The translations under genes were made by a program, and so were the position numbers. From Thiothrix unzii (GTDB lineage: Bacteria; Pseudomonadota; Gammaproteobacteria; Thiotrichales; Thiotrichaceae): DNA of 64,000 nucleotides. The first letter of the stretch is position 1. Each line of letters starts with the position of its first letter. Of the stretch, positions 1 to 64,000 are shown one piece after another. The stretch is from positions 806,001 through 870,000 of the forward strand of contig NZ_CP072793.1 in assembly GCF_017901175.1 (NCBI RefSeq). Direction: 5' to 3'. The notes under the pieces were generated by a model. That model was not told the origin of the DNA, did not search any database, and worked only from the letters and a program-made list of their open reading frames with translations.

Positions 1-1464
1 GTGTTGTATGGATTATCTTGGGGTATTGGTTGGGTATTGTTCGCGGAAAATAATCAGACAAATCATGCGATTTTGTATATTGTGATTTGCGCAGGTGTTG
101 TTAGCGGTGGTTTTTTTGCTACTGCTTTTTATTTTCCTTCTATGCTGGCTTTTACATTTTCTTCTATTACACCCATTACGTTGAATGTCATTTTTAATGG
201 CAGTTTATTGCACCCATGGTTGGCTGGGTCAATTGTTATTTACGCGCTGACCTTTTTTGGGTTTGCCTTAAACCTGCATTTCTTCTTGTTAGATGCCTTG
301 GCACGGCGTGAGCGTGAAATCACATTATCCCGCCGTTTGGAAGAGGAAAAAAAGCAAACCGAATTAGCCCATCAAGAAAAAAACCGTTTTTTAGCGGCAG
401 CCAGCCACGACTTGCGCCAGCCGTTGCAAGCTATCCACTTCTTTCAGTATGCTTTAGAAAAGCAACTTCCCACAGATCAAGACTGGGCTGTTTTCAGAAA
501 GATGCAGGAATCCACCCAATCATTGACTGAGCTGCTGGATGCCTTGCTTGATATTTCCAAGTTGGATGCGGGTGGTATTGACATTAAACGTCAACCGCTG
601 TTTTTACATGATTTGTTGCATCGCGTATATCAACGCTATTTTCCACTAGCAGCAAATGCAGGGATTGACTTGGAGTATATGCCTATTCGGGTTTGGGTTG
701 ACTCTGACCCTAAAGTATTAGAGCGTATTATTCAAAATTTAGTGGTGAACGCCATTAAACACATGGGAAAACACGGGCGTATTGTTTTGGGTGCACGTCG
801 GTGTGCGGGTGGAGTACGGGTTGAAGTGCATGATAATGGGGTTGGAATTCCAACTGCGGCACAAACTGCTATTTTTACGGAGTTTTATCAGCTAAATAAC
901 CCAGAGCGTAATCGCAATAAGGGATTGGGTTTAGGGCTTTCCATTGTTAAACGGCTTGCGGGTTTATTGGGGCATGAGGTGGGCTTGGTATCCCAAGAAG
1001 GAAGGGGGTGTGTATTTTCCATTACGTTGCCACTTGCTTCCGTGATGGCACTTCCTGTCGTGACATCTAATCCAATAGATGCTGTATCAGTACCTATGCC
1101 GGGGCAGGTGTTGCTGGTAGAAGACGATAAAACAGTATTGGATGCTTTGATTTTATTATTTCAGTTGTGGGGCTTTTCCATCGTAACCGCAGAAATATTG
1201 GATGCTGCCACTATTTTACAGGAACACACTGACATTCAAATGATAGTCAGCGATTACCAGTTACAAGAAGGTTATGACGGTTTACAACTTATCCAACAAT
1301 TGCGTTTGCTTAGTGGTAGGGAAATTCCTGCGATTTTAATTACCGGGAATACGTCACCTGACGTACTGAAAATGATTGCATCATCAGGAATCGCACTTAG
1401 TTATAAACCCATTAATCCCCGCGTACTGCGAAGCTTAGCAGAGACGGTCATGAAAGCTTGTTGA
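1..1464 (+). CDS. Hybrid sensor histidine kinase/response regulator (5' partial)
   Basis: The gene enters from the left edge, so its true start is not visible. The first ~100 residues are hydrophobic membrane segments, followed by a short charged coiled linker (~101-128). The HisKA phospho-acceptor is in ASHDLRQPLQ with His at visible residue 136. The ATPase domain has the N box (Asn250 in QNLVVNAIKHM), DNGVGIP, and GLGLGLSIVKRL. A C-terminal receiver domain starts at ~368 (VLLVEDD), with phospho-acceptor Asp418 in VSDYQL and a conserved Lys in YKPINP. No DNA-binding output domain follows, so phosphate probably passes to a partner not in the window. The family is well known; the signal is unknown. 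The 3' end overlaps the convergent flavoprotein gene by 17 bp. Confidence 0.9.
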   Translation: MLYGLSWGIGWVLFAENNQTNHAILYIVICAGVVSGGFFATAFYFPSMLAFTFSSITPITLNVIFNGSLLHPWLAGSIVIYALTFFGFALNLHFFLLDALARREREITLSRRLEEEKKQTELAHQEKNRFLAAASHDLRQPLQAIHFFQYALEKQLPTDQDWAVFRKMQESTQSLTELLDALLDISKLDAGGIDIKRQPLFLHDLLHRVYQRYFPLAANAGIDLEYMPIRVWVDSDPKVLERIIQNLVVNAIKHMGKHGRIVLGARRCAGGVRVEVHDNGVGIPTAAQTAIFTEFYQLNNPERNRNKGLGLGLSIVKRLAGLLGHEVGLVSQEGRGCVFSITLPLASVMALPVVTSNPIDAVSVPMPGQVLLVEDDKTVLDALILLFQLWGFSIVTAEILDAATILQEHTDIQMIVSDYQLQEGYDGLQLIQQLRLLSGREIPAILITGNTSPDVLKMIASSGIALSYKPINPRVLRSLAETVMKAC

Positions 1465-2689
1465 TTGCCAACCACCGAATTACCCCCCGCCCCGCGTGAT
1501 ACCCACTCGCAAAACACCCTGTCAGCAAATACCCACCTGTCGGGGCTTCCCAGTCCAGCATTTCCCCCGCGCAAAACACTCCCGGCATGGCGTTTAACAT
1601 CAGATTGTCATCCATCGCCGTAAACGTCACACCACCCGCCGTACTAATCGCCTCATCCAGCGCGGTAGTGGCAGTCAGCGTGATTGGAACCGCTTTCAAC
1701 GCCGTCGCCACCCGCTGCGGGTCGTTACGTTGCGCGGCATCCAGCGTTTCAAACAACAGCGCGGCTTTTACCCCATCGAGTTTCAACCGGCTTTTGAGGA
1801 AATGCCCCAGCGTTTTGTGGGCGGGGCGTGTCGCCAGCACCGTGAGTAAGGTTTCTTGGCTGTGGTCGGGTAATAAATCGAGGTAAAACGTCGCGCTCCC
1901 GTGTGCCATCAAGGTGTCGCGCAAGCGTGCGGAAAATGCATAAATTAAACTGCCTTCCACGCCTTGTGCGGTGACGATCATTTCACCTTTGCGGCTTGCG
2001 TGTTGCCCGCGCTCATCGGTGAAATGCAGTGCGACGGATTTCAGCGGCGCACCGGCGAAACGGCTGCGTAAATGTTCACTCCAAGCGCATAAAAAACCGC
2101 AGTTGCTGGGCAGTAACGGCGCGGTTTCCACCCCACGTGCGTTTAATAGCGGCATCCACGCGCCATCGCTGCCAAGTTTTTTCCAACTGCCACCGCCCAA
2201 CGCGAGGATGACAGCGGTGTAAGCCACCTTGATAGCACCGTTGGGGGTGTCGAATTGCAATTGCCCGCTGGCATCCCAACCTTGCCAGCAATGGCGCGGA
2301 TGAATCCGCAAACCGGCGTGTTTTAAGCGGGTTAACCATGCCCGCAGCAACGGCGCGGCTTTCATTTCACGCGGAAATACCCGCCCGGATGTGCCGACAA
2401 AGGTTTCTACCCCTAAGTTTGCGCACCACTCACGTAAAGCATCCGCGCCAAACTGGGTTAAGAGCGGTGTCATCTGCGTTTCGTGGGGTGCGTAACGGCT
2501 GCAAAAAGCGGGGAACGCTTCCGAGTGGGTAATGTTTAAACCGCCGATTCCCGCCAACAGGAATTTGCGCCCGACTGACGGCATAGCATCGTACAAATCC
2601 ACCGCAAATCCGGCGTTGAGGAGTTGTTCGGCTGCCATGAGTCCGGCAGGACCGCCGCCAATGACGACAATAGGGTGTGTGATATTCAT
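1448..2689 (-). CDS. BaiN/HI0933-like NAD(P)/FAD-dependent oxidoreductase (TIGR03862 type)
   Basis: A flavoprotein of ~413 residues. The N-terminal Rossmann motif VVIGGGPAGLMAAEQL binds FAD. The motif GRKFLLAGIGGLNITHSE is characteristic of the HI0933/BaiN family, and a second nucleotide-binding signature near the C-terminus reads GVFCAGEMLDWEAPTGGYLL. Family members are soluble flavoproteins with few defined substrates, so the reaction is not assigned. The ATG at 2689 places the Rossmann strand right at the N-terminus; a TTG at 2725 would add 12 residues and has no better ribosome site. It diverges from ychJ and converges with the sensor kinase (17-bp overlap). Confidence 0.85.
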   Translation of the reverse strand: MNITHPIVVIGGGPAGLMAAEQLLNAGFAVDLYDAMPSVGRKFLLAGIGGLNITHSEAFPAFCSRYAPHETQMTPLLTQFGADALREWCANLGVETFVGTSGRVFPREMKAAPLLRAWLTRLKHAGLRIHPRHCWQGWDASGQLQFDTPNGAIKVAYTAVILALGGGSWKKLGSDGAWMPLLNARGVETAPLLPSNCGFLCAWSEHLRSRFAGAPLKSVALHFTDERGQHASRKGEMIVTAQGVEGSLIYAFSARLRDTLMAHGSATFYLDLLPDHSQETLLTVLATRPAHKTLGHFLKSRLKLDGVKAALLFETLDAAQRNDPQRVATALKAVPITLTATTALDEAISTAGGVTFTAMDDNLMLNAMPGVFCAGEMLDWEAPTGGYLLTGCFASGYHAGRGVIRWLAINKLS

Positions 2690-2780
2690 GGCAGGCAATG
2701 TAAAAGCCGCTCCGGTAAATTGCAAGCGAGGCGCGTGTCTGTGCTAAAGTTAGGCGTTTTACGTCGTCTGGAATTCGCGC

Positions 2781-3161
2781 ATGACTGCCGCACTTTGCCC
2801 TTGCCAATCGGGGAAAACTTATACCCAATGTTGCCGCCCGTATCATGACGGTAAAGCCGCGCCCACTGCCGAAACGTTAATGCGTTCGCGTTACAGTGCG
2901 TATGTATTGCGCAACGGTGCGTATTTACACCGCAGTTGGCACGCTTCCACCCGCCCGAACAAAAAGAGCTTGCTCCAATTACCGCCCACCGAATGGCTGG
3001 GGTTAGAGATTGTGCGTACCGAGCAGGGCGGTGCAACCGATACCAGCGGCGTGGTGGCGTTTATTGCACGTTACCGCGAAGCTGATGCTGAAGCAGTCTT
3101 GCAGGAAACCAGTCGTTTTGTGCGTGAAGCAGGGCGTTGGACGTATGTGGACGCGCTGTAA
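2781..3161 (+). CDS. ychJ: YchJ family SEC-C motif protein (UPF0225)
   Basis: 126 residues. It starts with the SEC-C zinc-binding motif CPCQSGKTYTQCC (residues 6-18), found also at the SecA C-terminus. The YchJ middle-domain signature AETLMRSRYSAYVLRNGAYL follows, then an NTF2-like fold ending in VREAGRWTYVDAL. The length is a little shorter than E. coli YchJ. The molecular role is unknown; the SEC-C knuckle suggests zinc-dependent protein or nucleic-acid contact. It lies 38 bp before yceH on the same strand, so the two may be co-transcribed. Confidence 0.88.
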   Translation: MTAALCPCQSGKTYTQCCRPYHDGKAAPTAETLMRSRYSAYVLRNGAYLHRSWHASTRPNKKSLLQLPPTEWLGLEIVRTEQGGATDTSGVVAFIARYREADAEAVLQETSRFVREAGRWTYVDAL

Positions 3162-3199
3162 TCGCCGGAATTTTATCAATAACAGTAAGGGGCTAAACC

Positions 3200-3856
3200 A
3201 TGACACTCGAAGCAACAGATGCACCTAAACCACCGTTTGCCGCTGAGGAATTACGCATTCTCGGCTGTTTGTTGGAAAAACATTTAACCACGCCGAACAA
3301 TTACCCCCTGACGCTGAATTCGCTGATGTTGGCGTGCAATCAAAAAAGCAGCCGCGAACCCCTGATGAACCTCAAAGAAGGCGTGGTCGGGCGTATTGCC
3401 AAAGACTTAGTGGAAGCGGGTTGGGTAGCGATTCAAAACAGCGAACGGGCGCAACGGTTTGAACATCGGGTAACGCGCCGCTTGAAATTGACTACGCAGC
3501 AACACGCGATTCTAGCGGTATTGTTATTGCGTCGCCCGCAAACCTTGAATGAAATCAAAACACGCACCGAACGCATGGCGGAATTTACCAGCACGGACGA
3601 AATCCGCGATATTCTGGACGCTTGGTTAAGTGACGCGCAACCGCTGGTAATGCGTTTACCGGCGGGGCATGGGCGGCGCGAAGACCGTTATTACCACACC
3701 CTTGGCACAGAAACTGCTGAGGATTTGCAAGACGAAATCCCATCAGCAAGTGTGGCAATGCCTGCCCGTCACGATGATGCGTATGAAGCGTTGGAAGCGC
3801 GGATTATGGCGTTAGAGCAGCGGTTGACGGCATTGGAAGCGAACTTAGGCGCGTAG
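3200..3856 (+). CDS. YceH family protein (UPF0502/DUF480)
   Basis: 218 residues with the family-typical opening EELRILGCLLEKHLTTPNNYPLTLNSL and two winged-helix repeats (roughly 10-90 and 95-175). A C-terminal coiled segment (ALEARIMALEQRLTALEANLGA) probably dimerises. DUF480 proteins look like DNA-binding winged-helix proteins, but no target is established. An AAGG-type ribosome site (gtaaggggc) precedes the ATG. The last 53 bp overlap antisense with the 3' end of the Sel1-repeat gene, so the coiled-coil tail is encoded opposite another coding sequence. Confidence 0.85.
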   Translation: MTLEATDAPKPPFAAEELRILGCLLEKHLTTPNNYPLTLNSLMLACNQKSSREPLMNLKEGVVGRIAKDLVEAGWVAIQNSERAQRFEHRVTRRLKLTTQQHAILAVLLLRRPQTLNEIKTRTERMAEFTSTDEIRDILDAWLSDAQPLVMRLPAGHGRREDRYYHTLGTETAEDLQDEIPSASVAMPARHDDAYEALEARIMALEQRLTALEANLGA

Positions 3857-4307
3857 GCGGCGTGCAGCAATGCCCGTTGTGGCGCATGATCGTCAAGGCT
3901 TGCACTGCTTGTGGTAAGCCTTGACGTGCCGCCAGCCCAAACCAAGTGACGGCTTGTTGATTGTCTTGCTCAACGCCATGCCCGCCGTAATACATCGTGC
4001 CTAATTTATATTCGGCTACGGCATTGCCTTGTTCGGCTGCCATGCGGTAATAGTGTGCGGCACGCTCGTCATTTTGGGAGAGTTTAAGCCCTTCGCGGTA
4101 CAACTTAGCCAAGCGTAATTGCGCGTCAAGGCTGCCCGCATCGGCGGCTTTGCGATACCAAAATTCAGCGCGTGGCATATCAGGGGTTTGTTCGTAAGCG
4201 AGTGCCTGTTGGTAATCATCGTCAGGCGGTTCGCTCCAACCTATGCGGGTTGAGAGCAGGCAAGTGGCTATGACAGCCAGCAAGACTGGGCGTTTCCATC
4301 GACACAT
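3804..4307 (-). CDS. Exported Sel1-like repeat protein
   Basis: 167 residues from the ATG at 4307, chosen because AAGGA lies 7-8 nt upstream; an upstream ATG at 4334 would spoil the signal peptide. The N-terminus (MCRWKRPVLLAVIATCLLS then WSEPP) is a signal sequence. Mature residues carry three Sel1/TPR-like repeats: RAEFWYRKAADAGSLDAQL, RAAHYYRMAAEQGNAVAEYKLG, and QAVTWFGLAARQGLPQAV. Sel1 repeats are protein-protein scaffolds, here probably periplasmic. It begins 2 nt after the stop of the HERVH-motif gene, so the two form an operon. Confidence 0.78.
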   Translation of the reverse strand: MCRWKRPVLLAVIATCLLSTRIGWSEPPDDDYQQALAYEQTPDMPRAEFWYRKAADAGSLDAQLRLAKLYREGLKLSQNDERAAHYYRMAAEQGNAVAEYKLGTMYYGGHGVEQDNQQAVTWFGLAARQGLPQAVQALTIMRHNGHCCTPPTRLSSLPMPSTAALTP

Positions 4308-4309
4308 CG

Positions 4310-4783
4310 TTATTCCTTGGTTTCTCCGTCGCATTGCAAGGAGTATAGGTCAATCTGTTGGACTTGTGCCGCCGCCTGTCGCGCCGCTATTTCGTAAGGA
4401 TTATCCCAATAAGCGTGCCCACCCCGGCGTTGCGCCCGCCATCCGGCAATGACATAAACCAGCGGAAATAACACGCCCCAGCGTTCAAATTGCGCCACAT
4501 GCACCCGCTCATGAACGCGGCTGGCAGCAAGGTGCGCAGGTGACATGCCAATCACCACATGCCCTAGCGTGAACGCATTAACCCGCCCAAACATCGGCAA
4601 ACCTTGCTGTAAACGTTTGCCAATGTAACCGCCCCAAATTTCTAAAACCCCGCTGTGTAACGCGAAATGCCCACCCGTTGCCCATGCGAGTGCCGCCAAT
4701 GGCGTGCAGCCAAGGCTAATGGGCGCGACCCAAAGGTAACGCAAGATTTTTAGCCAAATTGAGTGTCTTTTCATCGTCTGCAT
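4310..4783 (-). CDS. Conserved membrane-associated protein with HExxH-like motif
   Basis: 157 residues with two N-terminal hydrophobic stretches (~8-38). The central motif HERVHVAQFERWG (His91, Glu92, His95) is followed about 30 residues later by AYWDNPYEIAAR (Glu131). HExxH plus a distal Glu in an NPxE context is the arrangement of gluzincin-type zinc metallopeptidases, but no such activity is proven here and the family is usually annotated as hypothetical. A second hydrophobic helix (LFPLVYVIAGW) sits between the two motifs. It is first in a two-gene operon with the Sel1 protein. Confidence 0.65.
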   Translation of the reverse strand: MQTMKRHSIWLKILRYLWVAPISLGCTPLAALAWATGGHFALHSGVLEIWGGYIGKRLQQGLPMFGRVNAFTLGHVVIGMSPAHLAASRVHERVHVAQFERWGVLFPLVYVIAGWRAQRRGGHAYWDNPYEIAARQAAAQVQQIDLYSLQCDGETKE

Positions 4784-4937
4784 CGAACCATTTGCCGATT
4801 ATATCAACCAATGATAGATCAATCGGCAGCGATTAATCTGTTTGGTAGGTTTTTTGCATAGCGTAAATCCGTTAAACTGGGTTTGTCGCGTTAGGCATAA
4901 GCATTTCAAGGACTACAACCAACGCAAAGGGGATTAC

Positions 4938-6941
4938 GTGGATCACTTATTACACAACATTTTGTTGTTATTGGTACTCTCTGTTGGGGCTGTTGCCGCA
5001 TTTCGCTCGTTTAATTTACCGCCTATTTTGGGTTATTTACTGGTTGGGGCACTGACCGGGCAGTACGCGCTTAGCTGGCTGGATGACCGTAGTACTGGCT
5101 TCATTTTTATGGGCGAAGTGGGTGTGGTGTTCCTGTTATTTGCGATTGGGCTGGAGTTCTCGGTTAAGCAGTTTATGGCAATGCGCCGTACCATTCTGGG
5201 CTTGGGCGGAATGCAGGTGGTGCTTTCTACCTTGAGTGGCTTGGCGATTTTCGTGTATTTCGGGATGTCTTGGCAGGGTGGAGTGATTGCCGCCGGGGCA
5301 CTGGCGATGTCATCCACCGCGATTGTGGTCAAGCAATTAACCGATCAGGCTGAAATGCGGGCTAAACACGGGCAGATGGCACTGGCGATTTTACTGTTCC
5401 AGGACATTGCGGTAGTACCGTTTTTGGTGATTATCCCCATTTTGGCGGGGGATGCAGCGGGGACGCAAAGTGCTGCGCAAATCGGGTTGGATGTGCTGGC
5501 AGCGGTGGTGCTCTTCGCCACGATGATGATTGTGGGGCATTACACCTTACGCCCGTTGTTCCATTACATTTCGCGGGCGCAATCGACTGAATTATTCAAT
5601 ATCACGGTGTTATTGGTGGCGTTAACCGCTGCTTGGATCACGGAATCACTGGGGCTTTCCTTGGCTTTGGGGGCATTCCTCGCAGGGATGTTGTTGAGCG
5701 AAACTGAGTATAAGCACCAAGTGGAAAGTGAAATTCGCCCGTTTCGCGATATTTTAATGGGCATTTTCTTTATTACGGTCGGCGCGAAATTGAATGTCGC
5801 GGTGTTGCCCGAATTGTGGCAACCCATCTTGTTATTAGTGGTGGGATTGATCGTAGGTAAAAGCTTGTTAGTCGCTTTTTTAGCGCGTTATTTCTCCGCT
5901 GATGATGGCACGGCATTACGCACCGGCTTGGTATTGGCACAGGGTGGTGAATTCGGTTTTGCATTGTTGGCGTTGGCGTTGACTAACGGTTTATTGGATG
6001 AAAAAGAATCACAAATTGTGCTGGCAACGATTATTATCAGCATGGTTTTGTCACCAATTATTATTCGTTATAACGATGTGCTGACTAAACGCTTATTGGG
6101 TAACAGTTATTTAAATCAGCGTCAAAAAGATACCCACGAAGTCAGTGCTGCGGTGCAGGAGCTGGACGGTCATGTATTGATTTGCGGCTATCGGCGTATG
6201 GGGCAAAATTTAGCGCGTTTACTCAATCAGCAGGGTGTGTCTTACGCGGCGTTGGATCTTGACCCGTTGATTGTGCAAGCAGCGTGGGAAGCTGGCGATA
6301 AAGTGTATTTTGCCGATGCCACGCGCCCGGAAATCTTGTTGGCGGCGGGTTTGAGCAGGGCGCGGATGGTGATTATTACCGTGACGGATATGGAGGTGGC
6401 GAAGCGTATTACCGCGTCGGTGCGTCACGCTAATGCGGATATTCCCATTTTAGTGCGGATCCGCGAAGACAGTTACATGGAGCCGTTACTGGCTTTGGGC
6501 GCAACGCATGTGTTGCCCGAAATGCTGGAAGCAACGGTGGTTATTGCAGAAAATATGCTGCAACAATTGGGGATGTCAGCGGATGAATTGCTACCGCTAA
6601 TCGAAGGCATTCGGCGTGACGGCTATAAAAGTTTGCGCAGCTATTACCACGGCGATAAAGTTAAACCGACGCGCGATATGGGCGAGTCTTTCCTGCATAC
6701 TTTTGTATTGCAGCCAACCGATTTTGCTAACGGTAAATTAATCAGTGAGTTAAATCTGGAGCGTTACGGTTTTAGTATTAAAAGCTTACGGCGTGGCGAG
6801 ATTCGTGGGGATCACCCGGATGTTACTATGCGCTTACAAGCCGGTGATAAACTGGTGCTGGAAGGTAAGGCGGACAATTTCCGTAAAGCAGAGAATGCTT
6901 TGCGTATTGGCAGTAAAATTAGCAAAATCCCGGCAGTTTAG
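4938..6941 (+). CDS. KefB/KefC-type monovalent cation:proton antiporter (CPA2)
   Basis: 667 residues from GTG 4938 (VDHLLHNILLLL), chosen because AAAGGGGA lies just upstream and the first membrane helix follows at once; an in-frame ATG at 4842 would add an unlikely charged leader. About 12 membrane helices (to ~residue 385) include the CPA2 signature FLLFAIGLEFSVKQF and the ion-site helix ILLFQDIAVVPFL. A TrkA-N/RCK nucleotide-binding domain follows (HVLICGYRRMGQNLARLL, then ALDLDP), then a TrkA-C domain (~575-660). The role is K+ or Na+ efflux in exchange for H+, gated by nucleotide or glutathione adduct in Kef relatives. The exact ion cannot be read from sequence. Confidence 0.88.
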   Translation: MDHLLHNILLLLVLSVGAVAAFRSFNLPPILGYLLVGALTGQYALSWLDDRSTGFIFMGEVGVVFLLFAIGLEFSVKQFMAMRRTILGLGGMQVVLSTLSGLAIFVYFGMSWQGGVIAAGALAMSSTAIVVKQLTDQAEMRAKHGQMALAILLFQDIAVVPFLVIIPILAGDAAGTQSAAQIGLDVLAAVVLFATMMIVGHYTLRPLFHYISRAQSTELFNITVLLVALTAAWITESLGLSLALGAFLAGMLLSETEYKHQVESEIRPFRDILMGIFFITVGAKLNVAVLPELWQPILLLVVGLIVGKSLLVAFLARYFSADDGTALRTGLVLAQGGEFGFALLALALTNGLLDEKESQIVLATIIISMVLSPIIIRYNDVLTKRLLGNSYLNQRQKDTHEVSAAVQELDGHVLICGYRRMGQNLARLLNQQGVSYAALDLDPLIVQAAWEAGDKVYFADATRPEILLAAGLSRARMVIITVTDMEVAKRITASVRHANADIPILVRIREDSYMEPLLALGATHVLPEMLEATVVIAENMLQQLGMSADELLPLIEGIRRDGYKSLRSYYHGDKVKPTRDMGESFLHTFVLQPTDFANGKLISELNLERYGFSIKSLRRGEIRGDHPDVTMRLQAGDKLVLEGKADNFRKAENALRIGSKISKIPAV

Positions 6942-7029
6942 GGCAGCGACAAAAGAAAAAACCACCGCATCCGCCTATTTCAACTACAATTAACCAGCTT
7001 ATTTGGTTTGAATGCTTAGGAGCAAGCTC

Positions 7030-7539
7030 GTGCAAAAACGTAATCATTACCTGTTTGTTGTCCTTTTTTGCTTGGCAATGTTCAGCACCGCGTTATTTTT
7101 CCAACTGGTCGTGGGCTTAGAGCCTTGCCCGTTGTGTGTGTTTCAGCGTATCGCTCTTTTGTTTATCGGGCTGGTTGGCTTGTTAGCGTTTTTGCATAAT
7201 CCGCGTGGCTTCGCAGATCGTTTATACGGTGTGCTCCTGATAGTAGGTGGCTTGGGCAGTCTGGGTGTGGCGGTTCGCCATGTATGGTTGCTCAGTTTGC
7301 CAAAAGATGAAGCGGCTTCTTGTGGCCCCGGCATGGAGATTTGGCTGGATCGTTTTATTGCCGTATTACCCCAAGGCAGCGTGACCGAAACCCTGTTTCG
7401 TAGCGGTGCGGAATGCACAGAAATGAGCTGGACATTGCTGGGTTTCAGTATGCCGCAATTGGTTTTTCCGGTGATTATCCTGTTCTTTATTTATCTGGTA
7501 TGGTTGTTCTTTAAACAAGATAGACGTATGTTTTACTGA
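7030..7539 (+). CDS. dsbB: Disulfide bond formation protein B
   Basis: 169 residues from GTG 7030, preceded by AGGAG with 7-nt spacing. This is the inner-membrane quinone reductase that reoxidises DsbA. Four membrane helices are evident. The first periplasmic Cys pair is Cys33-Pro-Leu-Cys36 (EPCPLCVFQR), and the second loop supplies Cys98 (ASCGPGMEIWLDRF) and Cys129 (GAECTEMSW). All four catalytic cysteines are therefore present. An in-frame ATG 18 nt upstream is a less likely start. Single gene between the antiporter and dusB. Confidence 0.93.
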   Translation: MQKRNHYLFVVLFCLAMFSTALFFQLVVGLEPCPLCVFQRIALLFIGLVGLLAFLHNPRGFADRLYGVLLIVGGLGSLGVAVRHVWLLSLPKDEAASCGPGMEIWLDRFIAVLPQGSVTETLFRSGAECTEMSWTLLGFSMPQLVFPVIILFFIYLVWLFFKQDRRMFY

Positions 7540-7679
7540 TGGTCGGTTTAGCTTAATGCTCCATTAAAAATACTCATAAAACTACCGCTAGGATGAATTT
7601 TCTAGCCGTCTATCCTGAAGTGATTAAAAATTCATATATTTTTGTGGTAATCTTTTGACTGAAGTGATGCGTTAACTAG

Positions 7680-8660
7680 ATGCTTTCGATTGGTTCCTAT
7701 ACACTGGATAGCAACCTGTTACTCGCGCCGATGGCGGGGGTAACGGATTATCCATTTCGACGTTTGTGCAGGCAATACGGAGCTGCCTTAGCAACGTCGG
7801 AAATGCTCAGTGCTGATGTGAGCTTGTGGGGAAGTAAGAAATCTCGAACGCGAATTCCCCAGCAACAGGAAGCTGCCCCGCGCAGTGTTCAGATTGCGGG
7901 AAGTGAGCCTCAGCAAATGGCTGAAGCGGCCCACGCCAGTGTGCAACAGGGTGCTCATATTGTAGACATCAATATGGGATGCCCGGCTAAAAAAGTTTGC
8001 AACAAAGCGGCTGGTTCTGCGTTACTTAGGGATGAGGTGCTGGTTCGGGATATTTTACAGGCTGTGGTTACAGCGGTGAATGTGCCTGTTACCTTGAAGT
8101 TCAGGACGGGTTGGTCAGTATCGAACCGCAATGCGGTGACGGTTGCACAAATTGCCGAGGATGTTGGCATACAAGCAATCGCGATTCATGGTCGCACTCG
8201 TGCTGATGCTTACCGAGGGTACGCTGAGTATGAAACGATCAGGCAAGTGAAGATGAATGTCGGCATTCCGGTTATTGCGAATGGTGATATTCAAACGCCG
8301 CTTGATGCCGCTTTCATTCTGGATTACACGCATACTGACGGCTTGATGCTTGGACGCGCGGCTTGGGGACAACCTTGGATATTTTGGCAATTGGGTGAGT
8401 TTTTTAAAACTGGGGAACTTCCCGCACAGCCGGATGTCTACACAAGGTCACAAGTTGTGCTTGCACACATCAGGGCTATTCATGACTTTTACGGAGAGGA
8501 AACAGGTGTTCGAGTCGCAAGGAAGCACATCGGCTGGTATCTGGATCGGATGACATCCGACCCTAGTTACAAGCAAAGGATATTTTCTACCACTTGTTCC
8601 AATAATCAGTTAGCTGCGGTTAATGATGCATTAGGTATTATCGCACTAACACAATATTAA
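7680..8660 (+). CDS. dusB: tRNA-dihydrouridine synthase B
   Basis: 326 residues. It reduces specific uridines of tRNA to dihydrouridine with FMN and NAD(P)H. The N-terminal FMN-barrel motif LLLAPMAGVTDYPFR and the active-site stretch DINMGCPAKKVCNK with its catalytic Cys are present, as is the later FMN-phosphate loop DGLMLGRAAWGQPWIF. The C-terminal helical domain contains RVARKHIGWYL. It is directly followed by fis at 16 bp, the classic gammaproteobacterial dusB-fis operon. Upstream (7644-7653), TGGTAATCT in an AT-rich tract resembles an extended -10 element, but no -35 match is clear. Confidence 0.95.
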   Translation: MLSIGSYTLDSNLLLAPMAGVTDYPFRRLCRQYGAALATSEMLSADVSLWGSKKSRTRIPQQQEAAPRSVQIAGSEPQQMAEAAHASVQQGAHIVDINMGCPAKKVCNKAAGSALLRDEVLVRDILQAVVTAVNVPVTLKFRTGWSVSNRNAVTVAQIAEDVGIQAIAIHGRTRADAYRGYAEYETIRQVKMNVGIPVIANGDIQTPLDAAFILDYTHTDGLMLGRAAWGQPWIFWQLGEFFKTGELPAQPDVYTRSQVVLAHIRAIHDFYGEETGVRVARKHIGWYLDRMTSDPSYKQRIFSTTCSNNQLAAVNDALGIIALTQY

Positions 8661-8676
8661 AAAAGGTTGTACAAAC

Positions 8677-8937
8677 ATGACGAATACATCTTCTCGTACA
8701 GTTGGTCTGGACTCTTCCTTGTCTGAAACGGTTAACCGTACCTTACAAGACTATCTGGATACACTTGGTGATCACGAAGCCAGCAACATCTATCGCCTCG
8801 TGCTGGATGAAGTTGAGCGTCCGATGCTGGAAATTATGATGCGCTATACGCACGGCAATCAATCACGGGCAGCACAATGCTTAGGGATTAACCGCGCGAC
8901 ACTGCGTACTAAATTGAAGCGCCACAACCTGCTGTAA
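8677..8937 (+). CDS. fis: Nucleoid-associated regulator Fis
   Basis: 86 residues, slightly shorter than E. coli Fis (98). The C-terminal helix-turn-helix reads GNQSRAAQCLGINRATLRTKLKRH and matches the Fis/NtrC-type DNA-binding domain. The N-terminal half (ETVNRTLQDYLDTLGDHEASNIYRLV) forms the dimer core. Fis bends DNA and controls rRNA/tRNA promoters, replication and recombination. It is the last gene of the dusB operon and is followed by a strong intrinsic terminator. Confidence 0.95.
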   Translation: MTNTSSRTVGLDSSLSETVNRTLQDYLDTLGDHEASNIYRLVLDEVERPMLEIMMRYTHGNQSRAAQCLGINRATLRTKLKRHNLL

Positions 8938-8971
8938 TTTCAGCGGTGTTGTTTCGCCTGCTTTCGATACA

Positions 8972-8999
8972 AACAGCACCCTTTTGGGTGCTGTTGTTT
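8972..8999 (+). terminator. Rho-independent terminator after fis
   Basis: A perfect 10-bp stem, AACAGCACCC (8972-8981) with GGGTGCTGTT (8986-8995), closes a TTTT loop and runs into GTTTA. It lies 35 bp after the fis stop and ends the dusB-fis transcript. The opposing gene ends at 9013, so the stem may work in both directions. Confidence 0.85.
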
Positions 9000-9012
9000 A
9001 TTGGGAAAGGCG

Positions 9013-9609
9013 TTACGCTTTGAGGGCAGCTTGATGTGCTTTCAGACCTTTCCAGTCACCAGCCGCAGCTAATGTGGCTTGTTCCGCCCAACTTTCCGCG
9101 CTCGCTTTGTTGTAACGAATATTACTACCGGCTAACGCTTGGCTTACGTCTTCTACACTCATTGTTGTCAATTGCGCATAAGTGCAAATCCCCGCAGCTT
9201 TCATGGCTTCCGCAAGCTTAGGGCCAATACCTGTTAAGCGCGTCAAATCATCATCACTTTGTTCCGCTGTCGTCGGCGCGGGTTCTGCTGCCGTGCTTGC
9301 TTCGACAACTGTTTCAGCAACAGGCATTGGTGCATCTACGCTTTCTGCCACTGCTGGTGTTTCAAGCGTTTCAGGTGCGGCAGGTGCAACAACTTCGACG
9401 CTTGGCGCACTCGGCGCAGCTTTTGCGGCGGTGAGTGCCGCTTGTAATTCACGATTTTGTTGCTGCAATGCGCTCGCTTCTTTACGACTGGCTTGTAGGG
9501 CGGTTTCCAACTTTCTATTAGGATTGGGCACGAACAAACGGACAAAAATCCATTCCAGTAACCAACCGCTCAATACCCCCAGGATAAAAATTCCTGCTAG
9601 TTGTGACAT
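9013..9609 (-). CDS. Membrane-anchored helix-hairpin-helix protein
   Basis: 198 residues from ATG 9609, which has GGAG 7 nt upstream; an ATG at 9645 would add 12 polar residues. One N-terminal membrane helix (IFILGVLSGWLLEWIFVRLFV) leads to a short coiled coil (~35-60), then a long Ala/Pro/Val-rich, acidic linker (~60-115), then an HhH-type domain DDLTRLTGIGPKLAEAMKAAG. The HhH type resembles the DUF4332/DisA-linker-like fold that binds DNA or proteins non-specifically. Topology suggests the HhH domain is cytoplasmic. Function unknown. Confidence 0.8.
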   Translation of the reverse strand: MSQLAGIFILGVLSGWLLEWIFVRLFVPNPNRKLETALQASRKEASALQQQNRELQAALTAAKAAPSAPSVEVVAPAAPETLETPAVAESVDAPMPVAETVVEASTAAEPAPTTAEQSDDDLTRLTGIGPKLAEAMKAAGICTYAQLTTMSVEDVSQALAGSNIRYNKASAESWAEQATLAAAGDWKGLKAHQAALKA

Positions 9610-9788
9610 GAGTAAACTCCATTCATTATTAACATCTTGGCTCATTAACTTACCATGTGCATCCTAAACCCGGACGCACACCGAAAAGAATACACCAAAT
9701 GGTAGGGATAAGCAGATGAGCTTGCTCTCTCCTTGATTAAAGGCAATGTAATAATGTTCGGTATAACCCCAACATTATTCAGCCAAAC

Positions 9789-11255
9789 ATGCGATTACAT
9801 TTTCTTATTCTAGCCAGCTTGCTCCCCTTGTTGATGAGCTGTGAATCGCGCCCTACAGATGAGCAGAAAATTTACACGCCCGCGAATGCATCGGCTCCGG
9901 TATTACGTTCCGAATGGGACATCGCACTGTCTGAAGTGATTACTCAGCAAGGCTTGACAGGCAATCCGGTGCGCATTCCGCCGCCAAACATTAATGACCC
10001 CAAAGCACAGTTGGGAATGTTGCTGTTTTTCAATAAAGCGTTGTCCGGCAATTTGGATGTCGCGTGCGCTTCGTGCCACCATCCGTTATTGGGGGGCGGT
10101 GATAATTTGTCGTTGTCGATTGGGGTGGATGCGGCTGACCCGGATTTATTAGGGCATGGCAGAGTTTTGGCGGGCAATCAAGCCCCCGGAGTGCCGCGTA
10201 ATGCGCCCAGCACTTTTAATATTGGTTTATGGCAACAAGCGATGTTTCACGACGGGCGTGTGGCGCAAGTCACGGATGGCATTACCACACCTGACACGCC
10301 TTTTCCTACGGTCGATGCGTTAGCGGGCGGCAATTTGGTACATGCCCAAGCACGTTTCCCCATTACCTCGGTGGCGGAAATGCGCGGTAAACAATTTGAC
10401 CCGCATGGCACGGCACAATCGTGTCGCGATTCTCTCGCAGGGCGTTTGGGGGGCTATGTCAACACCCCCAAGGCATTGCAAAAAACAGAAACCCGTTACT
10501 GGCTTGATGCTTTTCGTAAGGCTTATCAAGCACCGGATGCTTCCCCCAAAACACTTATTACTGAACAGCACATTGCGGAAGTATTGTCGGAGTACCAGCG
10601 TTCGCAAGTCTTTGTGAATAACCCTTGGCGTGCTTACGTGAGCGGTGATTTAGAAGCTATTAACGCTGCGGCTAAACAAGGTGCATTGCTGTTTTTTAAA
10701 GGGCGTGACCAAGGTGGATATGCTTGTGTTGAGTGCCATCGTGGAGATTTTTTTACCGATGAAGCTTTTCACAATGTATTACTGCCACCGATTGGCCCCG
10801 GTAAGTCGCTGACAGCAGCGGAGGATCAACAAGATTTCGGACGTTTTCTGGTCACGCAACGTGAGGAGGATAAGTTCCGCTTCCGCACGCCAAGCTTGCT
10901 CAACGTCGAAGTGACTGGCCCGTGGGGGCACAATGGTGCGTATACGACGTTAGAGGGTATGGTGGCGCACATGCTGAATCCGTTTAACGGCGCGGTTTAT
11001 TACGATGTCGCGCAACTGCGTCAGCCGAATTTACAAACGCAACATTTGCGCGAAAATATCCGCGAAATGCTGCGCAGCGACAGTGATTTGAGTGGGCAAA
11101 CCTATCAAGAACAGGATGTACGTCAGTTAGTGGCGTTCTTGCAAACCTTAACTGACCCGTGTGTTAAAAAAGCGGAGTGTATGGCGAAGTGGATGCCCCC
11201 AGCGGATCAGCAAGATCCGATGGGGTTACAGTTGAACGCGCGGTTTGAGCGGTAA
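9789..11255 (+). CDS. Di-heme cytochrome c peroxidase/MauG family lipoprotein
   Basis: 488 residues. The leader MRLHFLILASLLPLLMSCES ends in a plausible lipobox (Leu-Met-Ser-Cys18), so the protein is probably anchored in the outer membrane or periplasm. Two c-type heme motifs, CASCHH (Cys93/Cys96/His97) and CVECHRG (Cys313/Cys316/His317), mark the CcpA/MauG family. FRTPSLLNVEVTGPWGHNGAY is the family motif for the second heme domain. It either reduces H2O2 or oxidises a protein partner. Immediately downstream is an HflK/HflC-like pair, after which a relic of a second copy of this gene's last codons is found (13332-13379). Confidence 0.88.
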   Translation: MRLHFLILASLLPLLMSCESRPTDEQKIYTPANASAPVLRSEWDIALSEVITQQGLTGNPVRIPPPNINDPKAQLGMLLFFNKALSGNLDVACASCHHPLLGGGDNLSLSIGVDAADPDLLGHGRVLAGNQAPGVPRNAPSTFNIGLWQQAMFHDGRVAQVTDGITTPDTPFPTVDALAGGNLVHAQARFPITSVAEMRGKQFDPHGTAQSCRDSLAGRLGGYVNTPKALQKTETRYWLDAFRKAYQAPDASPKTLITEQHIAEVLSEYQRSQVFVNNPWRAYVSGDLEAINAAAKQGALLFFKGRDQGGYACVECHRGDFFTDEAFHNVLLPPIGPGKSLTAAEDQQDFGRFLVTQREEDKFRFRTPSLLNVEVTGPWGHNGAYTTLEGMVAHMLNPFNGAVYYDVAQLRQPNLQTQHLRENIREMLRSDSDLSGQTYQEQDVRQLVAFLQTLTDPCVKKAECMAKWMPPADQQDPMGLQLNARFER

Positions 11256-11339
11256 TCTGGTGGATTTGCTAATAGCCAAATCACCCGATAGCGCGTACAG
11301 TTGCCCCTATAATAATGATTATCACCGGAGGTTAAGCTC

Positions 11340-12326
11340 ATGAATCCGCCAATATTACCGGCGTTCCGATTACCATCCCTGCGTAATTTTAGTGCGGTTC
11401 CTGTTATTCTCGCGCTGCTCGGCATCCTTGTCGTTTGGTCATCTTGGTACACCGTTCCCAGCGATTCCGTGGCTATTGTGCAACGCTTTGGGAAGTTTCA
11501 GGCAGAAGTCCAGCCCGGTTTGCATTTTAAGATTCCCTTGGGTGTGGATGTCGCTACCATTTTGCCAGTCAAACGCCAGTTAAAACAGGAATTCGGCTTT
11601 TATACTGAAGGTGCGACCAATGTCGACCAATATTCTGATGACCCCACGGTTGAGTCCCCAATGGTGACGGGCGATTTGAATGTGGCACTGGTCGAATGGG
11701 TGGTGCAATACCGTATTGCTGAACCCACCAACTATTTGTTTGCGGTGCGCGAACCGGGCATCACCTTGCGCAATGCCTCGGAATCGGTGATGCGTGAAGT
11801 GGTCGGGGATCGTACCGTCGATGAAGTTCTCACCATTGGGCGGCAAGAAATCGAAGCCGAAGCACTGGTCAAACTCCAGCAACTCGCTACCCGTTACCTA
11901 ATGGGTGTGAGCATCGACCAAGTACAGTTAAAGAACATTAACCCGCCGCACCCGGTGCAAGAATCCTTCAACGAGGTCAACCAAGCGCAACAGGAAAAAG
12001 AAAAGCTCATTAACGAAGCCCGCCGCGATTACAACAAAGTCATCCCGTTGGCGGAAGGTGAAAAAGACCAGCGTATCCGCGAAGCCGAAGGCTACCGTCT
12101 CAAGCGCGTCAACGAAGCCGCAGGCGACGTAGCACGTTTTAACGCGGTATTCACCGAATACCAAAAAGCCCCCGACATTACCCAACGGCGTTTGTATCTG
12201 GAAACCATGCAAGCCATTTTACCGGGCATTCAAAACAAAATCGTGGTGGATGAGGGTATGAAAAATCTGTTACCGCTGCTTAATCTCAACACCTCACAAA
12301 AACCCCCAGCGGAGGCAGCACCATGA
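11340..12326 (+). CDS. HflK-like SPFH/prohibitin-domain protein (first pair)
   Basis: 328 residues. One N-terminal membrane helix (FSAVPVILALLGILVVWSSWYTV) precedes an SPFH domain (~40-220) with SVAIVQRFGKFQAEVQPGLHFKIP, a hallmark of HflK. A helical tail follows (QAQQEKEKLINEARRDYN and KDQRIREAEGYRLKRVNEAAGDV). The family assembles with HflC into a large membrane cage that modulates the FtsH protease. It lacks the Gly/Asn-rich N-terminal tail of the canonical HflK encoded at the other end of this window. GGAGG lies 9 nt before the ATG, and TATAAT at 11308-11313 may be its -10. Its stop overlaps the next start by 4 bp. Confidence 0.85.
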   Translation: MNPPILPAFRLPSLRNFSAVPVILALLGILVVWSSWYTVPSDSVAIVQRFGKFQAEVQPGLHFKIPLGVDVATILPVKRQLKQEFGFYTEGATNVDQYSDDPTVESPMVTGDLNVALVEWVVQYRIAEPTNYLFAVREPGITLRNASESVMREVVGDRTVDEVLTIGRQEIEAEALVKLQQLATRYLMGVSIDQVQLKNINPPHPVQESFNEVNQAQQEKEKLINEARRDYNKVIPLAEGEKDQRIREAEGYRLKRVNEAAGDVARFNAVFTEYQKAPDITQRRLYLETMQAILPGIQNKIVVDEGMKNLLPLLNLNTSQKPPAEAAP

Positions 12327-13324
12327 ACCGTTTACTCTGGGTGATTGCCGGTTTGCTGGCGTTTGTACTGTTCAATGCGTTTTATACCGTGGGTGAAGCG
12401 CAGCAAGTGATTCTGACCCAATTCGGCAAGCCGGTGAAAGAACCCGTGACCGAAGCAGGCTTGAAAATGAAAGTGCCATTCATTCAAGAGGTGAACCGCA
12501 TCGACAAGCGGGTATTGCCGTGGGATGGCAGTCCCTCGGATATGCCGACCAAAGACAAGCTCTATATCTCGGTGGACTTGTTTGCCCGCTGGCGTATTGT
12601 CGACCCGCTTGCTTATTTCCTGCGCTTACGTGATGAACGCAGTGCTTTATCGCGCTTGGATGATATTCTTGGCAGCGAAACCCGCAATGCCATTGCCAAG
12701 CATGAATTGATTGAAATTGTGCGTACCACCAAAGGGCGTGTGCCTCTCAAGGATGCCACTTTGGTGGAAAACGAAGCAGACCGCGCAGACACCAATAACG
12801 TGGTAGGGTCACTCGTACCCATTCAGAAAGGGCGGGTCTTGGTAGAGCAGGAAATCTACAAAGCCGCTGCTGAAAAGCTCAAAGTGTTTGGGGTGGAATT
12901 GCTGGATATTCGTTTCAAGCGCATTAATTACAATGCCAGTGTTGAACCCAAAATCTACGAACGCATGATCAGCGAACGTCGCCAGATTGCCGAACGTTTC
13001 CGCTCTGAAGGCAATGGTGAAGCGGCACGGATTCGCGGCAATATGACTCGTGACCTGAACCGCATTCAATCCGAAGCTTATCGCCAAGTGGAGGACATTC
13101 GCGGCAAAGGCGATGCGGAAGCTACTGAAATCTACGCCAAGGCTTACAACCAGAGTCAGGCAGCGGCTGATTTTTATGCTTTCACCCGCACCCTAGAGGC
13201 TTACCAAGCGGTTATGACATCGGATACCAGCCTGATTTTGTCGACCGATAGCGATATTTTCAGACTGCTCAAAGGCACATCGGCATTACCAGAAACTTAT
13301 TCTGCGCCACAGGAAGGGAATTAG
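12323..13324 (+). CDS. HflC-like SPFH/prohibitin-domain protein (first pair)
   Basis: 333 residues, starting in an ATGA overlap with the HflK-like gene, so the two are translationally coupled. An N-terminal membrane helix (LLWVIAGLLAFVLFNAFYTV) is followed by the HflC-type SPFH domain (EAQQVILTQFGKPVKEPV; RIDKRVLPWDG) and a helical region with ERRQIAERFRSEGNGEAARIRGN. The C-terminal DFYAFTRTLEAYQAVM is shared with HflC. It is longer than the second HflC in the window (289 residues) because of an insertion around residues 130-180 (VENEADRADTNNVVGSLVP). A paralogue, not a copy: the sequences are clearly diverged. Confidence 0.85.
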   Translation: MNRLLWVIAGLLAFVLFNAFYTVGEAQQVILTQFGKPVKEPVTEAGLKMKVPFIQEVNRIDKRVLPWDGSPSDMPTKDKLYISVDLFARWRIVDPLAYFLRLRDERSALSRLDDILGSETRNAIAKHELIEIVRTTKGRVPLKDATLVENEADRADTNNVVGSLVPIQKGRVLVEQEIYKAAAEKLKVFGVELLDIRFKRINYNASVEPKIYERMISERRQIAERFRSEGNGEAARIRGNMTRDLNRIQSEAYRQVEDIRGKGDAEATEIYAKAYNQSQAAADFYAFTRTLEAYQAVMTSDTSLILSTDSDIFRLLKGTSALPETYSAPQEGN

Positions 13325-13331
13325 CGGGCGG

Positions 13332-13379
13332 CCCCCAACGGATCATCAAGACCCGATGGGGGCGCGTTTTGAACGGTAA
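13332..13379 (+). pseudogene. Relic 3' end of a di-heme peroxidase gene
   Basis: These 48 bp read PPTDHQDPMGARFER-stop in frame. This closely matches the final residues of the intact peroxidase gene (PPADQQDPMGLQLNARFER-stop, ending at 11255), with nucleotide similarity across the stretch and the same TAA end. It lacks any upstream reading frame and starts 7 bp after the hflC-like stop. The simplest reading is a past tandem duplication in which the second peroxidase was deleted except for its tail. Confidence 0.6.
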
Positions 13380-13413
13380 AGGTGATTGAATTCGTCGCGA
13401 GTAGCGATGCCTA

Positions 13414-13905
13414 TCAACGAGCGTGGTTCTTGATGGGGTTCGCGCTGGTCAATTGGTAACGTTTATTCAAACCTTGGAAAACCACGACTTCATACTGTTT
13501 GCGATTGCTCAACGTAAGCTTCATGCGGTAGTTTGTCCCCGCAACCACTTGGGATTCAGCCTTGTGCACCGCAGCCAATTTGGTTTTTTTGTTGCCCAAT
13601 TTGCCCGCTGCAAAACGCGCGGCAGCTTGTACGCCAGCATCTTTCACTGAAATAGTTGTGTAGCCTCCGACGATGGCGGGTTTCGCTTGAGTTGGGCATT
13701 CGTTACGGAATAACGCCCATTCTTCACAACGCACGCCGCCCGGCAGTGTGCAATAACCTTGCCCGTTGACTAACTCCAGTTTTCCACCTTGCTTGACACA
13801 ATTTTCGGATGCGGGGTTTGGCATCGCACTTGCTGACTGGAAGCTAAAACTGAACATTAACCCTAGCCCTGATAATCCCAACAACGCTTTTTTGATAATA
13901 GACAT
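13414..13905 (-). CDS. Secreted DUF333 plus cystatin-like domain protein
   Basis: 163 residues with a signal peptide (MSIIKKALLGLSGLGLMFSF... SASA). Residues ~29-70 are a DUF333 module (NPASENCVKQGGKLELVNGQ; GYCTLPGGVRCEEWALFRNEC) with four conserved cysteines. Residues ~78-160 look like a type-2 cystatin: a Gly-Gly pair (80-81), the helix AGVQAAARFA, then the exact QVVAG inhibitor loop (119-123), then paired strands (NYRMKLTLSN; QYEVVVFQG). Cystatins inhibit papain-like cysteine proteases, so a periplasmic or secreted protease inhibitor is inferred. AGGAAG precedes the ATG. It is a single gene between hflC-like and uvrA. Confidence 0.75.
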   Translation of the reverse strand: MSIIKKALLGLSGLGLMFSFSFQSASAMPNPASENCVKQGGKLELVNGQGYCTLPGGVRCEEWALFRNECPTQAKPAIVGGYTTISVKDAGVQAAARFAAGKLGNKKTKLAAVHKAESQVVAGTNYRMKLTLSNRKQYEVVVFQGLNKRYQLTSANPIKNHAR

Positions 13906-14018
13906 AGACGATCTTCCTGATTCAATTAATAACAGCGTTTCTTAAGCTCAACGATTGCTGAACTTATTGAGTTTGACGCAGTGAGTGTCGTTGAAGTTCA
14001 AAGGGGGGCTGAATAGCG

Positions 14019-16838
14019 TTATAGCATCCGTTTCAGGAACTCCCCCGTAAACGACCCCTCAGTTTCCGCCACCTGCTCCGGCGTACCCACCGCAATAATA
14101 TGCCCCCCACGACTCCCGCCCTCTGGCCCCAAATCCACCACCCAATCCGCCGTCTTGATCACATCCAGATTATGCTCAATCACCACCACGGTATTGCCGC
14201 CGTCACGCAAGCGGTGCAGCACTTGCAACAACTGATCAACGTCGTGGAAATGCAGCCCCGTGGTCGGCTCATCCAGAATATAAATCGTCTTGCCCGTGCC
14301 ACGTTTGGACAGCTCTTTCGCCAGCTTGACCCGCTGCGCTTCACCACCCGAAAGCGTAGTCGCGTTTTGCCCCAGCGTGATATACGACAGCCCCACATCC
14401 ATCAGCGTTTGCAGCTTGGTGTGGATCGACGGCACGGCGGCGAAGAATTCGCAGGCATCTTCCACCGTCATCGCCAGCACTTCGCTGATGTTCTTGCCCT
14501 TGTAGCGGATGTCGAGGGTTTCGCGGTTGTAGCGCTTACCGTCGCACACTTCGCAGGTCACGTACACGTCCGGCAAAAAGTGCATTTCGACCTTGATCAA
14601 GCCATCGCCGGAACAGGCTTCGCAACGCCCGCCCTTGACGTTAAACGAAAATCTTCCGGGCAAATAACCGCGTGAGCGTGCTTCTTGCGTCGCCGCAAAC
14701 ATGTCCCGAATCGCGGTAAACACGCCCGTGTAGGTCGCGGGGTTGGAACGCGGGGTGCGCCCAATCGGGCTTTGGTCGATGTCGATAATTTTGTCGATTT
14801 GTTCCACGCCCAGCACTTCGCGCACCGGGGCAACTTCCACGCTGCTGTCGTGCAGATGCCGCGCCAGAAACGGGTACAGCGTGCGGTTGATCAGCGTCGA
14901 TTTGCCCGACCCCGACACGCCGGTGATGCAGGTCAGCAGCCCCAGCGGAATTTCCAGCGTTACGTCGTTGAGGTTATTGCCGGTCGCGCCGATCAGTTTG
15001 ATGGTGCGTTCGGGGTTGAATGGGGTGCGTTGGGCGGGCATGGTGATTTTGCGCCGCCCCGACATGAATTGCCCCGTCACCGAATCCGGCGTGGCAAACA
15101 CTTCTTCCGGTGTGCCTTGCGCAATAATGTAGCCGCCGTGCACACCCGCGCCGGGGCCAATATCCAGCACATGATCGGCGGAACGGATCGCGTCTTCGTC
15201 ATGCTCGACCACGATCACGGTATTGCCGAGGTCACGCAGGCGGAACAGCGTTTTCAGCAAGCGGGCGTTGTCGCGCTGGTGCAAACCGATGGACGGCTCA
15301 TCCAGCACGTACATCACCCCGACCAGCCCCGCGCCAATCTGCGAGGCGAGACGGATGCGTTGCGCTTCGCCGCCGGAAAGCGTTTCCGCGCTACGGCTCA
15401 GGGTCAGATAATCCAGCCCAACGTTGACCAGAAATTCCAAGCGCAAGGCAATTTCGCGCAAAATCTTGTCGGCAATTTGCCCCTGCGTCCCCGGTAAATT
15501 CAGGCTGCGGAAGAACGTATGGCTTTCGCCAATCGGCAAATGCGTGATGGCAGGCAAATTGCGCCCCGCGATGAACACGTTCCGCGCCTGTTCGTTCAAG
15601 CGGGTGCCGCCGCAATCGGGGCAAGCACGGCTGGCAAGGTATTTCGCCAATTCTTCGCGCACCGCACTCGAATCGGTTTCGCGGTAACGGCGTTTGAGGT
15701 TGTTCAACACGCCTTCAAAGGTGTGCGAACGGGTGTAAATTTGCCCTTTTTGCCCGACGTAGGTGAATTCCACCTCCTCCAAACCGCTGCCGTGCAAGAT
15801 CAGTTTGTGGACAGATGCGGGCAATGCGTCCCACGGCTGTTCCACGTCAAAGCTGAAATGGTCGGCAAGCGAGGTGAGCATCTGGAAGTAGTAGGCGTTG
15901 CGCCGATCCCAGCCGCGCACCGCGCCACCCGCAAGGCTCATCGACGGATTTGCCACCACCCGTTGCGGGTCGAAAAACTGTTCCACGCCCAAGCCGTCGC
16001 AGGTCTGGCACGCGCCAGCGGGTGCGTTGAACGAGAACAAGCGCGGTTCGAGTTCGGTCAGCGACCAGCCGCAATGCGGGCAGGCGTAGTTGGCGGAAAA
16101 AATCATGTCATCGCCGTCACCGTCCATCCACGCCACTGTTGCCAGCCCGTTGGCGAGTTTCAGCGCGGTTTCAAACGATTCCGCAAGGCGCAACTGCATG
16201 TCGTCGCGCACTTTGAAACGGTCAATCACCACTTCGATGGTGTGTTTCTTGCGCAATTCCAGCGTTGGCGGCACGTCCAGTTCGTAGACCACGCCATTCA
16301 CCCGCGCTCGCAAATAGCCTTGCGCCCGCAACGAATCAAACAGTTGCACATGCTCGCCCTTGCGTTCGCGCACCACCGGAGCCAGCAACATCAGCTTACT
16401 GCCTTCGGGCAAACTCAGCACCTGATCGACCATCTGGCTGACGGTTTGCACTTGCAAATCAACGTGATGCGTCGGGCAACGCGGCACACCTGCCCGCGCA
16501 TACAACAGGCGCAGGTAGTCGTAAATCTCGGTGATCGTGCCGACGGTGGAACGCGGGTTGTGCGAGGTGGTTTTCTGCTCAATGGAAATCGCCGGGGAAA
16601 GCCCTTCGATGTGGTCAATGTCCGGCTTTTCCATCATCGACAAGAACTGGCGAGCGTAGGCGGATAGCGACTCGACGTAACGCCGCTGCCCTTCCGCAAA
16701 AATCGTGTCGAACGCCAGCGACGACTTGCCCGAACCCGACAAGCCCGTGATCACGATCAGCTTGTCACGCGGCAGGTCAAGGTCGATGTTTTTCAGGTTG
16801 TGGGTGCGTGCGCCGCGAATGCGGATGAATTTTTCCAT
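14019..16838 (-). CDS. uvrA: Excinuclease ABC subunit A
   Basis: 939 residues, the usual UvrA length. It recognises bulky DNA damage together with UvrB in nucleotide excision repair. Two ABC ATPase units are present: the first Walker [21 protein letters not shown] near residue 31, and the second [17 protein letters not shown] near residue 640. Two LSGGEAQR signatures and three zinc-finger Cys pairs (CPHCGW..., [26 protein letters not shown]) are seen. The gene stands alone. Long open frames on its opposite strand are shadows of its GC-rich codons. Confidence 0.97.
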
Positions 16839-17034
16839 GAGTGCAAGCTCGTGCCGAACAAAAAACGAATTCTAGCAGGTTTTGGCAGAAAGGGAGATTT
16901 CCTTACTAACTGAAAAATAGGTTAAAAAACGGCCTTCACATATATCGGTGATAGGCACTTAGGATAACATCGTCAGCAACCGTTTGGCAGAATCCAAGCC
17001 CGCGTTTACCGACCACCCTTTGGAAACCACCGCA

Positions 17035-17637
17035 ATGCCACTACCCACCCCAACCACCAGCATTCCATTCAGTGACCTGACCAGCTTGCTCCCGCTGCGT
17101 GATCACCGTGCTTACGCCACGCAATTGCAGGCGTTGGCGCAACAATTACCTTACCCCATCAGTCGCTGGCCTGCTTTCGGTGAATACGCCGAGGATTGGT
17201 TGTCGGTGGAAATCAGCGAATTTAAACAGCAGTTGTTTTACTGCGAACGGGGCGGATACACCCTGCAAGCCAGCGGCGAAAACCTGATTGACCTGAGCTA
17301 TCAGATATTCAGGGCGATCATTCCCGCCATGACCCCAACCGCGCAACAAACCGCCGCCACCCTTGACCGCATCAAAGACCAACGCCAGTTAATCTGGTTA
17401 CGGATGAGTTCCGAAATCTACCGGATGTTCCAAATCAACCCACAATTTGGAATGCGCACCGCCTACGCAAATGTGGCGTGGATGTGCGAAGAGCTGGTAC
17501 GCGCCGGAACTTTCCCAACGCCTCAAGCAGCATTCAACAACCGGGAAGCCATCTTGCACGGCTTGACCCTGAGCGGTTTACCACACGCTTATGCGGTAAA
17601 TGTGTATGAGCAATTAGCACCACCACGCCCGCAGTAA
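17035..17637 (+). CDS. Conserved hypothetical protein
   Basis: 200 residues from ATG 17035; an upstream in-frame TTG (16984) is possible but less likely. The protein is mostly alpha-helical and soluble, with no signal peptide, membrane segment or recognisable catalytic motif. Visible features are a Trp/Tyr-rich middle (AFGEYAEDWLSVEISEFKQQLFYCERGGY) and a helical C-terminal half with RQLIWLRMSSEIYRMFQIN. I do not recognise the family. It converges with aat, leaving 40 bp between the stops. Confidence 0.6.
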   Translation: MPLPTPTTSIPFSDLTSLLPLRDHRAYATQLQALAQQLPYPISRWPAFGEYAEDWLSVEISEFKQQLFYCERGGYTLQASGENLIDLSYQIFRAIIPAMTPTAQQTAATLDRIKDQRQLIWLRMSSEIYRMFQINPQFGMRTAYANVAWMCEELVRAGTFPTPQAAFNNREAILHGLTLSGLPHAYAVNVYEQLAPPRPQ

Positions 17638-17677
17638 CCTGACAGAATTTACCCACTCGAATCACGAGCCTATCCAA

Positions 17678-18424
17678 TCATGAGGTAAGCGGTTCCCAAC
17701 GTGATAAATCCATTTGCGTATCGGTTGCCCATTCACGCGGTGGTTGATGCTGGGCATTGGCTCGCAGCAGGGCTAAATAGTCTTCACGCGGGATATTTTC
17801 CGCGCCCATGCTCATCAGGTGCGGGTTTTCGATTTGGCAGTCAATCACCCGGAATCCCCAACGTTGCAGATGATAGGCGAGGGCGACCATTGCGATTTTC
17901 GAGGTATCCGGTTCACGGCTAAACATGGATTCACCGCTGAAAATCCCGCCAACACTGACCCCGTACAAGCCCCCGACCAACTCACCCGTCGAGTTCCACA
18001 CTTCCACCGAATGCGCAACATCCGCCGCGTGTAAGCGACAATACGCGGTGTGCATTTCGTTGGTAATCCAGGTTCCGCTGGTGTAACTGCGCGGTGCGGC
18101 ACACGCTTGCACCACTTCGCTGAAACAGGTGTCAAAAGTGATGCGATAACCTTTATTACGCAGCGATTTGCGTAAACTGCGGGTAATGCGGATGTGCTGC
18201 GGAAACAATACGGTGCGCGGTGAAGGCGACCACCAGTAGATCGGTTCACGCGGCCCGAACCAAGGGAAAATGCCATTGCGGTAAGCATTGAGCAGGCGTT
18301 TGATGCTCAAATCACCACCAACGGCGAGTAACCCATTCGGTTCTTCCCATGCCAATTCAACTGGCGGGAAGGGTTCTTCCGACCAGTTGTTGTTCAACAG
18401 GGTTAAGCTTAGTGGCTGCGTCAA
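17678..18424 (-). CDS. aat: Leucyl/phenylalanyl-tRNA--protein transferase
   Basis: 248 residues. It adds Leu or Phe from charged tRNA to proteins with N-terminal Arg or Lys, marking them for ClpAP (N-end rule). Family motifs are FPPVELAWEEPNGLLAVGGDLSIKRLLNAYRNGIFPWF and the core GVSVGGIFSGESMFSREPDTSKIA, followed by DCQIENPHLMSMGAENIPRE. It starts 3 bp after the trxB stop, so it is co-transcribed with trxB, as the two genes are often linked in gammaproteobacteria. Confidence 0.95.
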   Translation of the reverse strand: MTQPLSLTLLNNNWSEEPFPPVELAWEEPNGLLAVGGDLSIKRLLNAYRNGIFPWFGPREPIYWWSPSPRTVLFPQHIRITRSLRKSLRNKGYRITFDTCFSEVVQACAAPRSYTSGTWITNEMHTAYCRLHAADVAHSVEVWNSTGELVGGLYGVSVGGIFSGESMFSREPDTSKIAMVALAYHLQRWGFRVIDCQIENPHLMSMGAENIPREDYLALLRANAQHQPPREWATDTQMDLSRWEPLTS

Positions 18425-18427
18425 CGC

Positions 18428-19447
<1,020 letters not shown>

Positions 19448-19492
19448 CTAATATTACGGTATAAACGCGACAAAACGAACAGGGATATTGGT

Positions 19493-21994
19493 TTGGCAAG
19501 CAAAGTTACACTCAATCCGAAGAAACGCCTTGCGGTGCAGCAAGCGTCAATTATTATTTTTTTAGGCATTGCTTCGGTCATTATGTTGGCACTGCTGACG
19601 TATGATGCCCGCGATCCTGGGCCTTTCAACATCAACAGTAATCCGGGGCAGATTTTCAACGTGGCGGAACGTCCCGGCGCGTGGTTAGCTGATTTTTTAT
19701 TCGGATTAATGGGCTATTTTGCCTACGGTTTGCCGGTAGTGCTGGTGGTGATGGGCTTGGTGTCCTTCCGCATTGGCCCGCAAATGAAAAACCCCAATAA
19801 CCCCATTGGCGGCGTTAACGATCTGATCAGTGCGGGCGGTGCTATTTTGCTGCTGCTATCGGGTAGTGGTTTGGCGCATTTGCTGTTTGAGGGGCATAAC
19901 GGTTACGGCGGCGGCGGTTTGCTGGGGCAGTTAGTGGGCAATCTGGTGGCGCACTCGTTCTTGGGCTTATACGGTGCGGCGTTGTTGTTAATGTCGTTGT
20001 TTCTTGGCGGTTTAACGCTGGTCACGGATATTTCATGGGCAACCGTTGCCGAAAAAGTCGGTGATGAAGTGCTAAGACTCTTCGATAAAGCCCAAGAGGT
20101 GAAAGGCGGCAGTGCGGATGCGAAAGCGGGCTTGCTGGGTAAAGTTTCCGGTGTATTAGACACCAGTAAAGATTACCTGAAAACCAGCAAAGCCTCGCTG
20201 GATAAAGCTTCCGGTTGGGTCAGCCGGACTGCGGGTGGGCTGAGTGGCGGGCGTACCGATCCTGTGTTGGAGGAGGGTGCGGATTTAGCCGATTTAGAAT
20301 CCCATCAGGAACGTCGTGAATCCACTTTGGGTGTACCAGCGTTCGCCAGCCGTGACCCGGCGAGTGTGGGCGAGGTTAAAGTTGCAAAACCGAAATCCGC
20401 TGCTAAACCCGCCGCTGTTGCCGATGCGATCGAAGATGAAGAGCTACGCAGTGTGGTGGAAGAATTACCACGTATCGGTGGCAAAGGCAGCATGTTGGTA
20501 TTGCCGCGTTTGACCTTGCTGAATCCGCCGCCGAAAGAGCGTGTTACCCAATCCAAAGAACGCTTGGATGAACTTGCGGGTAAGTTGGTTGAAGCCTTGG
20601 GGCATTACGGTGTGCCGGATGTCAAAGTGGTGGCGCAAGCTCCGGGGCCGGTGATTACCCGTTTCGAGCTGGAATTGCCGGATGGAACTAAAGCGTCCAA
20701 AATTTCCGGGTTGTCGTCGGATTTGGCGCGGAATATGTGCGTTTCCAGCGTGCGCGTGGTGGAAGTGATTCCGGGTCGTCCAACCATTGGGGTTGAAATT
20801 CCTAATGATCGCCGCGACGTGGTGACGATCAGTGAAATGATTGGCTCGTCGGCTTACAAGAAAAACGCTTCCCCCTTGTGTCTGGTGTTGGGTAAAGACA
20901 TTGCAGGCAATCCGATGGTGGTGGATTTGGCGCGGATGCCGCATTTGCTGGTGGCAGGGACGACAGGTTCGGGTAAATCGGTGTTCATCAATGCGGTGTT
21001 AATGAGCTTGCTGTATAAAGCCACACCCGAAGAGGTGCGCATGATTATGATTGACCCGAAAATGCTCGAATTGAGCAGTTACGAGGACATTCCGCACCTA
21101 TTGGCTCCGGTGGTGACTGATATGAAACACGCTGCCAATGCATTACGCTGGTGCGTGGCAGAAATGGAGCGGCGTTACCTGCTGATGTCGAAGTTGAAAG
21201 TGCGTAATATTGCCGGTTTCAACGAGAAAATCCGTGAAGCGGAAGACCGTGGTGATGTGATTATGGATCCGTTGTTTGATCCGTTAACCGCCGTCGATGG
21301 GCATCCGTTACCGCTGAAAACCTTGCCTTACATTGTGGTAATCGTCGACGAATTCGCCGACATGATGATGGTCGTCGGTAAGAAGGTCGAAGAGCTGATT
21401 GCACGTTTGGCACAGAAAGCGCGGGCATCGGGGATACACTTGATTTTAGCCACACAACGCCCGTCGGTGGATGTTATTACGGGTTTGATTAAGGCGAATA
21501 TTCCGACCCGGATTGCGTTTCAGGTGTCGACGAAAATCGACTCACGTACCATTTTGGATCAAGGTGGCGCGGAACAATTGCTGGGTTACGGCGATATGCT
21601 GTATATGCCGCCGGGAACCTCGTTGCCATTGCGGGTGCACGGTGCGCTGGTGACAGACCGCGAAGTGGAAGACGTGGCGAATTACCTCAAGCTGCAAGGG
21701 GAACCGGATTACATTGCGGATGTCTTAGCTGATACAACGTCTTCATCCGATGCGATACCCGGATTGGAGCCGCTGGGCGAGCGCGAAGGTGAAGCTGATC
21801 CATTGTTTGACGAAGCGGTGGCAGTGGTCACTGAATCGCGGCGTGCGTCGATCTCCTATTTGCAACGCCGTTTAAAAGTGGGTTACAACCGCGCGGCACG
21901 CATGATAGAAGACATGGAAACAGCAGGTGTGGTGAGCGCGGTACTCAGTAACGGAACCCGTGATGTGCTTGCTCCCGCACCGATAAAGGATTAA
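19493..21994 (+). CDS. ftsK: DNA translocase FtsK
   Basis: 833 residues from TTG 19493 (AGGGA 7 nt upstream); another TTG at 19439 would add 18 polar residues and overlaps a plausible promoter (TTGAAT 19439, TATAAA 19460). The N-terminal domain has about four membrane helices. A linker (~200-330) rich in Lys, Ser and Asp leads to the motor: Walker [15 protein letters not shown], Walker [14 protein letters not shown]. The gamma winged helix for KOPS recognition is at the end ([23 protein letters not shown]). FtsK pumps chromosome dimers to XerCD/dif at the septum. lolA and rarA follow closely in the same direction, as in E. coli. Confidence 0.95.
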
Positions 21995-22007
21995 ATACAA
22001 GAGGTTA

Positions 22008-22643
22008 ATGATGAAAACGAAGTTTGCGAAAACACTGCTGATGTTGTTGATGACCGGGCTGGCAAGCAACGCTTGGGCAGGGGGGCGCGAGAAACTCAAT
22101 GAGTTTTTTACTCAGGTTGATACCATGCAATCCGGTTTTACCCAGCAAGTGGTGGATGATAAAGGCAAGGTACGTCAGTCATCCAGCGGTACAGTTTTTC
22201 TGTCACGCCCCGGCAAGTTCCGTTGGGAATACGCAGCACCCGATAAGCATCAAATCGTGGCGGATGGTAAAAACGTCTGGGTTTACGATGTTGAGCTGGA
22301 TCAGGTGACGGTAAAGCCGATGAAACAAGCGTTATCAGCCGCGCCTGTAGGTTTATTACTGCAAAAGCAAGCGGCTGAAAAGCAATTCGCGGTAGCTGAA
22401 ATGGAAGCGGATGGCAGTAATCTGGAATGGTTTCGTTTGACACCGCACAAGAAAGATTCCGATTTCACCTCGATGGACTTGGGCATTAGCGAGAGCGGTG
22501 TTCAGGAAATGATCCTCAACGATAAGTTTGGGCAAATGACTTACATTAAGTTCCAAGGCTTGCGTACCAATAGTGGCATCGACGATTCGCGCTTTAGTTT
22601 CACACCACCGAAAGGGGCGGATGTGATTGGCAATCCGGCTTGA
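22008..22643 (+). CDS. lolA: Outer-membrane lipoprotein carrier protein LolA
   Basis: 211 residues with a signal peptide ([19 protein letters not shown] ... AWA). It is the periplasmic chaperone that carries lipoproteins from LolCDE to LolB. Family features: [36 protein letters not shown], then [20 protein letters not shown]. It lies 13 bp after ftsK, and its TGA overlaps the TTG start of rarA. Confidence 0.94.
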
Positions 22644-23926
22644 TTCCACTCGCTGAACGAATGCGCCCGGCGACTTTAGACGAGTACGCTGGGCAGTCTC
22701 ACCTCCTCGCCGTTGGCAAACCGCTACGGCGAGCGATTGAAGAATCCCGCCCGCACTCCATGCTGTTTTGGGGGCCACCGGGAACCGGCAAAACCACCCT
22801 CGCACGTTTAATTACCCATTATTGGAATGCCGAATTTTTGACGCTTTCGGCGGTATTAGCCGGTGTTAAAGATATTCGTGCAGCGGTAGAGGTGGCGCGT
22901 GATAATCGCCAGCAACGGGGCAGGGCGACGGTGCTATTCGTCGATGAAGTTCACCGTTTCAATAAAACCCAGCAGGATGCTTTTCTGCCGCACATTGAAG
23001 ATGGCACGCTGTTGTTTATTGGTGCGACTACCGAAAATCCTTCGTTTGAACTCAATAACGCCTTGTTGTCGCGGGTGCGGACTTACGTGTTACGCCCGTT
23101 AACCCCGGAAGCGATTGTCGGGGTGTTGCAACGTGCGCTGCATAATCGTGAACACGGTTTGGGTGAACAGGGCTTGCAGGTGAGCGATGAAGTGCTGGAT
23201 GCGTTGGCACAAGCCGCCGATGGTGATGCGCGGCGTGCGCTCAATTGGTTGGAACAGGCCGCAGATTTGGCTGAAGCAACGCCCGCCGGTGCGGTATTGA
23301 GTATTGCCAGCGTGCAGGAAGTAGTGGGCGGTAACTTACGGCGTTTCGATAAAGGCGGTGATTTGTTTTACGAGCAGATTTCCGCTTTGCATAAATCAGT
23401 GCGTGGTACTGACCCGGATGCGGCGTTGTATTGGCTGTGCCGGATGTTGGACGGCGGTTGTGACCCCTTATACATTGCGCGGCGCGTGGTACGCATGGCA
23501 ACAGAAGATATTGGTAATGCCGACCCGCGCGGTTTAACACTGGCTTTAAATGCATGGGACACTTACGAACGCCTTGGCAGCCCGGAAGGGCATTTAGCCA
23601 TTGCGCAAGCCGTGGTGTATTTGGCGTGCGCACCCAAAAGCAACGCGGTGTATACCGCTTTCAAACAAGCGATGATGGATGCTCAACAATCCGGCTCACT
23701 GGATGTGCCGCTGCATTTACGCAACGCTCCGACTACGTTAATGAAGGCACTGGATTACGGTAAAGGCTACCGTTACGCCCATGATGAGCAGAATGCTTAC
23801 GCGACAGGGGAAAACTATTTCCCGGAAGCGTTGCGGGGGCGGCGTTATTACGAGCCTGTGGCGCGTGGGCTAGAAATCAAAATTCGCGAAAAACTAGCCG
23901 CACTGCGCCGCCATCCTAGCGATTAA
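22640..23926 (+). CDS. rarA: Replication-associated recombination ATPase RarA (MgsA)
   Basis: 428 residues from TTG 22640, which overlaps the lolA stop (TTGA); an ATG 21 nt in would drop the conserved PLAERMRP opening. This is an AAA+ clamp-loader-like ATPase acting at stalled replication forks. Walker [16 protein letters not shown], Walker [17 protein letters not shown], sensor [18 protein letters not shown], and the RarA tetramerisation tail [14 protein letters not shown]. The final 4 bp overlap the convergent small secreted-protein gene. Confidence 0.95.
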
Positions 23927-24240
23927 TCCATCGCAATCACGACATTTACCTGACCAGTGCTACCAACGGTGAACATACGGTCACGTACTACATCGCCGTA
24001 ACGTGCCACTGCGCGGTAATTACCGGGGGTCAGTTCCATATTGACTGAATGGGTAGTGGCTCTGCCAGCGGAACTATTGTTATCCAAACGGAATACTTCC
24101 CATGCAACCGGGGTGAAGGCGGGCGCGTCACGTAAGGTCGCGGCTAAATTGACACTGCCGGAGCTGTAAGCTGGGGCGGATAACAAACTGATACTGAAGC
24201 AAGAAGCCAATACCCATAGATGTGTTTTGCGAATATCCAT
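23923..24240 (-). CDS. Small secreted beta-sandwich-like protein
   Basis: 105 residues with a signal peptide ([19 protein letters not shown]). The mature part is a single small domain with [10 protein letters not shown] and [37 protein letters not shown], the strand pattern of PEGA or carboxypeptidase-regulatory-like folds. GGAGAG sits just before the ATG, and a TATACT hexamer lies at 24301-24306 on the minus strand. No precise function can be given; a periplasmic accessory role is inferred. Confidence 0.6.
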
Positions 24241-24403
24241 AACACTCTCCTTGTGCGATGCACTGCTGAGTTATTTTAAACGGAAACTTTTCTGATCCTG
24301 AGTATAGATAGCTTTGCCTAAAAAAAGTGCTATATAGAAAAGTTTTATGAATATTAACTGAACAAGAAAATATATTTCGCCAAAAACTGGATTAATGGGC
24401 GCG

Positions 24404-24434
24404 AAAAACCGTACCGACGGTTAAGTCAGTACGG
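24404..24434 (-). terminator. Rho-independent terminator after pckA
   Basis: On the minus strand CCGTAC pairs with GTACGG (24409-24414 with 24429-24434), and an inner GAC/GTC extends the stem past one mismatch. The hairpin is followed by TTTTT (complement of 24404-24408). It lies about 30 bp beyond the pckA stop. Confidence 0.7.
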
Positions 24435-24463
24435 CAGCTCAGGAGAGGTAGGAGCTTGAAAGT

Positions 24464-26077
24464 TTAAGCGCGTCCCGCTAATGGGGCAGCGTCAAGAATG
24501 GCGGCAGATACGCCGTCGCTATAGGCAGTAAAGTTCTGATGGAAGGCAGTAGCCAGTTGCGTGGCTTTGGCTTGGTAAGCAGCGGCATCTGTCCATGTAG
24601 AAGCCGGGTCAAGCACTTCAGCCGGAACATTCGGGCAGCTCGTTGGAATATTCAGACCAAAAATCGGGTCAACCCGCGTTTCTACCGTATCCAGTTCACC
24701 GTTGAGCGCGGCATTGACCATGCTACGGGTGTGATGAATATTCATGCGTTTACCAGTGCCGTAGCTACCACCGCTCCAGCCTGTATTGACTAACCAGCAA
24801 GAAACGCCGTGTTCATTGATTTTTTGCCCTAACAAACCCGCGTAAACGGAAGGGTGCAAAGCCATAAACGGTGCGCCAAAACAGGTGCTGAAAGTTGCCG
24901 TTGGTTCGGTAACACCTTTTTCTGTACCAGCGACTTTCGCGGTGTAACCAGAAATGAAGTGGTACATCGCCTGTTCGGTGGTAAGTTTGGAAATCGGTGG
25001 TAATACCCCGAACGCATCGCAAGTCAGCATAATAATGTGCTTAGGATGACCCGCTTTACCGGGGTACAACGCACCCGGAATTTGCGTAATCGGGTAACTG
25101 GCGCGGGTGTTTTCGGTGAGGCTGTTATCGTCAAGATTCAGCTTGCGGGTTGCCGCATCCATAACCACGTTTTCGAGAACCGTGCCGAAAGTTTGTGTGG
25201 TTTTGTAAATCAGTGGCTCTTGATCTGCTGATAAATTGATAACCTTAGCGTAGCAACCGCCTTCTAGGTTGAATACGCCGTCATCGCTCCAGCCGTGTTC
25301 ATCATCACCAATCAAAGCGCGATTCGGATCAGCGGACAGGGTGGTTTTGCCCGTGCCGGAAAGTCCGAATAGAATCGCCACATCACCGTCTGTCCCGACA
25401 TTCGCAGAAGCGTGCATCGACATAATGCCGCGCTGTGGTAACAGGTAGTTCAGCACCGAGAAAATGGATTTTTTGATTTCGCCAGCGTAATGCGTGCCGC
25501 CAATCAAAATCAAACCGCGTGACAAGTTCAGCAATACAAACGCGCCAGAGTATGTGCCGTGCGCTTGCGGATCAGCCTGCATATCGGGAACGTGAATCAC
25601 GGTAAATTTGGGTTCATCAACTGCCAATTGACGGTTCAAATCGTCAGGGCGGATGAACATATTACGTGCAAACAGGGCGTGCCATGCGTATTGGGTAATG
25701 ATACGTACCGGCAATTCATCGGTTTCATTCGCACCAGCAAGCAAGTCTTGAACAAAGACTTCCTTGCCTGCTAAAAATTGTTGGGCATCGTTGAGAATGC
25801 GCTCGAAATGGGCTTCGGTCATGGATTTATTGACCTTGCCCCACCACACTTTATCGTGGCTGCCAGCGTCATCAACAATGAATTTATCGTTGGGGGCGCG
25901 TCCGGTAAACGTGCCAGTGTAAGCCACGAAAACGCCATCCGCGCTGATTTTGCCTTCGTTACGATTAAGGGCTTGTTCGTACAGGACAGGGGAAGATTGA
26001 TTCCAGTGGATGTTCTGCAACTTGTCCAGACCGTGTGTGCTTGCTAGGTAGTCTGCCAAGATAGCTGTTGTGCTCAT
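24464..26077 (-). CDS. pckA: Phosphoenolpyruvate carboxykinase (ATP)
   Basis: 537 residues from ATG 26077 (CGGAGGCGT upstream); an in-frame ATG at 26110 lies within an operator palindrome and is unlikely. It converts oxaloacetate and ATP to PEP, CO2 and ADP, the first step of gluconeogenesis. ATP-type signatures: GRAPNDKFIVDD near the start, GGTHYAGEIKKSIFSVLNYLLP, kinase-1a loop GLSGTGKTTLSADPNR, and ENTRASYPI. It is transcribed away from rhlB over a region with four TGTCGACA palindromes and ends in an intrinsic terminator. Confidence 0.96.
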   Translation of the reverse strand: MSTTAILADYLASTHGLDKLQNIHWNQSSPVLYEQALNRNEGKISADGVFVAYTGTFTGRAPNDKFIVDDAGSHDKVWWGKVNKSMTEAHFERILNDAQQFLAGKEVFVQDLLAGANETDELPVRIITQYAWHALFARNMFIRPDDLNRQLAVDEPKFTVIHVPDMQADPQAHGTYSGAFVLLNLSRGLILIGGTHYAGEIKKSIFSVLNYLLPQRGIMSMHASANVGTDGDVAILFGLSGTGKTTLSADPNRALIGDDEHGWSDDGVFNLEGGCYAKVINLSADQEPLIYKTTQTFGTVLENVVMDAATRKLNLDDNSLTENTRASYPITQIPGALYPGKAGHPKHIIMLTCDAFGVLPPISKLTTEQAMYHFISGYTAKVAGTEKGVTEPTATFSTCFGAPFMALHPSVYAGLLGQKINEHGVSCWLVNTGWSGGSYGTGKRMNIHHTRSMVNAALNGELDTVETRVDPIFGLNIPTSCPNVPAEVLDPASTWTDAAAYQAKATQLATAFHQNFTAYSDGVSAAILDAAPLAGRA

Positions 26078-26101
26078 GTAACGCCTCCGGTGTAGCGTGT
26101 A

Positions 26102-26235
26102 TGTCGACAAAGTTAACTTATCGTGATAAGGAGGCGCGTTATAATAAGCGATATTGTCGACTTTTAGAAGAAATAGTTAACGTTATGAATAAAATTTCAT
26201 AGGTATTGTCGACACATTATTTTGTGATGTCGACA
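26102..26235. promoter_or_regulatory. Cluster of four TGTCGACA palindromes between pckA and rhlB
   Basis: Palindromic cores lie at 26102-26109 (TGTCGACA), 26155-26162 (TGTCGACT), 26207-26214 (TGTCGACA) and 26228-26235 (TGTCGACA). Centre-to-centre distances are 53, 52 and 21 bp, near 5, 5 and 2 helical turns, so one protein could sit on the same face at all four. The last two form a larger inverted repeat (ATTGTCGACA ... TGTCGACAAT). The second site overlaps the likely pckA promoter zone (TATTAT on the minus strand at 26146-26141). A separate hairpin CTTATCGTGATAAG lies at 26117-26130. The regulator is unknown; a central CpG is common in LacI-family operators, which is only a hint. Confidence 0.65.
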
Positions 26236-26324
26236 ATGTGGGTAATGCCGGATAGCCATTGCATCGTGCTAAATAATTGTGGATTTTGTGCAGTCTTTCG
26301 CAATCAGTGTGATATTCTCACGTG

Positions 26325-27611
26325 ATGGAAAATTTCTACTTAAGTCAAACACGTTTCGATTCATTCCCTTTGGATGAACGTTTATTAGCGTCCTTGCGTG
26401 ATGCTGGTTTTGAGTATTGCTCGCGGATTCAGGCCGATTCATTGCCGTTGACATTGGCGGGGCAAGACGTAGCAGGGCAAGCACAAACGGGCACGGGTAA
26501 AACCGGCGCGTTTTTGGTGGCGGTGTTTCAGCATTTGCTGAACAATCCGCAGCCGAATGCGGAAGCTGGCACGGTGCGTTGCATGATTTTGGCTCCTACC
26601 CGCGAGTTGGCGATTCAGATTGCGCGTGATGCGGAAAGTCTGGGGCAGCACATTGGGTTGCGCACTGTATTGGTTTACGGTGGTGCGGGTTACGACAAGC
26701 AGCGGCGGCAATTTGAAGAGCCGGTGGACGTATTGATTGGGACACCTGGGCGCGTCATTGATTACTGGAAACAGCACGTTTTCACCCTCAAGCATGTGCA
26801 AGCTTTGGTCATGGATGAAGCGGATCGCATGTTTGACATGGGCTTTATTCAGGACGTGCGCTACTTAATGCGCAAACTGCCACCGCCGGATAAACGCTTA
26901 AATATGCTGTTTTCCGCGACACTCTCGCACCGGGTGTTGGAGCTGGCGTATGAACACATGAACAACCCGCAAAAAGTACAAATCGAAGCGGAATCGGTGC
27001 GTGCTGATAACATTGTGGAACACGTGTATTTCCCCGCCAATGAAGAAAAGATTCCGTTATTGATTGGGTTGATTCGGCAATTGACCCCGTTTCGGGCGAT
27101 TGTGTTTGTGAATACCAAACACATTGCGGAAAAGATTGATGATTACTTGCGTGGCAACGGCATTAGCTCGGATTTGATTTCCGGTGATGTGCGTCAGAAT
27201 AAACGTGAGCGGCTGCTTAAAGATTTTGAAGCAGGGCAGTTTCAGGTGTTGATTGCTACCGACGTGGCGGCACGCGGGTTGCATATTCCTGATGTGAGCC
27301 ATGTGTTTAACTTCGATTTACCGCAAATGGCGGAAGATTACGTGCATCGGATTGGGCGTACTGCGCGTGCCGGGGCTTCGGGTGAAGCGCATAGCTTTGC
27401 GTGTGAAGATACCGCGTTTTACTTGCCGGAGATTGAAGAATACACCGGCAAATCGATTCCCGTGACCAAAATCACCAACGCATTATTGGCAACCGATCTG
27501 GTGCGCCCGCACCGGCAGCAACGTGAACGTGCCGGACAACACGGTGGTGATAGCCGTCCGCCGCGCCGCAACAATAATGCCCCGCGCGGCAATCGCTCTT
27601 CAGGCCGGTAA
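26325..27611 (+). CDS. rhlB: DEAD-box ATP-dependent RNA helicase, RhlB-like
   Basis: 428 residues from ATG 26325 (a GTG directly precedes it). Helicase motifs in order: Q motif with CSRIQADSLPLTLAGQDVAG, motif I AQTGTGKT, Ia APTRELAIQ, II VMDEADRMFDMGF, III SATLS, V ATDVAARGLHIPDVSHVFN, VI HRIGRTARAG. The MFDMGFIQDVRYLMRKLP stretch and the opening resemble RhlB, the degradosome helicase, rather than RhlE. The C-terminal tail is basic and Asn/Arg/Gly-rich (RPPRRNNNAPRGNRSSGR), typical of RNA-binding tails. The last 12 bp overlap the convergent creD. Confidence 0.88.
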   Translation: MENFYLSQTRFDSFPLDERLLASLRDAGFEYCSRIQADSLPLTLAGQDVAGQAQTGTGKTGAFLVAVFQHLLNNPQPNAEAGTVRCMILAPTRELAIQIARDAESLGQHIGLRTVLVYGGAGYDKQRRQFEEPVDVLIGTPGRVIDYWKQHVFTLKHVQALVMDEADRMFDMGFIQDVRYLMRKLPPPDKRLNMLFSATLSHRVLELAYEHMNNPQKVQIEAESVRADNIVEHVYFPANEEKIPLLIGLIRQLTPFRAIVFVNTKHIAEKIDDYLRGNGISSDLISGDVRQNKRERLLKDFEAGQFQVLIATDVAARGLHIPDVSHVFNFDLPQMAEDYVHRIGRTARAGASGEAHSFACEDTAFYLPEIEEYTGKSIPVTKITNALLATDLVRPHRQQRERAGQHGGDSRPPRRNNNAPRGNRSSGR

Positions 27612-28970
27612 ACGTCGGGTGATGACCATCATCATCCCCATCGCGCCGACCAACAAGCCTACGCCCACCAACAGCGCGTAATCCTCTATCTGCAACAGCA
27701 GGTAGAGCAGCCCATACAGCAACGCCAACACTACAAACACCCCAACTGTGCGCCAGACATCGCGCAAAATACCGCCTAAATACCAAGTCAATGGCAGCAC
27801 CGTCACACTGCTGGCAGCAATATAAGCGTACAAAAAGCCGATATGTTCTGCCAACGCCAATAACACCAAGTAAAACAATGCCAGTGAACCGCCCACCAGC
27901 ACGTATTGCAGGGTATGCAACCGCCGTTTCAAGCCGATTTCAAACGCAAACAACAGTAAAAACGTTAAACTCACGAACAAAATAGCGTATTTCACCGCAC
28001 GATTGACTTGGGTATACAGCGAAGAACTTTCGTACAAACTCACGCCCGCAGTGAAGTTGTGTAAATCGTAAGTTTGGTTGTCAGACGCAACCCACGCTTG
28101 CGGGTAGTTACGCACCAGATGAGAAATTTCCCAAGTGGCATTAAAGCCTTGCGCATTGATTTCGTGGGTGTTAGGTAATAACGCACCTTGGAAACTGGGG
28201 TTAGTCCAAGCGGAACTCATGCGGGTTTTGGTGTTTTTACCCACGGGGGCGAAAAACAGCCCGTCGCTACCGTGCAGTTTTAAGCTGAGTTTAAACGGGT
28301 GGGTCGCGCCGTCGGTGTATTCGCCGGGTGGCAGCGGCGCGTGGAAACCGTTGGCTAACAGTTTCGGCATTCCCGTGCCCGGTTCTAACGCCAGCGTGTC
28401 TTCACCCCACAGCAGCGCGGGCGTATTGCTGATGGCTTTGGGGTCGTCAATGCCAAACATGACGTAGGCATTTTCCCACTGAATGCGGCGTTCGCCTTCG
28501 CTGGCTTTTAGCAGTACCGAATGATCAAATGTCCCATTGATGCTGATGTTAGCGTTATACACCAGCGCGTCGTAGATGCCGCGTTGACGGTGTTCTTCCG
28601 CCAAATCCGCCCGGATTTCCAAGGTTTCCGGCAATAATACCGCGAGATGATCCTTGTAAATGTCTTTACTGACTACGCGGGATTCGCCGTCTTTGTCCGT
28701 TACCGTGTCCACATTGGTGAAGTGTTCAACATACGGCACGACCAGCACCGGCCCCACGAGGGTTTGGCGTTGCCCCCACGCCGCTGCTACTTCATTCAGC
28801 ACACCTTGATGATACGCCTGTCGCTCTTGCACGACTTGCATCACCATAAACAGTGGAATCAACATCAGCAACGTCAATAACGCAATGCTGAGAGCGCGAA
28901 ACCCCAACGAGTGAACGAGGGTGTGTAAATAACGGGGTGAGGTTGCGTAGGGCGGGGTTTGTTCAGACAT
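27600..28970 (-). CDS. creD: Cell envelope integrity protein CreD
   Basis: 456 residues. The N-terminal membrane helix (ALSIALLTLLMLIPLFMVMQVV) is followed by a large periplasmic domain (~50-310) with QTLVGPVLVVPYVEH, a CreD family signature. A C-terminal block of about five membrane helices (~320-450) includes FEIGLKRRLHTLQYVLVGGSLALFYL, also family-typical. CreD belongs to the CreBC stress regulon in enterobacteria and affects envelope integrity and beta-lactam response, but no creBC genes are present here. It is a single gene. Confidence 0.9.
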   Translation of the reverse strand: MSEQTPPYATSPRYLHTLVHSLGFRALSIALLTLLMLIPLFMVMQVVQERQAYHQGVLNEVAAAWGQRQTLVGPVLVVPYVEHFTNVDTVTDKDGESRVVSKDIYKDHLAVLLPETLEIRADLAEEHRQRGIYDALVYNANISINGTFDHSVLLKASEGERRIQWENAYVMFGIDDPKAISNTPALLWGEDTLALEPGTGMPKLLANGFHAPLPPGEYTDGATHPFKLSLKLHGSDGLFFAPVGKNTKTRMSSAWTNPSFQGALLPNTHEINAQGFNATWEISHLVRNYPQAWVASDNQTYDLHNFTAGVSLYESSSLYTQVNRAVKYAILFVSLTFLLLFAFEIGLKRRLHTLQYVLVGGSLALFYLVLLALAEHIGFLYAYIAASSVTVLPLTWYLGGILRDVWRTVGVFVVLALLYGLLYLLLQIEDYALLVGVGLLVGAMGMMMVITRRLPA

Positions 28971-29002
28971 GCCTGCGATGATCCTTGTTCGAGTTAGGTA
29001 AA

Positions 29003-31156
29003 CTATAGCATGTCAGCGGGGATGCGCTTTTTTTCATGAACTACATACAAGTTATGAGTGTGTTTTGATGCTTTCTGTAAGGCATTGCAAACGGCATCAA
29101 AGTTCAGTGTTTGCGAAGATAAAACGATGAGCATTTGGGATGCAGTGATGACAAAGTGGTCAGTGGTGGAAATCGACATCCCGGCGTTTTCCAGCCGTTT
29201 TACCAATGTTCTAGTATTGGCAATGGCTGACTTTTCATCCATATAAACATCAGCTACAGACCGCTTCTTACAAATCAGAATGGCATCGAGACTGATAGGT
29301 TCTTTCGCTGCCGTTTTGGGGCTGGCGGCACGTAATTCTGCATGGACAGGATGCGCCGCAACCACTGCCAAGCCAGCCGAAGTAATCGCTTCGTAAATAG
29401 CAGCCCAACCTTCGACCCGTGAATGGTGGAAACTAAACGCCAGCACCCCATCGTCCTTCAGCACCCGCTGGCATTCGCTAAACACGGCAGCAAGTTGGCG
29501 GGCAAACACACGGGAATCCTTGTGCTGAACTTCACCGGGAGCAGAAGAATCCGCCCGTTCAAACCATGCATAACGCCCTTTCAGCACGGGCGACAACCAC
29601 GCAAAGAAAAAGTCACTCAATTCACTGTAATGGACGAAATCGAAATAAGGCGGGTCAGTCACCACCGCATCAACCGATTTAGCGGGAATTGGCAAAGTAG
29701 CACTGTCACCATTCAACACCATCATGGCATTCGGTATCGCTTTGAATTGCGCCCATGAATCCACCCGTTGCACATCAATCGCTGAACTGGCTACTGTTTT
29801 AATTGCCCCTAAACGTTCACCGAATAATGTCCGCTGAAAATCCACTTCAAACGGCTCATCCAGATAGCGTTTTGCTCGCAGCAAACGGGATTCAAACAGC
29901 GTGCTAAATGTGCCGCTACTTTTATCCATTCCCCACACCGAGTTTTCCAGCGGCGCACGTTCCGGTTTCAGGATGTGGTGGGAAAACATATGGCGTACTG
30001 CGCCCGTGCCTTCGCCCTTGAAACTGCAAAACATATTGTTGAATTCCAACGTGCCGGAAAACAAACACAGCATTTGCTCCTGAACTGCTACATCCTCAAT
30101 TTCAAGGATGCTGCGCAATAGCAACCCTAAACACAACAATTGGCGGGCATTAAAGAAATCGCGCCAATGGCGGTAGTTATATCCCAGAGCCTGATCGGTA
30201 TTATGGCCTGACCGGACAGACAAGGTCGGCAACGGCAACTCTTCCTGCTCTAATCGGGTTTCGGCTTCGGCATATAAAGCCTGGTCTTCATCCCGAACGG
30301 GGAGATAGATTTTCTCACCATTGGGTCGAAGAGCCATCATCGCATACATACGCTGCGCTAATGGTTTATCAGCAGGCAACAGGTCTTTAATCCGGTAGCG
30401 TTTGCCGTTTGTGGCGGTGACGTATTGCCCCGCTGCTGGCCCTTGCTGGGGATTGAAAGGCTGGGCGCAATGCGGGCAAACCACCTCAGTGGCATCGTGG
30501 CGGTTTTCCATCACCTCCCAACAAGCAGGGCATACCAGTTGGGCTTTCGGCTTTTTCTTCGGATAAGCGTCTTGGGAAAACACATAACGTGAAAACAGCG
30601 GAATAGTTTCGTTTTCCGGGGTTGTAACCGTCTTGACCCAAAAGCAATACAGCACCGGGATCAGTTCACCTGAGACAGGATCACGGGTTTGGTAGTAGCG
30701 GCGTATTTCAGGGGCAACTTGTGCTTCAAGGTGGGCAAAAGCTGCGCGTAACTCCGATTCTGGAACATGGGTAAATGCCTGCCGTACCTGAAATGTGCTG
30801 ACCGGGTTGATGTCGCAGCCAATGGCTTTTGCCCCCAGTTTGGTGGCTTCGCCCAAGGTCGTGCCACTGCCCATGAAGGGATCAAGCACCACTTTGCCGC
30901 TGAGTTGGTGGTGCTTATAAAAGCTTTGCCAAACATCCGTTCCCGGCTCGCTCAAGGCTGCCAAGGTAATGCCCCGGAACACTGAACCCAAACGTGTCGC
31001 CCACCATTTATGGATGTGGTAAATCGGGCGGTTGATTTCCTTGCGCCAGCTTTCCTGTTCGGCAATCTGGCTGATTTCAACAATCGGGAAATCGCCTTCA
31101 ATCGCGGTGGTTTCGCTGGTAGGCAGGAACGGGATGGTGTGGGCGGTGGTGTTCAT
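29003..31156 (-). CDS. DNA methyltransferase with internal zinc ribbon (DUF1156-like)
   Basis: 717 residues. The AdoMet motif I is LDPFMGSGTTLGEA (residues 91-104), and the catalytic motif IV is VTDPPYFDF (Asp501-Pro-Pro-Tyr504), so the enzyme methylates the exocyclic amine of adenine or cytosine. Motif I precedes IV with ~400 residues between, an alpha-like order with a large target-recognition insert. That insert holds a zinc ribbon (CPACWEVMEN ... VVCPHCAQPF). The N-terminal HIHKWWATRLGSVFRG motif is typical of the COG1743/DUF1156 group. Its start overlaps the stop of the upstream endonuclease gene (ATGA), so it is the modification half of a restriction-modification operon. Recognition sequence unknown. 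Confidence 0.82.
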   Translation of the reverse strand: MNTTAHTIPFLPTSETTAIEGDFPIVEISQIAEQESWRKEINRPIYHIHKWWATRLGSVFRGITLAALSEPGTDVWQSFYKHHQLSGKVVLDPFMGSGTTLGEATKLGAKAIGCDINPVSTFQVRQAFTHVPESELRAAFAHLEAQVAPEIRRYYQTRDPVSGELIPVLYCFWVKTVTTPENETIPLFSRYVFSQDAYPKKKPKAQLVCPACWEVMENRHDATEVVCPHCAQPFNPQQGPAAGQYVTATNGKRYRIKDLLPADKPLAQRMYAMMALRPNGEKIYLPVRDEDQALYAEAETRLEQEELPLPTLSVRSGHNTDQALGYNYRHWRDFFNARQLLCLGLLLRSILEIEDVAVQEQMLCLFSGTLEFNNMFCSFKGEGTGAVRHMFSHHILKPERAPLENSVWGMDKSSGTFSTLFESRLLRAKRYLDEPFEVDFQRTLFGERLGAIKTVASSAIDVQRVDSWAQFKAIPNAMMVLNGDSATLPIPAKSVDAVVTDPPYFDFVHYSELSDFFFAWLSPVLKGRYAWFERADSSAPGEVQHKDSRVFARQLAAVFSECQRVLKDDGVLAFSFHHSRVEGWAAIYEAITSAGLAVVAAHPVHAELRAASPKTAAKEPISLDAILICKKRSVADVYMDEKSAIANTRTLVKRLENAGMSISTTDHFVITASQMLIVLSSQTLNFDAVCNALQKASKHTHNLYVVHEKKRIPADML

Positions 31157-31932
31157 GCGTCCGTACCCGCCATTACGACAGATTTTGATGCCTGAGTTAC
31201 CAAGCGGTAGGCGATGAATTTGCGTTCTGTTCCCGCGCTCGGATTGGGAATACGTTCAGCAGTGAGGGCGTTAGTACGCAAATCGAAGCTGTAACCGACG
31301 ACCAAGGTATCAGACTCAACACGGCTCAGACGACCCACTTCCTGAAAGCGGGCATCCGCCTTAAAGCCTTCGGGAACAATCAGGGTCATCAACCCGGTCG
31401 TTCCTTCGGTGAGGGCAAAGGGTGTGGGTGCGACGTACATTTTGCGATCACGGATCATGATGTCGCCGAAAGTACCGAAGCCTTTGACGTTTTTGTTTTT
31501 GTGTTCGTAGTGGTGGTCGGCGTTGAGGAAATCGCCGTGACAAACCACCAGATCGACCACAGGGTATTGCCGCCGCCCACTCAGTTCTGAATAGCCCGAC
31601 AGATCTGCCGGGTAACGCCCGAACACGTAGAAAATCTGCCGTCCATTGTGGTAGCCCGTCGGCACTTGGCTGTTGGAATCGTAATCACGTTCGCGCCCCG
31701 GCCATGCTAGCCCTTTGACCTCATAACCTTCTGCACACTCGACCAAAGAAAAATCAGGGTAAGTGTTACGCCCTGCGCCTTCGTAATGCAGCGCAAGTGT
31801 CTGAAGGCGCTTCTCGAACCAGTTCTGGAAGTGAAATTCCTTGTCCTTGGCACTGGCGGACTCAATAAGTTCACCTGCCTGCACAGCCAGTACGCACTGT
31901 TCAAACACATCAAAGCAGGTTGTTTGAGGCAT
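31153..31932 (-). CDS. Putative type II restriction endonuclease, PD-(D/E)xK fold
   Basis: 259 residues, first gene of the operon, with translational coupling to the methyltransferase. NTYPDFSLVECAEGYEVKG gives a PD-(D/E)xK active site: Asp60, then Glu71-Val-Lys73, with the expected ~10-residue spacing, preceded by a helix with Glu (HFQNWFEKRL). The rest is mixed alpha/beta (IFYVFGRYP; VVDLVVCHGDFLN) and matches no family I can name. The endonuclease assignment rests on the motif plus the adjacent methyltransferase. Placing the nuclease first is unusual for self-protection and may imply separate regulation. IS630 copy A lies 150 bp upstream. Confidence 0.7.
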   Translation of the reverse strand: MPQTTCFDVFEQCVLAVQAGELIESASAKDKEFHFQNWFEKRLQTLALHYEGAGRNTYPDFSLVECAEGYEVKGLAWPGRERDYDSNSQVPTGYHNGRQIFYVFGRYPADLSGYSELSGRRQYPVVDLVVCHGDFLNADHHYEHKNKNVKGFGTFGDIMIRDRKMYVAPTPFALTEGTTGLMTLIVPEGFKADARFQEVGRLSRVESDTLVVGYSFDLRTNALTAERIPNPSAGTERKFIAYRLVTQASKSVVMAGTDA

Positions 31933-32081
31933 TGGGGGAATTCCTTTGTTCAGTCAGATGGATTGTGCGTCTATTATAGCGATTTCAGGAATAAAGTCTT
32001 TTCCAGCGGATTACTGATATGGATTAGGGCGAGCAGAATTCGGATATACGAGGCTTTGGTGTTTTTAGAGGTCGTTTATTA

Positions 32082-33186
32082 AGTAACTAGCTAGAAGTTT
32101 CCACGTATAAGATCCTGCTGGTGTAAACTGGTAGTTTGTCACTTAAGAATGTCCGCACCGATGAAATTTGCCCAGCCGATCCCTGAAGAAATCCGCGTGA
32201 CCTTGCAGGAAATGTATATGAACCACCCTACATTCCGCTGTCGTCAACGTGCGCAAGCAATTTTGTTGAGTACACGCGGCTTTACCCTTGCGGAACTGTG
32301 GTCAATCTTGGATGTACGGCGCGATGCCATCAGTGAGTGGCTCGACCGCTGGGAACATGAAGGGCTGCTGGGACTTTACGACCGTCCCCGCTCTGGTTGC
32401 CCCCGGATATACACAGAAGCTGAAGTAGCGTTGTTGAAAACCCTAGTGGACGAAGAGCCACGCCAAATCAAGACGGCTCAAACCAAACTGGCTGATCTAA
32501 CCCAGAAAGTAGCCAGTACCAGCACCTTGAAACGCCTGTTAAAAAAAAGTTCCACTACCTCTGGAAGCGGATGCGTAACTCATTGAAAGATAAACGTGAC
32601 CCCGTGGCTTTCAAGCGTGAGCAGGAAATTCAAGCATTACTCCACCAGCAAGCGGCGGCTGGCAAGTTGCTTATTTACTACTTCGATGGTTCAGGTTTTA
32701 CCACAACTCCTTGCGTCCCTTACGGGTGGCAGAAACGGGGGAAACACGCAGGCTACTCACAGCTCAGAGCAAACGCTTGAATGTCTTGGGTTTTATGAGC
32801 CTAGACAACGATAGTTTTTTCCACACGGTGGAAGGGCGCGTTGACTCACAAGCTGCCATCGCCGCCTTTAGTGCCTTTGCTGACCGTTATGCCGAAGAAT
32901 TTGCACAAACAAAAATACCTTGCTTGGTTATTCTGGATAACGCCCCGATACAAACCAGCAAAGCCTTTCTTGGTAAACGTGAAGATTGGATGTTGGCGGG
33001 AATTTGCTTACATTTTTTGCCAACCTACAGCCCTGAACTCAATCCTATCGAAATACTCTGGCGAAAAATCAAATATGAATGGTTGCCGCTGGATGCCTAT
33101 AAAAGCTACAAGGACATGAAGGAACTGGTGTTAGCTATACTGGCTGGCTTCGGCGAAAAATACACGATAACTTTTGGATAATTACT
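32082..33186 (+). mobile_element. IS630-family insertion sequence, copy A
   Basis: A 1,105-bp element flanked by TA at 32080-32081 and 33187-33188, the target dinucleotide duplicated by IS630/Tc1-type transposition. Its ends are imperfect inverted repeats: AGTAACTAGCTAGAAGTT on the left against AGTAATTATCCAAAAGTT for the inverted right end. It carries one split transposase. Copy B (44898-46002) is the same length and its translations are identical in every frame compared. It lies between the restriction-modification operon and the SCP2-like gene. Confidence 0.92.
32149..33181 (+). pseudogene. IS630 transposase, needs two -1 frameshifts (copy A)
   Basis: The N-terminal part (32149-32586) has two HTH regions (FTLAELWSILDVRRDAISEWLDRW). 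Reading breaks at an A8 tract (32541-32548): a -1 shift enters LLKKKFHYLWKRMRNSL and the first catalytic Asp (YYFDGSGF). A second -1 shift at a G5 run (32737-32741) then joins PYGWQKRG to ETRRLLTAQSKRLNVLG and the rest of the DDE domain, with DNAPIQTS (second Asp) and PELNPIEILWRK (catalytic Glu). A8-type slippage is a known expression mode in IS elements; the second break is harder to explain, so the gene may be dead. Both breaks are present in copy B. Confidence 0.75.
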
Positions 33187-33199
33187 TAAGTTTGTTAGC

Positions 33200-33240
33200 G
33201 GGACACAGAGAGTCAATACCCTCTAGTGTCCCTGCGTTTT
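33200..33240 (+). terminator. Possible hairpin terminator after IS copy A
   Basis: GGGACAC (33200-33206) pairs with GTGTCCC (33226-33232), and AGAG/CTCT extends the stem across one bulged base. A short GTTTT follows on the plus strand. It lies outside the IS, between it and the convergent SCP2-like gene, so it may have belonged to that gene or stop transcription in either direction. Confidence 0.4.
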
Positions 33241-33244
33241 GATG

Positions 33245-33772
33245 TTACTGCTTACACTCGTTCTTCTCACCCGCCACTTTGCCGGTCAGTTTCAGGAAAT
33301 TCTCAAACGGTGACATGACTTTCATGGCTTCGACTTTGGGGCCTTTGAAGTTCAGCTTGCCGGACATCATCGCGCCCATTGCACCACAGCCAAACTCACC
33401 TTTGCCCATGCAAGCCCAGTCTGCGTCATTGGCGTGCATCAGGTAATCAACACCGTAATCCATTGCTTTGCCATCGGGTGCGCCGCCGTAAGCACAGCTT
33501 GCTTTGCCGTCTTTCACCACGATATTGAGCTGAATTTTGGTCGCATCACCGCATTGGGTACGGTACATTTGCACCAGTTTGTAGCCGCGTCCGCCGTCAT
33601 TTTTTACCCATGAGTAACCATCGGTATCCATCAAGCCACTGGTCAGGGTTGAATCAGCATTCCACGCAGCACAGGCTTGCGTAGCCCAAGCAGCATCCAT
33701 GAAATTCGCGGCTTGCGCAGGAACGGACAGCAACATCAACAACGCGGATGCGCCTGCAATTTTTTTAATCAT
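33245..33772 (-). CDS. Exported SCP2 sterol-transfer-like protein
   Basis: 175 residues with a signal peptide ending AQA (VPAQAANF). The second half resembles an SCP2 fold: YLMHANDADWACMGKGEF, then MSGKLNFKGPKVEAMKVMSPFENFLKLTGKV, the typical GKLxxxG pattern before the last helix. About six cysteines are present (34, 74, 92, 119, 126, 173 approx.), which suggests disulfides in the periplasm. SCP2 domains bind lipids or hydrophobic ligands and are usually cytoplasmic, so an exported version is uncommon. Ligand unknown. Single gene, ATG preceded by GGAGGAG. Confidence 0.65.
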   Translation of the reverse strand: MIKKIAGASALLMLLSVPAQAANFMDAAWATQACAAWNADSTLTSGLMDTDGYSWVKNDGGRGYKLVQMYRTQCGDATKIQLNIVVKDGKASCAYGGAPDGKAMDYGVDYLMHANDADWACMGKGEFGCGAMGAMMSGKLNFKGPKVEAMKVMSPFENFLKLTGKVAGEKNECKQ

Positions 33773-33946
33773 AGTAAACTCCTCCTCATTATACGGTCAT
33801 TACAATCCCCAATACTGAGTATTGAGAACTGATCCAAGGGTATAACAGATAAACCCCGCGCGGAAAAGTGCTGGTGAATATTTTCTGGAAAAACCTTGTG
33901 GCATAATGCACTTACCTTGAACCACCCAACGCCCGGAACTTTACTG

Positions 33947-35524
33947 ATGCTAACAATACTCCGTCTGGTCGCTTTCGCGCTTTTCCTGTACGCACCGCTG
34001 AGCTGGGCGGAAACCGTGTTGCAACGCGGCAATGGCGCAGAGCCGGAAACGCTGGATTTCCACAAATCTTCCGGCGTACCTGAAGCCAATATTCAGCGTG
34101 ATTTGTTCGAGGGTTTGGTGACAGAAAGTGCGGACGGTAAGCTCCAACCCGGTGTGGCGGAATCGTGGGAAACCAGCGCGGATGGCAAAATCTACACCTT
34201 TCACTTGCGCAAAGAGGTGAAATGGTCGGATGGCAGTGCTTTGACTGCCGCCGATTTCGTCTACGCGTGGCGACGTGCGCTTGCCCCAGAAACCGCGTCC
34301 GATTACGCCTTTATTCTTTGGCCTGTTGCGGGAGCGGAAAGTTACAGCAAAGGCGAAAACAAAGACCCGGCAAGTATCGCGGTGAAAGCCGTTGATCCGC
34401 ACACTTTGGAAGTGCAACTCAAGGCTCCGACCGCGTATTTCCTCGGTATGTTGACGCATCATATGGCGTACCCATTACCGCAAGCCGCGCTGGAAAAGTT
34501 TGGTAAAGACTGGACAAAACCCGGCAATTTGGTAAGCAATGGCGCGTACCGTTTGAGCGAATGGCAGCCGCAATCACACATTAAACTGGAAAAGAATCCG
34601 CAGTACCGCGAAGCCGCTAACGTGGCTCTCGACGCGGTGAAATACATTCCCACTGAAGATAAAAATACCGAATTGAAGCGTTTCCGCGCTGGGGAACTCG
34701 ATATTACCGACGACATTCCGTCCGATCAAACCGCGTGGGTGAAGGAAAATTTGCCGGATGCCTTCCGCAATTCCGCTTACATTGGCACGTATTATTACGC
34801 GCTGAATCTGGAACACCCGGCGTTCAAAGATAACCCCAAATTGCGCCGCGCTTTGAGTTTGGCGATTGACCGTGAAATTTTGACCGAAAAGATTACCCAA
34901 TCGGGGGAAATTCCCGCGTATGGTTGGGTTCCGGCGGTGGAGGGTTACACCCAGCAAACGATGGAGGAAAAATCGCTGGATAAAGCTGCACGTGTTGCCC
35001 TTGCCAAACAGCTTTACGCCGAGAGTGGTTACACGGCGGATAAACCGCTGGAGCTGGAAATCCTCTACAACACTAGCGACAACCACAAAAAGTTGGCGGT
35101 GGCAGTGGCGGCAATGTGGAAGCAAACGCTCGGTGTAACCACGCAATTGCGCAACGAGGAGTGGAAGGTTTACCTGAGTTCGCGCAGCCAAAAACAGTTT
35201 CAGGTGATCCGCTCTGGCTGGATTGGCGATTACAACGATGCCTACAGCTTTTTGGGCTTGTTCAAGTCAGACGTGGGGGAAATGAACCCATCCAACTATA
35301 AAAATCCCGAATTTGACCGCCTGATGAAAGAGGCTGAAACCCAAGCGGATGCGAAATTACGCAGCGAGGCAATGGCGCAGGCGGAACGGGTATTGCTTGC
35401 CGATATGCCGATTGTGCCGGTTTACCATTACACCACTCAGCACTTGGTTAGCTCCAAAGTTACGGGCTGGGTGGATAATGTGATGGACGTGCATCCGAGC
35501 CGTTATTTGGGCATCAAGCCCTAG
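33947..35524 (+). CDS. oppA: Oligopeptide ABC transporter, periplasmic binding protein
   Basis: 525 residues from ATG 33947, which gives a clean signal peptide (MLTILRLVAFALFLYAPLSWA). It is a family-5 solute-binding protein: NGAEPETLDFHKSSGVPEANIQRDLFEGL, the cluster motif LRKEVKWSDGSALTAADFVYAWRRAL, and FRVIRSGW-like core QFQVIRSGWIGDYNDAYSFL, all as in OppA/MppA. It captures peptides in the periplasm for the OppBC permease encoded ~460 bp downstream. An ArsR gene on the other strand sits between it and oppB. No ATPase genes (oppDF) are present in the window. Confidence 0.9.
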   Translation: MLTILRLVAFALFLYAPLSWAETVLQRGNGAEPETLDFHKSSGVPEANIQRDLFEGLVTESADGKLQPGVAESWETSADGKIYTFHLRKEVKWSDGSALTAADFVYAWRRALAPETASDYAFILWPVAGAESYSKGENKDPASIAVKAVDPHTLEVQLKAPTAYFLGMLTHHMAYPLPQAALEKFGKDWTKPGNLVSNGAYRLSEWQPQSHIKLEKNPQYREAANVALDAVKYIPTEDKNTELKRFRAGELDITDDIPSDQTAWVKENLPDAFRNSAYIGTYYYALNLEHPAFKDNPKLRRALSLAIDREILTEKITQSGEIPAYGWVPAVEGYTQQTMEEKSLDKAARVALAKQLYAESGYTADKPLELEILYNTSDNHKKLAVAVAAMWKQTLGVTTQLRNEEWKVYLSSRSQKQFQVIRSGWIGDYNDAYSFLGLFKSDVGEMNPSNYKNPEFDRLMKEAETQADAKLRSEAMAQAERVLLADMPIVPVYHYTTQHLVSSKVTGWVDNVMDVHPSRYLGIKP

Positions 35525-35536
35525 TGAGGCTGTGCT

Positions 35537-35854
35537 TTAGCGGAAGGATGAGCAAGCGTGTAAGAGGCTGGCACGGTTTTCAGAAATGCGGTAAAACACG
35601 CGGTTAGAATCCTTGCGTGAGTGCAGTAAGCCTTTTTCGCGCATGATGGTTAAGTGTTGGGAAACGTTGCTCTGGCTAGTGCCGACATAATCGACAATCT
35701 CTTGTACGCTCATCTCATGCTTACCTAACACGCACAAAATTTTCAGGCGCAACGGGTGGGCGATAGCTTTGAGGGAGCGGCAGGCTGCTTCGATGTCTTT
35801 TTCTTGCAGCGATGCTTCGTCCATTGTTAAATCGTAGTTTTGATCGTGATGCAT
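35537..35854 (-). CDS. ArsR-family transcriptional regulator with two sensor-like cysteines
   Basis: 105 residues with a winged helix (HPLRLKILCVLGKHEMSVQEIVDYVGTSQSNVSQHLTIMREKGL; wing HSRKDSNRVFYRI). Metal-binding CxC or DxHxxxH sites are not evident. Instead Cys41 in the second helix (KILCVLG) and Cys101 near the end (LLHACSSFR) sit where the SqrR/BigR/YgaV persulfide sensors carry their redox pair; Cys25 is extra. GAGGGA precedes the ATG. It is divergent from oppB, with an AT-rich inverted repeat in the gap. A role as a reactive-sulfur or redox-responsive repressor is inference. Confidence 0.8.
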   Translation of the reverse strand: MHHDQNYDLTMDEASLQEKDIEAACRSLKAIAHPLRLKILCVLGKHEMSVQEIVDYVGTSQSNVSQHLTIMREKGLLHSRKDSNRVFYRISENRASLLHACSSFR

Positions 35855-35910
35855 TATTTATTCCCTCTAGGTGGTGTTTGCAAAGGTTCCTAGCAGGAAA
35901 AAGCTTATTA

Positions 35911-35938
35911 GCATATTATAATAAACTAAATAATATGC
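35911..35938. promoter_or_regulatory. Inverted-repeat operator between arsR-like gene and oppB
   Basis: GCATATTAT (35911-35919) and ATAATATGC (35930-35938) are perfect 9-bp arms around a 10-bp AT-rich centre. TATAAT hexamers occur within it on both strands (plus 35917-35922; minus 35920-35915). Location in the divergent gap and AT-rich dyad symmetry fit an ArsR-family operator that could control both directions. Confidence 0.6.
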
Positions 35939-35987
35939 CCTTTGGTATGGTTTGTCACCTGTAAATTTTAAAAAGGTTGCGTTTTAT

Positions 35988-36908
35988 ATGCTGCGGTACA
36001 TTATCAGGCGTTTATTAGGTGCATTACCTACCTTGCTGGTCATTATTACTCTCGCGTTTTTCCTGATCCGCCTCGCACCGGGCGGGCCGTTTGACAGTGA
36101 ACGCCCTGTGCCGCCGGAAATTGCCGCAAATCTTGAACGCGCTTATCACCTTGATCAGCCGTTGCCGGTGCAATACGGGTATTACCTGCTGAATGTATTG
36201 CAAGGCGATTTTGGCCCTTCGTTTAAATACAAAGATCACAGCGTTAGCGAGTTGATTGCGCAAGGTTTTCCGGTGTCGTTGCAGTTGGGAATGTTGGCTA
36301 TGTTGCTGGCGTTATTGTTGGGGCTTCCGGCAGGAATGGCGGCGGCGTTGCATCATAATCGTCCCTTGGATCACGCGCTTATGGCGGTGGCAATGACGGG
36401 GATTACCATCCCCAATTTTGTGATGGCTCCGCTGTTGGCATTGGTGTTTGGGGTGTTTTTGCAGTGGTTGCCAGTGGCGGGGTGGGGCAGTGGTTGGCAG
36501 TCGATGGTGCTGCCGGTGATTGCATTGGCATTGCCACAGGTTGCGTATGCGGCGCGGCTGATGCGGGCGAGTATGTTGGAAACCTTGAGTAGCCCGCACA
36601 TCCGTACCGCGTTTGCCAAGGGTTTGCCATTGCGTTTAATTTTGTGGCGGCACGTTTTGAAAGGGGCGTTGTTGCCGCTGATTTCGTGGTTAGGGCCTGC
36701 AACGGCGGCGATTGTCACCGGCTCGGTGGTGATTGAACAGATTTTCGGGATTCCGGGGATTGGGCGGCATTTTGTGCAAGGTGCGCTCAATCGCGATTAC
36801 ACCCTGGTCATGGGCGTGGTGGTGTTTTACGGCGGGTTAATTATTGCGATGAATTTGCTGGTAGATGTGTTGTACGGCTGGTTTGATCCACGGGTGCGCT
36901 ATGGGTAA
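35988..36908 (+). CDS. oppB: Oligopeptide ABC transporter permease OppB
   Basis: 306 residues from ATG 35988 (MLRYIIRRLLGALPTLLVI). Six membrane helices are seen, and the permease EAA-type loop reads AAYAARLMRASMLETLSSPHIRTAFAKGLP with the conserved Gly. The N-terminal RLAPGGPFDSERPVPPEI is OppB-like. It overlaps oppC by 8 bp and probably shares its transcript. The upstream inverted repeat suggests control by the divergent ArsR-like regulator. Confidence 0.92.
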   Translation: MLRYIIRRLLGALPTLLVIITLAFFLIRLAPGGPFDSERPVPPEIAANLERAYHLDQPLPVQYGYYLLNVLQGDFGPSFKYKDHSVSELIAQGFPVSLQLGMLAMLLALLLGLPAGMAAALHHNRPLDHALMAVAMTGITIPNFVMAPLLALVFGVFLQWLPVAGWGSGWQSMVLPVIALALPQVAYAARLMRASMLETLSSPHIRTAFAKGLPLRLILWRHVLKGALLPLISWLGPATAAIVTGSVVIEQIFGIPGIGRHFVQGALNRDYTLVMGVVVFYGGLIIAMNLLVDVLYGWFDPRVRYG

Positions 36909-37734
36909 GCAGGCGTGGCGGCGGCTATTACGCAATAAAATGGCAATGGGCAGTGCGCTGGTGTTGGGGTTAATCATTGCGTTGTGCCTGTTGGGGCCGT
37001 TGTTTAGCCCGCACCCTTATGACGAAATTTATTGGGACGCAATGGGTGTGCCGCCGGATGCGCAATATTGGTTTGGCACGGATGCGAACGGGCGCGATTT
37101 GTGGGTGCGCACTTTGATGGGCGGGCGGGTTTCGTTGGCGGTGGGGCTGGCGGCAACGGCGGTGAGTTTGCTGATTGGGGTGCTTTACGGGGCGACGGCG
37201 GGTTACGTGGGCGGGCGCACTGACGCGCTGATGATGCGCTTGGTGGATGTGCTTTACGCGCTGCCGTTTATGTTTTTTGTGATTTTGCTGATGGTTTATT
37301 TCGGGCGCAGTATTTTCCTGATTTTTGTGGCGATTGGTGCGGTGGAATGGCTGACGATGGCGCGGATTGTGCGCGGGCAAGCTTTATCGCTGAAAGGTCG
37401 CGCTTTTGTGGAAGCCGCGCGGGTTGGCGGGGTAGGGCATTTCGGGATTATTCGCCGCCATATTGTGCCGAATACCTTGGGAACGGTGCTAGTTTATGCG
37501 ACGTTGACCGTGCCGCAGGTGATTTTGTTTGAGTCGTTTCTGAGCTTTTTGGGGTTGGGGGTGCAAGAGCCGTTGACCAGTTGGGGCGTGTTGATTGCGG
37601 AAGGCGCGGCGCAAATGGAAACTGCCCCTTGGATGTTGCTGTTTCCGGCGGGGTTTCTGGCAGTGACGTTGTTGTGCCTGAATTTTCTGGGGGATGGTTT
37701 ACGTGATGCGCTTGACCCGAAAGGGTTGGGGTGA
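36901..37734 (+). CDS. oppC: Oligopeptide ABC transporter permease OppC
   Basis: 277 residues from ATG 36901, overlapping oppB by 8 bp. The N-terminal helix is followed by the OppC motif YWFGTDANGRDLWVRTLMGGRVSLAVG and the EAA loop ARIVRGQALSLKGRAFVEAARVGGVGHFGIIRRHIVPN; the C-terminus LNFLGDGLRDALDPKGLG is also typical. The transporter's ATPase subunits are not next to it, so they must be encoded elsewhere or shared. Confidence 0.93.
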   Translation: MGKQAWRRLLRNKMAMGSALVLGLIIALCLLGPLFSPHPYDEIYWDAMGVPPDAQYWFGTDANGRDLWVRTLMGGRVSLAVGLAATAVSLLIGVLYGATAGYVGGRTDALMMRLVDVLYALPFMFFVILLMVYFGRSIFLIFVAIGAVEWLTMARIVRGQALSLKGRAFVEAARVGGVGHFGIIRRHIVPNTLGTVLVYATLTVPQVILFESFLSFLGLGVQEPLTSWGVLIAEGAAQMETAPWMLLFPAGFLAVTLLCLNFLGDGLRDALDPKGLG

Positions 37735-37755
37735 CGGTTAAAATCCCGTTATAAT
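37726..37755 (+). promoter_or_regulatory. Probable valS promoter
   Basis: TATAAT (37750-37755) lies 35 bp before the valS ATG, with TTGGGG (37726-37731) 18 bp upstream as a weak -35. It overlaps the end of oppC, so valS probably starts its own transcript. Confidence 0.45.
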
Positions 37756-37789
37756 GCCGCTCTTTTTCCGACTTTATAAGTAGCGGCAC

Positions 37790-40615
37790 ATGGACAAGAC
37801 CTACCAACCTCAAGACATCGAACAACGCTGGTATCAGCATTGGGAACGAAGCGGCTATTTCGCCCCCAAAGGCGACGGCAAGCCGTATTGCATCATGATC
37901 CCGCCGCCGAACGTCACCGGCACGCTGCACATGGGGCACGGTTTCAACCAGATGGTGATCGACACCCTGATCCGCTACCACCGCATGAAGGGCGACAAAA
38001 CCCTCTACCAACCCGGCACTGACCACGCGGGCATCGCCACGCAAATGGTGGTCGAACGCCAACTGCTCGCGCAAGGCGTAACCCGCCACGATTTAGGCCG
38101 CGAAACGTTCCTCGAAAAAGTCTGGGAATGGAAAGGCCAATCCGGCGACACCATCAACCGCCAATTGCGCCGTTTAGGGACGACCCCCGACTGGTCACGC
38201 GAACGCTTTACGATGGATGAAGGCTTGTCGGAAGCGGTGCGCGAAGTGTTCGTGCGCCTGCATGAAGAAGGTTTGATCTATCGCGGCAAACGCTTGGTGA
38301 ACTGGGATACCGTGCTGCACACCGCCGTTTCCGACCTTGAAGTCGTGTCCGAAGAAGAAAACGGCAATATGTGGCACTTCCGCTACCCGCTGGCGGATGC
38401 GGCGGGCAATGCCACCGACGAATTCCTGATCGTAGCCACCACACGCCCGGAAACCATGCTGGGTGACTCCGCCGTTGCCGTAAACCCGAAAGACGAGCGT
38501 TACCAGCATTTGATCGGCAAAAACGTGGTGCTACCGCTGGTAGGCCGCTTGATTCCGGTGGTGGGCGACGATTACGCTGACCCGGAAAAAGGCACGGGTT
38601 GCGTGAAGATTACCCCAGCGCACGATTTCAACGACTATCAAGTGGGCAAGCGTCACAACCTGCCGCTGATCAATATTTTCACCATTGATGCCTGCATCAA
38701 CGACGTTTCACCGGAAAAGTATCAAGGGCTGGAACGTTTTGCTGCGCGTAAGCAAATCGTGGCGGACATGGATGCGCTCGGCTTGCTGGACAAAATCGAA
38801 GACCACAAACTGATGGTTCCGCGCGGCGACCGTTCCGGCACGGTGATTGAACCGTACCTGACCGATCAGTGGTACGTGGATTTGACCCGCGAAACGCTGG
38901 ACGACGGACGACCCGGCGGCAAAACTGCGATTGCGCAACCCGCGATTGACGTGGTGACAAGCGGCGAAGTGCGCTTCATTCCGGGCAACTGGGTGAACAC
39001 CTACAACCACTGGATGAACAACCTCGACGACTGGTGTATTTCACGCCAACTGTGGTGGGGGCATCGCATTCCGGCGTGGTATGACGACGCAGGCAATGTT
39101 TACGTGGCACGTTCCGAAGATGAGGTGCGCAGCAAATACAACCTGCCTGCCGATCTGGTATTGCGTCAGGATGAGGACGTGCTGGATACGTGGTTCTCCT
39201 CCGCGCTGTGGCCGTTTTCTACCCTCGGCTGGCCGAATGTGGACGATGAGGCGCTGAAAGCGTTTTACCCCACGCAGATGTTGATGACCGGCTTCGACAT
39301 CATCTTCTTCTGGGTGGCGCGGATGATCATGTTCGGCAAGAAATTCATGGGCGACGTGCCATTCCGCGACGTGTACATCCACGGGCTGGTGAAGGATGCG
39401 GACGGGCAGAAAATGTCCAAATCCAAGGGCAATGTGCTTGACCCGCTCGACATTATCGACGGCATCGACCTCGAAGCACTGGTGGCCAAACGCACGACAG
39501 GCTTGATGCGTCCAGAAGATGCGCCCAAGATCGAAAAAGCTACCCGCAAGCAATTCCCCGACGGCATTACCCCGCACGGCACGGATGCGCTGCGCATGAC
39601 GTTTGCCTCGTTCGCCACCGCCGGGCGCGACATCCGCTTCGACATGCAACGGCTGGAAGGCTACCGCAATTTCTGCAACAAGCTGTGGAACGCGGCGCGT
39701 TACGTGCTGATGCAGTGCGAAGAGCAGGATACTGGGCTGGACGATACTTTGCCGGTGGAATTGTCGGCGGCGGATCGCTGGATCATTTCCTTGCTGCAAC
39801 AGACTGAGGCGGAAGTCGCTGACCACATCGACAACTACCGCTTCGACCTTGCCGCCAAAGCGATGTACGAATTTGCCTGGCACGAATACTGCGACTGGTA
39901 TCTGGAGCTGACCAAGCCGATTTTGGGCAAAGCCAACGACAACCAAGCCGCCAAACGTGGCACGCGCCGTACTTTGGTGCGCGTGTTGGAGGCGGCGTTG
40001 CGCCTGATGCACCCGATCATGCCGTTCATTACCGAAGAAATTTGGCAGAACATCAAGGGCTTGGCGGGCGTGTCCGGTGATTCCATCATGCTGCAACCCT
40101 ACCCCGTCGCCGACACGGCGCTGATTGATCAGGCAGCACTGGCGGAAATCGAATGGGTGAAAGCCTTCATCATGGGCATCCGCCGCATCCGTTCCGAGAT
40201 GGACATCAAGCCGGGGCAAGTGCTGGATGTGCTGCTGCAAAACTGGAGCGACACCGACAAGGCACTGTTCACCACCAGCGAAGCGTTTGCGCGGACGCTG
40301 GCGAAAGTCGGCAACGTGACGTGGCTAGAAGCAGGTGCGGATGCGCCGGAATCGGCTACGGCACTGGTCGGCGAAATGCAAATCCTCATCCCGCTGGCGG
40401 GGCTGATCGACAAAGACGCGGAAATCGCGCGTCTGAGCAAGGAAATCGATAAGCTGCAAAAGAACCTCGGCGGGCTGGAAGGTCGGCTGAATAATCCGGC
40501 GTTTGCGGACAAAGCTCCGGCGGCAGTGCTGGAACAGACGCGCAAGCAGGCGGATGAGCAGCGGGCTGCGTTGGGGCAGTTGGTGGGGCAGTTGGAGAAG
40601 ATAAGGGCGTTGTGA
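37790..40615 (+). CDS. valS: Valyl-tRNA synthetase
   Basis: 941 residues. It charges tRNA-Val. Class-I signatures are [11 protein letters not shown] (HIGH type) near residue 46 and [12 protein letters not shown] (KMSKS) near 545. The editing (CP1) domain holds the [11 protein letters not shown] motif and the DHAGIATQ motif lies before it. The C-terminal coiled coil [24 protein letters not shown] is typical of ValRS. It is the last housekeeping gene before the accessory island. Confidence 0.97.
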
Positions 40616-40822
40616 TTACAAACCGTAATCGACTTTAAATCTTGAATGAAAGTGCATGAAACCCTTGTCCGTATTGGACTCGGGTTGATTGCTTAAAAAT
40701 AATCCATTCCCTGTGGATTCTTTGGATGCACACAAGGGCAATGCGCCTAAAATAGACAATCGGTAGCAACATGCGAATTAGAACCGACACCTTGTCAATA
40801 TAACTTTTTTATTGATGGTGAT

Positions 40823-40852
40823 TTGAGTAGACTGTAACAGTGTAATTATAAC
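40823..40852 (+). promoter_or_regulatory. Candidate promoter with internal palindrome before the McrB-like gene
   Basis: TTGAGT (40823-40828) and TATAAC (40847-40852) are 18 bp apart. The spacer holds the perfect palindrome ACTGTAACAGT (40831-40841), placed where a repressor would block RNA polymerase. The 261-bp gap after valS is otherwise AT-rich and shows no gene; a weak GATTAC/GTAATC stem lies directly after valS. Confidence 0.4.
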
Positions 40853-40876
40853 AATTCTAGTGGAAAAGAAGCGTAG

Positions 40877-43009
40877 ATGAATGCGACAGAGACAATCTAT
40901 CATGTAGATGAAATTAAAAATCTTTCTGACCGTGAACTGTATCAGAGATTGTATGAAAGTTGGAATATAACTAATGGTGAAATTAAAATTTGGGGAAGAC
41001 TCAAACTTAGGAATGATGGCCGGTGGGCTTCTATTGAAGAGGTAAGAACAACAACCGAAAACCGGGAAATTAACTATCCATTGGATGAATATATAAAACT
41101 AGATCCATATATTTATGTTGAGTATGCCAAACAGATATTAGGAGACAACCAAAGTATTTTTATAAAGTGCAGTCTTAGTCTGTCCCCCGAAAGGGAACGT
41201 ATAAGGCATAATAATCCTTTTCAGATGGCAGTTAAAATAGGTTCAGTAGAGATTCTTGAGTCAATACCCATCAATAAAAACGACATCTTAGAATCAGATT
41301 GTGAAAGTTACATCGCAAAAGCTATTTATAATTTTGAGTTATCAAAACTCACTAAAGATATAGTTAAAAAAGAAATTGCTTTACAAGAGAGTTTAAAATC
41401 ACTTGAGGCAAAGAAGACTCAAGAAGACATTGAAATAAATAAACTAGCCAAACAAAAATCTATACTTGAAGAAAATAGCTCTCAGTTAAAGTCAGATATT
41501 GATATTCAAAATAAAAAGCTGATAACTGCGATTGATCAGCATGAAAAGGAAATACAAAAAATGTCCAAGAAAATCGAAAAACTAAAATCATATATTGCAG
41601 AAAAAGCTATTTTCCTTAAAAAATTTGAGTTTATTGATGATGATGATTTTGATGAAATTTCTATTAATATAGTACCAGAATTTAATAAAATTGAAACACT
41701 AAGTTTTTCCAGTGATTTTAATTTAGACTATAAGCAGGCAGTTTTTTATATTCAATCATACTTAAAAAACATGGATATTCTTTATCCAAGACATATTATT
41801 GAGAATTACTTAACGCTTATTCGTACAAATGATTTAATTATCCTGGCGGGTGACTCTGGTTCAGGTAAAACAAATTTAGTGCAATCTTTTGCAAAAGCTG
41901 TAGGTGGAGTTGCCAAAATCATTCCTGTAAAACCAAACTGGACTAGTTCTGAAGATCTATTGGGGTATTACAATCCACTTGAAAAAAAATATCTTGCCAC
42001 TCCGTTCCTAGAAGCATTAATTGAAGCTCAGAATAATCCTGATATACCTTATTTTATTTGCCTAGATGAAATGAACTTGGCGAGAGTCGAATTTTATTTC
42101 GCCGACTTTTTATCAAAACTCGAATCAAGAGATTCTAATCCTGAAATTCAATTGTACTCAGATGATGAATCTGCGCATATTTTTTCAGAACTTAAAGCCG
42201 TTGTCACTGTCATTTCTGAGGCAGAAAAAAAGCATTCTCAAGATGGAATCATTGATTTTATCAAATTAGTACAAAACGAAAATATTAATTCAGAGATGAA
42301 ACGTATTTTTGGATTTAGTGAAAAAGATTCAATAATTAAATATCATGGCGATATTAGGAGAATGTTATCAGGCGTTATTCGCACCCCTTCCAAAATAAAA
42401 ATGCCAGCAAATGTTCGCATTATCGGCACAGTAAATATTGATGAAACAACACATTACCTATCACCTAAAATTCTTGATCGCGCCCATATTATGAAATTTA
42501 AAAGTCCTTTGCTAAGTGATTGGCAGAGTATTTCTTCTGAAATTGAAAGTTATGGCTTTGAAAATGTGAGCAAATCACTTCATTTTGATATTAATGACTT
42601 AGGTATAAGAGAAGCGTACCCTCGATTTGATAATGAAGATAAATTCTGTCAAATATTTATTGATTTAAATAAAGAGTTTTTCTCCCCTTTAGGTGTTGAA
42701 TTTGGTATGCGAACTATTCGTCAAGGTCTAAATTATTTGAAATTATTTTCTGATTTAAACGAAAACAATGAGCAAGCAATTAATAATTTCATAATCCATA
42801 AAATACTACCAAAATTTACTTTTGATGGAAACAAACAGTCTGGCAATCAAAACAAACTAGACTTAATAGATAAGGTAATGCTTCCGAAACTTGAAAATAT
42901 CATAAGAACTCATAACTTGATTACAGATGAGTTTTCAAGTGTAGTTGCGCTTAAAAACATTATTGCGAATGCTAGAGCAAATGATGGCGTTGTAAATTAC
43001 TGGGCGTAA
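40877..43009 (+). CDS. McrB-like AAA+ NTPase with coiled coil (type IV restriction-like)
   Basis: 710 residues. An N-terminal domain (~1-135) of unknown type is followed by a long coiled coil (~155-255, KKEIALQESLKSLEAKK onward) and an AAA+ module: Walker A GDSGSGKT (325-332), Walker B FICLDEMNLARVEFYFADFL (Asp397-Glu398), and the McrB-type stretch GTVNIDETTHYLSPKILDRA (517 onward) where McrB has its guanine-recognising MNTADR. It probably powers the nuclease encoded 2 bp downstream. One hand-counted 60-base line in it has 32% G+C against 53% in a valS line, so the locus is probably acquired. Whether the substrate is methylated DNA or RNA cannot be told. Confidence 0.82.
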   Translation: MNATETIYHVDEIKNLSDRELYQRLYESWNITNGEIKIWGRLKLRNDGRWASIEEVRTTTENREINYPLDEYIKLDPYIYVEYAKQILGDNQSIFIKCSLSLSPERERIRHNNPFQMAVKIGSVEILESIPINKNDILESDCESYIAKAIYNFELSKLTKDIVKKEIALQESLKSLEAKKTQEDIEINKLAKQKSILEENSSQLKSDIDIQNKKLITAIDQHEKEIQKMSKKIEKLKSYIAEKAIFLKKFEFIDDDDFDEISINIVPEFNKIETLSFSSDFNLDYKQAVFYIQSYLKNMDILYPRHIIENYLTLIRTNDLIILAGDSGSGKTNLVQSFAKAVGGVAKIIPVKPNWTSSEDLLGYYNPLEKKYLATPFLEALIEAQNNPDIPYFICLDEMNLARVEFYFADFLSKLESRDSNPEIQLYSDDESAHIFSELKAVVTVISEAEKKHSQDGIIDFIKLVQNENINSEMKRIFGFSEKDSIIKYHGDIRRMLSGVIRTPSKIKMPANVRIIGTVNIDETTHYLSPKILDRAHIMKFKSPLLSDWQSISSEIESYGFENVSKSLHFDINDLGIREAYPRFDNEDKFCQIFIDLNKEFFSPLGVEFGMRTIRQGLNYLKLFSDLNENNEQAINNFIIHKILPKFTFDGNKQSGNQNKLDLIDKVMLPKLENIIRTHNLITDEFSSVVALKNIIANARANDGVVNYWA

Positions 43010-44897
43010 ATATGCAAGCAATATTTGAAATGAAGTATCTTGATGTCAGTTGGTATAATGAAGATACGATCCTTAGCATTAAGGAATCTTCTAGTTCATT
43101 GAATGTAGAGTTTGATGATGAACTTCAACATTTTCTTTGCTATACCGAGATATATCCAAAAGCAGATGGCATTAGACTTGGACAATTAGCTTTTCGATAT
43201 TTAAAAAACAATCTGATTGCCCCTTATATTAAGGGAGCAGATGACACCAAAATTCCACTCAAAAAAATCACTGACAAAGACACAGGTAAAGAATGGTGGA
43301 TTGAAGCTAATTTCTGGATAGCAAAAGACAAACGCTGGGAAAGCAAAACCTACAGAACTGCTGGTAAAATAACGGTTGTTTTACAAAGCCAAATATGTCA
43401 AGTAAATATTGGGTCATCAGAGTTTACAGCAAAACAATTAAATCGCTACTTATCAGATTTTAAAAGTGATTTATGGGAATTAATCTTAGATGAGCATAGT
43501 TATGTCACTGGAAAAGCAAAAATAACACAAAGTGGCGGTATAAATGAAGAAACCATTCATTTGATTAACCATATAATATCTCACACTCAACAAATACTAA
43601 AGAACCCCAAGTCAGAACTACGTGAAAATCAAGAGCTTAAGCCACGAAAAATGGTCAAACCTGTATCTCGAACATTCATGGAAATTGCCACAAAAGGCGA
43701 TAGTAATTTTTTAACTAGTAGAGCAACTAATCCAATTTTCAATGTACCAGAAAATAGATATATATTATTTGCCTTAGAAAGAATTTACAGAATTGTACGA
43801 CAGTTAGTAGCAATATCTCAAAATAAAAAAAATCGCTTTGAATTAGCAATCGAAAAATTGAATGAACGATACCATTCTTTTGGAAATACAAAACCAATTG
43901 ATAAAAATTTAGTACGCAAAGATTTAGAAGCAATTAAGAAATTGTATAATATTGAACATGTAAATAACACGTTAAAAGGAGAACTAAAAAACCTGATTAA
44001 TGATAAAGATCAATTCACGGAATTAAACAAGTGGTATTTAAAAATTACAGGAAAAACAAGCGATGGTAAATCTTATTTTGTGGGTGTGAAACGGCAGTTA
44101 AATGATGTCTGGTTTGAGCGAGTGGCAGGAGAAAGAAACGTTTTCTTAAATCTTGGAAACGAACATTATCAAAACTTATTAGAAGAAGGCTTTGAATATA
44201 AAACAGATGCTCGACTTGATTATAGCACTGGCGTGTCAAAAAATGATGTGCGCTGGCATAATTATAAACTAATTAAATTAAAAAATATTGAAGTAATTGG
44301 GGGGGTTAATTTTGAAAAAAGAAAAGAAAATTTCAAAAAAATGAAGGAACTAGCCATAGCCCTTAATGCTAAAAATTGGATTAAAGAACTCAGCAAAAAA
44401 GAAAAAGAAGAACAAGAAAGAGAAAAACGCTCTATACAAAATCGACTGAAAATCCATGAGGATGAGCATAAAAAAGCAGAACAAGTATATGAATTTCTTG
44501 AACCAAAATTGAAAAAAATTAAAGTAATTCTAGATCAATTTAAGCGACTTAACATAAAGCCATCGCCTACTTTTCCGAATTCCATGACTTTTGTGCAGAA
44601 TCCCCATTACCAAGCGATTCATTCTGGCTATAAAGCATTGCGTGAACTAACAAACTTAAGCGATGACGATTTATTATTATCCTTGGAGCAAGTTGATGAA
44701 ATTGGCTTAATCAATATGCCACTACTATATGAACGCTGGTGCTTATTACAAATAATCAAGGTATTAGTACAAAACTATCACTATAGTCCATCACATGATT
44801 GGAAACGTAAGCTTTTAAAAATAGCGCTAACAAACAACCGTAATGAAAGTCTAGATTTTACTAATAACAATGTAGGGCGGCATATAAAGCTATGGTA

Positions 44898-46002
44898 AGT
44901 AATTATCCAAAAGTTATCGTGTATTTTTCGCCGAAGCCAGCCAGTATAGCTAACACCAGTTCCTTCATGTCCTTGTAGCTTTTATAGGCATCCAGCGGCA
45001 ACCATTCATATTTGATTTTTCGCCAGAGTATTTCGATAGGATTGAGTTCAGGGCTGTAGGTTGGCAAAAAATGTAAGCAAATTCCCGCCAACATCCAATC
45101 TTCACGTTTACCAAGAAAGGCTTTGCTGGTTTGTATCGGGGCGTTATCCAGAATAACCAAGCAAGGTATTTTTGTTTGTGCAAATTCTTCGGCATAACGG
45201 TCAGCAAAGGCACTAAAGGCGGCGATGGCAGCTTGTGAGTCAACGCGCCCTTCCACCGTGTGGAAAAAACTATCGTTGTCTAGGCTCATAAAACCCAAGA
45301 CATTCAAGCGTTTGCTCTGAGCTGTGAGTAGCCTGCGTGTTTCCCCCGTTTCTGCCACCCGTAAGGGACGCAAGGAGTTGTGGTAAAACCTGAACCATCG
45401 AAGTAGTAAATAAGCAACTTGCCAGCCGCCGCTTGCTGGTGGAGTAATGCTTGAATTTCCTGCTCACGCTTGAAAGCCACGGGGTCACGTTTATCTTTCA
45501 ATGAGTTACGCATCCGCTTCCAGAGGTAGTGGAACTTTTTTTTAACAGGCGTTTCAAGGTGCTGGTACTGGCTACTTTCTGGGTTAGATCAGCCAGTTTG
45601 GTTTGAGCCGTCTTGATTTGGCGTGGCTCTTCGTCCACTAGGGTTTTCAACAACGCTACTTCAGCTTCTGTGTATATCCGGGGGCAACCAGAGCGGGGAC
45701 GGTCGTAAAGTCCCAGCAGCCCTTCATGTTCCCAGCGGTCGAGCCACTCACTGATGGCATCGCGCCGTACATCCAAGATTGACCACAGTTCCGCAAGGGT
45801 AAAGCCGCGTGTACTCAACAAAATTGCTTGCGCACGTTGACGACAGCGGAATGTAGGGTGGTTCATATACATTTCCTGCAAGGTCACGCGGATTTCTTCA
45901 GGGATCGGCTGGGCAAATTTCATCGGTGCGGACATTCTTAAGTGACAAACTACCAGTTTACACCAGCAGGATCTTATACGTGGAAACTTCTAGCTAGTTA
46001 CT
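44898..46002 (-). mobile_element. IS630-family insertion sequence, copy B
   Basis: 1,105 bp in opposite orientation to copy A, flanked by TA at 44896-44897 and 46003-46004. End repeats are the same as in copy A. It interrupts the McrC-like nuclease gene between its Trp (TGG) and Tyr codons and creates the in-frame TAA stop. Precise TA duplication and sequence identity to copy A point to recent transposition. Confidence 0.93.
44903..45935 (-). pseudogene. IS630 transposase, needs two -1 frameshifts (copy B)
   Basis: Same structure as copy A: an HTH part (45498-45935) ending after an A8 tract, then a short middle frame with YYFDGSGF, then the DDE part (45304 region to 44903) with DNAPIQTS and PELNPIEILWRK. 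Both frame breaks occur at the same places. Because a broken element has nonetheless spread, either the breaks are bypassed by slippage, or a functional copy elsewhere acts in trans, or both copies carry the same homopolymer-length base-calling error. Confidence 0.75.
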
Positions 46003-46828
46003 TATGAATCTAAACTCAGCAATGGAAAAACTCCTGATTTTGTTATGGATGTCACCTGTAATAAAAAGGATAAAAGAAAAGACTTGAAACAACGTTTTGT
46101 AATGGATGCAAAATTTTATTCTGATGATGTTTTGCAAAGACGTGGTGGTATCTCTGCTGTAATCAGAGAACTATATGAAAGTAAGGATTATAGTGAAGGT
46201 GGCAAAAATGCTGTATTCATTCTGCATCCTTCTCAAAATGCGATTGATGAAAAAATATCGCCACAAATATGGGGCGATAATAGTTATTTTGGTGAGTTAA
46301 AAATGTTTAATTGGGATCTTGGCCTGCGTAAAAAGAATTATCATAAGTACGGTGCAATCTGCGCCAATCCAGTGCTTAGAATTAGGTATCTAGATGAGTT
46401 TCAGCGCCTAATAGGAATGTTCTTACAATACGGAGTTGAGAATAATCAACTTGATCGCTCTCAATCAGATGATGTGGAGTCTATTAATTTCTGTATAGCC
46501 TGCGGTTCTCATGACTTAAAATCAGTTCGGGTAACCACTGGAAATATGAAAGCTTCTTGGTATGAATGTAATGATTGCAAACATTTTACCACTTACAACC
46601 ATTGCCATCATTGTAATACGCGCCTTATTAAGAATGGGGATTATTGGTCTTATCACTCACAGATGCCAATAGAACCATTGAATATAAAATGCCCGGCGTG
46701 TGAAAGTTTGTTGTAATGTTTTTTCCAATATTTATTGCAAAAAAGAAATTAGCTGCATTAAGGCACTCTCCATATTCTACATGCCAAAGGAAAAAGCTTG
46801 ATTCTAGACATAAAACTGCACGTTGTAG

Positions 46829-47167
46829 CTATCCAGCTATAGCAAAGCCTGTATACTGCCGAATAGATGGATGTCGAAAACCCAACACAATATCTGATTT
46901 GGGAATTCCCGCATCCACCAATTCATTGGCAACCCCATATTCCGTACCATCGTACTGCACCCAAACTTTACTATCAATCAACTGGACATGAATAACCGCA
47001 CCTTGCAGATAATCATCCCCACGCCAACCCGCTTGCAATAAAACGTAATTGCCGTGTTCATCATCAAAACTAACACTGGATTTGATGACATCATCTGCGG
47101 AATCGTACTTGAGGTATTCCAGCAGGATTTTCTTGATAATTTCAGGGTAATTCAATTCGGTAGCCAT
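46829..47167 (-). CDS. xisI: XisI family protein
   Basis: 112 residues (MATELNYPEIIKKILLEYLKYD; LLQAGWRGDDYLQGAVIHVQLIDSKVWVQYDGTEYGVANELVDAGIPKSDIVLGFRHP), a clear match in pattern to XisI, one of the fdxN-element excision controlling factors of cyanobacteria. In most genomes it occurs with xisH outside any fdxN element, with unknown purpose, possibly toxin-antitoxin-like. Its start overlaps the 3' end of the (frameshifted) xisH by 16 bp. Confidence 0.85.
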   Translation of the reverse strand: MATELNYPEIIKKILLEYLKYDSADDVIKSSVSFDDEHGNYVLLQAGWRGDDYLQGAVIHVQLIDSKVWVQYDGTEYGVANELVDAGIPKSDIVLGFRHPSIRQYTGFAIAG

Positions 47168-47575
47168 TGCGTAATGATCTCGCTTTCAGGATCAAACACC
47201 AAAACTTTAACAATATTGCCATCCAGTAATATCTGACCGATTTCAACAGAGAAAATGGTATTCGCTACTTTATTGGTGACAGCCAGAAACAATTCCCGAT
47301 CAGGCTCGGTTTGCAGTCTCCATGATTTGTTTATACAGGACGTATTGACCAATAGCCTGTTCCAAATCGTTGACATCGGATACACCCGTAAAGCTCTTGA
47401 TCTCAACCACAATCCGGCGCATACCTTTTTCTGCACTGAGGAGCATTTCCGCGCCAAGATCAGCAAACAGGCGTTTTTTGCCAATGGTCAGTTTGTATGG
47501 GTCATGCGTGATCGTCCAGCCATCCTTGACCAAGGCATGTTTGACCGTTTCGTGGTAAATATCCAAGCGGGGCAT
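47152..47575 (-). pseudogene. xisH: XisH family PD-(D/E)xK-like protein, frameshifted
   Basis: The N-terminal frame (ATG 47575, AAAGGA upstream) reads MPRLDIYHETVKHALVKDGW and the nuclease-like motif VVEIKSFTG, then runs into a stop at 47300. The rest of XisH continues in another frame (LQTEPDRELFLAV ... IVKVLVFDPESEIITQWLPN). One extra base at 47317 explains the break: skipping it gives YKQIMELQTEPDRELFLAV, matching the usual XisH order. So it looks like a recent single-base insertion, or a sequencing error. It precedes xisI in the same operon. Confidence 0.8.
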
Positions 47576-47702
47576 GACTATCCTTTGCTGCAACCATGAT
47601 TACGCTGAACATAGCACGGCTGGCAAACCGTCGCCATCCCGATTGAAACGCTTTGGGACAAACATGCTACGATTACCTAATCGCTTCATGCTGGAACACA
47701 CC

Positions 47703-47957
47703 ATGCAAATCACGTTAGACATTCCTGATCAACACCTTATCGACCAATCCCCCGAAGAATTCGGCAAACGCATCAAGTTGTACGCTGCCCTGATGATGTT
47801 CCAAGAGGGAAGTTTGTCGGCGGGTGCTGCATCCGAGTTTGCAGGTATTGACCTTTTTACCTTCATCACCGAATGTCAACAGCATAACATCCCGCTGGTT
47901 GATTCCGCACCGGAAGCACTGGATGGAGAACTGGAAGATTTGCGGATGATTACTTGA
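47703..47957 (+). CDS. UPF0175 family protein (putative antitoxin/HTH)
   Basis: 84 residues from ATG 47703 (MQITLDIPDQHL). The pattern KLYAALMMFQEGSLSAGAASEFAGIDLFTFITECQQHNIPLV is the UPF0175 helical domain, often encoded beside PIN-domain toxins. No toxin gene is adjacent here, so it may be an orphan. It converges with the 44-residue membrane peptide gene, overlapping it by 8 bp at the 3' ends. Confidence 0.8.
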   Translation: MQITLDIPDQHLIDQSPEEFGKRIKLYAALMMFQEGSLSAGAASEFAGIDLFTFITECQQHNIPLVDSAPEALDGELEDLRMIT

Positions 47958-48084
47958 TACAAGCCATTCGATCTGAATCCCATTTCCCACCAGCATCTAA
48001 GCAGCTATCTACGGTCAAATAATCGTACAACACATATCCAAGACCCAGTACGGCCAAAAAGCCGACGATCAATACCCACTTCAT
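47950..48084 (-). CDS. 44-residue single-pass membrane protein
   Basis: The start ATG overlaps the Uma2 stop (ATGA), so it is translationally coupled to it. The product is MKWVLIVGFLAVLGLGYVLY, a membrane helix, followed by DYLTVDSCLDAGGKWD and SDRMACIK. The Cys-x-Asp-Ala-Gly-Gly-x-Trp ... Cys pattern is recurrent in small bacterial membrane or lipoproteins of unknown role. It is too short for most gene finders. The coupling supports it being real. Confidence 0.6.
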   Translation of the reverse strand: MKWVLIVGFLAVLGLGYVLYDYLTVDSCLDAGGKWDSDRMACIK

Positions 48085-48659
48085 TCTGCCAACACCCGCC
48101 GATAAATATCCGCCACCCTAACCCGACATTGCAACGTGCTGATTTCCACCACATCCTGCATCTCGTGAAACTCGGAATAGACCCACTGCTTATCCGCCTG
48201 CCGCTGGTATTTTTCCACGCGGCAATAATCCTGCGCCACCAACAGGTATTCCTGCAAAGGCGGGATCAGTTGGTAATGGAAGAATTTCAGCCCACGATCA
48301 TAGGCTTCAGTGGATGCGGACAGGACTTCGATAATCACCAGCGGATTCAGCAACACATCGCCATTTTCATCCTCAAATTGCTCATCGCCGCAAGTCACCA
48401 CCACATCGGGATAGCTGAACTTGTTGGTTTTGTCGGTGCGAGTCCTGACTTTCATATCGCTGGAATACACCCCACAAGGTGTTTCCAGCAGTTGCGCCCC
48501 CAATGAAACCACCAGATTAGTAGAAATCTGGTTATGTTCACGGCTTGCTCCTGCCATTGCGTAGACTTTGCCGTTCAAATATTCGCTTTTGAACTTGGCT
48601 TGGCGTTCGCGCTGGAGGTATTCCGCTTCGCTCAACAGGTAAGCAGGTTGCGCTGGCAT
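48081..48659 (-). CDS. Uma2 family (DUF820) putative endonuclease
   Basis: 192 residues: YLSEAEYLQRERQAKFKSEYLNGKVYAMAGAS is the family opening, and the PD-(D/E)xK-type core is FSYPDVVVTCGDEQ ... NPLVIIEVLSAST (Asp in PDV, Glu in EVLS). DUF820 proteins are multiplied in cyanobacteria and large sulfur bacteria, with no proven role; nuclease function is predicted from fold. First gene of a two-gene operon with the 44-residue membrane peptide. Confidence 0.87.
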   Translation of the reverse strand: MPAQPAYLLSEAEYLQRERQAKFKSEYLNGKVYAMAGASREHNQISTNLVVSLGAQLLETPCGVYSSDMKVRTRTDKTNKFSYPDVVVTCGDEQFEDENGDVLLNPLVIIEVLSASTEAYDRGLKFFHYQLIPPLQEYLLVAQDYCRVEKYQRQADKQWVYSEFHEMQDVVEISTLQCRVRVADIYRRVLAE

Positions 48660-48781
48660 GGCTCATTTCCTTAAATCACTACTGCCGAACATGGCATGGG
48701 TACGATCTATGTTCTACGGTTAGATAAACATGGTACAAGTAAGCGTTTATGCAAACAACCCAACGTTAAACGGAATTTCCC

Positions 48782-49093
48782 ATGAGAAATAATATGTTCG
48801 CGAATATCCCCGCGACTATTCCCACAGAAATCTTTGAGTCGCTCATCCAAACTGATACCATCAAAATCGAACGCATTATTTCCAAAGGTCAACAATCAGC
48901 CGAAGGCTATTGGTATGACCAAGATCAAGCGGAATTCGTGTTGGTGCTTCAAGGCCAAGCGCGTATTCAATTTGAAACACATACTGTTGACCTAAACGCA
49001 GGTGATTACCTCAACATTGCGGCTCACCAAAAGCACCGCGTCGCGTGGACAACACCTACCGAAGAAACCCTCTGGTTAGCCGTATTTTATTGA
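48782..49093 (+). CDS. Cupin domain protein
   Basis: 103 residues with one cupin barrel: AEFVLVLQGQARIQFETHTVDLNAGDYLNIAAHQKHRVAW. The second motif keeps the GDYLxIxxxxxHR pattern with a metal-binding His, while the first motif lacks the usual HxH (it has a Tyr/Asp/Gln segment), so metal binding may be reduced. Start at ATG 48782. It is 1 bp before the methyltransferase and probably in one operon. Substrate unknown. Confidence 0.82.
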   Translation: MRNNMFANIPATIPTEIFESLIQTDTIKIERIISKGQQSAEGYWYDQDQAEFVLVLQGQARIQFETHTVDLNAGDYLNIAAHQKHRVAWTTPTEETLWLAVFY

Positions 49094-49094
49094 T

Positions 49095-49934
49095 ATGCCC
49101 AACTTCTACTTTCATACCGACAATGCCAAACAAGCGTTGGATGCTATCGCCAACGGGCTTTCCAGCATCCGGCTTTCCACCGACCTGAACCTTTCCGAAC
49201 AAGACTTTGCCCTAAGTGGTCAGTGCCTGGTACTCGACGCAGACAATCAACTCTCCATCGACACCCTCAAAAGCATCGTCAAAAAGACCCAGCGAATCTA
49301 CCTCTGTCACGATGGCGCAATGACCCCCTTGGAAGACCGTAGCACAGGCTACTACAAGCTCGTTCCCACCGCTGGCGCACCGCTGCTAGAAATTAGCGGT
49401 GTCAAAATGCACATTTCCAAAGGAACAGACCCCTTTACCAGTGCCTCCGCAATGGCGCAACAAGCCGTGCGCAAAGGTGACAAAGTGCTGGATTGCTGTA
49501 GCGGATTGGGCTATGCCGCCATCGCCGCTCACCGCCTAGGTGCAAGCGAAGTGCTCAGCATCGAACTAAGCCCAGAAGTCATGGGGCTACGTGCGCTAAA
49601 CCCTTGGTCAAACGACTTAAAGCAAGCAGGAATCGTGCAACGCCAAGGCAGCAGCTACGAACTAATAAACACCCTACCTGCCGCTTCTTTTGATGCAGTC
49701 ATTCACGACCCCCCGCGTTTTTCCCTCGCCGGAGAGCTATACAGCGAAGAATTCTACCGCGAAATCTTCCGGGTACTACGCCGCGACGGACGACTCTTTC
49801 ACTACACCGGCAATCCACACGTCGTCAAAAAAGGTAGCAGCTTTGTCGATGGCGTTATCCACCGCCTCAAAGCAGCAGGCTTCCGACACACACAAAAAGT
49901 CGAGCACCTGATGGGTGTCAGCGCACAAAAATAA
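49095..49934 (+). CDS. Class I SAM-dependent methyltransferase (COG2521-like)
   Basis: 279 residues. The N-terminal domain (~1-115, IRLSTDLNLSEQDFALSGQ) resembles an accessory substrate domain. The Rossmann fold begins VRKGDKVLDCCSGLGYAAIAAHRLGASEVLSIELSP and has the catalytic-type motif VIHDPPRFSLAGE, then a post-I LFHYTGNPH stretch. DPPR, in place of DPPY or NPPY, is found in predicted rRNA/tRNA or small-molecule methyltransferases. Substrate unknown. It closes the accessory island, and an intrinsic terminator for the opposite strand begins 5 bp after its stop. Confidence 0.78.
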   Translation: MPNFYFHTDNAKQALDAIANGLSSIRLSTDLNLSEQDFALSGQCLVLDADNQLSIDTLKSIVKKTQRIYLCHDGAMTPLEDRSTGYYKLVPTAGAPLLEISGVKMHISKGTDPFTSASAMAQQAVRKGDKVLDCCSGLGYAAIAAHRLGASEVLSIELSPEVMGLRALNPWSNDLKQAGIVQRQGSSYELINTLPAASFDAVIHDPPRFSLAGELYSEEFYREIFRVLRRDGRLFHYTGNPHVVKKGSSFVDGVIHRLKAAGFRHTQKVEHLMGVSAQK

Positions 49935-49938
49935 CCGC

Positions 49939-49971
49939 AAAAAAAAGCGGCTCGTTGTTCAGGCGAGCCGC
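49939..49971 (-). terminator. Rho-independent terminator of the PDH operon
   Basis: GCGGCTCG (49947-49954) pairs with CGAGCCGC (49964-49971). On the minus strand the hairpin is followed by eight T (complement of A8 at 49939-49946). It lies ~90 bp beyond lpd. Confidence 0.85.
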
Positions 49972-50020
49972 CAACCGGTTTCTCACTTAACGTGAGGAGT
50001 CAAACTCAAAATCTCTTGTC

Positions 50021-50059
50021 CCCCTCGCCCCTTGAGGGAGAGGGGCTAGGGGTGAGGGG
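50021..50059. repeat. REP-like inverted repeat next to lpd stop
   Basis: CCCCTCGCCCC (50021-50031) and GGGGTGAGGGG (50049-50059) form an 11-bp stem with one G-T pair around a GAGGG-rich centre. It abuts the lpd stop codon. Elements of this composition are scattered in many proteobacterial genomes; only one copy is in this window. Confidence 0.55.
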
Positions 50060-51802
50060 TTATTTCTTCGGCGCGTAAATATCCGTGCAAGTCCCCTCTG
50101 CCACTTCCGCCGCAAAGTTCAGCGTCTCGGAAAGCGTCGGATGCGGGTGAATCGTCAAACTCATGTCGTGCATATCCGCCCCCATTTCCAAGGCCAGCAC
50201 CGCCTCGGCAATCAGCTCACCGGCATTCTTACCCGCAATGCCCGCGCCAATCAGTTGCCCGGTTGCCTTATCAAACAGCACCTTGGTAATCCCGTTGCTG
50301 GCATCCATCGACAACGCCCGCCCACTCGCCGCCCAGGGGAACGCGCCTTTTTCATACGCAATCCCTTCCGCCTTGCACTGCTCTTCGGTCTTGCCCATCC
50401 ACGCCACTTCCGGGCTGGTGTAAGCGACCGACGGAATGGTTTTCGCATCAAAATAGGCTTTATGCCCCGCAATCACTTCCGCCGCGACTTTGCCCTCGTG
50501 CGTGGCTTTGTGCGCCAGCATCGGCTGCCCCACAATGTCGCCAATCGCAAAAATGTGCGGCACATTGGTACGCATCTGATTATCCACCGGAATAAAACCG
50601 CGTGTATCCGCAAACACCCCCGCCTTCCCCGCGTCAATCAGCCCACCATTTGGCGAACGCCCAATCGCCACCAACACCCGGTCAAACGTATCCGTCGCAG
50701 GCGCACCCTTGCCCTCAAACGCACACACCAAACCCTCAGCCGTCGGCGTAATCGCGGTAACTTTGGTATTCAGGTAGATATTCTCGTACATCCCCTTAAT
50801 CTGGTTGTGCAAGGGCTTCACAATGTCACGATCCGCACCGGGCATCAGTCCGGGTGAAAGTTCCACCACGGTAATTTTTGCACCAAGCGCGTGGTAAACC
50901 GTCGCCATTTCCAACCCGATAATGCCACCGCCGACCACCAGCATCCGCTTAGGGATTTCCGGCAATTCCAGCGCATCGGTAGAATCCATCACCCGTGGAT
51001 CGTCCCACGGAATAAACGGCAATTTCGTGACTCGCGAACCGGCGGCAATGATGCAATTGGCAAACTTCACGGTCTGCTTGCTGCCATCCGCTGCTTCCAC
51101 TTCAATGGTATTGGGTGAAGTGAAACGTCCGTAGCCTTGCACGATTTGCACTTTGCGCTGCTTCGCCAAGCCTTTCAGACCCGTGGTCAACTTGCCGACC
51201 ACATCGCTTTTATGCGCTCGCACGGCATCAAGGTCGATGTCCGGCTCGCCGAATTTCACGCCATGCTTAGCAAACTCCTTCGCCTCGTTGATCACTTCCG
51301 CCGTGTGCAATAACGCTTTGGAGGGGATGCAACCGACGTTGAGGCATACGCCCCCGATATTGGGGTAACGCTCGATCAGCACCACTTTTTTGCCAAGGTC
51401 AGCAGCGCGGAACGCAGCGGTGTACCCGCCGGGGCCAGAGCCTAGAACGACGAGTTCGGTTTCAAGATCAGCAGACGTGGGTGTAGGTGAAGGTGAAGAT
51501 TGTTGTAGAGACGCAAGATTTTGCGTCTCTACGGTGGTAACAACAGCTGCATCCCCCGTCTCTACCACCTCCAACATCAACAACACCGACCCTTCCGACA
51601 CCCGATCCCCCACCTTCACCAGCATCTGCTTAATCGTGCCAGCGACAGGGCTGGGAATTTCCATCGACGATTTATCAGACTCGATGGTAATCAGCGAATC
51701 TTCCGCCTCAATCTGGAAACCGGCATCGACCAAGACTTCAATGATTTCAACGTCTTTAAAACTGCCAATATCGGGGACTTTGACTTCGATAATCTTGCTC
51801 AT
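50060..51802 (-). CDS. lpdA: Dihydrolipoamide dehydrogenase (E3) with N-terminal lipoyl domain
   Basis: 580 residues. The lipoyl domain (1-80) carries Lys44 in [10 protein letters not shown]; the Ala/Pro/Ser linker (82-110) includes the 28-bp palindrome in translation (VETQNLASL, 91-99). The E3 part begins [13 protein letters not shown], with redox pair Cys153/Cys158 ([13 protein letters not shown]), NAD site [19 protein letters not shown] and C-terminal HPHPTLSE active-site His. It reoxidises dihydrolipoamide on E2, using NAD+. A lipoyl-bearing E3 is the Neisseria/Pseudomonas-type fusion. Start overlaps the aceF stop (ATGA). Confidence 0.95.
51505..51532. repeat. 28-bp palindrome in lpdA linker
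   Basis: Arms GTAGAGACGCAA and TTGCGTCTCTAC, 4-bp centre (GATT). It is within the linker codons of lpdA, read in minus-strand phase as VETQNLASL. Same sequence as the aceF copies. Confidence 0.9.
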
Positions 51803-53142
51803 ACCAGCAACCTCCGAATATCACCCAGCATTTTGGCAAGGTAAGTGGTGAAACGTGCGCCATCCGCGCCATCAATTACGCGATGGTCATACGACAGTGA
51901 CAGTGGCAACATTAAGCGCGGCGCGAATTCCTTACCGTTCCAAATGGGCTGAATGTCGGACTTGGATACGCCCAGAATGGCGACTTCCGGCGCATTCACA
52001 ATCGGGGTAAATTTCGTGCCACCAATCCCGCCAAGGCTGGAAATCGAGAAGCACCCGCCCTGCATATCCGCCGGTTTCAGCTTCTTGTCACGCGCCTTCG
52101 CCGACATTTCCTTCAGCTCTTCGGAAAGCTGCATAATCGACTTTTTGTCCACGTCACGGAACACCGGCACAACCAGTCCATCCGGCGTATCCACCGCCAC
52201 GCCGATGTTGTAGTAGCTTTTACGGATCAGGTTTTCACCCTTCGCATCCAACGATGAATTGAAACGTGGGTAAGCCTTCAGACCCGCCACCACCGCTTTC
52301 ATAATGAATACCAGCGGGGTAATTTTCATCCCCGACTTGGCATTTTCCTCATTCAATTGCTTGCGGAACGCTTCCAGATCGGTGATGTCCGCTTGGTCAA
52401 ACTGGGTGACGTGCGGAATGTGTACCCAGTTGCGGTGCAAGAATTCGCCGGTCAGTTTATTGATGCGCGACAACGGCACGGTTTCGATTGCACCCCATTG
52501 GCTGAAATCAATGTCCGGCATGGGTGCAACGCCCAGCGTATTGCCGGAAGTCGCACTTTTTCCTGGCACACCGCCCATGCTCATCACATCCTTGATGTAC
52601 GCTTTTACGTCATCTTGGGTAATGCGCCCCTTGCGACCAGAGCCTGTGACCTTGTTGAGGTCAGCACCGAGTTCGCGGGCAAACTTGCGCACAGAGGGGG
52701 TAGCGTAAGCTTTGCTGAAGTCGAGTTTTGGGGAATGCGGTTGTCGTAGAGACGCAAGATTTTGCGTCTCTACAGTGGTGGTGGATATCGGTACGGGTTG
52801 TTGTTGTAGAGACGCAAGATTTTGCGTCTCTACGGTGGTAGTGGGTGTCGGTGCGGATACGGGTTGTTGTTGTAGAGATGCAAGATTTTGCGTCTCTACG
52901 ATCCCCGCCACCTCCATCATCACCACCAAACTCCCTTCCGAAATCCGATCCCCCACCTTCACTTTCAGCTCTTTAATCACGCCCGCTACCGGCGACGGAA
53001 TTTCCATCGACGATTTGTCGGATTCAATCGTGATTAACGAGTCTTCAACAGCGATGGTGTCGCCAACGCTCACCAATACTTCAATGATTTCAACATCTTT
53101 AAAGCTGCCAATGTCTGGCACTAAAACTTCTTGGATTGCCAT
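51799..53142 (-). CDS. aceF: Pyruvate dehydrogenase E2, dihydrolipoamide acetyltransferase
   Basis: 447 residues. One lipoyl domain (1-80, lipoyl Lys43) is followed by a linker (81-140) built from three copies of the palindrome-derived VETQNLASL segment (82-90, 104-112, 124-132) separated by Pro/Thr/Gln spacers. The E1/E3-binding domain follows ([17 protein letters not shown] ... [12 protein letters not shown]), then the acetyltransferase with [15 protein letters not shown] (His and Asp of HxxxDG). It transfers acetyl from E1 to CoA. E. coli E2 has three lipoyl domains; here there is one, plus one on E3. It overlaps lpdA by 4 bp and is 11 bp after aceE. Confidence 0.96.
52746..52773. repeat. 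28-bp palindrome in aceF linker (third unit)
   Basis: Same arms GTAGAGACGCAA and TTGCGTCTCTAC. Encodes VETQNLASL at residues 124-132 of AceF. Confidence 0.9.
52806..52833. repeat. 28-bp palindrome in aceF linker (second unit)
   Basis: Same palindrome. Encodes VETQNLASL at residues 104-112 of AceF; 60 bp from the third unit. Confidence 0.9.
52872..52899. repeat. 28-bp palindrome in aceF linker (first unit)
   Basis: Same palindrome with one change in the left arm (GTAGAGATGCAA), which is synonymous in the AceF frame (Ala GCG to GCA). Encodes residues 82-90; 66 bp from the second unit. Confidence 0.9.
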
Positions 53143-53153
53143 GATCGCGCTCC

Positions 53154-55811
53154 TTATGCCAGACGTGGGTTAGGTTTTTCAGGGTTAATGCCGTATTTTT
53201 CCATCGCTTTCACCAGATCAGCGGCTGGCAGAGATTTGTCATCCACCAACGCTTTCAGTGCAGCAATCACGATGTAATGGCGGTTCACCTCGAAATGTTT
53301 ACGCAATTGCGCACGGGTATCGCTGCGTCCAAAACCGTCTGTTCCCAGCACCGTGAACGGCATCGGCAGCCACGCACGGATTTGGTCAGGGTATTGGCGG
53401 ATGTAGTCGGTGGCGGCAATCGCAGGCCCACGCTGCCCTTTCATCGCTTGCGTGACATACGGTACTTTCGCGTCATCCAGTGGGTGCAGCATATTCCAGC
53501 GGTCACAATCACGCGCTTCCCGCGCCAGCTCGTTGAAACTGGTCACGCTCCACACGTTTGCATCCACGCCCCAATCTTTATCGAGCAATTCCGCTGCGGC
53601 AATCACTTCGCGTAAGATCGTGCCTGAACCCATCAGTTGCACCTTTTTACGCTTCTTACCACCGCCGCTGAACAAGTACATGCCTTTGACAATGCCGTCT
53701 TCGCAACCGGCGGGCATCGCTGGGTGCGTGTAATTTTCGTTCATCGCAGTGATGTAGTAGTACACATCCTCCTGATCCTGATACATGCGTTTCAGACCAT
53801 TCTGGATAATAACCGCGAGTTCGTAGGAGAAGGTTGGGTCATAAGACAAGCAATTCGGAATCAAACCCGCCTGAATCAAGCCATGCCCATCTTGATGCTG
53901 TAAACCTTCACCCGCCAGCGTCGTGCGCCCAGCCGTGCCACCAATCAGGAAGCCACGTGCACGGCAATCGCCCGCCGCCCAAGCCAAGTCGCCAATACGT
54001 TGGAAACCAAACATCGAGTAGTAAATGTAAAACGGCACCATGTTCACGCCGTGTGTGCTGTACGCCGTTGCCGCCGCAATCCATGACGAGAATGCGCCCG
54101 CTTCGTTGATACCTTCTTCCAGAATTTGCCCGGTCTTGTCCTCTTTGTAGAACATGACCTGATCTTTATCTTGCGGCTCGTACAACTGCCCAACTGAGGA
54201 GTAAATCCCCATCTGGCGGAACATACCTTCCATCCCGAAAGTACGCGCCTCATCCGGCACGATGGGCACGACGTTTTTGCCCATGTTTTTGTCACGCGCC
54301 AACAAGGTCAGCAAGCGCACGAACACCATCGTAGTGGACATTTCGCGGTCGCCAGTGCTTTCCAGCAGCGGTTGGAAAATCGAAATATCCGGCACTTTCA
54401 GCGGGGTTGCATGGGTTTGGCGTTGTGGCAGGAAACCGCCCAGTGCTTTGCGGTGTTCCAGCAAATACTGCATTTCTTCGCCGTTCGGGTCGGGGCGGTA
54501 ATATTTAGCTTCTGCCGCATCCGCATCGCTCAACGGGATATTGAAGCGGTTTTTGTAGGCAATCATTTCTTCGCCACTCAGCTTTTTCTGTGAGTGGGTA
54601 CGGTTCTGGCCTTCGCCTGCTGAACCCATGCCGTAACCTTTTACGGTATGCGCAAGGATAACGGTTGGTTGCCCGGTGTGATTCACGGCTGCGTGGTAAG
54701 CCGCGTAAACTTTGTGCGGATCGTGACCACCACGGTTCAAACGCCAGATGTCCGCGTCGCTCATTTTCGCGACCATTTCCTTCAGCTCAGGGTATTTGCC
54801 GAAGAAGTTTTCGCGCACGTATTTGCCGTCTTTGGATTTGTAGTTTTGGTATTCGCCGTCAACTGCTTCCATCATGCGGGCTTTGAGCAAACCGTCTTTG
54901 TCTTTGGCAAGCAGTGGATCCCAATACGAACCCCACAGCACTTTGATGACATTCCAACCTGCGCCACGGAAGACCGCTTCGAGTTCCTGCACGATTTTGC
55001 CGTTGCCGCGTACTGGGCCATCGAGGCGTTGCAGGTTGCAGTTGACCACCCACACGAGGTTGTCGAGCTTTTCGCGTCCACCCAAGGAAATCGCGCCGAG
55101 CGTTTCCGGCTCATCAGTTTCGCCGTCACCAACGAACGCCCAGACTTTACGGTTAGCGGTTTCTGCCAACTTGCGGTCTTGCAGGTATTTCATGAAACGC
55201 GCTTGGTAAATCGACTTGAGCGGCCCCAAGCCCATTGAAACCGTGGGGAACTGCCAATAATCCGGCATCAACCAGGGGTGCGGATACGATGATAAACCGC
55301 CGCCATCGACTTCCTGGCGGAAGCCATCAAGGTCTTCTTCAGTAAACCGGCCTTCGAGGAAGGAACGTGCATACATCCCCGGTGCAGCGTGGCCTTGGAT
55401 ATACAACAAGTCGCCACCGTGTTGCGGGGAAGGCGCGTGCCAGAAATGGTTCATGCCCACATCGTATAACGTCGCAGCAGAGGCGAAGGTAGCAATATGC
55501 CCACCTAGTTCCGGGCTTTCGCGGTTGGCGCGTACCACCATTGCCGCTGCATTCCAGCGGATATAGGAGCGCAAACGCGCTTCAATCGCCGGTTTGCCGG
55601 GGGTGTAGCTTTCTTTATGCGGGGGGATGGTATTGATATACGCGGTATTAGCTGAGTATGGCAGGTTTGCTCCGTTTTGACGGGCAGTTGCGATCAGTTT
55701 TTCTAATAAGAAATGAGCGCGTTCCACACCTTCTGATTCAATGACAGCTTCAAGTGAATCAGCCCATTCTTTAGTTTCTTGAAAATCAATATCTTGTATC
55801 GAATTATTCAT
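53154..55811 (-). CDS. aceE: Pyruvate dehydrogenase E1 (homodimeric type)
   Basis: 885 residues, the length of E. coli AceE. It decarboxylates pyruvate with thiamine diphosphate and acetylates the lipoyl group of AceF. The TPP/Mg site is [17 protein letters not shown] ... [16 protein letters not shown]. Other AceE-typical stretches are [29 protein letters not shown] and [16 protein letters not shown]. It is the first gene of aceE-aceF-lpdA. The AT-rich gap upstream (55812-56019) is shared with the divergent rnt and should hold both promoters; a TTGACA at 55957-55962 points toward rnt. Confidence 0.97.
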
Positions 55812-56019
55812 TATCAGTCCTCTTTCTTCCAGCGGTAAATCTGGTTATTTCAAGTGGGTTGGCTACCAGATGGGTACGGACTTTATCATAGTCAGATAAG
55901 GATCTAAAGATAAAATGTAGACTAAAAATAATTGTTTATTTTTCAATATATTACTTTTGACAAATAATTTGTTAAATCTTTCCTATTCATTTTCCATCAG
56001 TTCCGTTAAGCTCTCGCCC

Positions 56020-56661
56020 ATGACTGATGATATAGAAATTATCCCAATTGCCGGACGTTTTCGTGGCTTCCTTCCTGTCGTAGTTGACGTAGAAACAGGT
56101 GGCTTTGATTGTCGCAAGGATGCGTTGCTCGAAGTGGCAGCCGTAATGCTGCGCATCGACGAAAAAGGTGAGCTTTCGCGCCACCGCACTTTTAGTTGGC
56201 ACATCGAACCCTTCCCCAATGCCAATATGGATCCCAAATCGCTGGAAGTGAATGGCATCAAGCCGTTCAGCCCGCTGCGCATGGCAGTGCCTGAGCCGAA
56301 AGCGATGGAAGAATTCTTCAAAGTGACCCGTAAGGAAGTGAAGATCAACCGCTGCAACCGCGCCATTTTGGTGGGGCATAACGCACCGTTCGATTTGAAC
56401 TTTGTTCACGCGGCTGCGGATCGTATTAAAGCTGCACGCAACCCGTTCCATCCGTTTAGCACGCTGGATACCGTTTCTTTGGGTGCAGTGATGTACGGGC
56501 AAACGGTGTTGGCGCGACTTGCGCAGGCAGCAGGTATGGGGTGGGATGCAGATTCTGCGCATTCAGCCGTGTATGATGCTGAAAAGACAGCGGATTTATT
56601 TTGCCACTTCGTGAATACTTGGCAGACGCTGGACGCGGCGTTTAAAGCGGTCGAGAATTAG
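56020..56661 (+). CDS. rnt: Ribonuclease T
   Basis: 213 residues from ATG 56020; an upstream start at 55957 would add residues unlike the family. This DEDDh 3'-5' exoribonuclease trims tRNA and stable RNA 3' ends. Motifs: Exo I VVDVETGGFD, Exo II VGHNAPFDLNFVHAA, Exo III HSAVYDAEKTADLF with catalytic His. The basic patch that binds RNA (RKEVKINRCNR) is present. It converges with potD, and a 28-bp palindrome lies between the stops. Confidence 0.95.
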   Translation: MTDDIEIIPIAGRFRGFLPVVVDVETGGFDCRKDALLEVAAVMLRIDEKGELSRHRTFSWHIEPFPNANMDPKSLEVNGIKPFSPLRMAVPEPKAMEEFFKVTRKEVKINRCNRAILVGHNAPFDLNFVHAAADRIKAARNPFHPFSTLDTVSLGAVMYGQTVLARLAQAAGMGWDADSAHSAVYDAEKTADLFCHFVNTWQTLDAAFKAVEN

Positions 56662-56676
56662 GGGAACCCCCTCACC

Positions 56677-56704
56677 GTAGAGACGCAAAATCTTGCGTCT
56701 CTAC
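56677..56704. repeat. 28-bp palindrome between rnt and potD
   Basis: GTAGAGACGCAA (56677-56688) and TTGCGTCTCTAC (56693-56704): the same element as in aceF and lpdA. It sits between convergent genes. No T-run follows on either strand, so terminator function is not indicated. Confidence 0.85.
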
Positions 56705-56721
56705 AATGCTAACAGGGATTA

Positions 56722-57750
56722 TTACTTCCCTGTCTTCAGCTTTTCCCAATACCCATCGTATAGCTTCATTGCGTCGCCCACGTTGTTTTGGAACTCGCCT
56801 TGGTCAATTACATCTGCGGCGGGGAAGATAATGGGGTTATCGCGGGTGGCTTCGTCCATCAGTTCGCGTGCTGCGCCGTTGGGCGTGCTGTAACCGAGTT
56901 CTTCCACCACTTTTTGACCGACTTCGGCTTTCAGCATGTAGTCAATAAACTTGTGGGCGTTGTCGACGTTTTCCGCACCCTTGGGGATGGTGAAACTGTC
57001 GACCCAAAAGCCAGCACCTTCTTTGGGATAAATGTATTTGATCTCAGGGTTTTCTTTTTGCGCCATGATTGCTTCGCCGCTCCAGATCATTCCTAAATCA
57101 ACATCCCCTGCTAAAAACGGTTCGCGTGGCGCGTCAGCGTTAAAAACCCGCACGTTAGGCATGAGCTTTTGCAAGTCTTCGTAAGCCGCTTTGATTTCTT
57201 CCGGGTTGGTGGTGTTGGTGGAGTGACCTTGTTTGCGTAATGCCATGTGGAACACTTCACGCACGTCATCTACTAACAGCAGCTTACCTTGCCATTTGCT
57301 GTCCCATAAATCCGCCCATCCGGTAATGGTGGCAGGGTCAATGGCTTTACTGTTGACGGCAATGCCGGTGCTGCCCCACAGGTAAGGAATGCTGTATTTA
57401 TTACCGGGATCGTAAGGTTTATTCATCAAGCTGATCGAGAGATTTTTCAGATTGGTGAGTTTTTTGGGGTCGATTTCTTGTAATAAACCTTCTTCGCGCA
57501 TCTTGGCTACGAGGTAAGCAGAAGGCACGATAATGTCATAGCCCTTGCCCTGTTGCAGCTTGACCTTGGAGTACATTACCTCGTTATTTTCATAGGTGGA
57601 ATATTCGACTTTAATCCCGGTTTCTTTTTCAAAATCTTCCAGTACACCCTCAGGAATGTATTCAGCCCAGTTATAAACCACCAACTTGCCTTCGGCATGG
57701 GCGGTGGTAGCGGCGAGTAACAATGCAGCAATCAAAGCGCGGATTTTCAT
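56722..57750 (-). CDS. potD: Spermidine/putrescine-binding protein PotD
   Basis: 342 residues from ATG 57750, chosen because the signal peptide MKIRALIAALLLAATTAHA starts there. It binds polyamines in the periplasm. Signature: LVVYNWAEYIPEGVLEDFEKETGIKVEYSTYENNEVMYSKV, then DIIVPSAYLVAKM, GSTGIAVNSK, IWSGEAIMAQ and WVDSFTIPKGA. It is 1 bp after the potC stop. PotA and PotB are not in the window. Confidence 0.93.
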   Translation of the reverse strand: MKIRALIAALLLAATTAHAEGKLVVYNWAEYIPEGVLEDFEKETGIKVEYSTYENNEVMYSKVKLQQGKGYDIIVPSAYLVAKMREEGLLQEIDPKKLTNLKNLSISLMNKPYDPGNKYSIPYLWGSTGIAVNSKAIDPATITGWADLWDSKWQGKLLLVDDVREVFHMALRKQGHSTNTTNPEEIKAAYEDLQKLMPNVRVFNADAPREPFLAGDVDLGMIWSGEAIMAQKENPEIKYIYPKEGAGFWVDSFTIPKGAENVDNAHKFIDYMLKAEVGQKVVEELGYSTPNGAARELMDEATRDNPIIFPAADVIDQGEFQNNVGDAMKLYDGYWEKLKTGK

Positions 57751-57751
57751 A

Positions 57752-58512
57752 TCAGTGTTTTCTCCTGAGCAACAAGGTGGATAAGGCGACCAGCAGGAGT
57801 GAAATGCCCAGTAATAACGTAGCGAGCACATTCACTTCGGGGGAGACACCCACTTTTACCATAGAAAACACCCGGATAGGAAGGATTTCAAAGCCCGGCC
57901 CGGTTACGAATGAGCTAATAATGACATCATCCAGCGAGAGCGTGAAACTCAACAACCACCCGGCAACAATCGCCGGAAACACCAAAGGCAGGGTGATGAG
58001 CCAAAATAAACGGCTTTCACTCGCGCCTAAATCTTGTCCCGCTTCCAGCAAGTGTTTGTCGAAACCTTTGAGGTGTGCATAAACAGTCACCACCACGAAC
58101 GGCAAGCAAAACGTAATGTGCGCGATTAATAATGACCAAAAACCCAGTTGAATACCCAAGGCGATGAATATCACCAAAAACGTAATCGCCAACACAATGT
58201 CGGGTGACATCATGACCACAAACAACAAGCCGCTGGCGGCTCCTTTCAGGGGAAAGCGGTAGCGGTGCAGGGCAAGTGCCATGAGCGTACCAATGATGGT
58301 GGCAGCGGTGGCGGCAATCCCTGCAATCAGCAGTGAATTTAAAAACGCCTGCATAAGCGATTCATTTTCAAATAACTTTTCGTACCACTGTAACGTAAAG
58401 CCCTTCCACTCATGTCCGTATTTAGAGCTATTGAAGGAGTTGATGACCAACACCACAATCGGTAAGTACAGGTAGGCAAAGATGGCGGTGATGAAGCTCC
58501 ACTTTAAGGCTT

Positions 58513-58516
<4 letters not shown>
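57752..58516 (-). CDS. potC: Spermidine/putrescine ABC transporter permease PotC
   Basis: 254 residues with six membrane helices. PotC features: YLPIVVLVINSFNSSKYGHEWKGFTLQWYEKLFEN, and EAA loop LLEAGQDLGASESRLFWLITLPLVFPAIVAGWLL with the following LDDVIISSFVTGPG. It overlaps the tcdA stop (ATGA) and is followed at once by potD. Confidence 0.94.
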
Positions 58517-61810
<3,294 letters not shown>

Positions 61811-61821
61811 AGTCCAGCTAG

Positions 61822-62013
61822 TCAAATCACAAAGAGCAGTAGGATACCAGCAATTACACTTGCCAGACCAATGCTTCGTAGGGTTTTGTCGGGTAAATTG
61901 AGCAGTTGTGCGTAGGTTTGTTTAAGACGGGAAGGGCTGGCGAATGGCAGCAGCCCTTCCAGAATCAACACCAAAGCCAATGCGTTAAACAGGTCGTGCC
62001 AGTTAACGTTCAT
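61822..62013 (-). CDS. DUF2065 family small membrane protein (YjeT-like)
   Basis: 63 residues with two membrane helices (DLFNALALVLILEGLLPFASP and IGLASVIAGILLLFVI). It matches DUF2065, which is conserved beside hflC in gammaproteobacteria. Function unknown. It lies 5 bp after hflC. Confidence 0.88.
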   Translation of the reverse strand: MNVNWHDLFNALALVLILEGLLPFASPSRLKQTYAQLLNLPDKTLRSIGLASVIAGILLLFVI

Positions 62014-62018
62014 TGTGC

Positions 62019-62888
62019 TTACGGTGTGGTTTTTTGTTTAAAGTAACGGAAGAACTCGGAATCCGGCTCTAGCACCATCACATCACCCGGTTTGCCCAAG
62101 GTAGAGCGATAAGCACCTAAGCTGCGATAAAAAGCGTAAAACTCCGCGTCTTGCTGATAGGCATTGGCGTAAATTTCAGCCGCTTTACCATCGCCTTCAC
62201 CACGAATGGTTTCCGATTTTTTGTAAGCATCCGCCATTGTAATAGTGGCCTGACGGTCGGCAGCCGCTTTGAGTTTTTCCGCTTCTTCCTGCCCGCGTGA
62301 ACGGAAGTCTTGCGCTACCCGCTGACGTTCAGAACGCATCCGCTCATACACTGAGTTGCTTACGCTGTCAGGGAAGTCAATTTTGCTGACGCGCACGTCA
62401 ACAATTTCAATCCCCAACTGGGTGGCAACGTCATTGGATTTACTTTCCAAACCCTGCATGATTTTGTCACGCTCGGCGGATAATACTTCCTGAATGGTGC
62501 GACGGCTGAATTCATTGCGCAAACCGTCTTTCATCAACTGTTCCAAACGGTTTTCCGCGTCAGCAATGCGCCCGCCGCCAGTGGAACGGTAGAAGTTAGA
62601 CACGTCTTTAATGCGCCATTTCACGAAAAAGTCGACGGTGACGTACTTCTTTTCACCCGTCAGAAACTGTTCTGACTTGGAAGTCATCGTCAGAATCTGT
62701 GAGGGGAATTTGCTTACCGTATTCATAAAGGGCAGTTTGAAGTGCAAACCCGGTTGAATATCAGCATTCACGATTTGGCGAAATTGGAACAAAATCGCAC
62801 GTTCACGCTGATCCACGGTGTAAGCCGACATGAACAAGCCCACTGCTGCAAGGCCGAGTACGCCTAGTACCGTATTTTTGATGTCCAT
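62019..62888 (-). CDS. hflC: FtsH modulator HflC
   Basis: 289 residues with one membrane helix (VLGVLGLAAVGLFMSAYTV) and the SPFH domain (DQRERAILFQFRQIVNADIQPGLHFKLPFMNTV; SEQFLTGEKKYVTVDFFVKWRIKD). The helical tail SERQRVAQDFRSRGQEEAEKL and end DAEFYAFYRSLGAYRSTL are canonical HflC. It forms the HflKC cage around FtsH. The start base overlaps the last base of hflK's stop. Confidence 0.95.
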   Translation of the reverse strand: MDIKNTVLGVLGLAAVGLFMSAYTVDQRERAILFQFRQIVNADIQPGLHFKLPFMNTVSKFPSQILTMTSKSEQFLTGEKKYVTVDFFVKWRIKDVSNFYRSTGGGRIADAENRLEQLMKDGLRNEFSRRTIQEVLSAERDKIMQGLESKSNDVATQLGIEIVDVRVSKIDFPDSVSNSVYERMRSERQRVAQDFRSRGQEEAEKLKAAADRQATITMADAYKKSETIRGEGDGKAAEIYANAYQQDAEFYAFYRSLGAYRSTLGKPGDVMVLEPDSEFFRYFKQKTTP

Positions 62889-64000
62889 TAACGACCCTCC
62901 CTCGTGGTGGTATTGCGGTTTGCACCGCGCACAATGTCACCTTCTGTGGCGGGTGGTGTGGCAGCATCGGTTGCCGCTTTGGCAGGTGGTGCGGCTTGCA
63001 GTGTTTTGGCGGCAGCAGCAACGGCAGCCGTTTCAGCATTAGCATCGGCAGCACCGGGCATGGGTACGTAAATCATATTGTTACCGCTTTTCGCATCCAC
63101 GATGACTTTGCGGCTACCATTCATTACCGCTTCGATGGTCTCTAAATAGAGGCGTTCGCGGGTAATGTCCGGGGCTTTACGGTATTCAGCGACTAACTGA
63201 TTAAAGCGTGCCGCGTCACCTTCTGCGCGGGCAATCGCTTCCTGGCGGTTAGCTTCGGCTTCTTCGAGTAAGCGAGCCGCTTTACCACGGGCATCAGGCA
63301 ATACTTTATTGCTGTAAGTTTCCGCTTCATTCTGGAACTGTGTGGCGTTTTCACGGGCTTTGTTGGCATCGTCAAACGCTTCTTTCACTTCGGTCGGTGC
63401 TTCTGCGTAAGGCAGGTTGACCTTGATGACTTGCAAACCCGACTTGTACGCATCCAATACGGATTGCATCAGGGTTTGGGTGTCAATCGCAATATTTTCA
63501 CGACCTTCCTTGAGGATGAAGTCCATGCTGTTGCGCCCAACCACTTCACGGGTTGCGCCGCGCATGACTTGGTAAAGCGTACCGCTAGGGTCGTTGAGGT
63601 CAACGTCTTTAACATTGAAAGCGTAGTCTTCAATATTGCTGATTTTGTACTGTACCGACACCCCGATTTCGATGATGTTTTCATCTTTAGTCAGCATATT
63701 GCTGCGGTCTTGGGCACTGCGGTTTTGTTCAACGTCAATGATTTCAACGGTTTCAATCGGGTAAGGCAAACGCCAGTGCAAACCCGCGCCCGTGACTTCC
63801 TGAAACGCACCAAAGCGTAATACTAAACCTTGCTGACGGGCATCAACGGTGTAAATCCCGGAGAGTAACCAAGCAATAGTGCCGATGATCAGCAGCAAAA
63901 TAATGCCTTTGGCACTGTTACCGTTGCTGTTACCGCTATTACTACTACCGCCGCCGGAGCCGCCGAATAAGTTATTGAATTTTTCAGTCAGTTTGCGGAT
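62888..64000 (-). CDS. hflK: FtsH modulator HflK (5' partial)
   Basis: The gene runs off the right edge; 370 codons are visible. The open frame continues upstream of a possible ATG at 63898 with a Gly/Ser/Asn-rich tail (FGGSGGGSSNSGNSNGNS), the usual HflK N-terminus, so the true start lies outside. Next are a membrane helix (IILLLIIGTIAWLLSGIYTV), the SPFH domain (GLVLRFGAFQEVTGAGLHW), the NLPYAEAPTEVKEAFDDANKA stretch, a helical tail, and a C-terminal Ala/Pro-rich linker. It leads the hflK-hflC-DUF2065-hisZ-purA-tcdA-potCD operon. Confidence 0.95.
   Translation of the reverse strand: MRKLTEKFNNLFGGSGGGSSNSGNSNGNSAKGIILLLIIGTIAWLLSGIYTVDARQQGLVLRFGAFQEVTGAGLHWRLPYPIETVEIIDVEQNRSAQDRSNMLTKDENIIEIGVSVQYKISNIEDYAFNVKDVDLNDPSGTLYQVMRGATREVVGRNSMDFILKEGRENIAIDTQTLMQSVLDAYKSGLQVIKVNLPYAEAPTEVKEAFDDANKARENATQFQNEAETYSNKVLPDARGKAARLLEEAEANRQEAIARAEGDAARFNQLVAEYRKAPDITRERLYLETIEAVMNGSRKVIVDAKSGNNMIYVPMPGAADANAETAAVAAAAKTLQAAPPAKAATDAATPPATEGDIVRGANRNTTTREGR

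Follow-up and report, generated by a model that had tools for sequence, protein, structure and literature searches.

GTAG REPs are short palindromes of 20-40 bp that end in GTAG and are present in many copies, some of which are genic (Di Nocera et al. 2013, PMC3733652). According to that account, the genic REPs are found notably in genes of DNA replication and repair, flexible linkers or loops are suggested as neutral sites for them, and different REPs lie at about one recB site in two Xanthomonas species. Intragenic REPs and the tolerance of linkers are already published in this work, the main text of which has no words beginning with dihydrolipo or pyruvate. REPINs and RAYT-associated REPs are described as doublets that are linked to a transposase (PMC3116915, PMC2817692).

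The Rickettsia palindromic elements (RPEs) are 105-146 bp long and are described as in-frame insertions in conserved protein genes (Ogata et al. 2000, as cited in PMC2229807); a guanylate kinase with an RPE is reported there to be still active. Similarly, the PARCELs are described as palindromic DNA that codes for parts of proteins and is presumed to be mobile between genes, with a 25-residue amphipathic tandem motif in ORFs without assigned function, many of which have membrane-targeting sequences (PMC2996958). Perfect inverted repeats of up to 284 bp are reported in protein-coding genes of the mitochondria of Nematomorpha, which are animals (PMC6649704).

P28 in the aceF-lpdA operon

The window, a 64,000-nucleotide stretch of the Thiothrix unzii genome (G000), contains a 28-bp palindrome, P28, which has the sequence GTAGAGACGCAA-GATT-TTGCGTCTCTAC with 12-bp arms and a 4-nt loop. 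Three copies are in aceF, one is in lpdA, and one lies between ORFs, and both the four in-frame genic copies and the intergenic fifth were found by position and translation where an earlier note on this DNA had placed them. The features are as follows:

50060..51802, minus strand: lpdA, lipoyl-domain E3, 580 aa (ORF and Pfam)
51458..51571, minus strand: lpdA linker from the lipoyl domain (aa 6-77) to Pyr_redox_2 (FAD domain, aa 116-437), with one P28 (Pfam)
51505..51532, minus strand: P28 in the lpdA (E3) linker, read VETQNLASL, aa 91-99 (sequence match and translation)
51799..53142, minus strand: aceF, pyruvate dehydrogenase E2, 447 aa (ORF and Pfam)
52708..52917, minus strand: aceF linker from the lipoyl domain (aa 5-75) to the E3-binding domain (aa 146-180), with all three P28 (Pfam)
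52746..52773, minus strand: P28 in the aceF (E2) linker, aa 124-132 (sequence match and translation)
52806..52833, minus strand: P28 in the aceF linker, aa 104-112, with 12 nt of flank common with the lpdA copy
52872..52899, minus strand: P28 in the aceF linker, aa 82-90, with one silent mismatch, the palindrome broken and the peptide kept
53154..55811, minus strand: aceE-like E1, 885 aa, directly upstream in the operon (name inferred from place and sequence)
56677..56704, no strand: P28 between ORFs; a different palindrome stands there in the related genome G003

Among the matches listed, which may omit the record of the window itself, the best named one for AceF is from T. lacustris DSM 21227, with 84% in the best segment. 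The arms are perfect over 12 bp in four of the five window copies, the exception being the copy at 52872 with its single mismatch (GAGATGC), where the codon is still Ala. Arm matches with up to two mismatches number 10 in the window against 3.5 expected, which is beyond chance (0 of 100 shuffles reached 10). The genome-wide count proposed by the earlier note gave 36 copies with up to three mismatches in the 3.72-Mb genome, 32 of them with perfect arms, and the reversed controls gave none. The pattern GTAGAGACG..CGTCTCTAC was found in 11 of the 57 genomes of the relatives set and in two of the 398 genomes of a phylum draw, the window's genome being counted in both, and a widely spread repeat was rejected on these figures.

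GTAG forms the 5' end of P28 on both strands and pairs with CTAC in the predicted fold, which has an energy of -18.4 kcal/mol (z -9.1); the stretch with two aceF copies folds at -43.1, and there the copies are predicted to pair with each other. ACC tends to precede the element, with C at -1 in 24 of the 36 copies and A never, which hints at a target preference but would also agree with codon context in linkers.

P28 agrees with the GTAG REPs in size, in its end tetranucleotide, and in its high copy number, which is nevertheless moderate, since REPs are reported usually to exceed 100 copies; its GTAG is paired, whereas that of the GTAG REPs is described as unpaired at one end (PMC3733652). A RAYT would be expected in the genome of a GTAG REP, and the genome of the window gave no match to the RAYT-type transposase (PF01797, Y1 transposase), to which 5 of 14 control genomes and 10 of the 16 genus genomes have matches; this counts against the explanation preferred here, namely that P28 is probably a REP-like, non-autonomous mobile palindrome. 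The likeness to the Rickettsia elements drawn by the earlier note is fair as an analogy for how the element may work. P28 also stands in frame in conserved genes such as E2, E3, NifU, DnaX, and NuoG, but it is much shorter than an RPE and, unlike what is described for RPEs, several families refill one slot in Thiothrix. P28 is also akin to the PARCELs as palindromic DNA encoding a protein segment; it differs from their described form in its 9-residue reading, its 60/66-bp spacing in aceF, and its residence in core-enzyme linkers. With the repeats of Nematomorpha it has in common a place in protein-coding genes, although it is only 28 bp long and bacterial.

The earlier note stressed that all the genic copies are in one frame. 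The distance to the start codon is indeed a multiple of three in all four, and each reads VETQNLASL, but this is weak evidence. P28 has two open frames and one with TAG on each strand. In aceF, the copies follow one another at 60 and 66 bp, and the 14 nt after the element are the same in two of them, so the three look, as far as the sequence goes, like tandem duplicates of one unit; with such a duplication and two open frames, the agreement would amount to just two insertions sharing a frame where two were available. Elsewhere in the genome, the VETQ frame of E2 and E3 is used in NifU and a TIR-AAA protein, whereas the RDA frame is the one read in four other genes, those for DnaX, NuoG, a NifA-like regulator, and a ClpX-like protein.

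The peptide is presumably translated in the cell. No sign of a selected peptide was found among the P28 genes of this genome, and a peptide kept for its own sake was rejected because two frames are used and VETQNLASL is absent from the linkers of relatives. It could be supposed that the residues came first, as an old linker feature with an incidental palindrome, and the silent mismatch at 52872 points that way. However, the 36 copies and the two frames argue against such an order, and the other 14 parsed Thiothrix genomes all lack VETQNLASL in their E2 and E3 linkers, so P28 in E2 and E3 is an insertion. The earlier note would have given up its reading for relatives having the same residues with non-palindromic codons, and none was met with; for the 15 Thiothrix genomes compared, the priority of the residues is refuted and we give it almost no credence.

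Domain positions of the repeats

Pfam places the copies between domains, which bears out the earlier description of a mobile-type palindrome inserted in frame into flexible linkers. E2 and E3 both carry P28, as had been emphasized, but the two partner subunits are not unique in this. For instance, P28 lies at 196 in NifU (between domain edges 184/226), at 400 in DnaX (369/419), at 500 in the NifA-like regulator (482/528), at 500 in NuoG (461/533), and at 184 in the TIR-AAA protein (126/204), in the numbering of the fetched ORFs, which in genes cut by the fetched stretch starts at the cut. Three of these five use the other open frame. The ClpX-like protein is the exception to this placement, having P28 approximately 10 residues after GIGF, a region that we take to be the ClpP-docking loop. 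Four more Pfam-recognised ORFs have P28 near their ends: a solute-binding protein, Rnf-Nqr, a FeMo-Co family protein, and EamA.

In the window's genome, seven of the eight internal genic P28 sites with Pfam maps lie between domains (expected 1.4, P 2.5e-5), and in G003, where the sites are those of the families A, B, and C described below, 13 of 27 internal sites do (expected 4.6, P 5e-5); both counts use hand-entered domain maps, with those of G003 E2, E3, and DnaX shifted by hand, some blocks of the ABC-ABC, UvrA, and nSTAND-WD40 maps set by the analyst, and only the best stretch per family used, and they omit sites close to the ends of proteins, proteins lacking usable Pfam blocks, the second ArgS copy, and the G003 NuoG and SEFIR-AAA that are common to G000. 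The other 14 of the 27 G003 sites are within a Pfam domain, which counts against the preferred explanation, and linkers are thus favoured by the repeats without being their sole location. By a codon model that is unvalidated, 42 of the 84 repeat sites of G003 are within ORFs. Repair and replication genes recur among the G003 repeat sites (UvrA, UvrD, MutL, MutS, PolA, RecC, and DnaX), as they do among the hosts described for GTAG REPs in other species (PMC3733652).

G028, a genome of another genus in the same family, has a related palindrome that is open in the same frames and lies almost wholly between genes: among 35 copies, one is at the C-terminus of an ORF with a clear coding signal and one is in a 180-aa ORF with a weak signal. 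P28 is within Pfam-supported genes in 10 of 36 cases against 0 of 35 internal copies in G028 (p 0.001), by criteria that differ, Pfam having been used for G000 and the unvalidated codon model for G028. This contrast is another point against the preferred explanation, and in view of it, residence within genes seems to be characteristic of these Thiothrix genomes, not of this type of element.

Repeat families in the E2, E3, and DnaX linkers

The aceF-lpdA region was parsed in 15 Thiothrix genomes, namely, the window's genome and 14 others; of the 16 genus genomes, G005 was dropped since its aceF reads with stops. The earlier note had proposed comparing these linkers between relatives; none has VETQNLASL, and what the note had missed is that other repeats occupy the same linkers. 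A repeat recognised in the DNA, P28 included, is held by the E2 linker in 11 of the 15 genomes and by the E3 linker in 12, and none was recognised in four E2 and three E3 linkers. The families are P28, which stands there in the window's genome only, A (CCTTCCCCCGCAAGGGGGGAAGG), B (CCCCTCTCCCTCAAGGGGCGAGGGG), C (CCCTGAGCGAAGTCGAAGGG), and D (CCTCCCCTTATCAGGGGAGG). A, B, and D are all C/G-rich and could be distantly related, A matching B at five mismatches.

Most genomes of the genus carry A, B, and C in multiple copies, while D is present in the E2, E3, DnaX, and SucB linkers of several. In G014, the only genomic copy of C (with up to two mismatches) is the one in aceF, and G009 is without P28, A, B, and C genome-wide and has plain E2 and E3 linkers. 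A repeat is matched at the DNA level in the DnaX linker of nine of the 15 genomes (P28 in two, A in one, B in one, and D in five), and in two further genomes this linker looks repeat-derived by the peptide only. The SucB linker has an inverted pair in two of 16 genomes. A second E2 in G013 carries C, while the second E2 of G015 and that of G011 have none of the searched families. In G003, 20 of 61 A/B sites have more than one copy within 250 bp, and D occurs as pairs in the DnaX and SucB linkers. A and B, which are partly inverted pairs, resemble in this the described doublets of REPINs and RAYT-associated REPs (PMC3116915, PMC2817692), although those are transposase-linked and the Thiothrix repeats are likened to them by sequence layout.

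A tree of the 15 genomes was built from the E2 and E3 catalytic parts and DnaX domains I-III. On this joint tree, the family changes 10 times in E2 (9.4 with shuffled labels), 10 times in E3 (the maximum possible), and seven times in DnaX (7.8 with shuffled labels). With A and B merged, the changes are 8, 8, and 7 for E2, E3, and DnaX, and with D merged as well 7, 6, and 6, still at the shuffled level; the repeat family in these three linkers is without phylogenetic signal. Four of the initial labels had been read from the peptide (E3 of G002 and G012; DnaX of G010 and G012), and these were scored as none in the tree changes, in the 11/15 and 12/15 counts, and in the E2/E3 match given below.

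Close relatives differ as well. G000 and G003 form a fully supported pair in the joint tree, yet G000 has P28 where G003 has C in E2 and E3 and A in DnaX, within flanks that are 91-98% identical, and G015 and G011, with E2 catalytic DNA that is 98.6% identical, differ in both the E2 and E3 linkers. Five further P28 places of G000, including the intergenic one of the window, hold another repeat or palindrome in G003, while P28 is common to both genomes at six places; these site pairs are a biased sample, since most G003 stretches were chosen for holding a repeat, and for 19 of 34 G000 stretches there was no counterpart among those fetched from G003. The common copies have two differences in 168 nt against 12.5 expected from the flanks, with flank gaps taken as differences. 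This excess conservation speaks against simple neutrality and may come from copies being homogenised with one another or from the palindrome being constrained.

Such a constraint would be expected if a strong hairpin in the mRNA, placed between the parts that encode domains, were selected, slowing the ribosomes so that the lipoyl domain folds ahead of the next domain; any palindrome would then serve and families could be swapped. Mostly filled slots despite family changes (11/15 and 12/15), the strong predicted folds of P28 and of the two-copy aceF stretch, and the conservation of the common copies are all consistent with it, but four E2 and three E3 linkers have no recognised repeat, a base pair is lost in the 52872 copy, and the SucB linker has its repeat in only two of the 16 genomes. 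We regard a selected hairpin as improbable. The preferred explanation is that REP-like palindromes can persist in the linkers between domains and are quickly replaced there, the slots being refilled repeatedly, and it is probably correct.

Matching of the E2 and E3 linkers

E2 and E3 hold the same family in eight of the 10 genomes with both linkers filled (shuffled mean 2.6, p 0.00075), and the match is nine of 10 with A and B merged (p 0.001; p 0.008 with D merged too); the label shuffles ignore kinship, and the labels themselves are without phylogenetic signal. DnaX has the same family as E2 in two of eight genomes (p 0.32) and as E3 in three of 11 (p 0.23), with the peptide-read labels included. 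One E2 copy of P28 and the E3 copy have 12 nt of flank in common, whereas the maximum is 10 among 496 pairs of copies outside these genes, in keeping with an element that was copied locally along with its edges. In G003, nothing special was seen by eye in the flanks of the family C repeats of E2 and E3, and this stands against the preferred explanation.

Lipoyl-domain gene conversion is not supported as a cause of the matching, for the lipoyl domains of the two subunits fall into separate clades, with an identity of 70.7% within and 68.6% between genomes, two unaligned values near 21% having been set aside as artefacts. Whole-operon transfer also fails to explain the families, which change 10 and 10 times on the E2-catalytic tree too. 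The E2 catalytic part lies between the two linkers, and the E2 and E3 catalytic gene trees conflict with each other and with the joint tree, G000 pairing with G010 in the E2-part tree (support 91/92) and with G003 in the joint one. This conflict is a further point against the preferred explanation; recombination in the aceF-lpdA operon may have a share in the turnover.

In its fuller form, this would be an exchange of cassettes among Thiothrix species by homologous recombination in the flanking conserved domains, one insertion reaching several species. The conflicting trees argue for such exchange, as do the spacers of C that are alike in G003 and G006 and the flanks of A that are alike in G001, G008, and G015, both judged by eye, and it would account for the absent phylogenetic signal. 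On the other hand, the changes left by whole-operon exchange and the near absence of lipoyl conversion speak against it, and we consider it unlikely, though a little less so than the selected hairpin.

Under the preferred explanation of survival and replacement in linkers, P28 and the other Thiothrix families would land across the whole genome, presumably by active transposition, and genic insertions would survive best where 9-40 extra stop-free residues do little harm, in inter-domain linkers, loops, and protein ends. In the E2, E3, and DnaX slots, a repeat would arrive, be translated, and then be lost or swapped for another family, perhaps neutrally. The repeat with a little flanking DNA would possibly be copied between the E2 and E3 linkers, giving the family match in the operon. 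The data themselves show the dispersal of the repeats, their preference for linkers, the reading in frame, the turnover at the same slots, and the match of E2 and E3. A bolder reading, possible but doubtful, is that the inter-domain linkers of Thiothrix core enzymes keep being rebuilt out of any palindromic repeat at hand, with E2 and E3 turning over in concert by local copying or through a needed hairpin, so that the repeats are interchangeable linker cassettes.

A literature search with the P28 arm sequence returned no paper on bacterial repeats, as judged by titles. Among the papers listed for intragenic palindromes, REPs, linker repeats, and Thiothrix, which were judged mostly by titles and the starts of abstracts, no case of genus-wide same-slot turnover or E2/E3 coupling was recognised. 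As far as these searches go, the new side is that several families have repeatedly filled the same defined linker slots throughout a genus and that partner subunits match.

Linkers are usually viewed as slowly drifting low-complexity sequence. In Thiothrix, the linkers of three proteins of the core machinery, E2, E3, and DnaX, change by gaining and swapping repeats of mobile type, fast enough to erase phylogenetic signal, and flexible linkers appear to be places where mobile repeats land time and again. Where linker sequence comes from, and how the cell copes with mobile DNA in core genes, thereby become questions that a comparison of strains can test directly.

Repeats in further genes

Beyond aceF and lpdA, inverted repeat pairs are found in the SucB linkers of two Thiothrix genomes, G010 (L171) and G007 (L168), while no repeat pair was matched in the SucB linkers of the remaining 14 genomes of the genus. 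The relative G003 possesses two arginyl-tRNA synthetase genes located approximately 7 kb apart (L291 and L292), and both carry the same copy of repeat family C between the N-terminal and catalytic domains. In a ClpX-like protein (L073), the 28-bp palindrome P28 is inserted a short way past the GIGF sequence.

Interrupted aceF and lpdA frames

In the lpdA of G001, another genome of the genus, the lipoyl domain is read in one frame and the catalytic part in another (L039). The break lies within or adjoining the linker repeat pair, and it may represent a true split of the gene or an assembly error. The aceF reading of G005 (L180) contains several stops, and this genome was excluded from the trees and counts.

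Other palindromes at intergenic sites and outside Thiothrix

At the site in G003 (L293) matching the intergenic P28 copy (window 56677–56704), there is a palindrome, GGGCGGTTCATGAACCGCCC, that is not P28. In G028, which belongs to another genus of the same family, GTAGAGACGTTGCATGCAACGTCTCTAC and its near variants make up 35 copies (L197–L224), nearly all of them intergenic despite having two open frames. In G082, a distant genome of the same class, a related palindrome with the pattern GTAGAGACGCGATNNATCGCGTCTCTAC occurs 10 times; apparently similar palindromes are known from cyanobacteria.
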